Shown here: positions 1 to 40,234 of the stretch, piece by piece
Layout of the letters: every line of letters starts with the position of its first letter
How positions within the stretch are numbered: position 1 is the first letter of the stretch
From: a virus
Virus record (IMG/VR): IMGVR_UViG_3300018481_000038
Coordinates: 1-40,234 of that record
Strand: one strand, 5' to 3'
DNA: 40,234 bases
Notes under the pieces: model-generated
Databases searched by the model: none
What the model saw: the letters and a program-made list of their open reading frames with translations, nothing else
Told to the model about the DNA's origin: nothing
Translations under genes and position numbers: made by a program

Positions 1-25
1 CCGCGAAAATGCCCCGGGGGTACAT

Positions 26-274
26 TTGGCACAACAATTCCGGATTGGAACCGGAGGAAGTAGGTGGATAGTGCCTGAGACAGATAGTATTCCTACGCAG
101 AGGATTGTTTATAACGACGACATCAGTGTTGATCAGCGAATTAAGTTAGAGCTTGGGTACATTTACGCCACTCTACATAGCGGCGGAACTACTGAAGCCG
201 AGAAAGCTAAGAATGTTGCTGACTTCATCGAGAAGTTATTCCCCTACATCAAGAACAACACCCCTGTCACATAG
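26..274 (+). CDS. Hypothetical protein of the tail-fibre operon, possibly cut at the left edge
   Basis: An 82-residue protein if it starts at the TTG at 26. The frame stays open to base 2, so a longer gene entering from the left cannot be excluded; a GGGGG run just upstream is a weak ribosome site. The protein is soluble, with a charged C-terminal helix-like half and no recognised domain. It is followed by four closely spaced genes for fibre or baseplate-like proteins, which suggests a virion or virion-assembly role. I do not recognise the family. Its reading is supported mainly by the uninterrupted frame and tight spacing to the next gene. Confidence 0.6.
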   Translation: MAQQFRIGTGGSRWIVPETDSIPTQRIVYNDDISVDQRIKLELGYIYATLHSGGTTEAEKAKNVADFIEKLFPYIKNNTPVT

Positions 275-292
275 AATCCGTCAGGAGATGAG

Positions 293-613
293 ATGAGCAA
301 TAAGGTAATTGTCCACAAGGGTAGAACCAATGTCGTTCGGGTTAACTTGGGAATCGACGTTTCTGCTGACGTGATTTTCAGTGAAGTTCGTTCTGAACCA
401 GATCAAGATTCTGTCTTGTTGATGTCATGGCAAGTTGATTTTGAAACTGACGGCACAGATGGAATGTTAATTTTGACAGTGGACAATACTATCACAGCTC
501 AGATCGAACCCAGTAATGGTTGGATGGATCTCAAACGAGTTAGTGGTGGCGAGCCCATTTCTGTCTTTGATAAACCGCTTGAAGTTAGCTTCAGAGGAAC
601 GGTGACTGCATGA
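293..613 (+). CDS. Small beta-rich minor tail protein (LtfC-like fold possible)
   Basis: A 106-residue protein starting at an ATG after a GGAGATGAG site. The alternating hydrophobic pattern and the lack of long helices suggest a beta-sandwich. Small proteins of this kind (LtfC/Gp6-type) sit beside fibre genes in many phages of Gram-positive hosts; that match is from memory and only tentative. The stop overlaps the start of the next gene (ATGA), so the two are probably translationally coupled. Likely a virion component linking fibres to the tail tip. Confidence 0.6.
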   Translation: MSNKVIVHKGRTNVVRVNLGIDVSADVIFSEVRSEPDQDSVLLMSWQVDFETDGTDGMLILTVDNTITAQIEPSNGWMDLKRVSGGEPISVFDKPLEVSFRGTVTA

Positions 614-1017
614 CTAACTCCGTCGAAGTTGATTCGGACACTCAACTGATTCTTGTCAATCCTTCGGCGGAAACAGTTGAGATTCTTAACTCTGGTCCGC
701 AAGCGCTTGTTCTTGATCCGGCAGAGCATCCCATTCAAGTTATTAACGCGGGACCGCAAGGTCCTCCGGGTACTCCGGGCGGAGAAGGTCCACAAGGTCC
801 TCCCGGTGATGGTGTCCAAGCGCAGAGCATGACCGTCGAGTCACCTGGACCCGTGAGTATCTTTGAAATTTTACATCCGTATGACCACGATCCTTCTGTC
901 GAGATACGAGACACAGCCAACACGGTTTGTATGGCTCCTACAAGTTTTACGACAGGGAAAGTAATCGTCAACATCTCGCCGCTCAGCATGAGCTTGCGGG
1001 TAAAACTCACACCATAG
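610..1017 (+). CDS. Collagen-like minor tail protein
   Basis: A 135-residue protein. Residues about 1-48 form a short beta-rich N-terminal domain. Residues about 49-69 are a Gly-X-Y stretch (GPQGPPGTPGGEGPQGPPGDG-type triplets), which favours a trimeric collagen-like stalk. The C-terminal third is again beta-rich. Its N-terminal half resembles the 73-residue protein at 6691, including the INAG(P)xGP entry into the collagen stretch, so the two are paralogues. It overlaps the upstream gene by ATGA. Probably a trimeric fibre or connector in the adsorption apparatus. Confidence 0.75.
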   Translation: MTNSVEVDSDTQLILVNPSAETVEILNSGPQALVLDPAEHPIQVINAGPQGPPGTPGGEGPQGPPGDGVQAQSMTVESPGPVSIFEILHPYDHDPSVEIRDTANTVCMAPTSFTTGKVIVNISPLSMSLRVKLTP

Positions 1018-1024
1018 GAGACCC

Positions 1025-2173
1025 ATGGCTTCAATTCCATTCTTGGGTAGTCCGGATCTCGGTAATCTGGACATCCTCAACGCTGCTTTACAGAAACTGG
1101 CATCTGATCCTGGCTCTCCTGTTGAGGGTTTTATCTTTGCCAAGACCGGCGCAACAGATCGAGTTCGTGTCAGGCTTGACGGCGCGTGGAAAGATCTCGC
1201 ATTTACCTCGGACATCTCGGGTATTGGTGCTGGAACTGTCGGCACAACCGAGCTTGCTGATGACGCGGTTACGTATGCCAAGATTCAAGAGATGGCTGCG
1301 AACACGGTTTTGGCAAACACGACTGGTAGTTCAGCTAATCCCACCGGTATTACCAAAGCCGCGTTCATTACCTGGCTTGCTCTTGCTCTCGGTGACATCA
1401 CTGGCGACGGTGCTCTCGCGGCTAAGAACACGATTGCTACTGGTGACATCGATGACGCCGCGGTTACCGTTACCAAGATGGCCAACATGGCAGCCAACAC
1501 GGTTTTGGCCAACATTACCGGTGGTGCCGCGGCTCCGGTTGCCAACACTCTTGCTAACTTTAAGACTTGGCTTGCGCTGAGTCTCTCTGACATCTCTGGC
1601 GACGGCGCCCTTGCCGCGTTGAACACTGTTGGCACTTCGCAGATTGATGCTGACGCTGTTACCTACGCCAAGCTTCAGAACATTAGTGCTACGAGCCGAG
1701 TGCTTGGCCGTATCACTGCTGGTTCGGGCGATGCTGAGGAATTGACTGGTGCGAACATCCGTACCATTCTTGGTACCCTTGATGCCGATACCGTTGGTGG
1801 TCAGTCTGCTGCGGCGATTGTCACGTCTGCTGCGAACACGATTCGCAACGGTGCCGGTGCAGCGTATGACACGTTGATCGAGATTCAGGCTTTGCTTGAA
1901 GCTGATGACACTGCTGACGCGTTGATCTCTGCGGCTGTTGCCAACAAGAATGCCAAGGGTGTTGCCGCTGATCTTGGTACCGCGGCTGCCGACGCAGTTC
2001 ACAACCATGCACTTAATACTCGTGATGTCATTTGCCAGTTGGTTCGCAAAGCTGACTGGAAGCATGTCGAAGCTCCGTACACTATTACCGATGTTGACAA
2101 CGTGACTTGGAACCTTCCTGCTGCGCCAGCATCTGGCGAGTACCGGAGCATCATCATCCCAGCGGCGGCGTAG
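1025..2173 (+). CDS. Repeat-bearing tail fibre protein
   Basis: A 382-residue Ala/Thr/Asp-rich fibre protein. Residues about 72-250 hold two full repeats and one partial repeat of roughly 65 residues. Each repeat carries a segment like DDAVTYAKI followed by AANTVLAN and a SDISGDGALAA-like block, a layout typical of trimeric phage fibre shafts. The C-terminal 60 residues look like a separate beta-rich tip or attachment segment. The ATG lies 8 bases after the upstream stop, with GGAG in front. The next gene, the SGNH hydrolase, begins 4 bases after its stop, so fibre and enzyme are made together. Confidence 0.8.
   Translation: MASIPFLGSPDLGNLDILNAALQKLASDPGSPVEGFIFAKTGATDRVRVRLDGAWKDLAFTSDISGIGAGTVGTTELADDAVTYAKIQEMAANTVLANTTGSSANPTGITKAAFITWLALALGDITGDGALAAKNTIATGDIDDAAVTVTKMANMAANTVLANITGGAAAPVANTLANFKTWLALSLSDISGDGALAALNTVGTSQIDADAVTYAKLQNISATSRVLGRITAGSGDAEELTGANIRTILGTLDADTVGGQSAAAIVTSAANTIRNGAGAAYDTLIEIQALLEADDTADALISAAVANKNAKGVAADLGTAAADAVHNHALNTRDVICQLVRKADWKHVEAPYTITDVDNVTWNLPAAPASGEYRSIIIPAAA
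1238..1774 (+). repeat. About 65-codon fibre repeats
   Basis: Two full copies and one partial copy of a roughly 195-base unit inside the fibre gene. Shared protein landmarks are the DDA(A)VT(Y/V)xK(I/M) start, AANTVLAN, and the SGDGALAA block. The first two copies are the most alike; the third diverges after the K-L-Q position. Confidence 0.75.
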
Positions 2174-2176
2174 CCC

Positions 2177-4558
2177 ATGGCTGTCATCGATGTTCTTGGA
2201 GGAACTGAACAAGACGTCCTTGACCTCCAGGCTAAAGGTCATCCAGGTAACGCGAGCATTGATAGACGTCGTCTGTACATCAGTGATGGTGGGTTTGTCA
2301 GAGCAATTGACGTTGACGGATTTGATCAGTTCGACGTAGATCAAACAATTTTCAGTTATCGTGGTGCTGCTCGCAAATGGGTTTCTGGTTTGGGCGGTCG
2401 TACCGACGACAACCCAGCTATCTTTATCTGGTGGGGCGATTCAGTTACCGAGCTTATGTACGGCAACCCTCTGTATCGATTCAGAGAACGTATGGCTCGG
2501 TACAACGGAGGGCGCGTTTCTCCTGGCTGGATCTCTGCCGCACCACTTAGTAGTGATGTACTTTCGTTTGGTGGTGGAGGTGTTAACCTTCTTCATACTG
2601 AAGCATTCCGACTTAGTACTGGTTCTTATGGAGCTAGTGGTGGAACGCAAAACATTGCGATTGAAGCCGGACTTGCACTTTATGCCTTTCGTCTTGCCAG
2701 CGGTTCTGTACTTACTCTTTATCAAGATCCTAACAACGATGGTACTTGGACAGATCAGGTTGTTGCGTCGTTGGAGTGGGCTAAGGCTCACATTCATTAT
2801 ACCGCCTATGGCACAGACGCTTCTGTTGGATCACTTGAAGTTCGTGTTGATGGGGTTCTTGTAGCTACTATTAACGGTTATGATGCTGGTTTGGCCGGTG
2901 GTCAACTAGAATCTGGTCACGTACATCTTTGGGATTCAGCAGACATCTCAAGAGCACATACTATTACACTTACTGCTACTGGTGGTATATTTGATGTCGA
3001 AGGCATCTACTTCGCCCATCACGACGAGACTGTTCTGGTGTACAACGGTGGTAATGCTGGAGAAAAGTATGATGATTTCTTGGCTGTTCCGTCAGGTCAT
3101 CTCTTGCCCCCCGCTTATGAAGTTGCCGCATCTCTTCAGCCACATGCCGTCCAATTGGCATATGGTTTAAATGATTACGGAGATGCTGGTGGTGCACAAG
3201 ATTTGTATGATCAGATAGCAGAATCAGTTTCTGGCGTTAAGCTGCATGGCATAGATCCTTCTGTGGGAGTTCTTATTCCCTACGCTTCAGGCGCTCGTAC
3301 GGATTGGCCTGATTATGTTGTAGCAGCAAAGGATGCTTGTTCAGATAGTAGAGCTTGTTCTATTGATACTAGCTGGATGCTTGACGGACCTGCCAGCACC
3401 AGTGATCCACAGGATCTGGTTGAGACCGAAGGTGGTCAGCATCTTCATCTTTCCCAAGCTGGTGGTGAAGTCTGGGCTGACTTGGTTTCGCGATTCTGGT
3501 TGTGTGACAACATCAACTGGGCAGACGTTCTTGCCTATACTGCACAACGTTTGATTAATGATGAGCGTTCCGCGGAGTTTACTGGGTCGGGTTTTGAAGC
3601 TGGTTTAGTGGTTACCAAGCATGATGCTGGCAAAGCTTACTTGCTTCTTCGTGATGACAAGTATCCGACTGCAGCTAGCACCGGTTTGATGGGTGAGATC
3701 AGTCTTACCGGTCGCGGAGCTACGACGCTGTTGGGTGCTGGTGGTCTTAATGGACTTGTCGGATTCCGATTTCGCGCTGCTTCTACTTGGACTGATACTT
3801 CTGCCCCAGGTGACATTGAGTTTTTCAACTGTGCGGCTTCGTCGGTAACTGTTGCGGTTCGGATGACTCTGCTTGCCGGCGGTGGTCTCAAGTTTCCTGA
3901 GATGACTCCTCCTGCTGGTGCGGCGAATAACGCGATTATTGCTGGCCGCGACGTAAGTGGTAAGACTGAGCTTGGCGTTGTGATGCCTGATAGTTCATTC
4001 AGGCCAATTGTTGGCGACGACTATACTAATCCTCATATCAATCCTCGAATTACACTTCAACCAACCGGTTGGTTAGCAACAACGGTTGACCGTAGCTCTG
4101 GCACAATCACCAACGTTGCAACTCTTACCACGCAGAAGTTGTTTCTTGTTTCGATTGAGCTTCTTGCGGGTATGTTGGTTACGAACATTATATTCCACAT
4201 CGGTGCAACACAAGCGGCTGCACCAACTAACTGGTGGTTCGCTTTGTATGACAAGAATCGGGCATTATTGGGGCAAACAGCAAACCAAGGTACTACTGGT
4301 TCGGGATTGAATGTACCCGTGTCAAAAGCATTGAGTTCCGCATATTCTGTCACGGTTTCAGATTTGTATTACCTTGGGATTATGTTCCATGGTTCGACCA
4401 TGCCGACGTTGCTGTGTTCGTCGCCAAACGCGTTGGTATCTTCGATGGCTCCGATTTTACAAGGTAACACTGCCGATACGGGTTTGACTACTACTGCACC
4501 TAACCCTGCAGGAGCTATTACTTCTGGTAATACTCGTGCATATGCTGGCGTTTCATGA
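2177..4558 (+). CDS. Tail protein with SGNH/GDSL esterase domain
   Basis: A 793-residue protein with an SGNH-hydrolase core at about residues 80-440. I see the GDS nucleophile motif (WWGDSVTE, Ser89), a GLND block (Gly330-Asn332) and a final HLSQAG segment (His424) that would give the catalytic His. The Asp usually three residues before that His is not obvious (Gln421 there). Residues about 150-290 form an inserted beta-rich lectin-like segment. The C-terminal 350 residues are beta-rich and contain no motif I recognise. SGNH enzymes remove acyl groups, often O-acetyl, from glycans and lipids. Placed between fibre genes, this one probably de-acylates host surface polymer. Confidence 0.8.
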   Translation: MAVIDVLGGTEQDVLDLQAKGHPGNASIDRRRLYISDGGFVRAIDVDGFDQFDVDQTIFSYRGAARKWVSGLGGRTDDNPAIFIWWGDSVTELMYGNPLYRFRERMARYNGGRVSPGWISAAPLSSDVLSFGGGGVNLLHTEAFRLSTGSYGASGGTQNIAIEAGLALYAFRLASGSVLTLYQDPNNDGTWTDQVVASLEWAKAHIHYTAYGTDASVGSLEVRVDGVLVATINGYDAGLAGGQLESGHVHLWDSADISRAHTITLTATGGIFDVEGIYFAHHDETVLVYNGGNAGEKYDDFLAVPSGHLLPPAYEVAASLQPHAVQLAYGLNDYGDAGGAQDLYDQIAESVSGVKLHGIDPSVGVLIPYASGARTDWPDYVVAAKDACSDSRACSIDTSWMLDGPASTSDPQDLVETEGGQHLHLSQAGGEVWADLVSRFWLCDNINWADVLAYTAQRLINDERSAEFTGSGFEAGLVVTKHDAGKAYLLLRDDKYPTAASTGLMGEISLTGRGATTLLGAGGLNGLVGFRFRAASTWTDTSAPGDIEFFNCAASSVTVAVRMTLLAGGGLKFPEMTPPAGAANNAIIAGRDVSGKTELGVVMPDSSFRPIVGDDYTNPHINPRITLQPTGWLATTVDRSSGTITNVATLTTQKLFLVSIELLAGMLVTNIIFHIGATQAAAPTNWWFALYDKNRALLGQTANQGTTGSGLNVPVSKALSSAYSVTVSDLYYLGIMFHGSTMPTLLCSSPNALVSSMAPILQGNTADTGLTTTAPNPAGAITSGNTRAYAGVS

Positions 4559-4577
4559 TATTAGAAAGGATTAACCA

Positions 4578-5393
4578 ATGACATACGGTCCCCTTTCTAT
4601 GAAGGGTGCGTTTGATTTTGAGCAGCATATTCCAGGAACAATTGGTGTTCCACGAGCAGGTTTTGCTCGTTTGGGCGTTGATTCCAACCTTATTCTGAAG
4701 TGGATTGCTCCTGATGGAACGACATATCAGGTTGCTAGTAAGAATCAGCTTGATGCTCATATCGCTGAAGTTAATCCTTTTGAGCACACAGCATCTAAAA
4801 TTCAATCGACTGATGGTAATGTTCAAAGTGATTTAGATGCTTTGGATGCAAATAAAGCCGATAACGCTGGTATGGAGGCTGCTTTAAGGGCGGTTTCTTC
4901 TTCGCCAAACACGATAAATATTAATACTGCTGTAGCGGAATCGAATCTTCTTTCATTTACTTTGGCTGGTGGCGTGCTGGCACGCGATGGAGACATGATT
5001 ATTATCGAGGCGGCTGGCGATGTTCTTGCTAATAGCGGTTCACCAACTTGGCTTTGGAAGTTCAAGAGTGGTGCCATTGTAATGGATACACCCGCTACCG
5101 CGATGGCGATCAGCGGCAATCTTAGACGATGGAAATTCATTGCGACTATTCTCAGAACAACGGTTGCCTCTCAGATTATGTCTGCGAGTTTGTTGGTTTC
5201 TTTGCCTGTTGCTACGACAGATTTCAATGCCATTGATCCTCTGCATACCTTTGTTGGAAACTTGACTGATTTTGCTGCCACAGATTTCAATGGTAACACG
5301 GTTATTGCGTTGACGGTTCAGATGAGTGTCTCTAGTTCTGCCAATCGAACGCGCATGTATGGTTATAACGCCAGAAAGGTGAGGGCTGTCTAA
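4578..5393 (+). CDS. Minor tail protein with C-terminal beta domain
   Basis: A 271-residue protein preceded by an AGAAAGGA site. The N-terminal 100 residues include a short alpha-helical segment with regularly spaced hydrophobics (about 60-100), followed by a beta-sandwich-like C-terminal domain resembling receptor-binding or baseplate upper-protein tips. No catalytic motif is visible. The stop overlaps the sulfatase start (TAATG), so the two are almost certainly co-translated, which ties the sulfatase to the virion operon. Likely a fibre or spike component. Confidence 0.7.
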   Translation: MTYGPLSMKGAFDFEQHIPGTIGVPRAGFARLGVDSNLILKWIAPDGTTYQVASKNQLDAHIAEVNPFEHTASKIQSTDGNVQSDLDALDANKADNAGMEAALRAVSSSPNTININTAVAESNLLSFTLAGGVLARDGDMIIIEAAGDVLANSGSPTWLWKFKSGAIVMDTPATAMAISGNLRRWKFIATILRTTVASQIMSASLLVSLPVATTDFNAIDPLHTFVGNLTDFAATDFNGNTVIALTVQMSVSSSANRTRMYGYNARKVRAV

Positions 5394-6679
5394 TGCCTGA
5401 TAATATTCTCCTCATCATGATGGATGATATGCGTTACGATGAGTTGCAGTACATGACCAAGACCAGAGAACTTCTTGGTGGACAGAACGGAACAGAGTAC
5501 ACTTGGTGTCATTGCAACACTCCGCTTTGTTCTCCGACGCGTGCAGCTATCATGACTGGGCAATTGTCGAAGCATCATACAATTGTTACCAACTCAATGA
5601 ACACCGCGCCTCTCTATGCCGATAGTACCTTTGTTGCGATTGGACTTCAGGGGTATAATGTTGGACTTGTGGGGAAGTTTTTTACCGACTTGGCCGCAGA
5701 GACCATGAAGGCTGGCTTTGATTATTGGAGAGCCCTCAAGGGCGAAACTGCTTATGGTATTTATGACTCAGTTGATTACATTATTACCGATGGTATCAAT
5801 AACTTTTTCCCCGACAAGTATCAAGATCATTATTTGACTGGGCAGGCTGTCAACTTCATGCGCGATACTGAGCCATGGTGTTTGTGGTACTGTCCTACTT
5901 CTAATCACTGGCCGTGGCAGGATCCACCTAACCATCAAGATGAGTATCTCTTCAAGGACTTCACTATCCCAGTAGAGACAGATAGATCTGATCAACCATC
6001 ATTCATTCAGTCGCTTTCGAATCCTACTGAAGAAGAAAAACAGTTCCTTATCAAAGATGAGCGAGCCCGGCTTCGTGAATTGCAGTCGGCTGACGATTCC
6101 GTTGCAGCCTTTGTGAATCTTATTGAAGCTACTGGTATGATGGATCATACCACAATTATTTTCACGAGTGACAACGGCAACATGATGGGTGAACACGGTA
6201 TCTTCGGGCGTTTCGCTGATTCTACTGTCATCAACAAGAATGTTCCTTATTCACAAGCTATGCGAGTTCCATTGTTGATCCGCAGTCCTTTGTTTCCAAA
6301 GGGTGAAAAGGTGAGTGTTCCTACGCAACACGCGGACATTGTTACCACTATGTTGGCTAGAGCTGGAGCAAATGCTCAGCGTCCAAACCAAGCGGGTTCA
6401 AGTTTGTTGAACATTGCCGTCAACCCGGCAGGGTTCGCAAACCGTGGCCTACTCGGTTATCGGGATACTGCTGGAGATGGTCTTACATTGCCTTCCGCGG
6501 ACATGTGGACTACAGCTACTCACAGACTTGTCAGATGGCAAGGACAAAGTCCTCCAAACACCTATCAGCTATTTGATCTTATTGCTGATCCTGGAGAGAA
6601 CACCAACATAGCATATAGTAATGTAGGACTTCGTAACAGCATGGAAACAGCCATGCAAACCGCTCTAAATGCGCCATAG
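5393..6679 (+). CDS. Type I sulfatase encoded in the tail-fibre operon
   Basis: A 428-residue protein with the complete arylsulfatase/alkaline-phosphatase-superfamily layout. N-terminal metal ligands are in NILLIMMDD (Asp11/Asp12). The signature CSPTRAAIMTGQ places Cys46 as the residue a formylglycine-generating enzyme would oxidise and Arg50 as its partner. A GKF segment lies near residue 104, and a late TSDNG metal site is followed by a lysine and RVPLLIRSP. The family hydrolyses sulfate esters. No signal peptide is seen, so activity outside the cell would come from packing in the virion. It needs the host maturase for Cys46. Overlapping start (TAATG) and flanking tail genes argue for a virion enzyme against sulfated surface glycans; a metabolic role is less likely. 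Confidence 0.9.
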   Translation: MPDNILLIMMDDMRYDELQYMTKTRELLGGQNGTEYTWCHCNTPLCSPTRAAIMTGQLSKHHTIVTNSMNTAPLYADSTFVAIGLQGYNVGLVGKFFTDLAAETMKAGFDYWRALKGETAYGIYDSVDYIITDGINNFFPDKYQDHYLTGQAVNFMRDTEPWCLWYCPTSNHWPWQDPPNHQDEYLFKDFTIPVETDRSDQPSFIQSLSNPTEEEKQFLIKDERARLRELQSADDSVAAFVNLIEATGMMDHTTIIFTSDNGNMMGEHGIFGRFADSTVINKNVPYSQAMRVPLLIRSPLFPKGEKVSVPTQHADIVTTMLARAGANAQRPNQAGSSLLNIAVNPAGFANRGLLGYRDTAGDGLTLPSADMWTTATHRLVRWQGQSPPNTYQLFDLIADPGENTNIAYSNVGLRNSMETAMQTALNAP

Positions 6680-6690
6680 AAAGGAATGAC

Positions 6691-6912
6691 ATGGCTGGCG
6701 AAATCAATGTAGTTTCTAGGACTCAGATCATTGTGGTTCATCCTGGATCCAATTCAATTGCTATTATCAATGCTGGCCCGCCAGGTCCCGGCGGTACAGG
6801 TGGACCCGGTCCTGCTCCTGAAGCAGAGTTGATCGGTGACATGCACGTTACTCAAGTTACCACGCTGACGGACATCTATGGCGAGCAGCACGTCACTACC
6901 CTTACTCCTTAG
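6691..6912 (+). CDS. Short collagen-like tail protein
   Basis: A 73-residue protein with an AGAAAGGA site in front. Residues 1-28 form a beta-like cap (QIIVVHPGSNSIAIINAG), residues about 29-41 a short Gly-Pro-rich Gly-X-Y run, and the rest a short beta tail. It is a shortened paralogue of the 135-residue protein at 610, sharing the cap-to-collagen transition. Probably a trimerising connector between fibre proteins. It sits between the sulfatase and the 477-residue tail protein. Confidence 0.7.
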   Translation: MAGEINVVSRTQIIVVHPGSNSIAIINAGPPGPGGTGGPGPAPEAELIGDMHVTQVTTLTDIYGEQHVTTLTP

Positions 6913-6920
6913 GAGAACTC

Positions 6921-8354
6921 ATGGCAACCTTAGAAGCGCGTCTTGCTCCTACTTGGGGAACGCTTGCTGAACTGAACGCGTCAACTATCATTCTTAGGAG
7001 AGGTGAGCGTTGGTTCCGTATTGATGCTCCTGTTCTCAGTGATCCAGGTAATCCCTTTGATGGCCTTCCTAATCCTGCTATGCAGTGGAAGACTGGTGAC
7101 GGAACTAAACGTTTCAACCAGATTGCCAACTATGATCCAATTGGCGTTGGCGGTACTTCGGGTGGTCCTGGTTCAGTTGAAGTTTCTCCGCATAGTGTTT
7201 TGGCCAACCTTACTGCTGAGCCTGGACCAGGGGATTCACTTAGAATTACTTTGCAGCCAGGAGATGATCCCGATACCACAAACACGCTTTTGGCTGAATT
7301 GGGTATTGGAGATACTTCCGGAATTTCTGCCATGCTTGGTGATGTTTCGGTAGAGGAAGTAGCTACTGGTGGCTTAAGAGGCGTATTTGATAGGTTTGCG
7401 GGTAGGACGGCTACTCCCCCTATTGCTGTTACTGGCACTCTTACAAATGGTAGTGCTACTATTACAGTAGGTTCGCCTCTTGATTCCAGAATTGGTATTA
7501 ATGCGAGAGTGTTTGTGCTTTCTGGTGGGACAGGTCTTGCAAACCCAGCATACATTAACGCAATTGCAACAGACCGTTTGAGTTTTGCTGTCACAAGCAC
7601 GATGTTTGTGCTTACGCCAGGTAGTGGTACTCCGTTACTTGCTACTGCCCCTGGTAGTCGAAGTCTTGAAATCAGGGACCCCAATGCTAATGCGTTTGGG
7701 ATAAACTTCGATGGTATTCCGAAACAAAACGTTTACAACGGTCTTTATGATTGGCGATCGACTCCAAACCCCCTTCAAAGTACTAGCATTACTGGTGAAA
7801 CGACTCAATCTAGAGTTCTTAATGGTGTTCTCCATTGGAGAGCGGCACAGGTTAATAGTGGTGCCTGGGAACAAATTACCGGAGCACAAGATCTTCTGCT
7901 CATTACTCGCCAGATTGTTGCTCCTGTAGGTCCATCTTCGCATCATACCTGGGCTACTTTGCCCGCGGCTGGTACTGCTGGAGCTGAATTTCTTTCAGAA
8001 ACTAATGGTCGTCACCGATTCAAATTGGTCATCCCAGACGATTACTATACTCAATTCATGTTTGGTTTGGATAATCTTATTGTCGCTGGCACAAGCGTCT
8101 CTACTATGTGGGTTGAGTTCCTTGATCCTGTTGATTCCATTTGGAAAGACATCACAACCAGCCGGGTTACTGTTTCGCTTAATACACCAATTGATATTTG
8201 GAAAGAAAGTGCTGTTGGTACACTTCACGCTGCAGCAAAGACGGCCGCAGCCCTTAGCCCAAGCCGTAGTGTTTGGGGTCGAATCATGGGAACAACGACT
8301 GGAGCAGCTACTGGTAACCCGCAATTCACTAGCGCTTGGACACTACTCAAATGA
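6921..8354 (+). CDS. Minor tail / fibre protein
   Basis: A 477-residue protein. The N-terminal 70 residues form a small domain, followed by a Gly-rich hinge (about residues 73-85) and a SVLANLTAEPG segment that recalls the fibre shaft repeats at 1238-1774. The C-terminal 250 residues are beta-rich, with no catalytic motif I recognise. Start ATG follows TTAGGAGAA; the stop overlaps the next start (ATGA), coupling it to the glycosidase gene. Likely part of the adsorption apparatus; exact role unknown. Confidence 0.7.
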   Translation: MATLEARLAPTWGTLAELNASTIILRRGERWFRIDAPVLSDPGNPFDGLPNPAMQWKTGDGTKRFNQIANYDPIGVGGTSGGPGSVEVSPHSVLANLTAEPGPGDSLRITLQPGDDPDTTNTLLAELGIGDTSGISAMLGDVSVEEVATGGLRGVFDRFAGRTATPPIAVTGTLTNGSATITVGSPLDSRIGINARVFVLSGGTGLANPAYINAIATDRLSFAVTSTMFVLTPGSGTPLLATAPGSRSLEIRDPNANAFGINFDGIPKQNVYNGLYDWRSTPNPLQSTSITGETTQSRVLNGVLHWRAAQVNSGAWEQITGAQDLLLITRQIVAPVGPSSHHTWATLPAAGTAGAEFLSETNGRHRFKLVIPDDYYTQFMFGLDNLIVAGTSVSTMWVEFLDPVDSIWKDITTSRVTVSLNTPIDIWKESAVGTLHAAAKTAAALSPSRSVWGRIMGTTTGAATGNPQFTSAWTLLK

Positions 8355-11131
8355 CTCCTCCTCTTAAACGAGGCGGCATCCCTATGAAGCGCGGAGGCGT
8401 TCGCCGTAAGCGTGGGATTGCTGCTCCAATCGGTTTGTCTATTTCAACTACCAGCCTGGGCGACATGGTTGAACTTCAGGCTATTCCTTCTCCTGGTTTT
8501 CCTGTCGTTGCTGTTGGTGGTGTGTTTGCCACCTACGTTTGGGAGAAGGTTAGTGGTCCTTCTTGGTTAAGTATAAGTGGATCTGGTTCCACCGGAAGAG
8601 TTCTTGGTACGCCGCCTTCAGATGCCGCAGGCGATATTGTGCTTCGCGTTAGGGTTTCACAGCCTTCTACCGGTCAAAGCTTTGAGCAAGATCTTGCGGG
8701 AACTGTAGAAGATGTTCCAACTGGACCTATTCTTGATATTAGCACTGACACTCTTGGTTCTATGACTGAGGGTGAAGAAATTCCTGCTCCTGGGTTCGCG
8801 GTAGTCGCTGTTAATGGTACTGGACCCTATCAGTGGTCTAAGGTGTTGGGGCCAAGCTGGCTTATTATCAGTGGTACAGGAGCTACGGCTCGTATCACTG
8901 GAACACCTCCTGTTGGTTTCTCTGGTGACACTAGTTTCTGGGCGAAGGTCATCGATTCTCTTGGCCAAGAGAAAGCGAAGGTTCTTACTGGACACGTTGA
9001 TCCAGATACTTCAGTGTTGACCATTACTAGTACCGACCTTGGCGATATGGTTGAAACTGAAGCTATTCCTGGGTTCGGCTTTCCTGTTCAAACCGTCAAT
9101 GGTGTGGCTCCGTTTACTTTCGCTAAGATTAGTGGTGCTGCTTGGCTTAGTGTTGTCGGTGGTGAAAGTTCTGGTAATGCTGGTATCGTGGGAACCCCAC
9201 CGGCAGGTAGTGCTGGTACTGCTAGCATCAATGTTCGAGTCACAGACTCAACTGGTGCTACAGATACGCAAGTTCTAAGCGGAACCGTTACTGAGCAACC
9301 GACGAGTGATTTCGCAGGGTACTTCGATCGCCGTATTGGGTTCACTAAAAACCTTGCCGGAGAAGCTCAACTTGAATCGACTTGTGATCTTATTGCCAGT
9401 GGTACTGGTTCAAATCGTATTGTCGGCGGTTTGATTCGTTTCGATTGTGGTGGTCAGCAGATGGGCGGCAGTAACGTTGCTCAACTTCCTTCATCTTATG
9501 AAAGTCTTATGAAGGCCGTTAGGGCTAAAGGTGTGTTTACTGCTCCGATTCTAGGTTATACCAACAAAATCGATCAACGTCGCCTTACCTTTCAAGGTTC
9601 GATTCATGCGGCGAAATATGTTACTTGGAATGGTCTTGTTGGGAACGGTATTCATGCTCAACTCGGTGTTGCTGCGATTACGGTAAACGGGACCAACTAT
9701 CCCGCGCTTAGGCCAAGCGCAGCCAACAATTATTTTGGCGGGCCTAGTGGCGATGGATGGTATGGAGACCCGGGTGGTGGCGTAAGTGTTCATGGACCTG
9801 GCATTCCTTATCTTCAGAATCAAGCCTGTAGTATTCAAAGCGGATCTAATATTTTAACCACTACTTTGCCAACCGGTAACAACCCAGGGGCCAACTGTGG
9901 GAACGGTTGGGTTGGACAGAAAATTGAATGCTCTGGTGTTCCTGCCGGGACTACTGTTACCGCGGTTATAGATGGAACTCATCTCAGAATGAGTGCCAAT
10001 GCCAACGCTACCGGTTCGAGAACCTGTATCATTGGAATAGATCAGGGGGCAGCAGGAGATCCGCCAAGACCATTCTTGGTCAAATCACACGCTACGGGTT
10101 CGGTTGGACTTAAGGTTTGGAATCCTAGTCGAGGCACTCCTCCTGTTGAAACCACAGAATACCAAGATCATTTGAATGTCGGTGCAAGTGGTACGTATTA
10201 CATCGGTGGAACAAATCAGGCACTTGATCATAAGATTTGGTATGATGATCCGCGTGATTATCAGAAGATTGTTCACGAAGTTGTTAAACAAGGAAATGCC
10301 TTTACACCAAAACCAATTAAACGAGCAGAAGTTTGGAACGAAATGCCATGGGGTATGGGTGTTCGGCCTGTTGTTGATATTGCTCGCGCTGGTCGGATGC
10401 TTTGCCATGCTTATGTTGGTGTCAAACTAGCGGATCCTTCGGTGATTGTGTGTTTGCCTTCTTCTGGCCATGTTGCAGACGATTACAGTGGAAACCAGTT
10501 CATGAACAACCCTGACTGGTGTGAAGCACTGCTGAACTTCTGGTACAACATTGATCCTAACTATTTTAGTGACTTGCTTGCTGCAAATAGTTTGACTAAA
10601 ACCAGAGCAGTCAAGATTCCAGGTGATGAATTTGCTGCTCACCCTTACTCTAATAATCACCTCAGCCCAACTGATACAGGCATGGGGCAATGTGCCAACG
10701 TTTTTAACCAGATTGGTGAAGCGTCGGGTGGCGAATATTTACCCATTGCTCCTACCGAGCAGGGCGTTAAGTGGGATCGCAATGCTGGTGGAAGTGGCGT
10801 AGGTGCTTGGTTAAATGCGCAAGGCGGTTTCACTGCCTACAATAACTTCTTCAAGCTTTTGTGGGGCGATATTCCTTGGTCACACAATAGGCTTCTCGAA
10901 GGTCCTGGCGCTGGCACAGAAAAGGCAACCGGTTCGACAAACACAGCTACTACAATTACTTTGGCAACGCGTCGTGCCAAGATGAAGCAGGTTTTCAGTT
11001 GTGCAACCATGTTCGCGATTAGAGAGCCTGGTGACGCTAGCGGTAAGTATGGAATTCGTTGGGGATCTGATGGTTCGCAGAAGTACATTATTGACACCAA
11101 TGATCCGATGCATTCCCTTCGTACGCTGTAG
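8351..11131 (+). CDS. Tail protein with three Ig-like repeats and a clan-A-like glycoside hydrolase domain
   Basis: A 926-residue protein from the ATG that overlaps the previous stop (ATGA); an in-frame TTG lies 15 bases earlier. A strongly basic leader (about residues 6-22) precedes three putative-Ig (He_PIG-like) repeats at about 27-120, 126-216 and 222-313. The rest resembles a TIM-barrel glycosidase: EVWNEMPWG supplies an Asn-Glu pair (Asn663-Glu664), the usual acid/base motif of clan GH-A, and PTEQGVK (Glu803) could be the nucleophile. The enzyme would cut a glycan backbone, while the Ig repeats hold it on the tail. With the SGNH and sulfatase proteins it completes a three-enzyme set. 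Family number and substrate cannot be told by eye. Confidence 0.75.
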   Translation: MTPPLKRGGIPMKRGGVRRKRGIAAPIGLSISTTSLGDMVELQAIPSPGFPVVAVGGVFATYVWEKVSGPSWLSISGSGSTGRVLGTPPSDAAGDIVLRVRVSQPSTGQSFEQDLAGTVEDVPTGPILDISTDTLGSMTEGEEIPAPGFAVVAVNGTGPYQWSKVLGPSWLIISGTGATARITGTPPVGFSGDTSFWAKVIDSLGQEKAKVLTGHVDPDTSVLTITSTDLGDMVETEAIPGFGFPVQTVNGVAPFTFAKISGAAWLSVVGGESSGNAGIVGTPPAGSAGTASINVRVTDSTGATDTQVLSGTVTEQPTSDFAGYFDRRIGFTKNLAGEAQLESTCDLIASGTGSNRIVGGLIRFDCGGQQMGGSNVAQLPSSYESLMKAVRAKGVFTAPILGYTNKIDQRRLTFQGSIHAAKYVTWNGLVGNGIHAQLGVAAITVNGTNYPALRPSAANNYFGGPSGDGWYGDPGGGVSVHGPGIPYLQNQACSIQSGSNILTTTLPTGNNPGANCGNGWVGQKIECSGVPAGTTVTAVIDGTHLRMSANANATGSRTCIIGIDQGAAGDPPRPFLVKSHATGSVGLKVWNPSRGTPPVETTEYQDHLNVGASGTYYIGGTNQALDHKIWYDDPRDYQKIVHEVVKQGNAFTPKPIKRAEVWNEMPWGMGVRPVVDIARAGRMLCHAYVGVKLADPSVIVCLPSSGHVADDYSGNQFMNNPDWCEALLNFWYNIDPNYFSDLLAANSLTKTRAVKIPGDEFAAHPYSNNHLSPTDTGMGQCANVFNQIGEASGGEYLPIAPTEQGVKWDRNAGGSGVGAWLNAQGGFTAYNNFFKLLWGDIPWSHNRLLEGPGAGTEKATGSTNTATTITLATRRAKMKQVFSCATMFAIREPGDASGKYGIRWGSDGSQKYIIDTNDPMHSLRTL
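8429..9289 (+). repeat. Three tandem Ig-like (He_PIG) domains
   Basis: Three repeats of about 92 codons within the glycosidase gene. Each shows a LGxM(V/T)E-x-E/Q-IP start, a GFxV-x-VNG strand, a W-K(V/I)-x-G-x-x-WL core and a GTPP turn. They probably form an extended stalk. Confidence 0.8.
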
Positions 11132-11143
11132 AAAGGATTAGCC

Positions 11144-11323
11144 ATGAGCGATATTCCAGAATACAGAACCGGAGAACTTCCAGACATTGATCCAACCATT
11201 GGCTTACTTGTTAACACTTCTGATTTGTCTAAACCAACGCCTGAAGATGGCAACCAACCAGAAGAAGCTGTTCAAGTTCCGTCAGAATTAATTGAACCTG
11301 AGGAAGTGCAATGGCAGGACTAA
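11144..11323 (+). CDS. Small acidic protein before the lysin gene
   Basis: A 59-residue protein starting at an ATG 12 bases after the glycosidase stop, with a clear GAAAGGATT ribosome site. It is rich in Glu, Pro and Asp, lacks hydrophobic segments and looks disordered. Its last 13 bases overlap the start of the CHAP gene in another frame, which suggests coupled translation. I do not recognise it. It could be a lysin partner or a small virion protein. Confidence 0.65.
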   Translation: MSDIPEYRTGELPDIDPTIGLLVNTSDLSKPTPEDGNQPEEAVQVPSELIEPEEVQWQD

Positions 11324-12012
11324 CAAGAAATCAAACTGTTAACCGTGCTTTGTCTTTCAGAGGTGTTTCTGAAAGTCCTCCGTATTCTAATCGAGTTATG
11401 TTCTCTGCTTGGTATGGTTTTGTTGGGCCGTGGTGTGCGATGTTCGTGAGTTATGTTCTGTATCATTCAGGACATCCACTTCCGATTCGTACAAGGAAGG
11501 GATTTGCTTATTGTCCGGATGTTGTCAACTGGGCTCAAGCTAATGGTCGATGGTTTACTAATCGATCTCAAGCTAAGTCTGGTGATTTAATTCTGTTCAG
11601 TTTCGGTGGTCGAAGGGCAGACCACATTGGTATGGTTGTTGGTCGTCTTTCTGATGGTCGTATGCATACCATTGAAGGCAATACGGGCTCGAACAATCGA
11701 GACGGTGGATCAGTTCAAGAACGTTATCGAAATTCAGGAATTATTGGTTTTGTTCGTCTTGATTATCCCTCGACGCCTCCGACCCCGCCCCCACCGCCAG
11801 AACCTGAAATCAAGGAGTCAGACATGTTGTTTTTCTTTAACTACGAAGGGGCAACACGAACCTTCATGAGCGATGGTTTCCATTATCGAGAGGTTAGTGA
11901 CAAGGATGCGGACGTTTACACATTCTTGTATGTAAATCTACATGGAAAGCAGATCCCTAAGGTCACTCTCGACGAGAAGCAGGTAAAACGAATGGTCAAA
12001 CTTGGGCCATAG
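11311..12012 (+). CDS. CHAP-domain peptidoglycan hydrolase (endolysin or tail lysin)
   Basis: A 233-residue protein. Residues about 10-150 are a CHAP domain: the catalytic Cys is in GPWCAMFVSY (Cys42), the His in ADHIGMVVG (His105), and the polar third position is in IEGNTG (Glu122/Asn124). CHAP enzymes cut peptidoglycan as amidases or endopeptidases. A Pro-rich linker (about 153-168) leads to a 60-residue C-terminal domain, perhaps wall-binding, that I cannot assign. It lies directly after the adsorption genes and 18 kb before the holin candidate, so it could be the endolysin or a virion-borne lysin used at entry. The start has a GAGGAA site overlapping the upstream acidic gene. Confidence 0.85.
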   Translation: MAGLTRNQTVNRALSFRGVSESPPYSNRVMFSAWYGFVGPWCAMFVSYVLYHSGHPLPIRTRKGFAYCPDVVNWAQANGRWFTNRSQAKSGDLILFSFGGRRADHIGMVVGRLSDGRMHTIEGNTGSNNRDGGSVQERYRNSGIIGFVRLDYPSTPPTPPPPPEPEIKESDMLFFFNYEGATRTFMSDGFHYREVSDKDADVYTFLYVNLHGKQIPKVTLDEKQVKRMVKLGP

Positions 12013-12028
12013 TATGAAGGGAGGCTAA

Positions 12029-12361
12029 GTGGCAAAGCGTAAAAGTCGTAGACCGGCTTCTACAGAAGAAGGTAGAGAGGGTCAGCTAGTCTCCCTTGCC
12101 ATCGATTTGGCTGAGAAACAACTCGTAGAAGGAACCGCGACCTCACAAGTTATCACCCATTACTTAAAATTGGGTTCTACGAGAGAAAAGTTGGAGCAAG
12201 AGCGTCTTAAACGAGAAAATGAGCTTCTAAATTCCAAAGTAGAGATGATGGCTTCAGCTAAACGAGTTGAAGAGCTATACGCCGCTGCTTTGAGTGCCAT
12301 GAAGTCCTATGCTGGTCAAACGGATGACATGGATGAAATTGAAGAGGTTTATGATGATTAG
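12029..12361 (+). CDS. Small terminase-subunit-like protein
   Basis: A 110-residue protein beginning at a GTG preceded by GAAGGGAGG. It is almost wholly helical: a central block with LAEKQLVEGTATSQVITHYLKLG followed by a heptad-rich REKLEQERLKRENELLNSKVE coiled coil is broken here into its visible parts, at about residues 25-90. Short proteins of this form precede the HNH nuclease and terminase in many Gram-positive siphophages and are thought to be DNA-recognition subunits of packaging or terminase accessory factors. The role is inferred from position and helical character. The acidic tail runs into the HNH gene start. Confidence 0.6.
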   Translation: MAKRKSRRPASTEEGREGQLVSLAIDLAEKQLVEGTATSQVITHYLKLGSTREKLEQERLKRENELLNSKVEMMASAKRVEELYAAALSAMKSYAGQTDDMDEIEEVYDD

Positions 12362-12761
12362 ATCATATTCCGAACTACGAAGACTAGACTCTTTTGACGC
12401 TAGATTTGAATATTTGAAGCTCAACGGGCGTGTTGGGCGGTCTACTTTTGGGTTTGATCGCTATATTAACCAGAAATTTTACTCATCTTATGAGTGGAAA
12501 CAGGCTAGGCAAACCGTTATTCTCAGAGATAGAGGTTGTGATTTAGGTGTTCGCGGCCACGAAATTAGTGGTGGTGTCGTTATTCATCACATGAATCCGA
12601 TGAATTCTGATGACATAATTCACCACGAAGAGTGGATATTTGACCCAGAATTCTTGATTGTGACCACTAATTACACGCATAATGCTATACATTATGGTGA
12701 TGACAAACAACTTCCTAAGATTGTTGCTTCAAGATCCCCAAACGATACCAAACTATGGTAA
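12354..12761 (+). CDS. HNH endonuclease of the packaging cluster
   Basis: A 135-residue protein. I chose the ATG at 12354, six bases after AGAGG and overlapping the upstream stop; the neighbouring ATG at 12351 is too close. The HNH core is plain: VVIHHMNPMN, then DDIIHHEEW, a central Asn in the TNYTHNAIHYG end of the motif, and conserved spacing. HNH proteins next to terminases act with them in genome packaging or in cutting at cos/pac sites. The SSYEWKQARQ segment upstream of the core is typical of this phage subfamily. Confidence 0.88.
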   Translation: MIRSYSELRRLDSFDARFEYLKLNGRVGRSTFGFDRYINQKFYSSYEWKQARQTVILRDRGCDLGVRGHEISGGVVIHHMNPMNSDDIIHHEEWIFDPEFLIVTTNYTHNAIHYGDDKQLPKIVASRSPNDTKLW

Positions 12762-12770
12762 GGAGTAAGA

Positions 12771-12962
12771 ATGACCGATAGTGTTGGAAATGTCGAAGCG
12801 TACGAGGAAATTCCTCAGCCGGATAGTGATGTTACCGCGGTGGCCAAAGAGGTTCTCGCTGGCATGTGGAGTCGTGGTCATCGACGTACTGCGCGTTTAG
12901 AAGAGGCTGGATACGACGCGAAAGCCGTTAACGATGAGGTTTCTCGACTTCTCGGTAGGTAG
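12771..12962 (+). CDS. Stand-alone CPL-7 (CW_7) wall-binding-like domain
   Basis: A 63-residue protein. Residues about 22-63 match the CPL-7 repeat pattern: VAKEVLAGMWSRGHRRTARL, then EEAGYDAKAV and a final LLG. That motif normally occurs as C-terminal repeats of phage lysins and binds cell-wall muropeptide. Here it stands alone, without an enzyme, between the HNH and connector genes. The N-terminal 20 residues are acidic and probably flexible. A NGxxR-like Gly in classical repeats is SRGHR here. Its role is open: wall adhesion, a virion decoration, or a fold reused for another purpose. Confidence 0.75.
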   Translation: MTDSVGNVEAYEEIPQPDSDVTAVAKEVLAGMWSRGHRRTARLEEAGYDAKAVNDEVSRLLGR

Positions 12963-12977
12963 TCATGGAGGTGACTC

Positions 12978-13331
12978 ATGGAGCAAAGCATTTTAAAGAG
13001 CACTAAGAAGATTCTGGGTCTTGACGCAGAATACACCCCTTTTGATTTGGACGTCATTACCCATATTAATGCAGCTTTCTCCGTTCTTGATCAATTGGGT
13101 CTGGATCCTGCTGGCGGATTCTCAATTGAGGATGCTACTACAGATTGGTCTGAGTATCCTGTTTCGCCATCACAACTCAACCTTGTTAAGACGTATGTTT
13201 ATCTAAAAGTAAGAATGGCGTTTGATCCTCCTACCTTTTCTTTTCATATCGATGCTGCAAACGAACAGATCAAAGAATACGAGTGGCGGTTAAATGCTGC
13301 TAGAGAAGTCGCCTTAGAGGAGGTTCCGTGA
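12978..13331 (+). CDS. Head-tail connector-like protein (gp6-type)
   Basis: A 117-residue protein with a GGAGGTGACTC site. It is helical, with landmarks LGLDAEYTPFDLDVITHIN and NLVKTYVYLKVRMAFDPP and a final YEWRLNAAREV helix. This matches the gp6-like head-tail adaptor family known from siphophages of Gram-positive bacteria, which forms a ring under the portal. It is unusual that it lies before the large terminase rather than after the capsid gene. The stop overlaps the GTG start of the next gene. Confidence 0.8.
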   Translation: MEQSILKSTKKILGLDAEYTPFDLDVITHINAAFSVLDQLGLDPAGGFSIEDATTDWSEYPVSPSQLNLVKTYVYLKVRMAFDPPTFSFHIDAANEQIKEYEWRLNAAREVALEEVP

Positions 13332-13714
13332 CAACAGTTGATGAACTTATTATTGAACATTACGGAGTCAAGGGCCAGAAGTGGGGTGTCCGTCGAAAGC
13401 GCGGATCTGGCGGCAGGGTTAGTGATGATTTCCGAGATTCAAGAGAAATTACACGTAAGCCAGTTTCACAGCTTAGTAATCAGGAAATTAAGAAAGCTAA
13501 TGAGCGTTTGAATCTTGAGCAGAACTTTAATCGTATGAATTCAACTAAGGTACAAAAAGGACATTCTAAAACCAAAGAATTACTTGCTGTCGCAGCAACA
13601 GCGGCTACTATGTACAATATGGTTAACAGTCCTGCAGGCCAAGCAGCGATTAGAGCAGGTAAGGCATTCATCGGTCCTAGTCTTAAGGCTGGTGTTAGAA
13701 CGATCGGTAAGTAA
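13328..13714 (+). CDS. GVKGQKWGVR-tagged head-region protein 1
   Basis: A 128-residue protein starting with GTG that overlaps the previous stop and has AGAGGAGG upstream. It opens with an acidic helix followed by EHYGVKGQKWGVRRKRG at about residues 9-25, a short tag seen near the N-terminus of many uncharacterised phage proteins encoded among head genes. The middle is charged and helical, and about residues 85-110 form an Ala-rich hydrophobic segment that may be a membrane helix. A second protein at 15545 has nearly the same tag. No established function is known to me; capsid assembly or delivery into the prohead is a guess. Confidence 0.75.
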   Translation: MTTVDELIIEHYGVKGQKWGVRRKRGSGGRVSDDFRDSREITRKPVSQLSNQEIKKANERLNLEQNFNRMNSTKVQKGHSKTKELLAVAATAATMYNMVNSPAGQAAIRAGKAFIGPSLKAGVRTIGK

Positions 13715-13789
13715 ATGGAGACGCTAATCAGCGTTCTCAAACAGTTTTTCTCTTTGTTGACAAAGGGTGTTCCAAGCACCAAGAGATAG
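13715..13789 (+). CDS. Possible 24-residue peptide
   Basis: A tiny open frame beginning right after the previous stop (TAA-ATG) and ending just before the terminase ribosome site. The peptide (core LISVLKQFFSLLTKG) would be amphipathic. There is no strong ribosome site of its own, so translation would rely on re-initiation. It fills the only gap between two tightly packed genes, which is the main support. Confidence 0.3.
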   Translation: METLISVLKQFFSLLTKGVPSTKR

Positions 13790-13799
13790 GAGGTGCTGA

Positions 13800-15548
13800 T
13801 TGTTATCACTATCTAATACAGCAACTCCTTACTACTACGGTTTGTTTCGGGATGCGGTCCTTGCCGGGGACATTCCGGTCAACCGTGAGATCTCTTTAGA
13901 GATGAATCGTATTGATGACCTTATTGCCAATACTAACATTTATTATGATGATCAAGCAGTTCATGGGTTCATCAAGTATTGTGAATTCGAACTGACACTT
14001 ACCGACGGAAGTGATCTACATCTTCTAGACACGTTCAAGTTGTGGGCAGAGCAGATCTTTGGTTGGTATTACTTCGTTGAGAGAAGTGTGTATCAACCGA
14101 ACGATGATGGTCATGGCGGTCACTATGTCAAGAAGACAGTCAAGAAACGTCTAACGACAAAGCAGTATCTGATTGTTGCCCGCGGTGCAGCCAAGTCAAT
14201 GTATGCACATTGTATACAGGCCTACTTTCTTAATGTGGATACGTCCACTACACATCAGATAGCCACTGCTCCTACCATGAAGCAGGCTGAAGAAGTTATG
14301 TCGCCATTCAGAACAGCGATCACTAGAGCGCGTGGACCGCTGTTCAAGTTCCTGACCGAAGGGTCTCTACAGAATACTACCGGGTCAAGGGCACAGCGAG
14401 TGAAGCTTGCTTCCACCAAGAAGGGTATTGAGAACTTCTTGACTGGATCTCTGCAAGAGATTCGTCCTATGACCATCAATAAGCTTCAGGGTCTTCGACC
14501 TAAAGTCTCGACTGTTGACGAATGGCTGTCTGGAGACATTAGAGAGGACGTTGTCGGTGCAATTGAGCAGGGCGCATCGAAGATGGAGGACTATTTGATC
14601 GTTGCCATCAGTTCTGAAGGAACTGTTAGGAATGGTAGTGGCGACACAATCAAAATGGAACTTGCTAGCATACTTAAGGGAGAGTATCAAGCTCCTCACA
14701 TTTCGATCTGGCATTATAAACTAGACGATGTCGAGGAAGTCAATGATCCTTCTACCTGGTTGAAGGCAAATCCGAATCTCGGGAAGACGGTGACCTATGA
14801 TGTTTATCATTTGGACGTTGAACGAGCAGAGAAAGCCCCCGCGGCTAGAAATGACATTTTGGCCAAGCGATTTGGAATCCCTATGGAGGGATACACGTAC
14901 TTCTTCACTTACGAAGAAACGCTCCCTCATCGCCCAAGAGAATTCTGGGGACTACCAGCCGCATTAGGGGCAGATCTTTCACAGGGTGATGACTTCTGCG
15001 CATTCACCTTTCTCTTTCCCCTTGGCAACGGAGGTTTTGGCGTCAAGACCAGAAGTTACATTACGACTTTGACGTTGATGAAACTCCCTGGTGCTATGAG
15101 ATCTAAGTACGAAGAGTTTATTTCCGAAGGAAGCCTTCATGTTCTTGAAGGCACCATCTTAGACATGATGGAAGTCTATGATGATCTCGATGGATTCATC
15201 CAACAAAGCGAATACGATGTTCGTTGTTTTGGGTTTGATCCTTACAACGCCAAAGAATTCGTTGGAAGATGGGAAGCCGAGAATGGTCCCTATGGAATCG
15301 AGAAAGTTATCCAGGGGGCAAAGACAGAATCAGTTCCGCTTGGAGAGTTGAAGATTCTATCTGAAGAACGAATGCTCATATTTGATCAAGATCTTATGTC
15401 CTTTGCTATGGGCAATGCGGTTACGCTTGAAGATACTAACGGAAACCGAAAGCTTCTGAAGAAACGTGCCGAAGAAAAGATTGATAATGTCTCGGCCATG
15501 ATGGATGCATACGTTGCCTACAAGGCCAATAAGGAGGCATTTGAATGA
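13800..15548 (+). CDS. terL: Large terminase subunit
   Basis: A 582-residue DNA-packaging motor. The TTG start follows AGGAGGTGCTGA. The ATPase half has a Walker A-like VARGAAKS (about residues 126-133) and a Walker B ending VSTVDEW (Asp240-Glu241). The nuclease half shows acidic residues in ALGADLSQGDD and GFDPYNAKEF, as in Terminase_1 family proteins. It docks on the portal and threads DNA into the prohead, then cuts it. The stop overlaps the next start (ATGA). Length is normal for the family. Confidence 0.95.
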   Translation: MLSLSNTATPYYYGLFRDAVLAGDIPVNREISLEMNRIDDLIANTNIYYDDQAVHGFIKYCEFELTLTDGSDLHLLDTFKLWAEQIFGWYYFVERSVYQPNDDGHGGHYVKKTVKKRLTTKQYLIVARGAAKSMYAHCIQAYFLNVDTSTTHQIATAPTMKQAEEVMSPFRTAITRARGPLFKFLTEGSLQNTTGSRAQRVKLASTKKGIENFLTGSLQEIRPMTINKLQGLRPKVSTVDEWLSGDIREDVVGAIEQGASKMEDYLIVAISSEGTVRNGSGDTIKMELASILKGEYQAPHISIWHYKLDDVEEVNDPSTWLKANPNLGKTVTYDVYHLDVERAEKAPAARNDILAKRFGIPMEGYTYFFTYEETLPHRPREFWGLPAALGADLSQGDDFCAFTFLFPLGNGGFGVKTRSYITTLTLMKLPGAMRSKYEEFISEGSLHVLEGTILDMMEVYDDLDGFIQQSEYDVRCFGFDPYNAKEFVGRWEAENGPYGIEKVIQGAKTESVPLGELKILSEERMLIFDQDLMSFAMGNAVTLEDTNGNRKLLKKRAEEKIDNVSAMMDAYVAYKANKEAFE

Positions 15549-15874
15549 TCATTGATGAAGACGATTTCCTTGAGCATTTCGGAGTCAAAGGTCAGAAATG
15601 GGGCGTTCGTAAAAAGAGAGAGTCTTCTGGCGGCAATAAGCCTAAAAAACTTAGTCGTAGAAAAGCTCGAAGAGCAGTGGCGCAAAAGAAAGCCGAAGAT
15701 CTTATCAATACTGCTCTTAAAGATCCTGATGTCATCATTAATCTTAACGGACGCATTCTTGTAACTGGTAAAGAATTTGTTAATCATATGGCTAACGGTG
15801 GATTATTGAACGTTAAGACCAGTCGAATTTATGCTCAGCAAGATAAACCGGATGGCCCATATGTCGTGCGATAA
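15545..15874 (+). CDS. GVKGQKWGVR-tagged head-region protein 2
   Basis: A 109-residue protein whose ATG overlaps the terminase stop. It begins with an acidic helix (residues 1-11) and EHFGVKGQKWGVRKKRE (about 11-27), closely matching the tag of the protein at 13328; the rest differs. A basic, helical middle (KKLSRRKARRAVAQKK-like) is followed by a compact C-terminal part with no clear membrane segment. It sits between terminase and portal. Two tagged proteins bracketing the terminase suggest the tag has a shared partner in head assembly or packaging. Confidence 0.75.
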   Translation: MIIDEDDFLEHFGVKGQKWGVRKKRESSGGNKPKKLSRRKARRAVAQKKAEDLINTALKDPDVIINLNGRILVTGKEFVNHMANGGLLNVKTSRIYAQQDKPDGPYVVR

Positions 15875-15886
15875 AGGAGGTGAGTC

Positions 15887-17089
15887 TTGCCTATTCTAGA
15901 TCGACTTAGAACTGCTTGGAACGCGTTCGTTCATAATCCAGAAACCTTAACTGGTCTTGATTATACTAGTGCCTCTTTCGGATCAACACCTCCTTCTCGA
16001 TCAAAACTTCGTTTTTATAACGAACGATCTATCGTTGCATCAATTTACAATAGGATTAGTATTGATGTAGCTGGAGTTCCTCTTCGCCACATTAAACTTG
16101 ACGAGCTTAATCGATACAAAGAAGATGTGAAAAGTAATCTGAACAACTGTTTGATGCTAGAGGCAAATCTCGATCAAGCGCCAAGACAATTTCGCCAAGA
16201 CATCGTCATGACGCTGTTTGACAAAGGCGTTGCTGCGTTGGTTCCTGTTGATACGACGGTGAATCCAAACACAAATGAGATTGTTGACATCTTCACTCTT
16301 CGCGTTGGGGAAATTGTCGATTGGTATCCGAAGCACGTTCGCGTTAGTGTTTACAATGAGAAAACAGGGAGGCGACAAGAGCTTGTTCTAGCTAAGCGCT
16401 TTGTTGCCATTGTTGAAAATCCGTTGTATACAGTAATGAATGAACCAAACTCAACTCTTCAGCGACTGATTAGGAAGCTTGGTCTTCTTGATGCAGTAGA
16501 TGAGCAGTCGAGTTCTGGTAAACTGGATCTTATCATCCAGCTTCCTTATGTCATTAAGTCTGAAGCACGCCGAGTCCAGGCAGAGCAAAGGCGTCAGGAC
16601 ATTGAGCTGCAATTGAAGGGTAGCCAGTACGGCATTGCCTATACAGACGGCACTGAGAAGATCACTCAGCTCAATAGGCCTGCAGAGAACAATCTACTTA
16701 AGCAGATCGAGTATTTGACCAACATGTTGTATGGACAACTCGGTATTACCGAAGAAGTAATGAATGGTACGGCAGATGAAAAGGCAATGATCAATTACTT
16801 TAATAGGACAATTGAACCTATTGTTGAGGCCATTGTCCAAGCTATGCAAAGATCATTCCTAGGGCCGGTAGGTACACTAGAGCAGCAGCGTATTACTTAC
16901 TTCAAGGACCCATTCAAACTTGTTCCAGTCAGCGAGGTTGCAGAGATTGCTGACAAGTTTACTCGGAATGAAATCTTTAGTTCGAACGAAATTAGAGGGT
17001 TTATGGGAATTCCACCGTCCGACGATCCAAAGGCCGACAAACTTGTCAACAGCAACATGCCACAACCACAGCCCGATTCAGTGGCTTAG
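15887..17089 (+). CDS. Portal protein
   Basis: A 400-residue portal protein (HK97-type fold by pattern). The start is a TTG six bases after AAAGGAGGTGAG. Landmarks are the N-terminal RSIVASIYNRISIDVAG region, the central DLIIQLPY stretch, and the GSQYGIAYTDGTEKITQLNRP wing followed by LLKQIEYLTNMLYGQLGI and a long C-terminal helix. It forms the dodecameric DNA gate at one vertex and contacts the terminase and connector. The Pro/Gln-rich tail is probably disordered. Position between terminase and protease is standard. Confidence 0.93.
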   Translation: MPILDRLRTAWNAFVHNPETLTGLDYTSASFGSTPPSRSKLRFYNERSIVASIYNRISIDVAGVPLRHIKLDELNRYKEDVKSNLNNCLMLEANLDQAPRQFRQDIVMTLFDKGVAALVPVDTTVNPNTNEIVDIFTLRVGEIVDWYPKHVRVSVYNEKTGRRQELVLAKRFVAIVENPLYTVMNEPNSTLQRLIRKLGLLDAVDEQSSSGKLDLIIQLPYVIKSEARRVQAEQRRQDIELQLKGSQYGIAYTDGTEKITQLNRPAENNLLKQIEYLTNMLYGQLGITEEVMNGTADEKAMINYFNRTIEPIVEAIVQAMQRSFLGPVGTLEQQRITYFKDPFKLVPVSEVAEIADKFTRNEIFSSNEIRGFMGIPPSDDPKADKLVNSNMPQPQPDSVA

Positions 17090-17111
17090 TCTTTAGAAAG
17101 GAACAGTCAAA

Positions 17112-19151
17112 ATGGAAGCAGATTTCAGCGGCTACGCCACTAAGGCGGGGCTCAAGTGCTCCGACGGTCGGACCATCATGCCTGATGCATTCAAACATCA
17201 GGATAAGATGCAGGTTCCTCTTGTCTGGCAGCATGGTCACAATGATCCGGAGAATGTTCTCGGTCATGCGATCCTTGAGGCTCGACCAGACGGCGTTTAC
17301 GCCTATGGCTTCTTCAATGGTACCGAGAAAGCAAAGTCTTCTCGTGAGCTTCTGGAGCACAAAGACATCAACATGATGTCTATTTGGGCCAACGATCTCA
17401 TTGAGAGGGCTGGACGCGTTCTTCATGGAGCAATCCGTGAGGTTAGTCTTGTCCTTTCTGGTGCCAACCCAGGTGCGATCATCGAGAACGTTACTATTCG
17501 TCACGCAAATGATGACGAAACCGTTCTTGAGGACGAGGCTATCATCAAGACTGGTCTCGAAATTGAGCTTGGTCATTCTTCTACTAATGATGATACTGAG
17601 GATACCGAAGATAAGACGGAAGAAAAGACTGAGGACAAGGAAAAGAAGACCGAAGAGAAGACCGACGAAGACGACAAAGAACTCGAACTTCAGCACGCTG
17701 AAGATGACGAGAAGACTGTCAAAGACGTCTACGATTCAATGTCGGATGAGCAGAAGCAGGTGCTTCACTATTTGGTTGGGGTTGCCTCTGATAATGGTGA
17801 TTCTGTTAAGCAGGACAACCTCGATGACAAAACTGATGATGACAAAACCGATGAAACCGATTCGAAAGGTAACGAAATGAAGCACAACGTCTTCGAGACG
17901 GGTGGCGAAACTGCAGCCAAGGCTGAGGTGACGCTGTCTCACGATGACATGACCGCCATCTTTGCTGATGCAGCCAAGCCCGGTAACACGCTCAAGGAAG
18001 CTGTCGAGAGCTATGCGCTTTCTCACGGCATCGAGGATATTGATCTCCTCTTCCCTGACCACAAGAACCTCTCAAACACGCCTGAGCTTTGGGGCCGCCG
18101 CGTTGAGTGGGTTTCGACTCTTCTTGCTGGTGTTCGAAAGAGCCCGTTCAGCCGGATCAAGACCATGTCTGCTGATCTGACGGTGGCTGAGGCTCGCGCC
18201 AAGGGTTACATCAAGGGCAGCCTGAAGAAGGAAGAGTTCTTCCGGGTGTCGAAGCGCGTTACGCAGCCGACGACCATCTACAAGAAGCAGAAGCTCGATC
18301 GCGACGACATGGTCGACATCACTGACTTCGACGTTGTGGCCTGGCTCAAGGCTGAGATGCGTCTCATGCTCGATGAGGAGCTTGCTCGCGCCATTCTCGT
18401 TGGTGATGGCCGTGCGGTGGACGATGAAGACAAGATCAATGAGGACAGCATTCGTCCCATTGCCAGTGATCACGAGGTTTACACCACTACGATCAATGTC
18501 AACATCGACGACGCCAGCTCCTCGATTTCCGAGGCTCTCGACGCGATGGTTCTGAATCGTAAGGAGCTTCGCGGCTCTGGTCTTCCGACCTTGTTCACGA
18601 CCGAGACTTACATCGCTAAGTTCCTCCTGCTCAAGGATGGTATGCAGCGCAAGATGTACAAGAGCCTCGATGAGGTTGCTAGTGATATGCGTGTTGCCTC
18701 GATCGTTCCGGTCGAGATCCTTGAGGAGTACACCGATATTGTCGCCATTCTTGTGAACCTCAACGATTACGTCGTTGGAGCCACCGCTGGTGGTCAGGTT
18801 TCCATGTTCGACGATTTCGATATCGACTACAACCAGTACAAGTACCTGATTGAGACCCGGTGCTCCGGTGCTCTCACCAAGCTGAAGTCGGCTATGGTTG
18901 TTCGCAAGGTTGCTGGTACTGCGGTTCTGGTTGCTCCTGCTGCGCCTGCTTTCGATGGTGATGGAATCACGATCACCAACCAGACTGGTGTGGTCTACCG
19001 TAACGCCGCTACTGACGCTGTGATGAACAACGCCGGTTCGCCGTACGCCGTTGCTGACGGTGAGACTGTTGGTGTGAAGGCTGAGCCTGCTTCGGGTTAC
19101 TACTTCGCGTCCAGTGAGAACGATGAGTGGGAATTCACTGGAGAGGCCTAA
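17112..19151 (+). CDS. Fused prohead protease and major capsid protein
   Basis: A 679-residue fusion. Residues about 1-150 are an HK97-type prohead protease: catalytic His in VPLVWQHGHNDP (His41/His43) and Ser in REVSLVLSGANPGA (Ser112). Residues about 150-255 form a very acidic, Lys/Glu/Asp-rich region that could serve as scaffold. Residues from about 256 are the HK97-fold capsid protein, with WGRRVEWVSTLLAGV and a long MLDEELARAILVGDGR helix region. The last 60 residues add a beta-rich domain, perhaps a surface knob. An in-frame ATG at 17877 with its own ribosome site may also give free capsid subunits. C-ending codons are commoner in the capsid part than in neighbours, as expected for a very abundant protein. 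Confidence 0.93.
   Translation: MEADFSGYATKAGLKCSDGRTIMPDAFKHQDKMQVPLVWQHGHNDPENVLGHAILEARPDGVYAYGFFNGTEKAKSSRELLEHKDINMMSIWANDLIERAGRVLHGAIREVSLVLSGANPGAIIENVTIRHANDDETVLEDEAIIKTGLEIELGHSSTNDDTEDTEDKTEEKTEDKEKKTEEKTDEDDKELELQHAEDDEKTVKDVYDSMSDEQKQVLHYLVGVASDNGDSVKQDNLDDKTDDDKTDETDSKGNEMKHNVFETGGETAAKAEVTLSHDDMTAIFADAAKPGNTLKEAVESYALSHGIEDIDLLFPDHKNLSNTPELWGRRVEWVSTLLAGVRKSPFSRIKTMSADLTVAEARAKGYIKGSLKKEEFFRVSKRVTQPTTIYKKQKLDRDDMVDITDFDVVAWLKAEMRLMLDEELARAILVGDGRAVDDEDKINEDSIRPIASDHEVYTTTINVNIDDASSSISEALDAMVLNRKELRGSGLPTLFTTETYIAKFLLLKDGMQRKMYKSLDEVASDMRVASIVPVEILEEYTDIVAILVNLNDYVVGATAGGQVSMFDDFDIDYNQYKYLIETRCSGALTKLKSAMVVRKVAGTAVLVAPAAPAFDGDGITITNQTGVVYRNAATDAVMNNAGSPYAVADGETVGVKAEPASGYYFASSENDEWEFTGEA
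17865..19151 (+). CDS. Internal start: free major capsid protein (residues 256-679)
   Basis: An AAAGG ribosome site at 17865-17869 stands 7 bases before an in-frame ATG at 17877. The resulting 424-residue product begins with MKHNVFETGG and contains the whole HK97-fold capsid part but not the protease or acidic spacer. The site matches the AAAGGA type used elsewhere in this genome. The coordinates here include the ribosome site. This is inference from sequence; proteolysis of the full fusion could give a similar product. Confidence 0.55.
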   Translation, partial: KGNEMKHNVFETGGETAAKAEVTLSHDDMTAIFADAAKPGNTLKEAVESYALSHGIEDIDLLFPDHKNLSNTPELWGRRVEWVSTLLAGVRKSPFSRIKTMSADLTVAEARAKGYIKGSLKKEEFFRVSKRVTQPTTIYKKQKLDRDDMVDITDFDVVAWLKAEMRLMLDEELARAILVGDGRAVDDEDKINEDSIRPIASDHEVYTTTINVNIDDASSSISEALDAMVLNRKELRGSGLPTLFTTETYIAKFLLLKDGMQRKMYKSLDEVASDMRVASIVPVEILEEYTDIVAILVNLNDYVVGATAGGQVSMFDDFDIDYNQYKYLIETRCSGALTKLKSAMVVRKVAGTAVLVAPAAPAFDGDGITITNQTGVVYRNAATDAVMNNAGSPYAVADGETVGVKAEPASGYYFASSENDEWEFTGEA

Positions 19152-19166
19152 TAACCAGGAGTTAAG

Positions 19167-19496
19167 ATGGCAAAATTCCACGGGGACGTTGGTTATGGAG
19201 ACCCTGTAGAAGCTCCGTCGGGTTCGGGTAAATGGAAAGATGTAATGACTGAGCGCCCATATTACGGCGACGTTACTAGGAACACTCGAAGGCTTGAGCC
19301 TGGAGAAACGCTCAACAGCGATATTCTTGTTGATAACACTATTTCTATTATGTCTGATGAGCACGCCATTAAGCATTTCTTTAAGATCAAATACGTACGA
19401 TGGGCGGGGGTGCGCTGGACTGTCACAAACGTGGAAGTCAAGCCCCCCCGTCTCATCCTAAGTCTTGGGAGTGTTTACAATGGCCCAACGCCTTGA
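19167..19496 (+). CDS. Head-closure / connector protein
   Basis: A 109-residue beta-rich protein with CAGGAG before its ATG. It opens with a Gly-rich AKFHGDVGYGD strand and ends with a PPRLILSLGSVYNG segment. Small proteins of this shape follow the capsid gene in related siphophages and act as head-closure or stopper rings. Family assignment is by position and pattern only. The next gene starts inside its last 17 bases, so the two are coupled. Confidence 0.7.
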   Translation: MAKFHGDVGYGDPVEAPSGSGKWKDVMTERPYYGDVTRNTRRLEPGETLNSDILVDNTISIMSDEHAIKHFFKIKYVRWAGVRWTVTNVEVKPPRLILSLGSVYNGPTP

Positions 19497-19785
19497 GCTA
19501 CAAGCCGTCCTAACAGAGATTCTTGGGACCGATCACGCATATTTTCAACCGCCGCCTAATATTCAAATGAAGTACCCCTGCATTGTCTATAATCGAGATA
19601 ATGAAACGACTAGATTTGCAGACGATAAACCTTATTCGCGAACCAAGCGGTATCAGATTACTGTCATTGATACAGAACCTGACAGTGAGATCCCAGATAA
19701 AGTCGCACAACTACCTATGTGCACGTATGATCGGTTCTTTACAGCCGACAACCTCAATCACGATGTGTTTCAACTTTTCTTCTAG
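19480..19785 (+). CDS. Tail-terminator / head-tail joining protein
   Basis: A 101-residue protein. I chose the ATG at 19480, with GGGAG eight bases upstream; an earlier in-frame GTG at 19465 lacks a comparable site. Landmarks are KYPCIVYNRDN and RYQITVIDTEPDSEIP, a pattern typical of small tail-completion or terminator proteins that cap the tail tube on the head side. It lies directly before the tail-tube gene, as expected. Confidence 0.75.
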   Translation: MAQRLELQAVLTEILGTDHAYFQPPPNIQMKYPCIVYNRDNETTRFADDKPYSRTKRYQITVIDTEPDSEIPDKVAQLPMCTYDRFFTADNLNHDVFQLFF

Positions 19786-19797
19786 GAGGAAGATCAA

Positions 19798-20457
19798 ATG
19801 ACCAGACTTCTCTGGGATCAGCTCGGAGAGCGTACTTATGAGACTGGTGTCGATCACGGTGTTCTTTACATCCCTGATGAAACGGGTGTTTATGATCTCG
19901 GTGTTCCGTGGAACGGCCTTACCAGTGTCTCTGAGACGCCCTCTGGCGCTGAGGCAAACGCTCAGTATGCCGACAACATTAAGTACCTGAACCTCATCTC
20001 GGCCGAGGAGTTTGGTGCGACGCTTGAGGCGCTCACCTACCCCGACGAGTTCGCACAGTTCGACGGCCTGGCCGTGCCTGAGCCTGGTGTCGCTGTTGGA
20101 CAGCAGCCGCGCAGGTCCTTTGGGCTTTCGTATCGGACGCAGATCGGTAACGATCTTGAGGGTACTGCGTATGGTTACAAGATTCACCTTGTTTACGGTT
20201 GCGTCGCAACCCCGTCTGAGAAGGCGTACAACACCATCAATGACTCCCCTGAGGCCATCACCTTCAGTTGGGAGATTGCTACCACTCCGGTTGCGGTGAC
20301 TGGTCTCCAGCCCACCGCGCTGATCGTCATCGATTCCACGGTTGTTCCCTCTGCGGGTTTGACCGCTCTCGAAGATGAGCTGTATGGCGATGCAACCACT
20401 GGTGTTGCTAACCTTCCCACGCCGGATGCGGTGATTGCGCTGGTTGCAACTCCGTAA
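19798..20457 (+). CDS. Major tail tube protein 1
   Basis: A 219-residue protein with AGGAGGAAGATCAA before its ATG. The motif set includes RTYETGVDHGVLYIPD near the N-terminus, a central PRRSFGLSYRTQIGND and a SDSPEA-like NDSPEAITFSWE strand. These are shared with a second copy at 21027. C-ending codons are enriched relative to flanking genes, a sign of strong expression, so this copy is probably the bulk tube subunit. It assembles as stacked hexamer rings around the tape measure. Confidence 0.88.
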   Translation: MTRLLWDQLGERTYETGVDHGVLYIPDETGVYDLGVPWNGLTSVSETPSGAEANAQYADNIKYLNLISAEEFGATLEALTYPDEFAQFDGLAVPEPGVAVGQQPRRSFGLSYRTQIGNDLEGTAYGYKIHLVYGCVATPSEKAYNTINDSPEAITFSWEIATTPVAVTGLQPTALIVIDSTVVPSAGLTALEDELYGDATTGVANLPTPDAVIALVATP

Positions 20458-20475
20458 GTGACAGGAGATTAGAGG

Positions 20476-21015
20476 ATGCTCAAGATCACAGTTCCTGGAG
20501 ACGAAAATTTCAACGACGAGACACAAGAATTTGAAAGTACCGGGGACTTTGAGCTGGAGCTAGAGCATTCTCTGATCTCTTTGTCAAAATGGGAGTCAAA
20601 ACATAAGAAGCCTTTCTTGGAGAAAACTTCTAAGACTCCTGAAGAGATCCTTGATTACATCAAGGCAATGATTGTCACTCCACTTTACCCAGATGACATC
20701 TTCATACATCTATCTCAAGAAAACATTAATCAGATCAATGATTATATAGAATCAGCAGAGTCAGCTACAACATTTGGAATGATGCCAGAACAAGGTAAGG
20801 GCGAGACGATCACTTCCGAGTTGATCTATTATTGGATGGTTGCTTTTACCATTCCCTTTGAAGTTGAGACTTGGCATTTGAACAGGCTATTTGCTTTGAT
20901 CCGTATTTGTAGTATCAAGAACTCCAAGCCTAAGAAGATGTCCAGGCATGAATTGGCAATGCGAAATCGTGAACTTAATGCTAAGAGAAGAGAACAACTC
21001 GGCACTAGTGGATGA
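20476..21015 (+). CDS. Tail assembly chaperone
   Basis: A 179-residue protein after GGAGATTAGAGG. It carries the LELEHSLISLSKWESK-HKKPFL segment typical of a chaperone family encoded between tube and tape-measure genes in Gram-positive siphophages. The C-terminus is basic (MSRHELAMRNRELNAKRREQL). No slippery sequence or second overlapping frame was evident, so it seems to be one unshifted product. It probably coats the tape measure before tube assembly. Confidence 0.8.
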   Translation: MLKITVPGDENFNDETQEFESTGDFELELEHSLISLSKWESKHKKPFLEKTSKTPEEILDYIKAMIVTPLYPDDIFIHLSQENINQINDYIESAESATTFGMMPEQGKGETITSELIYYWMVAFTIPFEVETWHLNRLFALIRICSIKNSKPKKMSRHELAMRNRELNAKRREQLGTSG

Positions 21016-21026
21016 TCGGAGATTAA

Positions 21027-21836
21027 ATGAGCACGCTTGTTTGGCATAAAGTTGAAGAAAGCACTTATGAAGCTGGCGTAAGCAAAGGCGTTCTTTACAA
21101 GCCCGATGGCACTGGTGTTCCTTGGAATGGTCTTATTTCAATGGAAGATGGGACGACCACTGACTTAGAGCCTTTGTACTTTGATGGTGTAAAATACGAT
21201 GATGTAGTTACTGTTGGCGATTTCTCTGGCGTGCTCAGGGCCTATACATATCCCGATGAGTTCTTGGCATGTGAAGGTATTGTTGAGGATCAAACAGGGT
21301 TTCAACTTACTGCTCAGGCTCCACGTAAGTTTGGCCTATCGTATCAGACTAAAATTGGCGACGGTATTAGTCAAGACGCTGGATACAAGCTTCATGTCTT
21401 GTATAATCTCACCGCCGTTCCAGCACAGAAAACTTATCAAACTATTTCCGATAGTCCAGAAGCGGTTGAGTTTGAATGGCAAATTACAGCTATTCCTGAA
21501 GAGGTAGGGTACTATCGTCCTACGGCTCATGTTATATTTGACAGTCGAAGGATTGATCCATTCTTGCTTGCTGATGTCGAAGCAGTTCTTTATGGCGATG
21601 ACGAAAGAGAAGCAATGCTTCCCACGCTGCAAGGCCTTGCCGCCTTTGTTAGAAAGTGGGAGCGTTTCGTCGTTATCGACAATGGCGATGGTACATGGAC
21701 GGCCGGTTCTGGTCTTGAGGGTGTTATCACGATGCTCGATGCCAATAGGTTCCAGATCAACACTGAAACAGCCACATATTTGAGCACAGACGAGTATCAA
21801 CTTGAGAGCAGCGAGAAGAACGAGGAGGATCTGTAA
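21027..21836 (+). CDS. Second major-tail-protein-like paralogue
   Basis: A 269-residue protein clearly related to the tube protein at 19798. Shared blocks are STYEAGVSKGVLYKPDGTG, the PWNGL turn, the TYPDEF segment, PRKFGLSYQTKIGDG and SDSPEAVEFEW. It is longer by a C-terminal domain (about residues 210-269) with VVIDNGDGTWTA and a final strand typical of add-on beta domains on phage tail proteins. Codon use is more AT-ending than in the first copy. It may form a special ring at one end of the tube or a decorated minor subunit. Its stop overlaps the next start (TAATG). Confidence 0.85.
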   Translation: MSTLVWHKVEESTYEAGVSKGVLYKPDGTGVPWNGLISMEDGTTTDLEPLYFDGVKYDDVVTVGDFSGVLRAYTYPDEFLACEGIVEDQTGFQLTAQAPRKFGLSYQTKIGDGISQDAGYKLHVLYNLTAVPAQKTYQTISDSPEAVEFEWQITAIPEEVGYYRPTAHVIFDSRRIDPFLLADVEAVLYGDDEREAMLPTLQGLAAFVRKWERFVVIDNGDGTWTAGSGLEGVITMLDANRFQINTETATYLSTDEYQLESSEKNEEDL

Positions 21837-22444
21837 TGGGTATCGTGAACGGCTATACCGCCGAACATATGGAACAAATCAAGAACAACGTCATTGTCGA
21901 TGGTAGTGTGATCGGTAATGATCTTCACTTGGTCAAGCAAAGTGGTGCTGTAGTCAACGCGGGAAATGTCAGGGGAACTGCTGGCACCAACGGAACCAAC
22001 GGAACCAATGGCTCTCCTGGAGCAAAAGGCGATAAGGGTGATCCGGGTACTACTGGTGTTTGGTATGCTGCCGCTAGCCCCGCGGCAATCAATCCGGTTG
22101 ATGCAACATATAAAACTTTGGGTACTATCACTATTCCTGCCGTTGCATATGCTCGACAGGTGTGTTTCTGGGGTCAAGTTTCATTTCTAGGTTTGACAAC
22201 TGATGTCGCGGTTTATCGAGCTGCGATTCGTCTAGGTACTGGATCTTCGAACAGCCACCTTCCCTGGTATTGCCCGACAACAGGTCTTTCCGGAGCTATT
22301 GCTCTTTCTACTGGCCCCATCGCGATTGGTGCTGGAGTGTCTCCAACATACAACTTTGTTGTTCGTCGCGACACCGGTTCTGGCGGGCAGACTGATGGTG
22401 ATCCTGCTCAGACTAAATTCTATGGACTCGTCACGACTGTTTAG
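21836..22444 (+). CDS. Collagen-like tail decoration protein
   Basis: A 202-residue protein coupled to the upstream gene (TAATG). Residues about 1-45 are an N-terminal anchor. Residues about 46-74 are a Gly-X-Y run (GTAGTNGTNGTNGSPGAKGD-type). The C-terminal 125 residues are a beta-rich trimeric-tip-like domain. It is the third collagen-like protein in the window, and its place between tube and tape-measure genes suggests an outward-facing tail decoration. No enzyme motif is visible. Confidence 0.75.
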   Translation: MGIVNGYTAEHMEQIKNNVIVDGSVIGNDLHLVKQSGAVVNAGNVRGTAGTNGTNGTNGSPGAKGDKGDPGTTGVWYAAASPAAINPVDATYKTLGTITIPAVAYARQVCFWGQVSFLGLTTDVAVYRAAIRLGTGSSNSHLPWYCPTTGLSGAIALSTGPIAIGAGVSPTYNFVVRRDTGSGGQTDGDPAQTKFYGLVTTV

Positions 22445-22452
22445 GAGACATT

Positions 22453-22830
22453 GTGATCAGTGTCACCTCACCGGGTTCGTTTGAGAAGACCACTAAGTTT
22501 ATGCACAACATATTAAGTGGTCGAATCTTCAGAGTTCTTGATCGCGGTGGGCAAAAAGGCGTTGAGGCTCTTTCGGACGCTACTCCAATAGATACAGGAG
22601 AAACCGCAAGTTCTTGGTATTACAATATTGAACACGGAAGAGGATTCTATTCCATCATTTGGTATAACAGCCATGAAGATGGTGGCTCTCCGGTTGCGAT
22701 ATTGATTCAGTATGGGCATGGAACAGGTACTGGGGGCTATGTTCCTGGTAGAGATTTCATTAACCCGGCTCTTAGACCAGTGTTTGACAAGATCGCTGAC
22801 GATGTTTGGAAGGAGGTGAGAAATGGCTAA
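22453..22830 (+). CDS. HK97 gp10-like tail completion protein
   Basis: A 125-residue protein starting at a GTG after TTAGGAGACATT. It contains ATPIDTGETASSWYYNI, VAILIQYGHGTGTGGYVPG and RDFINPALRPVFDKI, a characteristic block of gp10-like tail components in Gram-positive phages. Such proteins help close or connect the tail during assembly. The stop overlaps the tape-measure start (ATGGCTAA). It normally sits before the tube genes; here it is just upstream of the tape measure. Confidence 0.82.
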   Translation: MISVTSPGSFEKTTKFMHNILSGRIFRVLDRGGQKGVEALSDATPIDTGETASSWYYNIEHGRGFYSIIWYNSHEDGGSPVAILIQYGHGTGTGGYVPGRDFINPALRPVFDKIADDVWKEVRNG

Positions 22831-25800
22831 TGTTGAGGAACGCATTGTACGAATGGTATTCGACAATGCCACATTCGAAAGAAAGATGGCGGCAACCCTT
22901 GCTAGTCTGAACAAGTTGAATCAAGCTCTTCAGTTCAAGGGTGCTCACCGAGGTTTCGCAGATATCAACACTGCAGTGAAGAAGGTCAGGTTCGATCCTC
23001 TTCTCAATTCAGCTAAACAACTCGACCAAGCCTTTCGCCTTCCAAACGCTCACCGAGGAATTGGTGATTTAGGTAGAACAGCAAGAGGTGTAAACTTCAA
23101 TCCTCTGTTTGACAATGCCAGAGAACTTGATCGAGCGTTTCAGCTTAAAGGAGCGCATCAAGGTCTCGCGGATGTGGGTAAAGCTGCACAGTCAATCAAC
23201 ATTGCTCCACTTGGACAAGCAGTTGAAGCTGTAGGTAGCAAAATCTCCGGCATGAGTATTGCTGCTATTGCGGCATTCGCCTCTATTGGTGTTGCTGCAG
23301 GAGTTACTGCGTTCAAACTCACCAACGCATTTACGTTTGGCCCAATTCAATCTGGTTTCCAGGAGATGGAAACCAATATGAACTCGATCCAGACTATCTT
23401 GTCGAACACGGCAACTAAGGGTACCACGCTTGATCAGGTTAATGATGCGCTCGACCAACTGAATACATATTCCGATCAGACGATCTATAACTTTGGTCAG
23501 ATGGCCAAGAACATCGGTACATTCACTGCCGCGGGCGTTGATCTGCAGACTTCGGTCAACTCGATCAAGGGTATTGCCAACCTAGCAGCTTTGTCCGGTT
23601 CAAGTTCCGAACAAGCCTCCACAGCTATGTATCAGCTATCTCAGGCTCTTGCCGCTGGCAAGGTGTCTTTGATGGACTGGAACTCCGTGGTCAACGCTGG
23701 TATGGGCGGTGAAGTCTTCAAGAATGCGCTGTTCGAAACTGGTAAAGCAATGGGAACGCTTGCCGATGTTCCTTTGAAGCAATCTTTCACTGAGTGGGAA
23801 GACGCAGGAAATTCCTTCCGAGATTCTCTTCAGGATGAGTGGATCAACGAAGATGTTCTGACAACCACGCTTGAAGCATTCTCCGGTGACCTTACATCGA
23901 CTCAGTTGCAGCTTCGAGGGTTCAGCAAGAAAGCAGCCGACGATCTGGTTGCTGTTGGTGCACAAGGCCAAGAAGCCGCAACTTCGGTCAAGACCTTGAC
24001 CCAGCTTCTGAGCACGGTCAAAGAATCTATTGCCACTGGTTGGGCTGACTCATTCAAGGCCATCATTGGTGGTTTCGACGAGTCAAAGCGTTTGTTCACT
24101 AATATGAACGATTTCATCGGTAAATTCGTAGAGAAGTCTGCCGACCATCGTAATAAGTTGCTTCTGGCATGGAAAAACAATGGTGGCAGGTTCCTTCTAC
24201 TTCTTTCGTTCAAGATAGCTATTGAAAACCTTCTGGCGGTTTTGAAGCCAATCAAAGATGCCTTCAGGGAGATATTTCCTCGGACTACCGCTAAAGATCT
24301 TATTTCTATGACGCAAGCCTTCTTCAGGTTCGCGCAAGCACTGAAGCCTTCCGAAAAGACGGTCGAAAACACCAAGCGCATATTCAAGGGCTTGTTCTCA
24401 GTACTTGAAATCGGTTGGACCGTTCTTAAAGAGGGAATCAAGTTCATTGCCGGACTTGTTGGAGCACTCACTGGTCTTGGCCAAGGTAACTATCTGGCTG
24501 CCTTTGCCAAGATTGGCGATTTCTTTACGGAACTAAATACCAAACTTGTCTCCGGGGGTGGAATCAGAGACTTCTTTGAAGATCTTGGAAGCCGCGCAAG
24601 AGCTGTGGCTGAAATTCTTGGTCGACTCAAAGACGTTGTGTTTGGGATTTTCACCGACTTCAATCCAGCTCAGTTTGAGACTCTTGGCGGGTTGTTTGAC
24701 CGCCTTAAGGAACGAATCAAGCAATTCTTCGGGGTTTTCCGTAGTATTGGTGACGCAGCTTCGGGGGTCTATGGACCACTTGAAGCGGCTTTCGACGGAA
24801 TCACGGGAATCCTTGACAAGTTTATCAGTAAGTTTGGCGGATTCTTCGAGAAACTTGGTGAGAAGATTGCCAAGCTCATGGGTAAACCCGATTTCAGCAA
24901 GGTTCTTGACGCGGTTAACACCGGTCTCCTTGGCGGAATCGCGTTGCTTATCTCGAACTTCTTGAAGAAGGGAATCGCGGCCAACTTCAACTTTGATATT
25001 GGCGCAGGATTCCTCAAGAGAATTGGTGGAACGTTTGATCAGTTAACTGGTGTTCTTAGTGCAATGCAGCAGAACATCAAAGCTGATACACTCATGAAGA
25101 TCGCTAAGGCGATCGCTTTGCTGACTGTGTCTGTCGTGGTCTTGTCGTTGATAGATTCAAAGGCTTTGACCGCGGCTTTGGGCGCAATGGCTATTGGTTT
25201 CGGTCAACTCATGGCTTCGTTTGCAATTATCACGAAGCTTGCTGTCGGTCCTAAGACTGCCGCTAGTTTGAATCTGGTTGCGGTTGCGATGCAGATTTTG
25301 TCTGGTGCAATTCTTACTTTGGCTGTTGCAGCTTTGTTGATTGGAACAATGGATTGGGATGAATTGCAACGTGGTTTGAGTGGCATAGCAATTCTTCTTG
25401 CCACAGTAACCACTTCGGCTATTATCATTTCCAAGTACTCGGGTAGTTTCATTCTGGCTAGCGTTGGAATCGTAGCTATATCTGGCGCTCTCATTCTTCT
25501 TGCCGGAGCAGTTAAGATATTTGGCACGATGGACTGGGATGAAATGGGCAAGGGGCTCGCCGGTGTGGTCGGTAGTCTTCTGGCTATCGCGTTGGGCATG
25601 CAGATGATGCCTCTCAGTCTTCCTATTACTGCTGCTGGACTGATTCTTGTCGGTATTGCTCTCAATGCTATCGCTGGTTCTATGAAGATATTTGCCTCGA
25701 TGGACTGGGGCGAGATGGGTAAGGGATTCGCTGGTATCGCCGGTGGGCTTGTTATTATTGCATTGGCTATGAATATGATGCCGCTTACACTACCATTGAC

Positions 25801-27862
25801 TGCCGCTGGTCTCGTGCTGGTTGGAGACGCGCTTCTTCTTATTGCTGCTTCCATGAAGGTGTTTGGTTCCATGGAGTGGGAAGAGGTTGGTAGAGGTTTG
25901 GCCGCGATGGCTGGTTCTCTGCTTATTTTGGCTGTTGCTACAAATGCTATGAGTGGCGCCATTGTTGGCGCTGTCGCGATTGGCATTGTTGCTGCTTCGC
26001 TTATGCTTCTTGCCACAGTTCTTCAAACCTTTGCTGGTATCAGCACTGAGGATCTCAGGACGGCACTTATTGGTATTGCTGTCGCGTTGACAGTTATCGG
26101 TGTTGCTGCATATGCTCTTGGGGCCACAGGTGCAACGGTAGCAATCTTGGCACTTGGTGGAGCCTTGCTCGTCCTTGGCTTGGCATTCGCCGCAATCGGT
26201 GGAGCAATGTACCTCACTGCCGCGGCTATGGAGAAGTTTGCCAAAGTCGGTGGCGATGCAATGGATGTCTTCACGCAAATGCTTGTTCAGTTCGGTAAGA
26301 ATCTTCCAATGATTGCGAAATCGATTGTTGACGGCATTATTGGGTTGATTCACTCACTTATCGATGGCGTTCCGGCATTGGTCGAACTCATTGTCGTTAT
26401 TGCCAGTGAATTGATTGATGGTCTTACAAAGTTGGTTCCTAAGTTCATGAAGTTCGGTAAGGAGACCATTCTCGGAATTCTTAAGGGAATCAGAGAAATG
26501 GCTCCGGCGCTTATTTCGGTAGGCTTCTTCGTTCTGACGAAGTTCCTTGACGGGCTTAAGCAGAACATTGATGAAATTGCCAACTCTGTGATTTCGATTA
26601 TTCTTATTTTCGTTGCCGCAGTCACCGAACGAATGCCTGAGATCACTGAAGCTGGTGCTAATCTTCTGATTTCTTTCCTTCAGGGTCTTACTGATCATGT
26701 TGATGATATCATGGACGCAGTCACTGATTTGATCATCACCTTCATCGATGAACTCGGTAAGCATTACGGTGAAATTATCGCGGCAGGCGCAAACCTGTTG
26801 ATCATGTTCATGTATGGTATTGCGGCTAACGTTTTCAGAATTATTGGTGCAGCTACCATAATCATTACTGAATTCATCAGAATTATTGGTGCTTCGGCTA
26901 CTAAAATTCTTGTTGCTGGCGTCAAACTTATTCTCGACCTTCTCAATGGTGTTGCGGCTGCTATTCCTTTCATCGCTGCCGCGGTCGGAGACGTGGTTGT
27001 TGCGTTCATTGAGGCTCTTCGTACCCAGGGTTTGAGAATTCTGTATGCGGGTGTCCAAATGATCATCGATTTGATCAAGGGCGTTGGGCGATCGGCGAAG
27101 AAGGTTATTACTGCTGGTGTCGATACGATTATTAGCTTCATCAAAGGTCTTGGCAAGAATGCACTCAAACTTGCCAAAGCTGCAGCAGATGTGATCATTG
27201 ACTTCGTCCGAGGACTCAGGAAGGCTATTGACAGTAAAGGTGGAGAACTTCGCGAGCAGGGTCGCTTGCTTGCTGGTGCCATTATCAATGGTATGACCGG
27301 TGGACTTGCCGGAAACGGTGTGCGTCTGGTCAAAGCTGCTATTGAGAAGCTTGCCGATGCCATTCCTGGATGGGCTAAGAAGATTCTTCACATCAACTCA
27401 CCTTCGCTGGTCTTCAAAGAGATCGGTTCAGGAATTGTTGAAGGTCTTGCTATGGGAATCACTCCCACCACAGATCTCAACAAGCGAGTTGAAAGTGTTG
27501 CTGCTCGAACTGTTGATGCGATCAAGAATGCTCTCGATATTCTCGGTACAGAGTCTGAATTCAATCCAGTCATCACTCCGGTTCTTGACCTGACGAAGGT
27601 CCAGACTGACGCAGGTAAGATTGGTAAGTTTATGGAGAACACCTCAAAGATGTCACCCATATTCTCCTTGGATCAGGCTCGTGTAATCTCTACCGCTACG
27701 ACAAGGCGTGATACTCCTGAAGACAAGATTGAAGGTTCGTCTTCGAGTGGAGTTAACTTTGAGCAGAACATCTATGCTCCGACAAGGCTGAGCACGAACG
27801 ATATTTACAAGCAAACTCGTAACCAGATTGCGATGGCCAAAGAGGAGTTGCGTATTCCATGA
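22823..27862 (+). CDS. Tape measure protein
   Basis: A 1679-residue protein, the largest complete gene here. N-terminal residues about 36-140 contain three 35-residue repeats. Residues about 150-460 contain the classic tape-measure domain. Residues about 790-1100 carry several hydrophobic repeats headed by FGxMDWDEMGKGLAG-like segments, giving many potential membrane helices. Residues about 1100-1540 hold further AGANLLISFLxGL-type helical repeats. Its length sets tail length; at the usual 0.15 nm per residue this would be about 250 nm. The hydrophobic parts may form a membrane channel during DNA entry. The start lies in AGGAGGTGAGAA-ATG. Confidence 0.93.
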   Translation: MANVEERIVRMVFDNATFERKMAATLASLNKLNQALQFKGAHRGFADINTAVKKVRFDPLLNSAKQLDQAFRLPNAHRGIGDLGRTARGVNFNPLFDNARELDRAFQLKGAHQGLADVGKAAQSINIAPLGQAVEAVGSKISGMSIAAIAAFASIGVAAGVTAFKLTNAFTFGPIQSGFQEMETNMNSIQTILSNTATKGTTLDQVNDALDQLNTYSDQTIYNFGQMAKNIGTFTAAGVDLQTSVNSIKGIANLAALSGSSSEQASTAMYQLSQALAAGKVSLMDWNSVVNAGMGGEVFKNALFETGKAMGTLADVPLKQSFTEWEDAGNSFRDSLQDEWINEDVLTTTLEAFSGDLTSTQLQLRGFSKKAADDLVAVGAQGQEAATSVKTLTQLLSTVKESIATGWADSFKAIIGGFDESKRLFTNMNDFIGKFVEKSADHRNKLLLAWKNNGGRFLLLLSFKIAIENLLAVLKPIKDAFREIFPRTTAKDLISMTQAFFRFAQALKPSEKTVENTKRIFKGLFSVLEIGWTVLKEGIKFIAGLVGALTGLGQGNYLAAFAKIGDFFTELNTKLVSGGGIRDFFEDLGSRARAVAEILGRLKDVVFGIFTDFNPAQFETLGGLFDRLKERIKQFFGVFRSIGDAASGVYGPLEAAFDGITGILDKFISKFGGFFEKLGEKIAKLMGKPDFSKVLDAVNTGLLGGIALLISNFLKKGIAANFNFDIGAGFLKRIGGTFDQLTGVLSAMQQNIKADTLMKIAKAIALLTVSVVVLSLIDSKALTAALGAMAIGFGQLMASFAIITKLAVGPKTAASLNLVAVAMQILSGAILTLAVAALLIGTMDWDELQRGLSGIAILLATVTTSAIIISKYSGSFILASVGIVAISGALILLAGAVKIFGTMDWDEMGKGLAGVVGSLLAIALGMQMMPLSLPITAAGLILVGIALNAIAGSMKIFASMDWGEMGKGFAGIAGGLVIIALAMNMMPLTLPLTAAGLVLVGDALLLIAASMKVFGSMEWEEVGRGLAAMAGSLLILAVATNAMSGAIVGAVAIGIVAASLMLLATVLQTFAGISTEDLRTALIGIAVALTVIGVAAYALGATGATVAILALGGALLVLGLAFAAIGGAMYLTAAAMEKFAKVGGDAMDVFTQMLVQFGKNLPMIAKSIVDGIIGLIHSLIDGVPALVELIVVIASELIDGLTKLVPKFMKFGKETILGILKGIREMAPALISVGFFVLTKFLDGLKQNIDEIANSVISIILIFVAAVTERMPEITEAGANLLISFLQGLTDHVDDIMDAVTDLIITFIDELGKHYGEIIAAGANLLIMFMYGIAANVFRIIGAATIIITEFIRIIGASATKILVAGVKLILDLLNGVAAAIPFIAAAVGDVVVAFIEALRTQGLRILYAGVQMIIDLIKGVGRSAKKVITAGVDTIISFIKGLGKNALKLAKAAADVIIDFVRGLRKAIDSKGGELREQGRLLAGAIINGMTGGLAGNGVRLVKAAIEKLADAIPGWAKKILHINSPSLVFKEIGSGIVEGLAMGITPTTDLNKRVESVAARTVDAIKNALDILGTESEFNPVITPVLDLTKVQTDAGKIGKFMENTSKMSPIFSLDQARVISTATTRRDTPEDKIEGSSSSGVNFEQNIYAPTRLSTNDIYKQTRNQIAMAKEELRIP
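22928..23242 (+). repeat. Three 35-codon repeats in the tape measure N-terminus
   Basis: Three tandem units of 105 bases. Each contains a (K/N)(G/)AH(R/Q)G-x-x-D core, a (F/I)-x-PL core and a final Q/E-LD-x-AF-like segment. The third unit is degenerate at its end. They probably form stacked helices at the end of the tape measure that is first bound in assembly. Confidence 0.7.
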
Positions 27863-28719
27863 GAGTCACAAGCATTGCTCTATATTCAGACACGACAGAA
27901 GAACCTATCACGTTTGGCTTAGGTGATGCTGATCGATCGACTCAATACGTGGTGCGTGCCATTACAGGGCTGGATGCCGAAGAGATCATTCCGAAATTCT
28001 ATGCAAGCGGGCTGGAGACAGGACCAAAGTATTACGACTTTGGGTTGAAACCAAGAGATATTGTTATGCGTATTGTGTTAGAACCACGGTTTCAAGTTAA
28101 TGAGTCTATTGCGGATGCTCGGGATGAACTCTATCGGCTTATTTCTCCATCGAGAACAGGGTTGATCACGATTCAATTCTTGTCCGGTGGAACGACGGTT
28201 GCTCATGCCAAAGGACATGTTGTTAAATTTGAAGCTGTCCACTTCGCCGCGAAGCCTGAGGTTCAACTGACGATTCGTTGTGATGATCCGATGTTGAAGG
28301 CTATCAACCCAGTTCTTCTTGGACCAGGTGAGTTGAGTCAGTCTAATCCAGTTATTATCCCCGACAGTATTTCAACTGCACCGCATGGATTCCACATGCA
28401 TGTGGTTTTTACTCAGTCTTCACTTACTTTTACCATTCAGGACAAGAACGCAGATCCAGAGTGGCTGTTCCAGCTTGTTCCTAATGGCGGCTTCCTTGTT
28501 GGGGATGAACTTCATATTTCAAGTGACTTTGCTGAGAATCATCTTTATATCGACCGCGGAGGATCCATCATTCATTTGGTGGACAGGCTGCAACCAGGTT
28601 CTGTTTGGCCGATTGTCTTCCCTGGCGCGAATTACTTCTATATTCTGGAAGTTTCCGATGGTGTGTTCTTGTTCGATTGGATCGACTTCGAGTACTATCC
28701 GGCTTATTGGGGGGTGTAG
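27859..28719 (+). CDS. Distal tail (Dit-like) protein
   Basis: A 286-residue protein coupled to the tape measure by an ATGA overlap. Position immediately after the tape measure and the beta-rich make-up, with a GLDAEEIIPKFYASG-like N-terminal belt region and the VQLTIRCDDPMLKAI strand, match Dit-type hub proteins. The C-terminal 120 residues look like a separate carbohydrate-binding-like beta domain. It would form the hexameric ring at the tail tip to which fibres and the Gp37-like protein attach. Confidence 0.8.
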   Translation: MRVTSIALYSDTTEEPITFGLGDADRSTQYVVRAITGLDAEEIIPKFYASGLETGPKYYDFGLKPRDIVMRIVLEPRFQVNESIADARDELYRLISPSRTGLITIQFLSGGTTVAHAKGHVVKFEAVHFAAKPEVQLTIRCDDPMLKAINPVLLGPGELSQSNPVIIPDSISTAPHGFHMHVVFTQSSLTFTIQDKNADPEWLFQLVPNGGFLVGDELHISSDFAENHLYIDRGGSIIHLVDRLQPGSVWPIVFPGANYFYILEVSDGVFLFDWIDFEYYPAYWGV

Positions 28720-28721
28720 GT

Positions 28722-29849
28722 ATGAACGTATTTAAATTCACTCCTGGCGCAAGTCCAACCCTCCTTGAGCAAGGACAAATGATTCCTAAGCCTGATAGTA
28801 TCATGTGGACCGAGCGATACAGGGATCCTGGTGAGTTTGAGATCGTCGCGCCAGTTAGTTCAGGTTTGAAGGAGTTTCTTCCAGAGGGAACCATTATTTC
28901 CCATACCGATACCATGGAAGTAATGATCGTCGAGAATCATGAGATCTCTGAAGAACCCATGGAAGATCCCATTCTCACTGTTACTGGTAGAAGCTTTGAA
29001 AGTTTCCTTGAGAATCGAATTGTAGGGACTGATCAAGCTAGAGCGTCTTCAACCATTGTTCCTTACGAGTTATTTGGTAATTCAACGTGGCATCAAACCG
29101 TCGCGATGATCAATTCACACATTGTGGATCCATTTGGCGATTATGATGGTCTTCAGTATGTTGTCGCCGAGCACTCTATCGTGGACCCAGAAACCACTAC
29201 CACTGAGGCGCGGACTATCGACCGAGGAAACCTCCATCAGCGATCAGTGGATATCTTGGCGGTCGATGATCTAGGTATCAAGACGATTCGAAGAAGTCCG
29301 TTTCCTGAATATGGTGGAGATGACACAAACATCACTCTACAGGTTCATAACGGTCTGAACCGATCTAATGAAGTCGTGTTCTCGTGGAGAAAGGGTGATA
29401 TCGAGAGCGCCGAGTATTTGTTCAGTGCCAAGAAGCTCAAGAACTCAGCTTTGATTCAAGGGCGTTATGTTCAGACCTTTGTGGATCTGGGTCCAACGAG
29501 ATACAACAGGCGTACGATGATCGTCGATGCTGACGATATTGATGGTCACTTTGATGCTGTTCCAACAGGTACGGCATTAGCACTTGCTCTCGTGGCAATG
29601 CAAACCAGAGGTAGGCAGGTTTTGAAGTCTCAGAAGCGAGTAACCATTACTCGAACTGATGTTTCGAACCTATCTCAGTATCAGTATCGTAAAGATTATA
29701 ACATTGGCGATCTGGTGACAGTAGAGGGCAACTTCAGCCAGGTGCAAGTCATGAGAGTCATTGAGTTCGTCGAGATTGAGGATGAGAACGGAAGAAGCGC
29801 ACATCCGACCTTGTCTATTCCCGGTGACGAGGAGTTTGAATCAGCTTAG
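28722..29849 (+). CDS. Siphovirus ReqiPepy6 Gp37-like tail protein
   Basis: A 375-residue protein from the ATG at 28722, two bases after the Dit stop. N-terminal strands with MWTERYRDPGEFEIV and LTVTGRSFESFLENR, a central GNxxWHQTVAMIN, and a C-terminal YRKDYNIGDLVTVEG are typical of the ReqiPepy6 Gp37-like family, named from a Rhodococcus phage. These proteins take the baseplate-hub (Tal-like) position below Dit. No protease or lysozyme domain is visible. The family link is one reason for suggesting an actinobacterial host. Confidence 0.85.
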   Translation: MNVFKFTPGASPTLLEQGQMIPKPDSIMWTERYRDPGEFEIVAPVSSGLKEFLPEGTIISHTDTMEVMIVENHEISEEPMEDPILTVTGRSFESFLENRIVGTDQARASSTIVPYELFGNSTWHQTVAMINSHIVDPFGDYDGLQYVVAEHSIVDPETTTTEARTIDRGNLHQRSVDILAVDDLGIKTIRRSPFPEYGGDDTNITLQVHNGLNRSNEVVFSWRKGDIESAEYLFSAKKLKNSALIQGRYVQTFVDLGPTRYNRRTMIVDADDIDGHFDAVPTGTALALALVAMQTRGRQVLKSQKRVTITRTDVSNLSQYQYRKDYNIGDLVTVEGNFSQVQVMRVIEFVEIEDENGRSAHPTLSIPGDEEFESA

Positions 29850-29856
29850 GAGACGA

Positions 29857-30162
29857 ATGAGCGACAGTACTTACGACAAACTAAAGTGGTTCACTCATCT
29901 TTTACTTCCAACCTTAGGAGTTTGCCTTTTCATCTTTAGCGTTCCGGAAGAAATTCTTGGTGGCATCCTGATTCTCATTACGATCCTTGAAGTGACGCTG
30001 CAGATCATCTCAAGACGCTATGAGAAAGAGAACGAAGGCGAGCTAATTGTGAAAGAGGATGTGGATGGCCATAAGTCATTCTCATTGAAGCTTGGTAAAG
30101 AGCCAGACGAGCTTGCCGGGATGAGTAAGGTCTTCTTCAAGGTAAAAAGAGGCACCGCCTAA
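29857..30162 (+). CDS. Holin candidate (r1t-like)
   Basis: A 101-residue protein starting at an ATG after TTAGGAGACGA. One or two closely spaced hydrophobic segments (about residues 11-30 and 33-52: LLLPTLGVCLFIF and ILGGILILITILEV) are followed by a charged cytoplasmic-type tail. This is like the short r1t-type phage holins. It is the last gene of the structural block, right before the cassette array. A holin would gate release of the CHAP lysin at 11311; the two are 18 kb apart. A simple membrane protein cannot be excluded. Confidence 0.6.
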   Translation: MSDSTYDKLKWFTHLLLPTLGVCLFIFSVPEEILGGILILITILEVTLQIISRRYEKENEGELIVKEDVDGHKSFSLKLGKEPDELAGMSKVFFKVKRGTA

Positions 30163-30163
30163 A

Positions 30164-30197
30164 CCTCGCAACATAAACACGTCTTATAATGAGACTA
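30164..30197 (+). promoter_or_regulatory. Cassette promoter P1
   Basis: First copy of the repeated block: CTCGCA, 14 bases, then TATAAT at 30185-30190 and GAGAC. It starts two bases after the holin stop and serves the gene at 30211. There is no canonical TTGACA at the -35 position. Confidence 0.75.
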
Positions 30198-30210
30198 CGA
30201 AAGGATGTTT

Positions 30211-30480
30211 ATGTTTAGGAAGAAGGCCCACGCCCTCGACGAACCAATTGAACAAATTCTTGAGGAATTGAGACAATTTAGCCCGGAGACCCCGGAGTAC
30301 CGAGAGGCAGTTAACCACCTGGAACGACTGATGAAGCTGAAGAACGAAAGTTCTCGCCGAGTCAGTCCAGACATGATGGCGCTTCTGATCGGGAACTTCG
30401 CGATTACCATGGCAGTGCTCAAATACGAGAAATTCGATGTGATTACGACGAAGGCGCAAAACTTCCTTCTGAGGAAGTAA
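30211..30480 (+). CDS. Cassette gene: small helical membrane-associated protein
   Basis: An 89-residue protein. I chose the ATG at 30211 because GAAAGGA ends five bases upstream; an in-frame ATG at 30205 overlaps that site. Residues about 8-50 are charged and helical (DEPIEQILEELRQF), and residues about 54-70 form a hydrophobic segment (MMALLIGNFAITMAVL). Proteins like this recur in actinophage genomes, but no function is known to me. It has its own promoter (P1) and a hairpin terminator downstream. Confidence 0.8.
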   Translation: MFRKKAHALDEPIEQILEELRQFSPETPEYREAVNHLERLMKLKNESSRRVSPDMMALLIGNFAITMAVLKYEKFDVITTKAQNFLLRK

Positions 30481-30503
30481 ACCCGGAAGTAGTGAAAAGC
30501 TTA

Positions 30504-30540
30504 GGAGCTGTGTGAAAGATTACACGGCTTCTTTGCTTTT
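30504..30540 (+). terminator. Intrinsic terminator after the first cassette gene
   Basis: A 10-bp stem with two or three G-U pairs (GGAGCTGTGT at 30504-30513 with ACACGGCTTC at 30522-30531), an 8-base loop and a TTTGCTTTT tail. Confidence 0.6.
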
Positions 30541-30835
30541 CGCTGCTTCTACCGGGATTTTAAATTTTGCTGGCTATTTCTCAAGAAAACACCCTCTAGA
30601 TCGAGCTGTAACAAAAATTCAAAATGGAAGTTGGGTAATAGGTCCAGAAAAGGGGTCGAGCGTCTTAGAACGCGAAATAGAGGCCTCTCGTCGAAATGTC
30701 CGGTTTTTTGCCCCAAAAAAATCCCGGGGGAGACTTTCCAGAGAACTTCGCAGGATTTACGGGTCATATAGTGAGACCCTAATCAAGGAGAAGACTAATG
30801 CTACCATTCATCGTCTATCGGATGTACATCGCTAA
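30512..30835 (+). CDS. Doubtful small membrane protein overlapping a terminator and a promoter
   Basis: A 107-codon frame with GTG start four to five bases after AGGAG. The first 25 residues look like a short membrane segment (ASLLFAASTGILNFAGYF), and the rest is basic. Against it: the start lies in the terminator stem at 30504-30540 and the frame reads through promoter P2 and the ribosome site of the gene at 30798. In its favour: the frame is long for non-coding DNA of this composition. It may be a real gene whose 3' end ran into the next cassette, or chance. Confidence 0.35.
   Translation: MKDYTASLLFAASTGILNFAGYFSRKHPLDRAVTKIQNGSWVIGPEKGSSVLEREIEASRRNVRFFAPKKSRGRLSRELRRIYGSYSETLIKEKTNATIHRLSDVHR
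30536..30568 (+). promoter_or_regulatory. Possible decayed copy of the cassette promoter
   Basis: TTTTCGC, then TGCTTCTACCGGGAT and TTTAAA line up with the cassette promoter block (CGC, 15 bases, TATAAT), with a damaged -10. It follows a terminator exactly as the good copies do. The 180 bases after it hold no other supported gene. Confidence 0.3.
30746..30780 (+). promoter_or_regulatory. Cassette promoter P2
   Basis: CTTCGCA followed by GGATTTACGGGTCA and TATAGT (30767-30772) then GAGACC. The -10 has G in place of A at position five, as in P9. Serves the gene at 30798. Confidence 0.7.
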
Positions 30836-30974
30836 GCGAATTCGTCGCACTCGCCAGAGGACTGAAAACCTCAAGCGAACGACTGAACTCGTCAAGCAGA
30901 TCGACGCCGAGAAAATCATGAAGGACGCAATGGCCAAGAATCCATTCTGGTCACAAAAGGGAGGGCTCTTCTGA
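30798..30974 (+). CDS. Cassette gene: 58-residue basic helical protein
   Basis: A short protein starting at an ATG with AAGGAG five to six bases upstream, 25 bases after promoter P2. The sequence opens with a hydrophobic stretch (LPFIVYRMYIA) followed by KRIRRTRQRTENLK, so it may be a membrane-anchored or amphipathic basic peptide. It ends in a terminator hairpin that overlaps the last codons. No family recognised. It was placed here because promoter, ribosome site and terminator all fit. Confidence 0.75.
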   Translation: MLPFIVYRMYIAKRIRRTRQRTENLKRTTELVKQIDAEKIMKDAMAKNPFWSQKGGLF

Positions 30975-30987
30975 GCCTTTCTTTTTC
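30961..30987 (+). terminator. Intrinsic terminator overlapping the stop of the 58-residue gene
   Basis: A 7-bp stem (AGGGCTC with GAGCCTT, one G-U) and TTCT loop followed by TTTCTTTTTC. Confidence 0.75.
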
Positions 30988-31017
30988 GCAAGTTCTACAG
31001 GCCATATAATGAGACCC
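30985..31017 (+). promoter_or_regulatory. Cassette promoter P3
   Basis: TTCGCA, AGTTCTACAGGCCA, TATAAT (31005-31010) and GAGACCC. Starts inside the T-run of the preceding terminator; serves the gene at 31038. Confidence 0.78.
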
Positions 31018-31037
31018 AATTCAAAGGAGACACAATT

Positions 31038-31292
31038 ATGGCCAATAACATGGCCTCAGACAAAGTAGAAGCGGCGCTCGTTTCTGTCCTGGATAAGCTT
31101 CCGGACTACGAGCCTGGAGACCAACTCGTCGAGTGGGTGTTGATTGCATACGCAGCCAACCCCGATCCTCAGAACGAGGAGGAAACCGGCAACTCGTATC
31201 CAATGCTGTTCTCGAACGGAAACATGCCCGACTACCGTGCGCTGGGGCTTTTGCAAGCTGGCATGATGTATGTCACAAAAGGAATGCAGTAA
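31038..31292 (+). CDS. Cassette gene: 84-residue acidic soluble protein
   Basis: Starts at an ATG with AAAGGAG eight bases upstream and about 28 bases after the TATAAT of P3. It is acidic, without a membrane segment, unlike most of the array. The N-terminal half is helical (DKVEAALVSVLDKLPDYEPGD) and the middle is rich in Asn, Glu and Pro. I do not recognise the family. Its 3' flank carries the ACTCAAGAGGA element and UACG-loop terminator seen in other cassettes. Confidence 0.8.
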   Translation: MANNMASDKVEAALVSVLDKLPDYEPGDQLVEWVLIAYAANPDPQNEEETGNSYPMLFSNGNMPDYRALGLLQAGMMYVTKGMQ

Positions 31293-31301
31293 CTCAAGAG
31301 G

Positions 31302-31327
31302 AAGTACCCTACGGGGTATTTCCTTTT
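31302..31327 (+). terminator. UACG-loop terminator
   Basis: AAGTACCC and GGGTATTT form a stem with one G-U around a TACG tetraloop, followed by CCTTTTC. Preceded by the conserved ACTCAAGAGGA after the stop codon. Confidence 0.8.
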
Positions 31328-31358
31328 CGCAAGATTTACAGCTCATATAATGAGACCA
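31326..31358 (+). promoter_or_regulatory. Cassette promoter P4
   Basis: TTCGCA, AGATTTACAGCTCA, TATAAT (31346-31351) and GAGACC. Close to the consensus of the set. Serves the gene at 31374. Confidence 0.8.
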
Positions 31359-31373
31359 TCTGAAAGGAAAATC

Positions 31374-31580
31374 ATGGCACGCACATTGCAAATTGGCGTG
31401 TCCAAGCCACAGGCGGATACGACTCCCGAGCAGGAGATCGTTTCATTCGAGCACAAGGTTGCAGTAGTAACCAGCGTGATCGAGCGGAGCGTCAAGCGCG
31501 TTGGGATGGTTGTGTGCGCTTACGTGGTACTGGACACAGTCCGGCAAGTCGTTGTCAAGGCAGTTGAACTTGAACGATGA
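31374..31580 (+). CDS. Cassette gene: 68-residue single-span membrane protein
   Basis: The ATG at 31374 has GAAAGGAAA in front. The first half is soluble and acidic; residues about 42-60 are hydrophobic (KRVGMVVCAYVVLDTV), followed by a short charged tail. Likely a single-span inner-membrane protein. Function unknown. An in-frame ATG upstream at 31350 lies within the promoter and has no ribosome site. Confidence 0.78.
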   Translation: MARTLQIGVSKPQADTTPEQEIVSFEHKVAVVTSVIERSVKRVGMVVCAYVVLDTVRQVVVKAVELER

Positions 31581-31586
31581 CTCAGA

Positions 31587-31616
31587 GAGAGGGAGTCCTA
31601 CGGGGCTTTCTCTTTT
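31587..31616 (+). terminator. UACG-loop terminator
   Basis: GAGGGAGTCC pairs with GGGCTTTCTC (three G-U pairs) around TACG, followed by TTTT. Directly precedes promoter P5. Confidence 0.78.
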
Positions 31617-31650
31617 GCCTCGCAAGAAATACGGGTGTTATAATGAGAAG
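31617..31650 (+). promoter_or_regulatory. Cassette promoter P5
   Basis: CTCGCA, AGAAATACGGGTGT, TATAAT (31639-31644) and GAGA. It is followed by a structured RNA candidate rather than by a ribosome site and gene. Confidence 0.78.
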
Positions 31651-31766
31651 ACAGTTCAGTCTGGCTGACTGATAATGGATAATACGACCCATACCCCACC
31701 CCGCGGTGACGCAGGATTGGATAGCTGGGTTAGACAAGGACCACAATCCGCTGTCTTCTTTTTTGC
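31650..31766 (+). ncRNA. Candidate structured RNA A of the cassette array
   Basis: Transcription from P5 would begin near 31650. The 5' segment GAAGACAG (31647-31654, at least GACAG transcribed) pairs with CTGTCTTC (31751-31758), which runs straight into TTTTTT, so the closing stem doubles as terminator. Inside are hairpins TCAGTC/GACTGA (31656-31672), ATGG/CCAT (31675-31692), CACC/GGTG (31697-31708) and GGATTG/CAATCC (31714-31749). No ribosome site precedes any ATG; the frame opening at 31675 crosses the terminator and next promoter. It could be a regulatory RNA acting on host or phage. It is not a tRNA: no T-loop or acceptor CCA pattern is seen. Confidence 0.6.
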
Positions 31767-31767
31767 T

Positions 31768-31801
31768 TTTCGCAAAATTTACAGCTTATATAATGAGCCC
31801 C
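31768..31801 (+). promoter_or_regulatory. Cassette promoter P6
   Basis: TTCGCA, AAATTTACAGCTTA, TATAAT (31789-31794) and GAGCCC. Serves the gene at 31819. Confidence 0.78.
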
Positions 31802-31818
31802 TACAAAGGAGACTAATC

Positions 31819-31989
31819 ATGTGGAAAGACAAGCTTAAGGAACGTTGGAACGAAGATCCTGTGACGTGCATCGCCGTAGCATCGGGAGCAACCATCGCGG
31901 TTGCAACCCTGATCAACGCGTTGGGCGGACTGCAGAGTCGTCGTGCCTACGCCAAGCAGGTCGACTACAGAGTCAACACACCAAGGTGA
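31819..31989 (+). CDS. Cassette gene: 56-residue single-span membrane protein
   Basis: The ATG has AAAGGAG eight bases upstream. A short basic N-terminus (WKDKLKERWNEDP) is followed by one hydrophobic span (about residues 15-36: TCIAVASGATIAVATLINAL) and a basic C-terminal tail ending in DYRVNTPR. It resembles the 75-residue protein at 32079 in its layout of soluble N-part, one span and Tyr-containing polar tail. Function unknown; a membrane-active phage protein is likely. Confidence 0.8.
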   Translation: MWKDKLKERWNEDPVTCIAVASGATIAVATLINALGGLQSRRAYAKQVDYRVNTPR

Positions 31990-31993
31990 CTCA

Positions 31994-32025
31994 AGAGGAT
32001 TGCCCCTACGGGGGCTTTCCTTTTC
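31994..32025 (+). terminator. UACG-loop terminator
   Basis: GCCCC and GGGGC around TACG, extended beyond a TT/TT mismatch by AGGA/TCCT, then TTTTCG. The ACTCAAGAGGA element follows the stop codon. Confidence 0.82.
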
Positions 32026-32026
32026 G

Positions 32027-32059
32027 TTCGCAGTTTCTACGGTTCATATAATGAGACCA
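32027..32059 (+). promoter_or_regulatory. Cassette promoter P7
   Basis: TTCGCA, GTTTCTACGGTTCA, TATAAT (32047-32052) and GAGACC. Serves the gene at 32079. Confidence 0.78.
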
Positions 32060-32078
32060 CCCTAACGAGAGGTTAATA

Positions 32079-32306
32079 ATGGAAACCGAAACCATGCAGG
32101 AACTGGCTGACGAAGCCCTGGAGATTTACGAGACGGGAATTGAGATCCTGCTGAAGAAGAGTGATTTGAGAAAGATCTTTGTTGTCATCGTGGCAGCAAA
32201 CGTCGTCTCACTCACCGCCGCAGCAGGAGCCAAGGTCGTCTTGATCCACCAGCTTCGTAAGCGAGGCCTGACAAAGGTGACCTACGACTTTAACGAGAAG
32301 GAGTAA
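32079..32306 (+). CDS. Cassette gene: 75-residue single-span membrane protein
   Basis: The ATG follows GAGAGG. The N-terminal 35 residues are acidic and helical (METETMQELADEALEIYE). Residues about 38-60 are hydrophobic (IFVVIVAANVVSLTAAAGAKVV), and the tail is basic then polar (KVTYDFNEKE). A single-span membrane protein with its own promoter and a perfect terminator. No family recognised. Confidence 0.8.
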   Translation: METETMQELADEALEIYETGIEILLKKSDLRKIFVVIVAANVVSLTAAAGAKVVLIHQLRKRGLTKVTYDFNEKE

Positions 32307-32311
32307 CTCAA

Positions 32312-32342
32312 GAGGATCGTCCCTACGGGGACTTTCCTTTTT
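32312..32342 (+). terminator. UACG-loop terminator
   Basis: GTCCC and GGGAC form a perfect stem around TACG, with outer AAGAGGA/TTTCCTTTTT pairing and a T-run. ACTCAAGAGGA precedes it. Confidence 0.82.
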
Positions 32343-32344
32343 GC

Positions 32345-32378
32345 TCTCGCAGGATCTACAGGTATTATAATGAGAGGA
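32345..32378 (+). promoter_or_regulatory. Cassette promoter P8
   Basis: CTCGCA, GGATCTACAGGTAT, TATAAT (32366-32371) and GAGAG. It is followed by a structured RNA candidate. Confidence 0.78.
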
Positions 32379-32492
32379 GAGGTGAGACACGCATGAGTAG
32401 GAGAATTACCTACCCACCTGGTGCGGGATAAGAACCGCTAAATCACAGTTTGCACTGGGCTGTGATACCCCAGCTTCTCTCTTTATTTTTTT
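32378..32492 (+). ncRNA. Candidate structured RNA B (or leader of the gene at 32506)
   Basis: The 5' region GAGAGGAG (32372-32379) pairs with CTTCTCTC (32474-32481, one G-U), which is followed by TTTATTTTTTT. Whether the full closing stem forms depends on the exact start site. Inside are AGGTG/CACCT (32380-32384 with 32415-32419) enclosing GTAGG/CCTAC (32397-32413), then GCGG/CCGC (32423-32438) and ATCACAG/CTGTGAT (32442-32466). The set gives a four-way-junction, cloverleaf-like shape without tRNA signatures. A 12-codon frame starts at 32393 but has no well-spaced ribosome site. Because no new promoter precedes the next gene, this could instead be a terminator-containing leader that controls it. 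Confidence 0.6.
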
Positions 32493-32505
32493 GTCTAGGA
32501 GAAAC

Positions 32506-32751
32506 ATGACCAAAGAAGAACTAGAGCAGATAATCGATAAAACCGAAGAGGTGCGGCGTCGTGTCACTGGAGACATGCGATATTTGGCTGGGATTCAAGT
32601 TCCACTCAAAGCCAAGAGAGAAACTATCACATGGCAAATTGACGCAAACGAACGTGAGATCGCGAAGTTAAAGGGAGAAGAAGCTACTTTGATCGACCAA
32701 CTTAACGCATACAAGGCTATGCTAGGAGATTTTGATGATCCCCGAGTTTGA
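32506..32751 (+). CDS. 81-residue coiled-coil protein
   Basis: The ATG follows CTAGGAGAAAC. The protein is highly charged and helical throughout, with heptad patterns at about residues 3-30 and 40-72 (EELEQIIDKTEEVRRR; ANEREIAKLKGEEATL). No family recognised. The last 17 bases overlap the DUF1508-like gene, so the two are coupled. Its expression may depend on read-through of the RNA B terminator just upstream. Confidence 0.75.
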   Translation: MTKEELEQIIDKTEEVRRRVTGDMRYLAGIQVPLKAKRETITWQIDANEREIAKLKGEEATLIDQLNAYKAMLGDFDDPRV

Positions 32752-32941
32752 AGTTGAGATATATCCTCGCCGTGGAGTACTTGGTAAGAAATGGTATTGG
32801 CGGCTTCGCGCAGATAATGGGCAGATTGTCGCTGGTTCCAGAGGTGGTGTTGGGTCTGGATATGCCAACGCTGGTGAATGCGCCAAAATGGTGGATAGAA
32901 TATTCCAGACAATGTGGATAGTTAAGCGAGTTGAGAAATAA
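32735..32941 (+). CDS. DUF1508 (YegP-like) small protein
   Basis: A 68-residue protein; the ATG at 32735 is six bases after AGGAG. The FEVEIYPRRG start, the WYWRLRADNGQIVAGS core and a Gly-rich turn with GYANAGEC fit the DUF1508/YegP fold, a small beta-alpha domain found in bacteria and phages with no settled biochemical role. It is the only member of the array region with a recognisable soluble domain family. Overlaps the upstream gene. Confidence 0.75.
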   Translation: MIPEFEVEIYPRRGVLGKKWYWRLRADNGQIVAGSRGGVGSGYANAGECAKMVDRIFQTMWIVKRVEK

Positions 32942-32942
32942 G

Positions 32943-32974
32943 CCTCGCAAGATTTACCGGTCATATAGTGAGAG
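32943..32974 (+). promoter_or_regulatory. Cassette promoter P9 (short-transcript promoter)
   Basis: CTCGCA, AGATTTACCGGTCA, TATAGT (32964-32969) and GAGAGA. A terminator-like hairpin begins about ten bases after the expected start site. Confidence 0.72.
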
Positions 32975-32984
32975 AGAAATTTAA

Positions 32985-33012
32985 GAGAACCGGTTCTCAC
33001 TTTTTTCTTTTT
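32985..33012 (+). terminator. Hairpin terminator directly after P9
   Basis: The palindrome GAGAACCGGTTCTC (32985-32998), as a 5-bp stem with CCGG loop, is followed by ACTTTTTTCTTTTT. It would end transcription about 30 bases after P9 starts. Confidence 0.65.
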
Positions 33013-33035
33013 CGCCCATCAACCAAGGAGGCATT

Positions 33036-33224
33036 ATGTATAGTGAATATCATGCTGTAAATTATCAACAGCCTCAGCCTTACTACCAGCCGCTACCGGT
33101 CTACTACGTACCAAAGCGGAGGTACGGGTTTTGGAATTTTGTTCTTGACATCACCTTGATCTGCCTCACCTGGGGCGTTTGGATCATCTGGATTTTCATT
33201 AGGGAGCTGCGTAACCTGCGATGA
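33036..33224 (+). CDS. 62-residue membrane protein with Tyr/Pro-rich head
   Basis: The ATG follows a perfect AAGGAGG. Residues 1-27 are rich in Tyr, Gln and Pro (YQQPQPYYQPLPVYYVP), then KRRYG and a hydrophobic span at about residues 34-56 (FVLDITLICLTWGVWIIWIF). Short proteins with this layout are common in actinobacteria and their phages. The stop overlaps the next start (ATGA). It probably anchors in the host membrane; no function known. Confidence 0.8.
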   Translation: MYSEYHAVNYQQPQPYYQPLPVYYVPKRRYGFWNFVLDITLICLTWGVWIIWIFIRELRNLR

Positions 33225-33994
33225 CTAAATTAGCTGACTTCGTTACGCTGGTAAGAAAAGGCACAAAACAGAATTCTCCAGTTATTTTGTCTGCTGCAGC
33301 GGGATTAGGTACGATCGCGACCGCATATTTGGCGGGACGAGCTTCATTCCAGGCTGCAGAGCTTATTCGTTTGGAAGAAAGTGGTGAACCACACCCGGAT
33401 TCATCAGAAAGATTCAAGGAACGATTCCGTCTTGTATGGCACCTTTACATCCCAACCGCAATCTCCGCAGGCGTTACGATCGTTTGTGTCGTCGGGGCAA
33501 ATCGAGTGGAAGCTAGCAAAACGCTTGCCGCTCAGACTGCGTTCGCTGTCTCTGAACGAGCATATTCTGAGTATCGAACCAAGGTTATCGAGCAGTTCGG
33601 TACTGACGAAGCTGCCATCACTAAGGGTAAGCGTGCGGATCAGTCCATTCGAGATTCAATTGCGGCGGATCGAGTAAAGGAGAATCCTCCACCGGATATT
33701 CTGGTGTCAGGTCCGGGTAATGTGTTGTGCTGTGAGCTGTTCACAGGTAGATATTTTGCCAGTGACATGGAGACTTTGCAAAAAGCTGTCAACAAGCTCA
33801 ACGCAAAACTACTGATACACGATATTCAAACACTGGATGACTTCTATTGGCTCATCGATGTGAGACCAACGGGATATTCTAGTGAAGGAGGCTGGGAAGC
33901 TCCAAGGTTGCTTGAATTGGAGTTCTCAAGTACCATAACCGAAGACGGAAGACCCTGTCTCACGTTCAATTACAACTATATCAAACCTCTGTAG
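33221..33994 (+). CDS. DUF6353-like membrane protein, copy 1
   Basis: A 257-residue protein coupled to the upstream gene. It has a hydrophobic span at about residues 20-40 (SPVILSAAAGLGTIATAYLAG), a second at about 75-97 (HLYIPTAISAGVTIVCVVG), and a helical AFAVSERAYSEYRTKVIEQFG segment. These match a second, longer protein at 35588 and the DUF6353 family found in phages of Gram-positive bacteria, as far as I recall. The C-terminal 90 residues are a soluble mixed domain (FYWLIDVRPTGYSSEGGW). Role unknown; two spans with charged flanks suggest a membrane-organising protein. Confidence 0.75.
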   Translation: MTKLADFVTLVRKGTKQNSPVILSAAAGLGTIATAYLAGRASFQAAELIRLEESGEPHPDSSERFKERFRLVWHLYIPTAISAGVTIVCVVGANRVEASKTLAAQTAFAVSERAYSEYRTKVIEQFGTDEAAITKGKRADQSIRDSIAADRVKENPPPDILVSGPGNVLCCELFTGRYFASDMETLQKAVNKLNAKLLIHDIQTLDDFYWLIDVRPTGYSSEGGWEAPRLLELEFSSTITEDGRPCLTFNYNYIKPL

Positions 33995-34002
33995 GAGGAA
34001 TA

Positions 34003-34347
34003 ATGGACAAGGTACAAGCAACAATCTCAAGAGCGGCCTATCTCAAGGAAAGGGGGTACTCGAACGCTGAAATTGCGTCGCAGATGCAGTGCAGTGAACG
34101 CGCGGTTCGGGGCCTTCTTTCGGCTAATCGCAAGAATTACAGCTCCTTTAATGAGACTACAAAAGGAGCAAACGTGGAAGAGCTAGTTAAGGCTGTCGAG
34201 AAGACAGACATTGACCTGCCTATTCCGCATCAGCTCGGCAAGCTTCTGACCGGCGTTATCGTCGGATTCGGAGCTACCAAGCTTGCGGAGAAGGCATACG
34301 TGTCTATTCTGATGGCTTACCGTGCCCGTCACGGAAGTTCACTGTAG
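34003..34347 (+). CDS. HTH protein joined in frame to a cassette membrane segment
   Basis: A 114-residue frame after GGAGGAATA. Residues about 8-42 are a helix-turn-helix (SRAAYLKERGYSNAEIASQM and SERAVRGLLSAN). Residues about 42-53 are encoded by a copy of the cassette promoter. The rest is a small hydrophobic-span protein (LLTGVIVGFGATKLAEKAY) that has its own GTG and ribosome site at 34174. The HTH part could be a phage regulator. The frame may be a true fusion or two genes whose border was lost. A strong terminator follows. Confidence 0.65.
   Translation: MDKVQATISRAAYLKERGYSNAEIASQMQCSERAVRGLLSANRKNYSSFNETTKGANVEELVKAVEKTDIDLPIPHQLGKLLTGVIVGFGATKLAEKAYVSILMAYRARHGSSL
34128..34158 (+). 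promoter_or_regulatory. Cassette promoter copy P10 inside a coding frame
   Basis: TCGCA, AGAATTACAGCTCC, TTTAAT (34147-34152) and GAGACT. It has one -10 mismatch relative to the set and would serve the internal gene at 34174. Confidence 0.6.
34174..34347 (+). CDS. Internal cassette gene: 57-residue membrane-span protein
   Basis: A GTG with AAAAGGAG five bases upstream, 22 bases after promoter copy P10, in the same frame as the HTH protein at 34003. The 57-residue product has an amphipathic start (EELVKAVEKTDIDLP) and a hydrophobic segment (GKLLTGVIVGFGATKLA). Layout and signals match the other cassettes, so it probably exists as a separate product as well as the C-terminal part of the fusion. 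Confidence 0.55.
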   Translation: MEELVKAVEKTDIDLPIPHQLGKLLTGVIVGFGATKLAEKAYVSILMAYRARHGSSL

Positions 34348-34350
34348 TAC

Positions 34351-34388
34351 AAAGGAGAGCCCAACTCGGGTTCTCCTTTTTCGTTTTC
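34351..34388 (+). terminator. Strong intrinsic terminator closing the cassette array
   Basis: A 12-bp stem with one G-U (AAAGGAGAGCCC with GGGTTCTCCTTT) around AACTC, followed by T-rich TCGTTTTC. Confidence 0.85.
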
Positions 34389-34404
34389 AAGAAAAGGAAC
34401 ATGA

Positions 34405-34932
34405 ATGCTTAAGCTCCCCATTACATATGAGGACTATGACGGTAAGAGCGTCACTGAAGAGTTTTATTTCAACATGTCGAAGATTGAATGGCTTCGATTC
34501 CAGGCTGAGTTCAACGGCGGATTCGAAGATGTGATCAAGAAGCTTGTTGAAGCCGAAGATCTCAAGCAGATCATGGCAGAGTTTGAAAAGCTTGTTCTTC
34601 TTACATACGGTGAGCGAGACGGAAACAAGTTCCTGAAGAACGACGAGATCGTGAAGGGATTTACTTCAACCGCGGCATATCATCAATTTATTTGGGAACT
34701 GGCTACGGACGAAGAAAAGGCAGCGGCTTTCATCAACGGTGTCATGCCGAAGGATCTTGAGCAGGAAGCTCAGAGATTGGAAGCTCAGGCCCAGAACAAA
34801 AGTGCAATCGAGCAGGCGGCCGCGGGAAAGACTTTGACACCTCAACCTGAGACTCAGAATGTTTTTGAGAACAACGAGCCTAAGCGAGAGCTGTCTCTGC
34901 CACCGCAGCCACCACAGCCACCACCAAGCTAG
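34405..34932 (+). CDS. Tail-assembly-chaperone-like protein outside the tail cluster
   Basis: A 175-residue protein; the ATG at 34405 is six bases after AAAAGGA. Residues 1-115 follow a pattern I know from Gram-positive phages: TYEDYDGKSVTEEFYFNMSK, an FGG-like GGFEDVIKKLVEAED, LVLLTYGERDGNKFLK, and a FIWELATDEEKAAAFINGVMP end. That family resembles tail assembly chaperones, yet the tail genes are 14 kb away and have their own chaperone at 20476. The tail is Gln/Pro-rich and disordered. It heads a run of four conserved genes of unknown function. Confidence 0.7.
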   Translation: MLKLPITYEDYDGKSVTEEFYFNMSKIEWLRFQAEFNGGFEDVIKKLVEAEDLKQIMAEFEKLVLLTYGERDGNKFLKNDEIVKGFTSTAAYHQFIWELATDEEKAAAFINGVMPKDLEQEAQRLEAQAQNKSAIEQAAAGKTLTPQPETQNVFENNEPKRELSLPPQPPQPPPS

Positions 34933-34941
34933 GAGCATCAG

Positions 34942-35586
34942 TTGCTACCGGAACCAACCAATTATCAGAGTAATAGTAAAAAGCAAAAGACTAATTCAGA
35001 AAATGAGCCAGAGAAGCGGGTAAACCGGGTCGTCAAGGGCGAAGTTGTTGAGAAGCCACTCAGTAACTGGGCCAAGTTCAAGAACATATTCTTCGGCGGA
35101 GACTTCAAGTCTGCCGCGAGATATGTGGGGGGTGAAGTACTGCTTCCCGCGGTCAGAAACTTGGCGCTTGACATGATCAACGAAGGCGGTAAGCGCGTCA
35201 TCATGGGCGACCGTTATGATCGTTACGATCGTCACCACCGCCCAAGTGAGTATCGCCCGAAGACCATTTACAACAGCAGTCCAATCAGAAGAGACCCACG
35301 AGATCGTCCATATTTGCCAGATCAACCTGTGCGTAGAGTTGGACGAAGAGAGATCAATGATTGGCTCATTCCCACAAGGACCGAAGCCGAAAGAGCTTTG
35401 GCAGAAATGATTGACGCGGTCAACAAGTACGAGATTGTGACTGTGGCAGATTATTATGACTGCCTTGGTTTGGAAGTGGCAGCGCATACGGATAACAAGT
35501 GGGGATGGAACTACCTCGGAAACGTTCAAATTCGTCAGGTACGAGATGGGTATGTCATCGACATGCCTCCAGCACAGGAGATTTAA
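34942..35586 (+). CDS. Conserved phage protein of unknown function
   Basis: A 214-residue protein from a TTG six bases after AGGAG. A basic, disordered start with RVVKGEVVEKPLSNWAKFK leads to a helical FFGGDFKSAARYVGGEVLLPAVR segment, an Arg/Tyr/Asp/Pro-rich middle (GDRYDRYDRHHRP) and a C-terminal domain with YEIVTVADYYDCLGLEVA, DNKWGWNYLG and VRDGYVIDMP. The same order of parts occurs in uncharacterised proteins of Firmicutes phages that I recall. It might bind nucleic acid through the Arg-rich middle; that is a guess. Confidence 0.7.
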   Translation: MLPEPTNYQSNSKKQKTNSENEPEKRVNRVVKGEVVEKPLSNWAKFKNIFFGGDFKSAARYVGGEVLLPAVRNLALDMINEGGKRVIMGDRYDRYDRHHRPSEYRPKTIYNSSPIRRDPRDRPYLPDQPVRRVGRREINDWLIPTRTEAERALAEMIDAVNKYEIVTVADYYDCLGLEVAAHTDNKWGWNYLGNVQIRQVRDGYVIDMPPAQEI

Positions 35587-35587
35587 C

Positions 35588-36472
35588 ATGAAACTAAGCG
35601 GTTTGAAAATCGCTATGACGAGGAATGTGGGTCGAAGCATTCTTCAGCTTAAGAAGAATTCACCGCATATCTTCTTTGTTGCAGGTATGGCAGGTAGCGT
35701 CACGAGTACTGTTCTGGCCTGTCGAGCAACACTTAAACTAGGCGAGACTCTGGATGAGATTCAGCATGATATCAAGCAGGCCAAGGATCTTCAGCCAACG
35801 TCAGATGTTCAGACGAACTATCCTGCAGAGCAGTGGCACAAAGACATGGGTTATGTTTACGGCAAGGCTGGTTTGAAACTTGCCAAGCTGTATGCTCCGT
35901 CAGTCGCGTTGGGTGCGGCATCGATGGCTTGTCTGACAGGGTCACATGTTCAGCTCACCCGTCGTAACGCTGCGATGATGGCTGCATATGCTGCAATTCA
36001 GAAGGCTTATGACGACTATCGCGTTCGAGTTCGTGACGAGCTTGGTCAAGATAAGGAACTCGACGTTTATCACGCGACGAAGACCGAAGCCAAACTTGAA
36101 GGCAAGAAGAGTACTGAGGTAAAGGTTTCTGATCCGAACGTATGGTCTGCCTATGCCCGATGGTTCGACGAGGCGTCTCGGGAATGGAAGAAAGATCCTG
36201 AGCTTAATCGTCTCTTTGTGCAGTGTCAGCAGAACTATGCCAATCAGCTACTTCAAACTCGTGGGCATGTTTTCTTGAATGAAGTGTATGACATGCTGGA
36301 TATCGAGCGGTCCAAAGCTGGTCAGGTGGTTGGCTGGGTCATTGGTTCTGATGGAGATAATCACATCGACTTCGGGGTCTATGAAACCTTCAGTGCAGCT
36401 TTTGTGAACGGAAGAGAGAAGTCCATCCTACTCGATTTCAACGTCGATGGGGTCATCTACGATAAGATTTGA
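35588..36472 (+). CDS. DUF6353-like membrane protein, copy 2
   Basis: A 294-residue protein; the ATG at 35588 follows AGGAGATTTAAC. Two hydrophobic spans (about residues 25-42, HIFFVAGMAGSVTSTVLA; and about 98-117, LYAPSVALGAASMACLTG) and the helical AAIQKAYDDYRVRVRDELG segment match the 33221 protein. The C-terminal half is soluble (ARWFDEASREWKKDPEL; LNEVYDMLDIERSKAGQVVGW). The family is typical of phages of Gram-positive bacteria, with no known function. It is fully conserved in layout and coupled within the operon. Confidence 0.78.
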   Translation: MKLSGLKIAMTRNVGRSILQLKKNSPHIFFVAGMAGSVTSTVLACRATLKLGETLDEIQHDIKQAKDLQPTSDVQTNYPAEQWHKDMGYVYGKAGLKLAKLYAPSVALGAASMACLTGSHVQLTRRNAAMMAAYAAIQKAYDDYRVRVRDELGQDKELDVYHATKTEAKLEGKKSTEVKVSDPNVWSAYARWFDEASREWKKDPELNRLFVQCQQNYANQLLQTRGHVFLNEVYDMLDIERSKAGQVVGWVIGSDGDNHIDFGVYETFSAAFVNGREKSILLDFNVDGVIYDKI

Positions 36473-36481
36473 GGAGGTGTA

Positions 36482-37321
36482 GTGCATATCCAATGGAAGA
36501 AGGAATGGGTGATCCCGGTGGGAGTCGGGATCGCTTCATTCGGCGTTGGTGTGGGAGTGGGATATATTCTAAACCGACGTGAGCGCAGCACAGCCAAGGA
36601 ACAGATCCAGGAACTTCAAGAGCATCAGGTGGAGTTGGATTTCGAGAGGGTAGAACGAACTCGGGAATTCAATCTTTTGCTTCATCAGTGGAGTGATGTA
36701 GCCAAAGGTTTGAAGGAAAGCGTCGACGCAATTTTAAGTATTCCTGTGGCTAGTCCTAATGAACGCTTTACGACTTTAGGTGATATTGCTGAGGTTGTAA
36801 AGGATCCTCCAGAAGAGCCATGGGTTTACAATGGTGGAAATGCTCACCCTGAAGAAGATCGAAAGAAGCCCGTGGTTGTCAAACCGACTCCAAAGTCTGA
36901 ACCTGAGCCGGAACGCGTGACGATATTTCCGGACAATGATCCGTCATGGAACTATGATGAGGAGCTTTCCAAGCGAAGTAAGGATACTCCTTATATCATT
37001 CATCGTGACGAATTCTTTGAGGAAGAAGAGGGTCGAGATTACAGGCAAGATACTCTGACCTTCTATGCAGGTGATGAAATTCTTTGTGACTCTCAAGACG
37101 TGCCTATCTACAAGATTGATCAAAAGGTAGGCAAGCTTGAGTTTGGGAAGGGTTCTGGGGATCCGAATGTCGTGTATGTTCGTAACGACAAAGAAGAGAT
37201 GGAATATGAGATTCTTCTCGACTCAGGCTACTACGAAGTAGAAGTAAGAGGCGAAGATATTGAAGATGTTCTGACCTCTGGTGATCTGAAACACTCTGTA
37301 CGTAAGTTTAGAGCGGAATGA
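36482..37321 (+). CDS. Conserved single-span phage protein
   Basis: A 279-residue protein from a GTG after GAGGAGGTGTA. A hydrophobic Gly/Val-rich span (about residues 10-30: VIPVGVGIASFGVGVGVGYIL) is followed by RRERST, a coiled coil (about 35-75), a Pro/Glu linker and an acidic C-terminal domain with PYIIHRDEFFEEEEGRDY, TLTFYAGDEILCD and a YEILLDSGYYEVEV end. This C-terminal set recurs in phages of Firmicutes together with the neighbouring genes. It probably faces the cytoplasm from the membrane. Function unknown. Confidence 0.72.
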   Translation: MHIQWKKEWVIPVGVGIASFGVGVGVGYILNRRERSTAKEQIQELQEHQVELDFERVERTREFNLLLHQWSDVAKGLKESVDAILSIPVASPNERFTTLGDIAEVVKDPPEEPWVYNGGNAHPEEDRKKPVVVKPTPKSEPEPERVTIFPDNDPSWNYDEELSKRSKDTPYIIHRDEFFEEEEGRDYRQDTLTFYAGDEILCDSQDVPIYKIDQKVGKLEFGKGSGDPNVVYVRNDKEEMEYEILLDSGYYEVEVRGEDIEDVLTSGDLKHSVRKFRAE

Positions 37322-37324
37322 CCC

Positions 37325-37828
37325 ATGAGCGAAGAGCTGGAGAATCTATATTTCACTTGGCTCTGCGCAAAAGTTGAAGATAGACGTATCGCTCCATACA
37401 AAAGACTTCTCAGGAAGCTGCATCAAACCGAGTTTGTCTGGAAAATCATTGGAGACGACAACAGAGTTGAAGACGGTCGGGAGTTGCGGAGAGAGTTTCT
37501 CATCGCGGCAGATGCTCCCGACCATCGCGAATGGAGATTAGATCCATCATGCTCTGTTCTAGAGATGCTTATTGCGTTTTCTAGAAGAGCCGAATACATG
37601 ACTGATGAACCTGCTGACATTTGGTTTTGGGAGTTCATCGATAATCTTGGATTGAAAGGCACTGAACGAAATATTGACGAAATCCTTTACAACTTTATCT
37701 GGAGAACATATGAATACAGCGGCCACGGTGGCTTGACGCCCTTAGACAACCCACAATCAGACCAAAGGGATCTTCAAATCTGGCATCAATTTTGTGACTA
37801 CCTCATTGATAAAGACCGGCTTCCATAA
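37325..37828 (+). CDS. Conserved helical phage protein
   Basis: A 167-residue protein starting three bases after the previous stop. Landmarks are LYFTWLCAKV, YKRLLRKLHQTEFVW, DNRVEDGRELRREFL, CSVLEMLIAFSRRAEYM, DIWFWEFIDNLGL and SGHGGLTPL. The family is widespread in phages of Gram-positive bacteria just upstream of the replication gene, as here. It is soluble and helical, with no catalytic motif. The fixed position suggests a helper of the replication protein that follows. Confidence 0.75.
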   Translation: MSEELENLYFTWLCAKVEDRRIAPYKRLLRKLHQTEFVWKIIGDDNRVEDGRELRREFLIAADAPDHREWRLDPSCSVLEMLIAFSRRAEYMTDEPADIWFWEFIDNLGLKGTERNIDEILYNFIWRTYEYSGHGGLTPLDNPQSDQRDLQIWHQFCDYLIDKDRLP

Positions 37829-37842
37829 GGAAGGAGGTGTGG

Positions 37843-40234
37843 ATGGATTTTTACAAAATCAAAACGAAAGAAAGCAAAGACAAAGTTATTCAAGTCTATC
37901 CCGATTGGGTAGTCGGTCCGATTGAAGATTTGATGGTCCGCGGTGGTTCGTTCTATGCAGTTTGGGACGAAGCTCGTGGAATGTGGTCTACAAACGAGTT
38001 TGACGTACAGAGGATTGTAGACGCTGACTTACGTGCCTTTGTCGATGAGTATGAAGAGAAGACGATGCGTGACATCATGCCTCTTTATACTCGCGACTTT
38101 GGTACTGGAAGTTGGGAACGCTTTAATCGCTATATTCGTAACCTCCCCGTTAGGGGAACCTATCATCCATTAGATGAAAGCTTTACGTTTGAGAACACTG
38201 AAGTCAAGAAGAAAGACTTCGTATCCAAGCGTTTGCCATATTCTTTGGAGAAAGGAAAGACTGATGCGTGGGACGAACTGTTGGGTGTCCTTTATTCGGC
38301 CGAAGAAAGAGACAAGATAGAATGGGCAATTGGCGCCATCGTGGCCGGAGACTCGAAGTGGATCCAAAAGTTTCTGGTTTTCTACGGGCCTCCGGCTACA
38401 GGCAAGTCCACAATTATCGAAATCATCTCCAAGCTTTTCACGGGCTACACCGCCACTTTCGAAGCTAAAGCTCTTACCGGTAATGGCTCCTTCGGAATGG
38501 ATTCGTTTGAACACAACCCTCTTGTTGCTATCCAACATGACGGTGATCTCTCCAAGATCGAGGACAACTCAAAGTTGAATTCGATTGTTGGTCATGATGA
38601 GATGACTATCAACATCAAGTACAAGTCATCTTTCACCATCAAGTCCAATGCGTTTCTGATTATGGGTACCAATAAGCCGGTGAAGATCACAGATGCTAAA
38701 GCAGGTAGCACTCGGCGACTGATTGATATTCATCCGACTGGGGCCAAGATCGAGCCTGAGCGGTATCATGTTCTTGTGGAAAACGTGAACTATGAGCTAG
38801 GAGCCATTGCGCACAAGTGTCGAGAGCGTTACCGCAAGATGGGGAAGTTCTACTTCGAGCGTTATATTCCCACTAAGATGATGATGCTCACAGATACGTT
38901 CTACAACTTCATCGAGGCTCACTACGATATCCTCAAAGCGCAGGACGGAATTCAACTCAAGCGTGCTTGGGATCTGTACAAGGAATATTGTGAAGAAGCG
39001 AACATCGTCAAACGACTTCAGTATCATGAAGTTCGTGACGAGCTTGGAAGTTACTTCGAAGAATTTAAGGACAGACACGTTATGGGCGATAAAGAATACA
39101 GGAGTGTTTATGTTGGATTCAAAGGACTACCAGAACAAGGCCCAACGCCGTTTGTACCTGATACCTCTTACGTCATTGAACTGCAGCAATACGATCCGGA
39201 AAACTTTGGATCTGCATTTAACAACGCGTATCCTGATCAACCAGCCCAAGAAGCCAAAGCGAGTGGTTTCCCTGGATGGAAATGGGACAAAGTCACTAGC
39301 AGTCTGAGAGATATTGATACCACCAAGCTACATTTTGTCAAGGTTCCAGAAAAGCACATTGTCTTGGATTTCGACTTGGTCGATGAAGACGGTGAGAAGG
39401 ATCTTGAACAGAACATAATCGCGGCATCAAAGTATCCGCCAACTTATACAGAATTGAGCAAAAGTGGAAAAGGCATACATCTTCACTATGTTTATGGTGG
39501 CGATGTTCACAATCTTTCTGGTTCGATAGATACAGGGATCGAGATCAAGTCACTTTTAGGGGATAGTTCGTTACGCAGAAAACTCACGAAGTGTAACAAC
39601 TTGGATATTGCTATACTCAATGGTGGGTTGCCGAAGAAAGAGAAGAAAATGCTCGATAATAAAGCGATTCAAACTGAGAAGGGTCTTCGGGAACTCATCG
39701 AGAGGAACTTGCGGAAAGAAATTCACCCAGGCACCAAGCCATCTGTCGACTTTATTCATCATATTCTCCAAGAAGCATACGACAGCGGTATGGCTTACGA
39801 TCTAACAGATATGCGTCCAACGATTCTGGCCTTCGCGGCGAAGAGTTCTAATCAGTCTTCCGCGGCGATCAAAATTGTGCAGACCATGCACTTTGCTGGA
39901 AAGTCTGAAGATAAAGAACCGGAAATTGACAACAAGCCTTTGGTGTTCTTCGACGTCGAGGTGTATCCTAATCTCTTTGTCGTGTGCTGGAAGTCCGAGG
40001 GATCTGACCAAGTTGTACGCATGATCAATCCTACGGGGGAAGAAATTGAACCGTTGTTCTCACAGAAACTGGTTGGGTTTAACAATCGACGGTACGATAA
40101 CCACATTCTGTACGCCCGATACCTTGGCCATTCTGTCGAGGAGCTTTACAACCTCAGCCAAGAGATCATCAACTCGGGATACAGTAACAACTCTCCGTTA
40201 TTCGGGAAAGCGTATGGAATCTCTTACGCCGATA
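37843..40234 (+). CDS. Giant replication protein: SF3 helicase + AEP primase + DEDD exonuclease (cut by the window end)
   Basis: At least 797 residues with no stop; the ATG is five bases after AAGGAGG. Residues about 165-300 are an SF3/D5-like helicase: Walker A GPPATGKST (182-190), Walker B-like VAIQHDGD (near 229-236), sensor GTNKP (275-279) and an Arg pair in STRRLID. Residues about 490-570 are an archaeo-eukaryotic primase core: LDFDL (Asp509/Asp511), SGKGIH (541-546) and IEIK (Glu567). From about 699, FFDVE (Asp704/Glu706) and GFNNRRYD (Asp752) are ExoI and ExoII motifs of a DEDD exonuclease, as in DNA polymerases. The helicase lies before the primase, the reverse of classic primase-helicase fusions. 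The 3' end lies outside the window. Confidence 0.88.
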   Translation, partial: MDFYKIKTKESKDKVIQVYPDWVVGPIEDLMVRGGSFYAVWDEARGMWSTNEFDVQRIVDADLRAFVDEYEEKTMRDIMPLYTRDFGTGSWERFNRYIRNLPVRGTYHPLDESFTFENTEVKKKDFVSKRLPYSLEKGKTDAWDELLGVLYSAEERDKIEWAIGAIVAGDSKWIQKFLVFYGPPATGKSTIIEIISKLFTGYTATFEAKALTGNGSFGMDSFEHNPLVAIQHDGDLSKIEDNSKLNSIVGHDEMTINIKYKSSFTIKSNAFLIMGTNKPVKITDAKAGSTRRLIDIHPTGAKIEPERYHVLVENVNYELGAIAHKCRERYRKMGKFYFERYIPTKMMMLTDTFYNFIEAHYDILKAQDGIQLKRAWDLYKEYCEEANIVKRLQYHEVRDELGSYFEEFKDRHVMGDKEYRSVYVGFKGLPEQGPTPFVPDTSYVIELQQYDPENFGSAFNNAYPDQPAQEAKASGFPGWKWDKVTSSLRDIDTTKLHFVKVPEKHIVLDFDLVDEDGEKDLEQNIIAASKYPPTYTELSKSGKGIHLHYVYGGDVHNLSGSIDTGIEIKSLLGDSSLRRKLTKCNNLDIAILNGGLPKKEKKMLDNKAIQTEKGLRELIERNLRKEIHPGTKPSVDFIHHILQEAYDSGMAYDLTDMRPTILAFAAKSSNQSSAAIKIVQTMHFAGKSEDKEPEIDNKPLVFFDVEVYPNLFVVCWKSEGSDQVVRMINPTGEEIEPLFSQKLVGFNNRRYDNHILYARYLGHSVEELYNLSQEIINSGYSNNSPLFGKAYGISYAD

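Follow-up and report, generated by a model that had tools for sequence, protein, structure and literature searches.

Phage receptor-binding proteins with SGNH domains deacetylate the glycans of their hosts (PMC13123978, PMC9569702). Tail deacetylases of this type are known, as are depolymerases, whereas a sulfatase within a fibre operon is undescribed in the literature searched; nor did that literature hold any report of a tail-linked or receptor-binding phage sulfatase, or of an actinobacteriophage sulfatase. Viral sulfatase genes have been listed among auxiliary metabolic genes (PMC10029852). According to a 2026 paper, cyanobacteria are the only bacteria from which sulfated polysaccharides have been reported, apart from an unverified prediction for an actinomycete (PMC13390465). 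CXPXR is the motif recognised by the aerobic formylglycine-generating enzyme (FGE), an enzyme that S. coelicolor possesses (PMC4505483).

The window considered here (the whole stretch of DNA that was analysed, 40,234 nucleotides) places a sulfatase gene, a probable SGNH esterase gene and a candidate glycosidase gene in a single fibre locus (Table 1). It is a linear record of a soil-type virus with a recognisable siphophage gene set: terminase, portal, head maturation protease, major tail protein, tape measure, minor tail protein and DNA polymerase/primase. Its named DNA matches are Arthrobacter, Gordonia and Streptomyces phages, relatives that point to an actinobacterial host, and a related terminase is encoded in at least 600 IMG/VR stretches.

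Table 1. Features of the fibre locus, with window coordinates and the evidence for each
Feature	Coordinates	Strand	Evidence
Conserved gene, 106 aa; left boundary of fibre slot in relatives	293..613	+	48-66% identity, 10 related loci
Anchor copy 1, 135 aa: short N-terminal anchor motif (..VINAGPQGP) and collagen-like repeats	610..1017	+	alignment with N-termini of relatives' fibre genes
Fibre protein, 382 aa, DUF5907 repeats	1025..2173	+	PF19264 E=7e-7, phrog_8309 E=2e-12; related protein in L068
Probable SGNH/GDSL esterase fused to C-terminal phage domain, 793 aa	2177..4558	+	PF13472, motifs
SGNH block I, GDS (aa 87-89)	2435..2443	+	sequence; in PF13472 match only after insert removal
Insert of about 164 aa separating SGNH blocks I and II (aa 119-282)	2531..3022	+	deletion raises PF13472 score
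SGNH block III, GLND (aa 330-333)	3164..3175	+	sequence, PF13472 match aa 307-429
SGNH block V, HLHLS (aa 422-426)	3440..3454	+	sequence
C-terminal phage domain (aa 610-785)	4004..4531	+	in most of 47 contigs, a short stand-alone protein
Putative fibre/shaft protein, 271 aa	4578..5393	+	position and look of sequence
Type I (S1) sulfatase, 428 aa, a bare catalytic domain	5393..6679	+	PF00884, phrog_19870, AF2, Foldseek PDB
CSPTR formylglycine signature (aa 46-50; C46, R50)	5528..5542	+	sequence, alignments
Anchor copy 2, 73 aa, with collagen-like stretch	6691..6912	+	L002 92% identical; relatives' fibre-gene N-termini 37-48%
Putative fibre protein, 477 aa, without family match	6921..8354	+	L002 87% identical, dN/dS 0.10
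Ig-like domains and WNE/HPY/TEQG domain of about 600 aa, candidate glycosidase, 931 aa	8336..11131	+	He_PIG E=1e-7, motifs
Small domain within the 600-aa domain, resembling phage virion/decoration domains	9821..10045	+	PDB 8eci decoration protein E=0.012; L003 virion-type ORF E=4e-4
WNE (aa 667-669), candidate acid/base Glu	10334..10342	+	sequence, invariant in L002
HPY (aa 769-771)	10640..10648	+	sequence, invariant in L002
TEQG (aa 807-810), candidate nucleophile Glu	10754..10765	+	sequence, invariant in L002
CHAP endolysin, right edge of slot	11311..12012	+	PF05257 E=9e-11 (Pfam), PHROG endolysins

The fibre slot and its relatives

A first-pass annotation of this DNA had picked out the three enzyme-like genes, and their ORFs, order and coordinates prove correct; the motifs that it named were all located (Table 1), as were the collagen-like genes of the region, at 610-1017 and 6691-6912. 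Its description of the genes as joined by overlapping starts and stops holds for three junctions (613/610, 5393/5393 and 8354/8351), the remaining ones being gaps of 3-19 nt. Promoter and terminator scans gave no signal above chance level.

From the 106-aa gene to the gene at 12029 the slot spans 11.7 kb in the window, as against mostly about 0.7-5.6 kb in relatives with both ends visible. In relatives it holds collagen-type fibres as well as further fibre-like genes, one with an S74 chaperone (Peptidase_S74), and the fibre genes are often headed by an anchor, M..EINV.SRTQ.I.V.P.S..VSIINAGP.GP. Comparison with these relatives marks it as a hypervariable fibre slot. The anchor occurs twice in the window, each time heading a small gene, with copy 1 the more divergent (30% identical to copy 2), and from the alignment the region looks like two successive fibre sets with a duplicated anchor. 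The PHROG tail-fibre matches of the first anchor gene run through its collagen part, while the 271-aa protein at 4578-5393 has no family match in Pfam or PHROG searches. A position in the fibre locus, with an anchor in common with fibre proteins, is expected of virion-borne polysaccharide-modifying enzymes and is found here. Upstream of the slot in one relative, an 891-aa protein (L066:985-3657) matches phrog_4291, which is named 'RNA-dependent RNA polymerase'; genes of similar size occur in L070, L099, L119 and L095.

A second contig (L002, IMGVR 3300037070_001683) begins inside the sulfatase gene and then keeps the gene order of the window through terminase, so that the sulfatase and the protein with the WNE motif stay together in at least two related phages; because of where it begins, it is uninformative on the SGNH gene. 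Identity to the window is 77% for the sulfatase C-terminus, 92% for the anchor, 87% for both the 477-aa protein and the WNE protein, and 90% for the endolysin. Values of dN/dS are 0.05-0.10 for the fibre-side genes and the endolysin, dS being saturated for the sulfatase fragment, and the genes downstream of that fragment are under purifying selection where dS can be estimated. A reading of the three genes as spurious ORFs is rejected, both on these ratios, for those genes that L002 allowed to be measured, and on the family matches. Elsewhere in the two contigs, small proteins flanking the terminase gene carry HYGVKGQ(K/R)WGVR near their N-termini (window 13328-13714; L002:6798-7229 and 9060-9326), both flanking proteins having been seen in L002 and the left one read in the window. 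A head maturation protease/capsid fusion of 679 aa (window 17112-19151) has a long acidic T/E/D/K-rich linker that differs between the two.

A type I sulfatase between fibre genes

By family and predicted fold, the protein at 5393-6679 is a genuine type I (S1) sulfatase with a near-complete active site, as the first-pass annotation had proposed, and the match is far above chance. It scores 119.6 bits with PF00884 (Pfam; curated cut-off 25, E=2.2e-34), and it matches phrog_19870 (PHROG) at E=3e-25 and 57 PDB sequences at E<=0.001. The C/S-x-P-x-R signature is present as C46-S-P-T-R50, and D11, D12, K95, H172, D260, N261 and K282 align with conserved columns or known active-site positions; these residues we take to be metal ligands and the catalytic Lys/His set. 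The His of GKWH, found in many sulfatases, is replaced by F97 (GKFF), and two other viral-contig sulfatases, from L137 and L138, likewise lack it (GKWING, GKYING). An AlphaFold (AF2) model built from 11 sequences has a pTM of 0.80 and a mean pLDDT of 69; the loops at 98-143 and 264-289 are poorly modelled. Its top Foldseek match in the PDB is BuS1_11 (E=6.3e-21, TM 0.74), which indicates a sulfatase fold; the top seven include BT4656, BT3177 and Bacple_01701 and are mainly S1_11 6-O-sulfatases, a weak hint, at 17-19% identity, of a 6-O-sulfo substrate.

No gene for a formylglycine-generating or maturation enzyme was found in the 40,234-base record, so formylglycine formation would depend on the host. 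Because the protein is catalytic domain throughout, with no fibre or attachment domain, it is the position of its gene that suggests a location on the tail.

Phage sulfatases are rare though precedented, and the novelty here is the fibre-operon setting. PF00884 was found in none of 49 related records, many of which are fragments (the partial sulfatase of L002 was not picked up). In BFVD there are seven sulfatase-fold matches at E<=0.001, all giant-virus-type by name, and no caudovirus sulfatase at that threshold. An exact-pattern search for relatives found none in viral or genome contigs; with a diverse alignment, 15 sulfatase loci were found. A few other IMG/VR contigs carry sulfatase genes, examples being L137, L138, L142 and L143, and the phrog_19870 profile matches L138 at E=4e-28 and L142 at E=8e-56. 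This PHROG, labelled 'unknown function', is by profile a sulfatase family (window 5393-6679, L138:7902-9284, L142:5485-6891). L142 comes from a contractile-tailed phage that has both tail sheath and tube, its sulfatase gene lying between portal and head-protease genes, and L143:2872-4278 is a closely similar gene. Three faecal 'Bacteriophage sp.' records (MT835657, MT836250 and MT835799; L133, L134 and L136) were rejected as precedents, being bacterial polysaccharide-utilisation DNA, and such records are a trap for phage-sulfatase claims. A Klebsiella match among the phage-collection tblastn results, whose origin was judged for those opened, was also set aside, as it lies in a host flank with a sulfatase maturase.

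The SGNH-type protein

The protein at 2177-4558 is a probable SGNH esterase. Intact, it matches PF13472 weakly (E=0.004-0.015), and the match begins after block I. With the insert removed, the score rises from 18.1 to 25.7 bits and the match covers positions 3-175 of 178 (E=1.8e-5), the boundaries having been chosen by the analyst and a single deletion scored; all scores (16.2-25.7 bits) are under the curated cut-off of 32.9. Blocks I, II, III and V occur in order, as GDS, an N-A-G-E-K region, GLND and HLS. That order was reached by 29 of 20,000 shuffles and by none of 727 other large ORFs, with a pattern written post hoc from the sequence itself. The catalytic Asp (DxxH) three residues before the His is replaced by Gln (QHLH); a Ser-His dyad is a possible alternative to the triad in esterase families. 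The earlier assignment to this family is therefore upheld by the nearly full-length match of the insert-free protein, tempered by the sub-threshold score and the Asp to Gln change.

The protein also matches a tail-protein family, phrog_15881, at E=0.006. No relatives of its N-terminal part were found in viral contigs with 8-residue patterns, and the gene was found only on the window contig. PF13472 was likewise found in none of the 49 related records, though the search would probably miss a domain interrupted as it is here. The C-terminal phage domain (NWWFALYD) is widespread: at L003:6005-6571 it directly follows a capsid-like gene, and in the window it forms the C-terminus of a fibre.

The WNE protein

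Translation of the third protein more likely begins at the ATG at 8351, in an ATGA overlap, than at the TTG at 8336. Its 600-aa domain carries, in order, RFDC, WNE, HPY and TEQG; 9 of 20,000 shuffles reached this order, a weak test in that the regular expression was written post hoc from the sequence. In clan-A glycosidases, strands 4 (NE) and 7 each carry a Glu at their end, and WNE and TEQG occur here in the corresponding order. The protein as a whole shows a dN/dS of 0.09 against L002, with the best-conserved stretch (aa 701-765; 98.5%, dN/dS 0.005) between WNE and HPY and the least conserved part (74%) in the central insert.

The 600-aa domain matched no glycoside hydrolase family in Pfam (E<=10) or PHROGs (E<=1), the whole protein had no NCBIfam match, and a PDB sequence search gave no match to the presumed barrel. 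No usable further relatives were found in viral contigs, genome contigs, phages, plasmids or PDB sequences; the single extra match to the pattern (L152) was a wrong-frame chance match. An AF2 model, from the window and L002 sequences only, has a pLDDT of 28.5. Of the clan-A-like glycosidase seen in the first pass, then, the motifs hold up and L002 conserves them, while support from families, PDB sequences and fold did not follow; a Clan-A glycosidase is a hypothesis only, drawn from the motifs.

Interpretation of the locus

The reading preferred here, with a probability of roughly 50%, is that of an expanded, two-set fibre slot in which a sulfatase and an SGNH esterase would remove decorations from the host glycan. 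The siphophage, a relative of Arthrobacter and Streptomyces phages, would have here its receptor-binding/fibre slot, grown to about 11 kb and holding two fibre sets, each under a short anchor gene (610-1017 and 6691-6912): the first a fibre with an SGNH domain, the second a large Ig-domain protein with a possible glycosidase in its C-terminal 600 aa, with the free-standing S1 sulfatase between them. This reading draws on the sulfatase and SGNH matches, the slot and anchors shared with relatives, the virion-type domains (the C-terminal domain of the SGNH protein and the decoration-like insert of the WNE protein), the conservation in L002 and the known SGNH receptor-binding proteins. Against it stand the bare catalytic domain of the sulfatase, its GKFF and its dependence on host maturation, the Gln, sub-threshold score and single-contig occurrence of the SGNH protein, and the negative family, sequence and fold results for the glycosidase. 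During production, a host enzyme would oxidise Cys46 of the sulfatase to formylglycine. The fibres would then bind the polysaccharide of the next host, and the sulfatase and SGNH esterase would strip sulfate and acyl groups, after which either the tail would bind or a backbone-cleaving domain would act. The first-pass annotation had envisaged a tail able to de-acylate, de-sulfate and cut a decorated polysaccharide. Of this, a sulfatase and an SGNH-type domain within the fibre locus are supported, and the proposed cutting step comes from motifs. One tail tool kit is plausible, with an acylated, sulfated host glycan as its prediction.

If the sulfatase is on the virion, it would imply a sulfated surface glycan on the host, for which cyanobacteria are the sole bacterial record according to PMC13390465, and it would be a phage entry enzyme activated by a maturation enzyme of the host. 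It would also allow a cheap assay, the arylsulfatase activity of virions.

Another possibility, a tentative one, is that the SGNH and WNE proteins are on the virion and the sulfatase is free cargo, either released at lysis to desulfate extracellular polymer for the freed phage or serving intracellular sulfate gain. Its bare catalytic domain would fit such a role, as would the auxiliary metabolic listing of viral sulfatase genes (PMC10029852) and the position of other viral-contig sulfatases outside fibre loci (between portal and protease genes in L142 and L143, among non-tail genes in L144 and L147). Against this, the gene has fibre genes on both sides and a 1-nt overlap, and L002 keeps it beside the anchor.

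The preferred reading of a decoration-removing fibre slot also has a bolder form, which seems unlikely: three tail enzymes acting in turn on one glycan (desulfation, deacylation, backbone cleavage), in a lineage of presumably actinobacterial hosts with sulfated surface polysaccharide. If true, it would amount to a sulfatase kit carried on the virion and would speak indirectly for sulfated polysaccharides beyond cyanobacteria.

It is quite unlikely that the enzyme-like domains are mainly binding modules, the SGNH and WNE folds being inactive and acting as receptor binders in the manner of lectins. The Asp to Gln change could be read in this way, and so could the WNE domain, which has no family match and is surrounded by Ig and decoration-like domains; but the SGNH Ser, Asn and His are kept, as are both candidate Glu of the WNE protein (in L002 too), and the active site of the sulfatase is nearly complete. 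Misassignment of the sulfatase within the alkaline phosphatase superfamily, with phosphate or phosphonate esters (e.g., of teichoic-acid-like polymers) as the substrate in place of sulfate, is improbable: promiscuity is common to the superfamily, the lower-ranked Foldseek matches include phosphonate monoester hydrolases, and lipoteichoic acid synthase and YejM are weak NCBIfam matches, but CSPTR is the formylglycine signature, carbohydrate sulfatases are the best structural and sequence matches, and the top NCBIfam scores are those of sulfatase models.

Comparison with known systems

Among related soil siphophages with anchor-plus-collagen fibre proteins (L052, L060, L068 and L091), the genomic slot and the N-terminal anchor are common with the window; in these the anchor usually forms part of a single fibre protein, whereas in the window it heads separate small genes, twice, and a sulfatase has been added. 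The sulfatases of L137, L138, L142 and L143 are 22-26% identical to that of the window and share the phrog_19870 profile where scanned. None was seen in a fibre operon like that of the window: those of L142 and L143 lie between portal and protease genes, and that of L138 is beside a protein of unknown function.

The window sulfatase has the alkaline-phosphatase-superfamily fold, the C-x-P-x-R-type site (of the Ser type in the aligned Bacteroides relatives) and the putative metal ligands of BuS1_11 (7lha), BT4656 (5g2v) and BT3177 (7p24), with Foldseek E-values of 6e-21 to 1e-19. It differs from the S1_11 enzymes in its low identity (17-19%), shorter length (428 aa), lack of a signal peptide and of the GKWH His, and phage fibre context. 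With Clan-A (GH-A) glycoside hydrolases, the WNE protein has WNE, HxY and TExG in the same order, a resemblance of motifs, with no profile, PDB-sequence or fold match between its 600-aa domain and those enzymes.

The SGNH protein has a parallel in phage G7C gp63.1, Possum gp66 and Klebsiella prophage receptor-binding proteins, which similarly have an SGNH domain in a tail-fibre protein. No close sequence relation was found, and the window protein has its 164-aa insert, the Asp to Gln change and another C-terminal phage domain. Those proteins strip acyl groups from the host glycan (PMC9569702, PMC13123978); in the window it is the genes that suggest the same may be done, beside a sulfatase.
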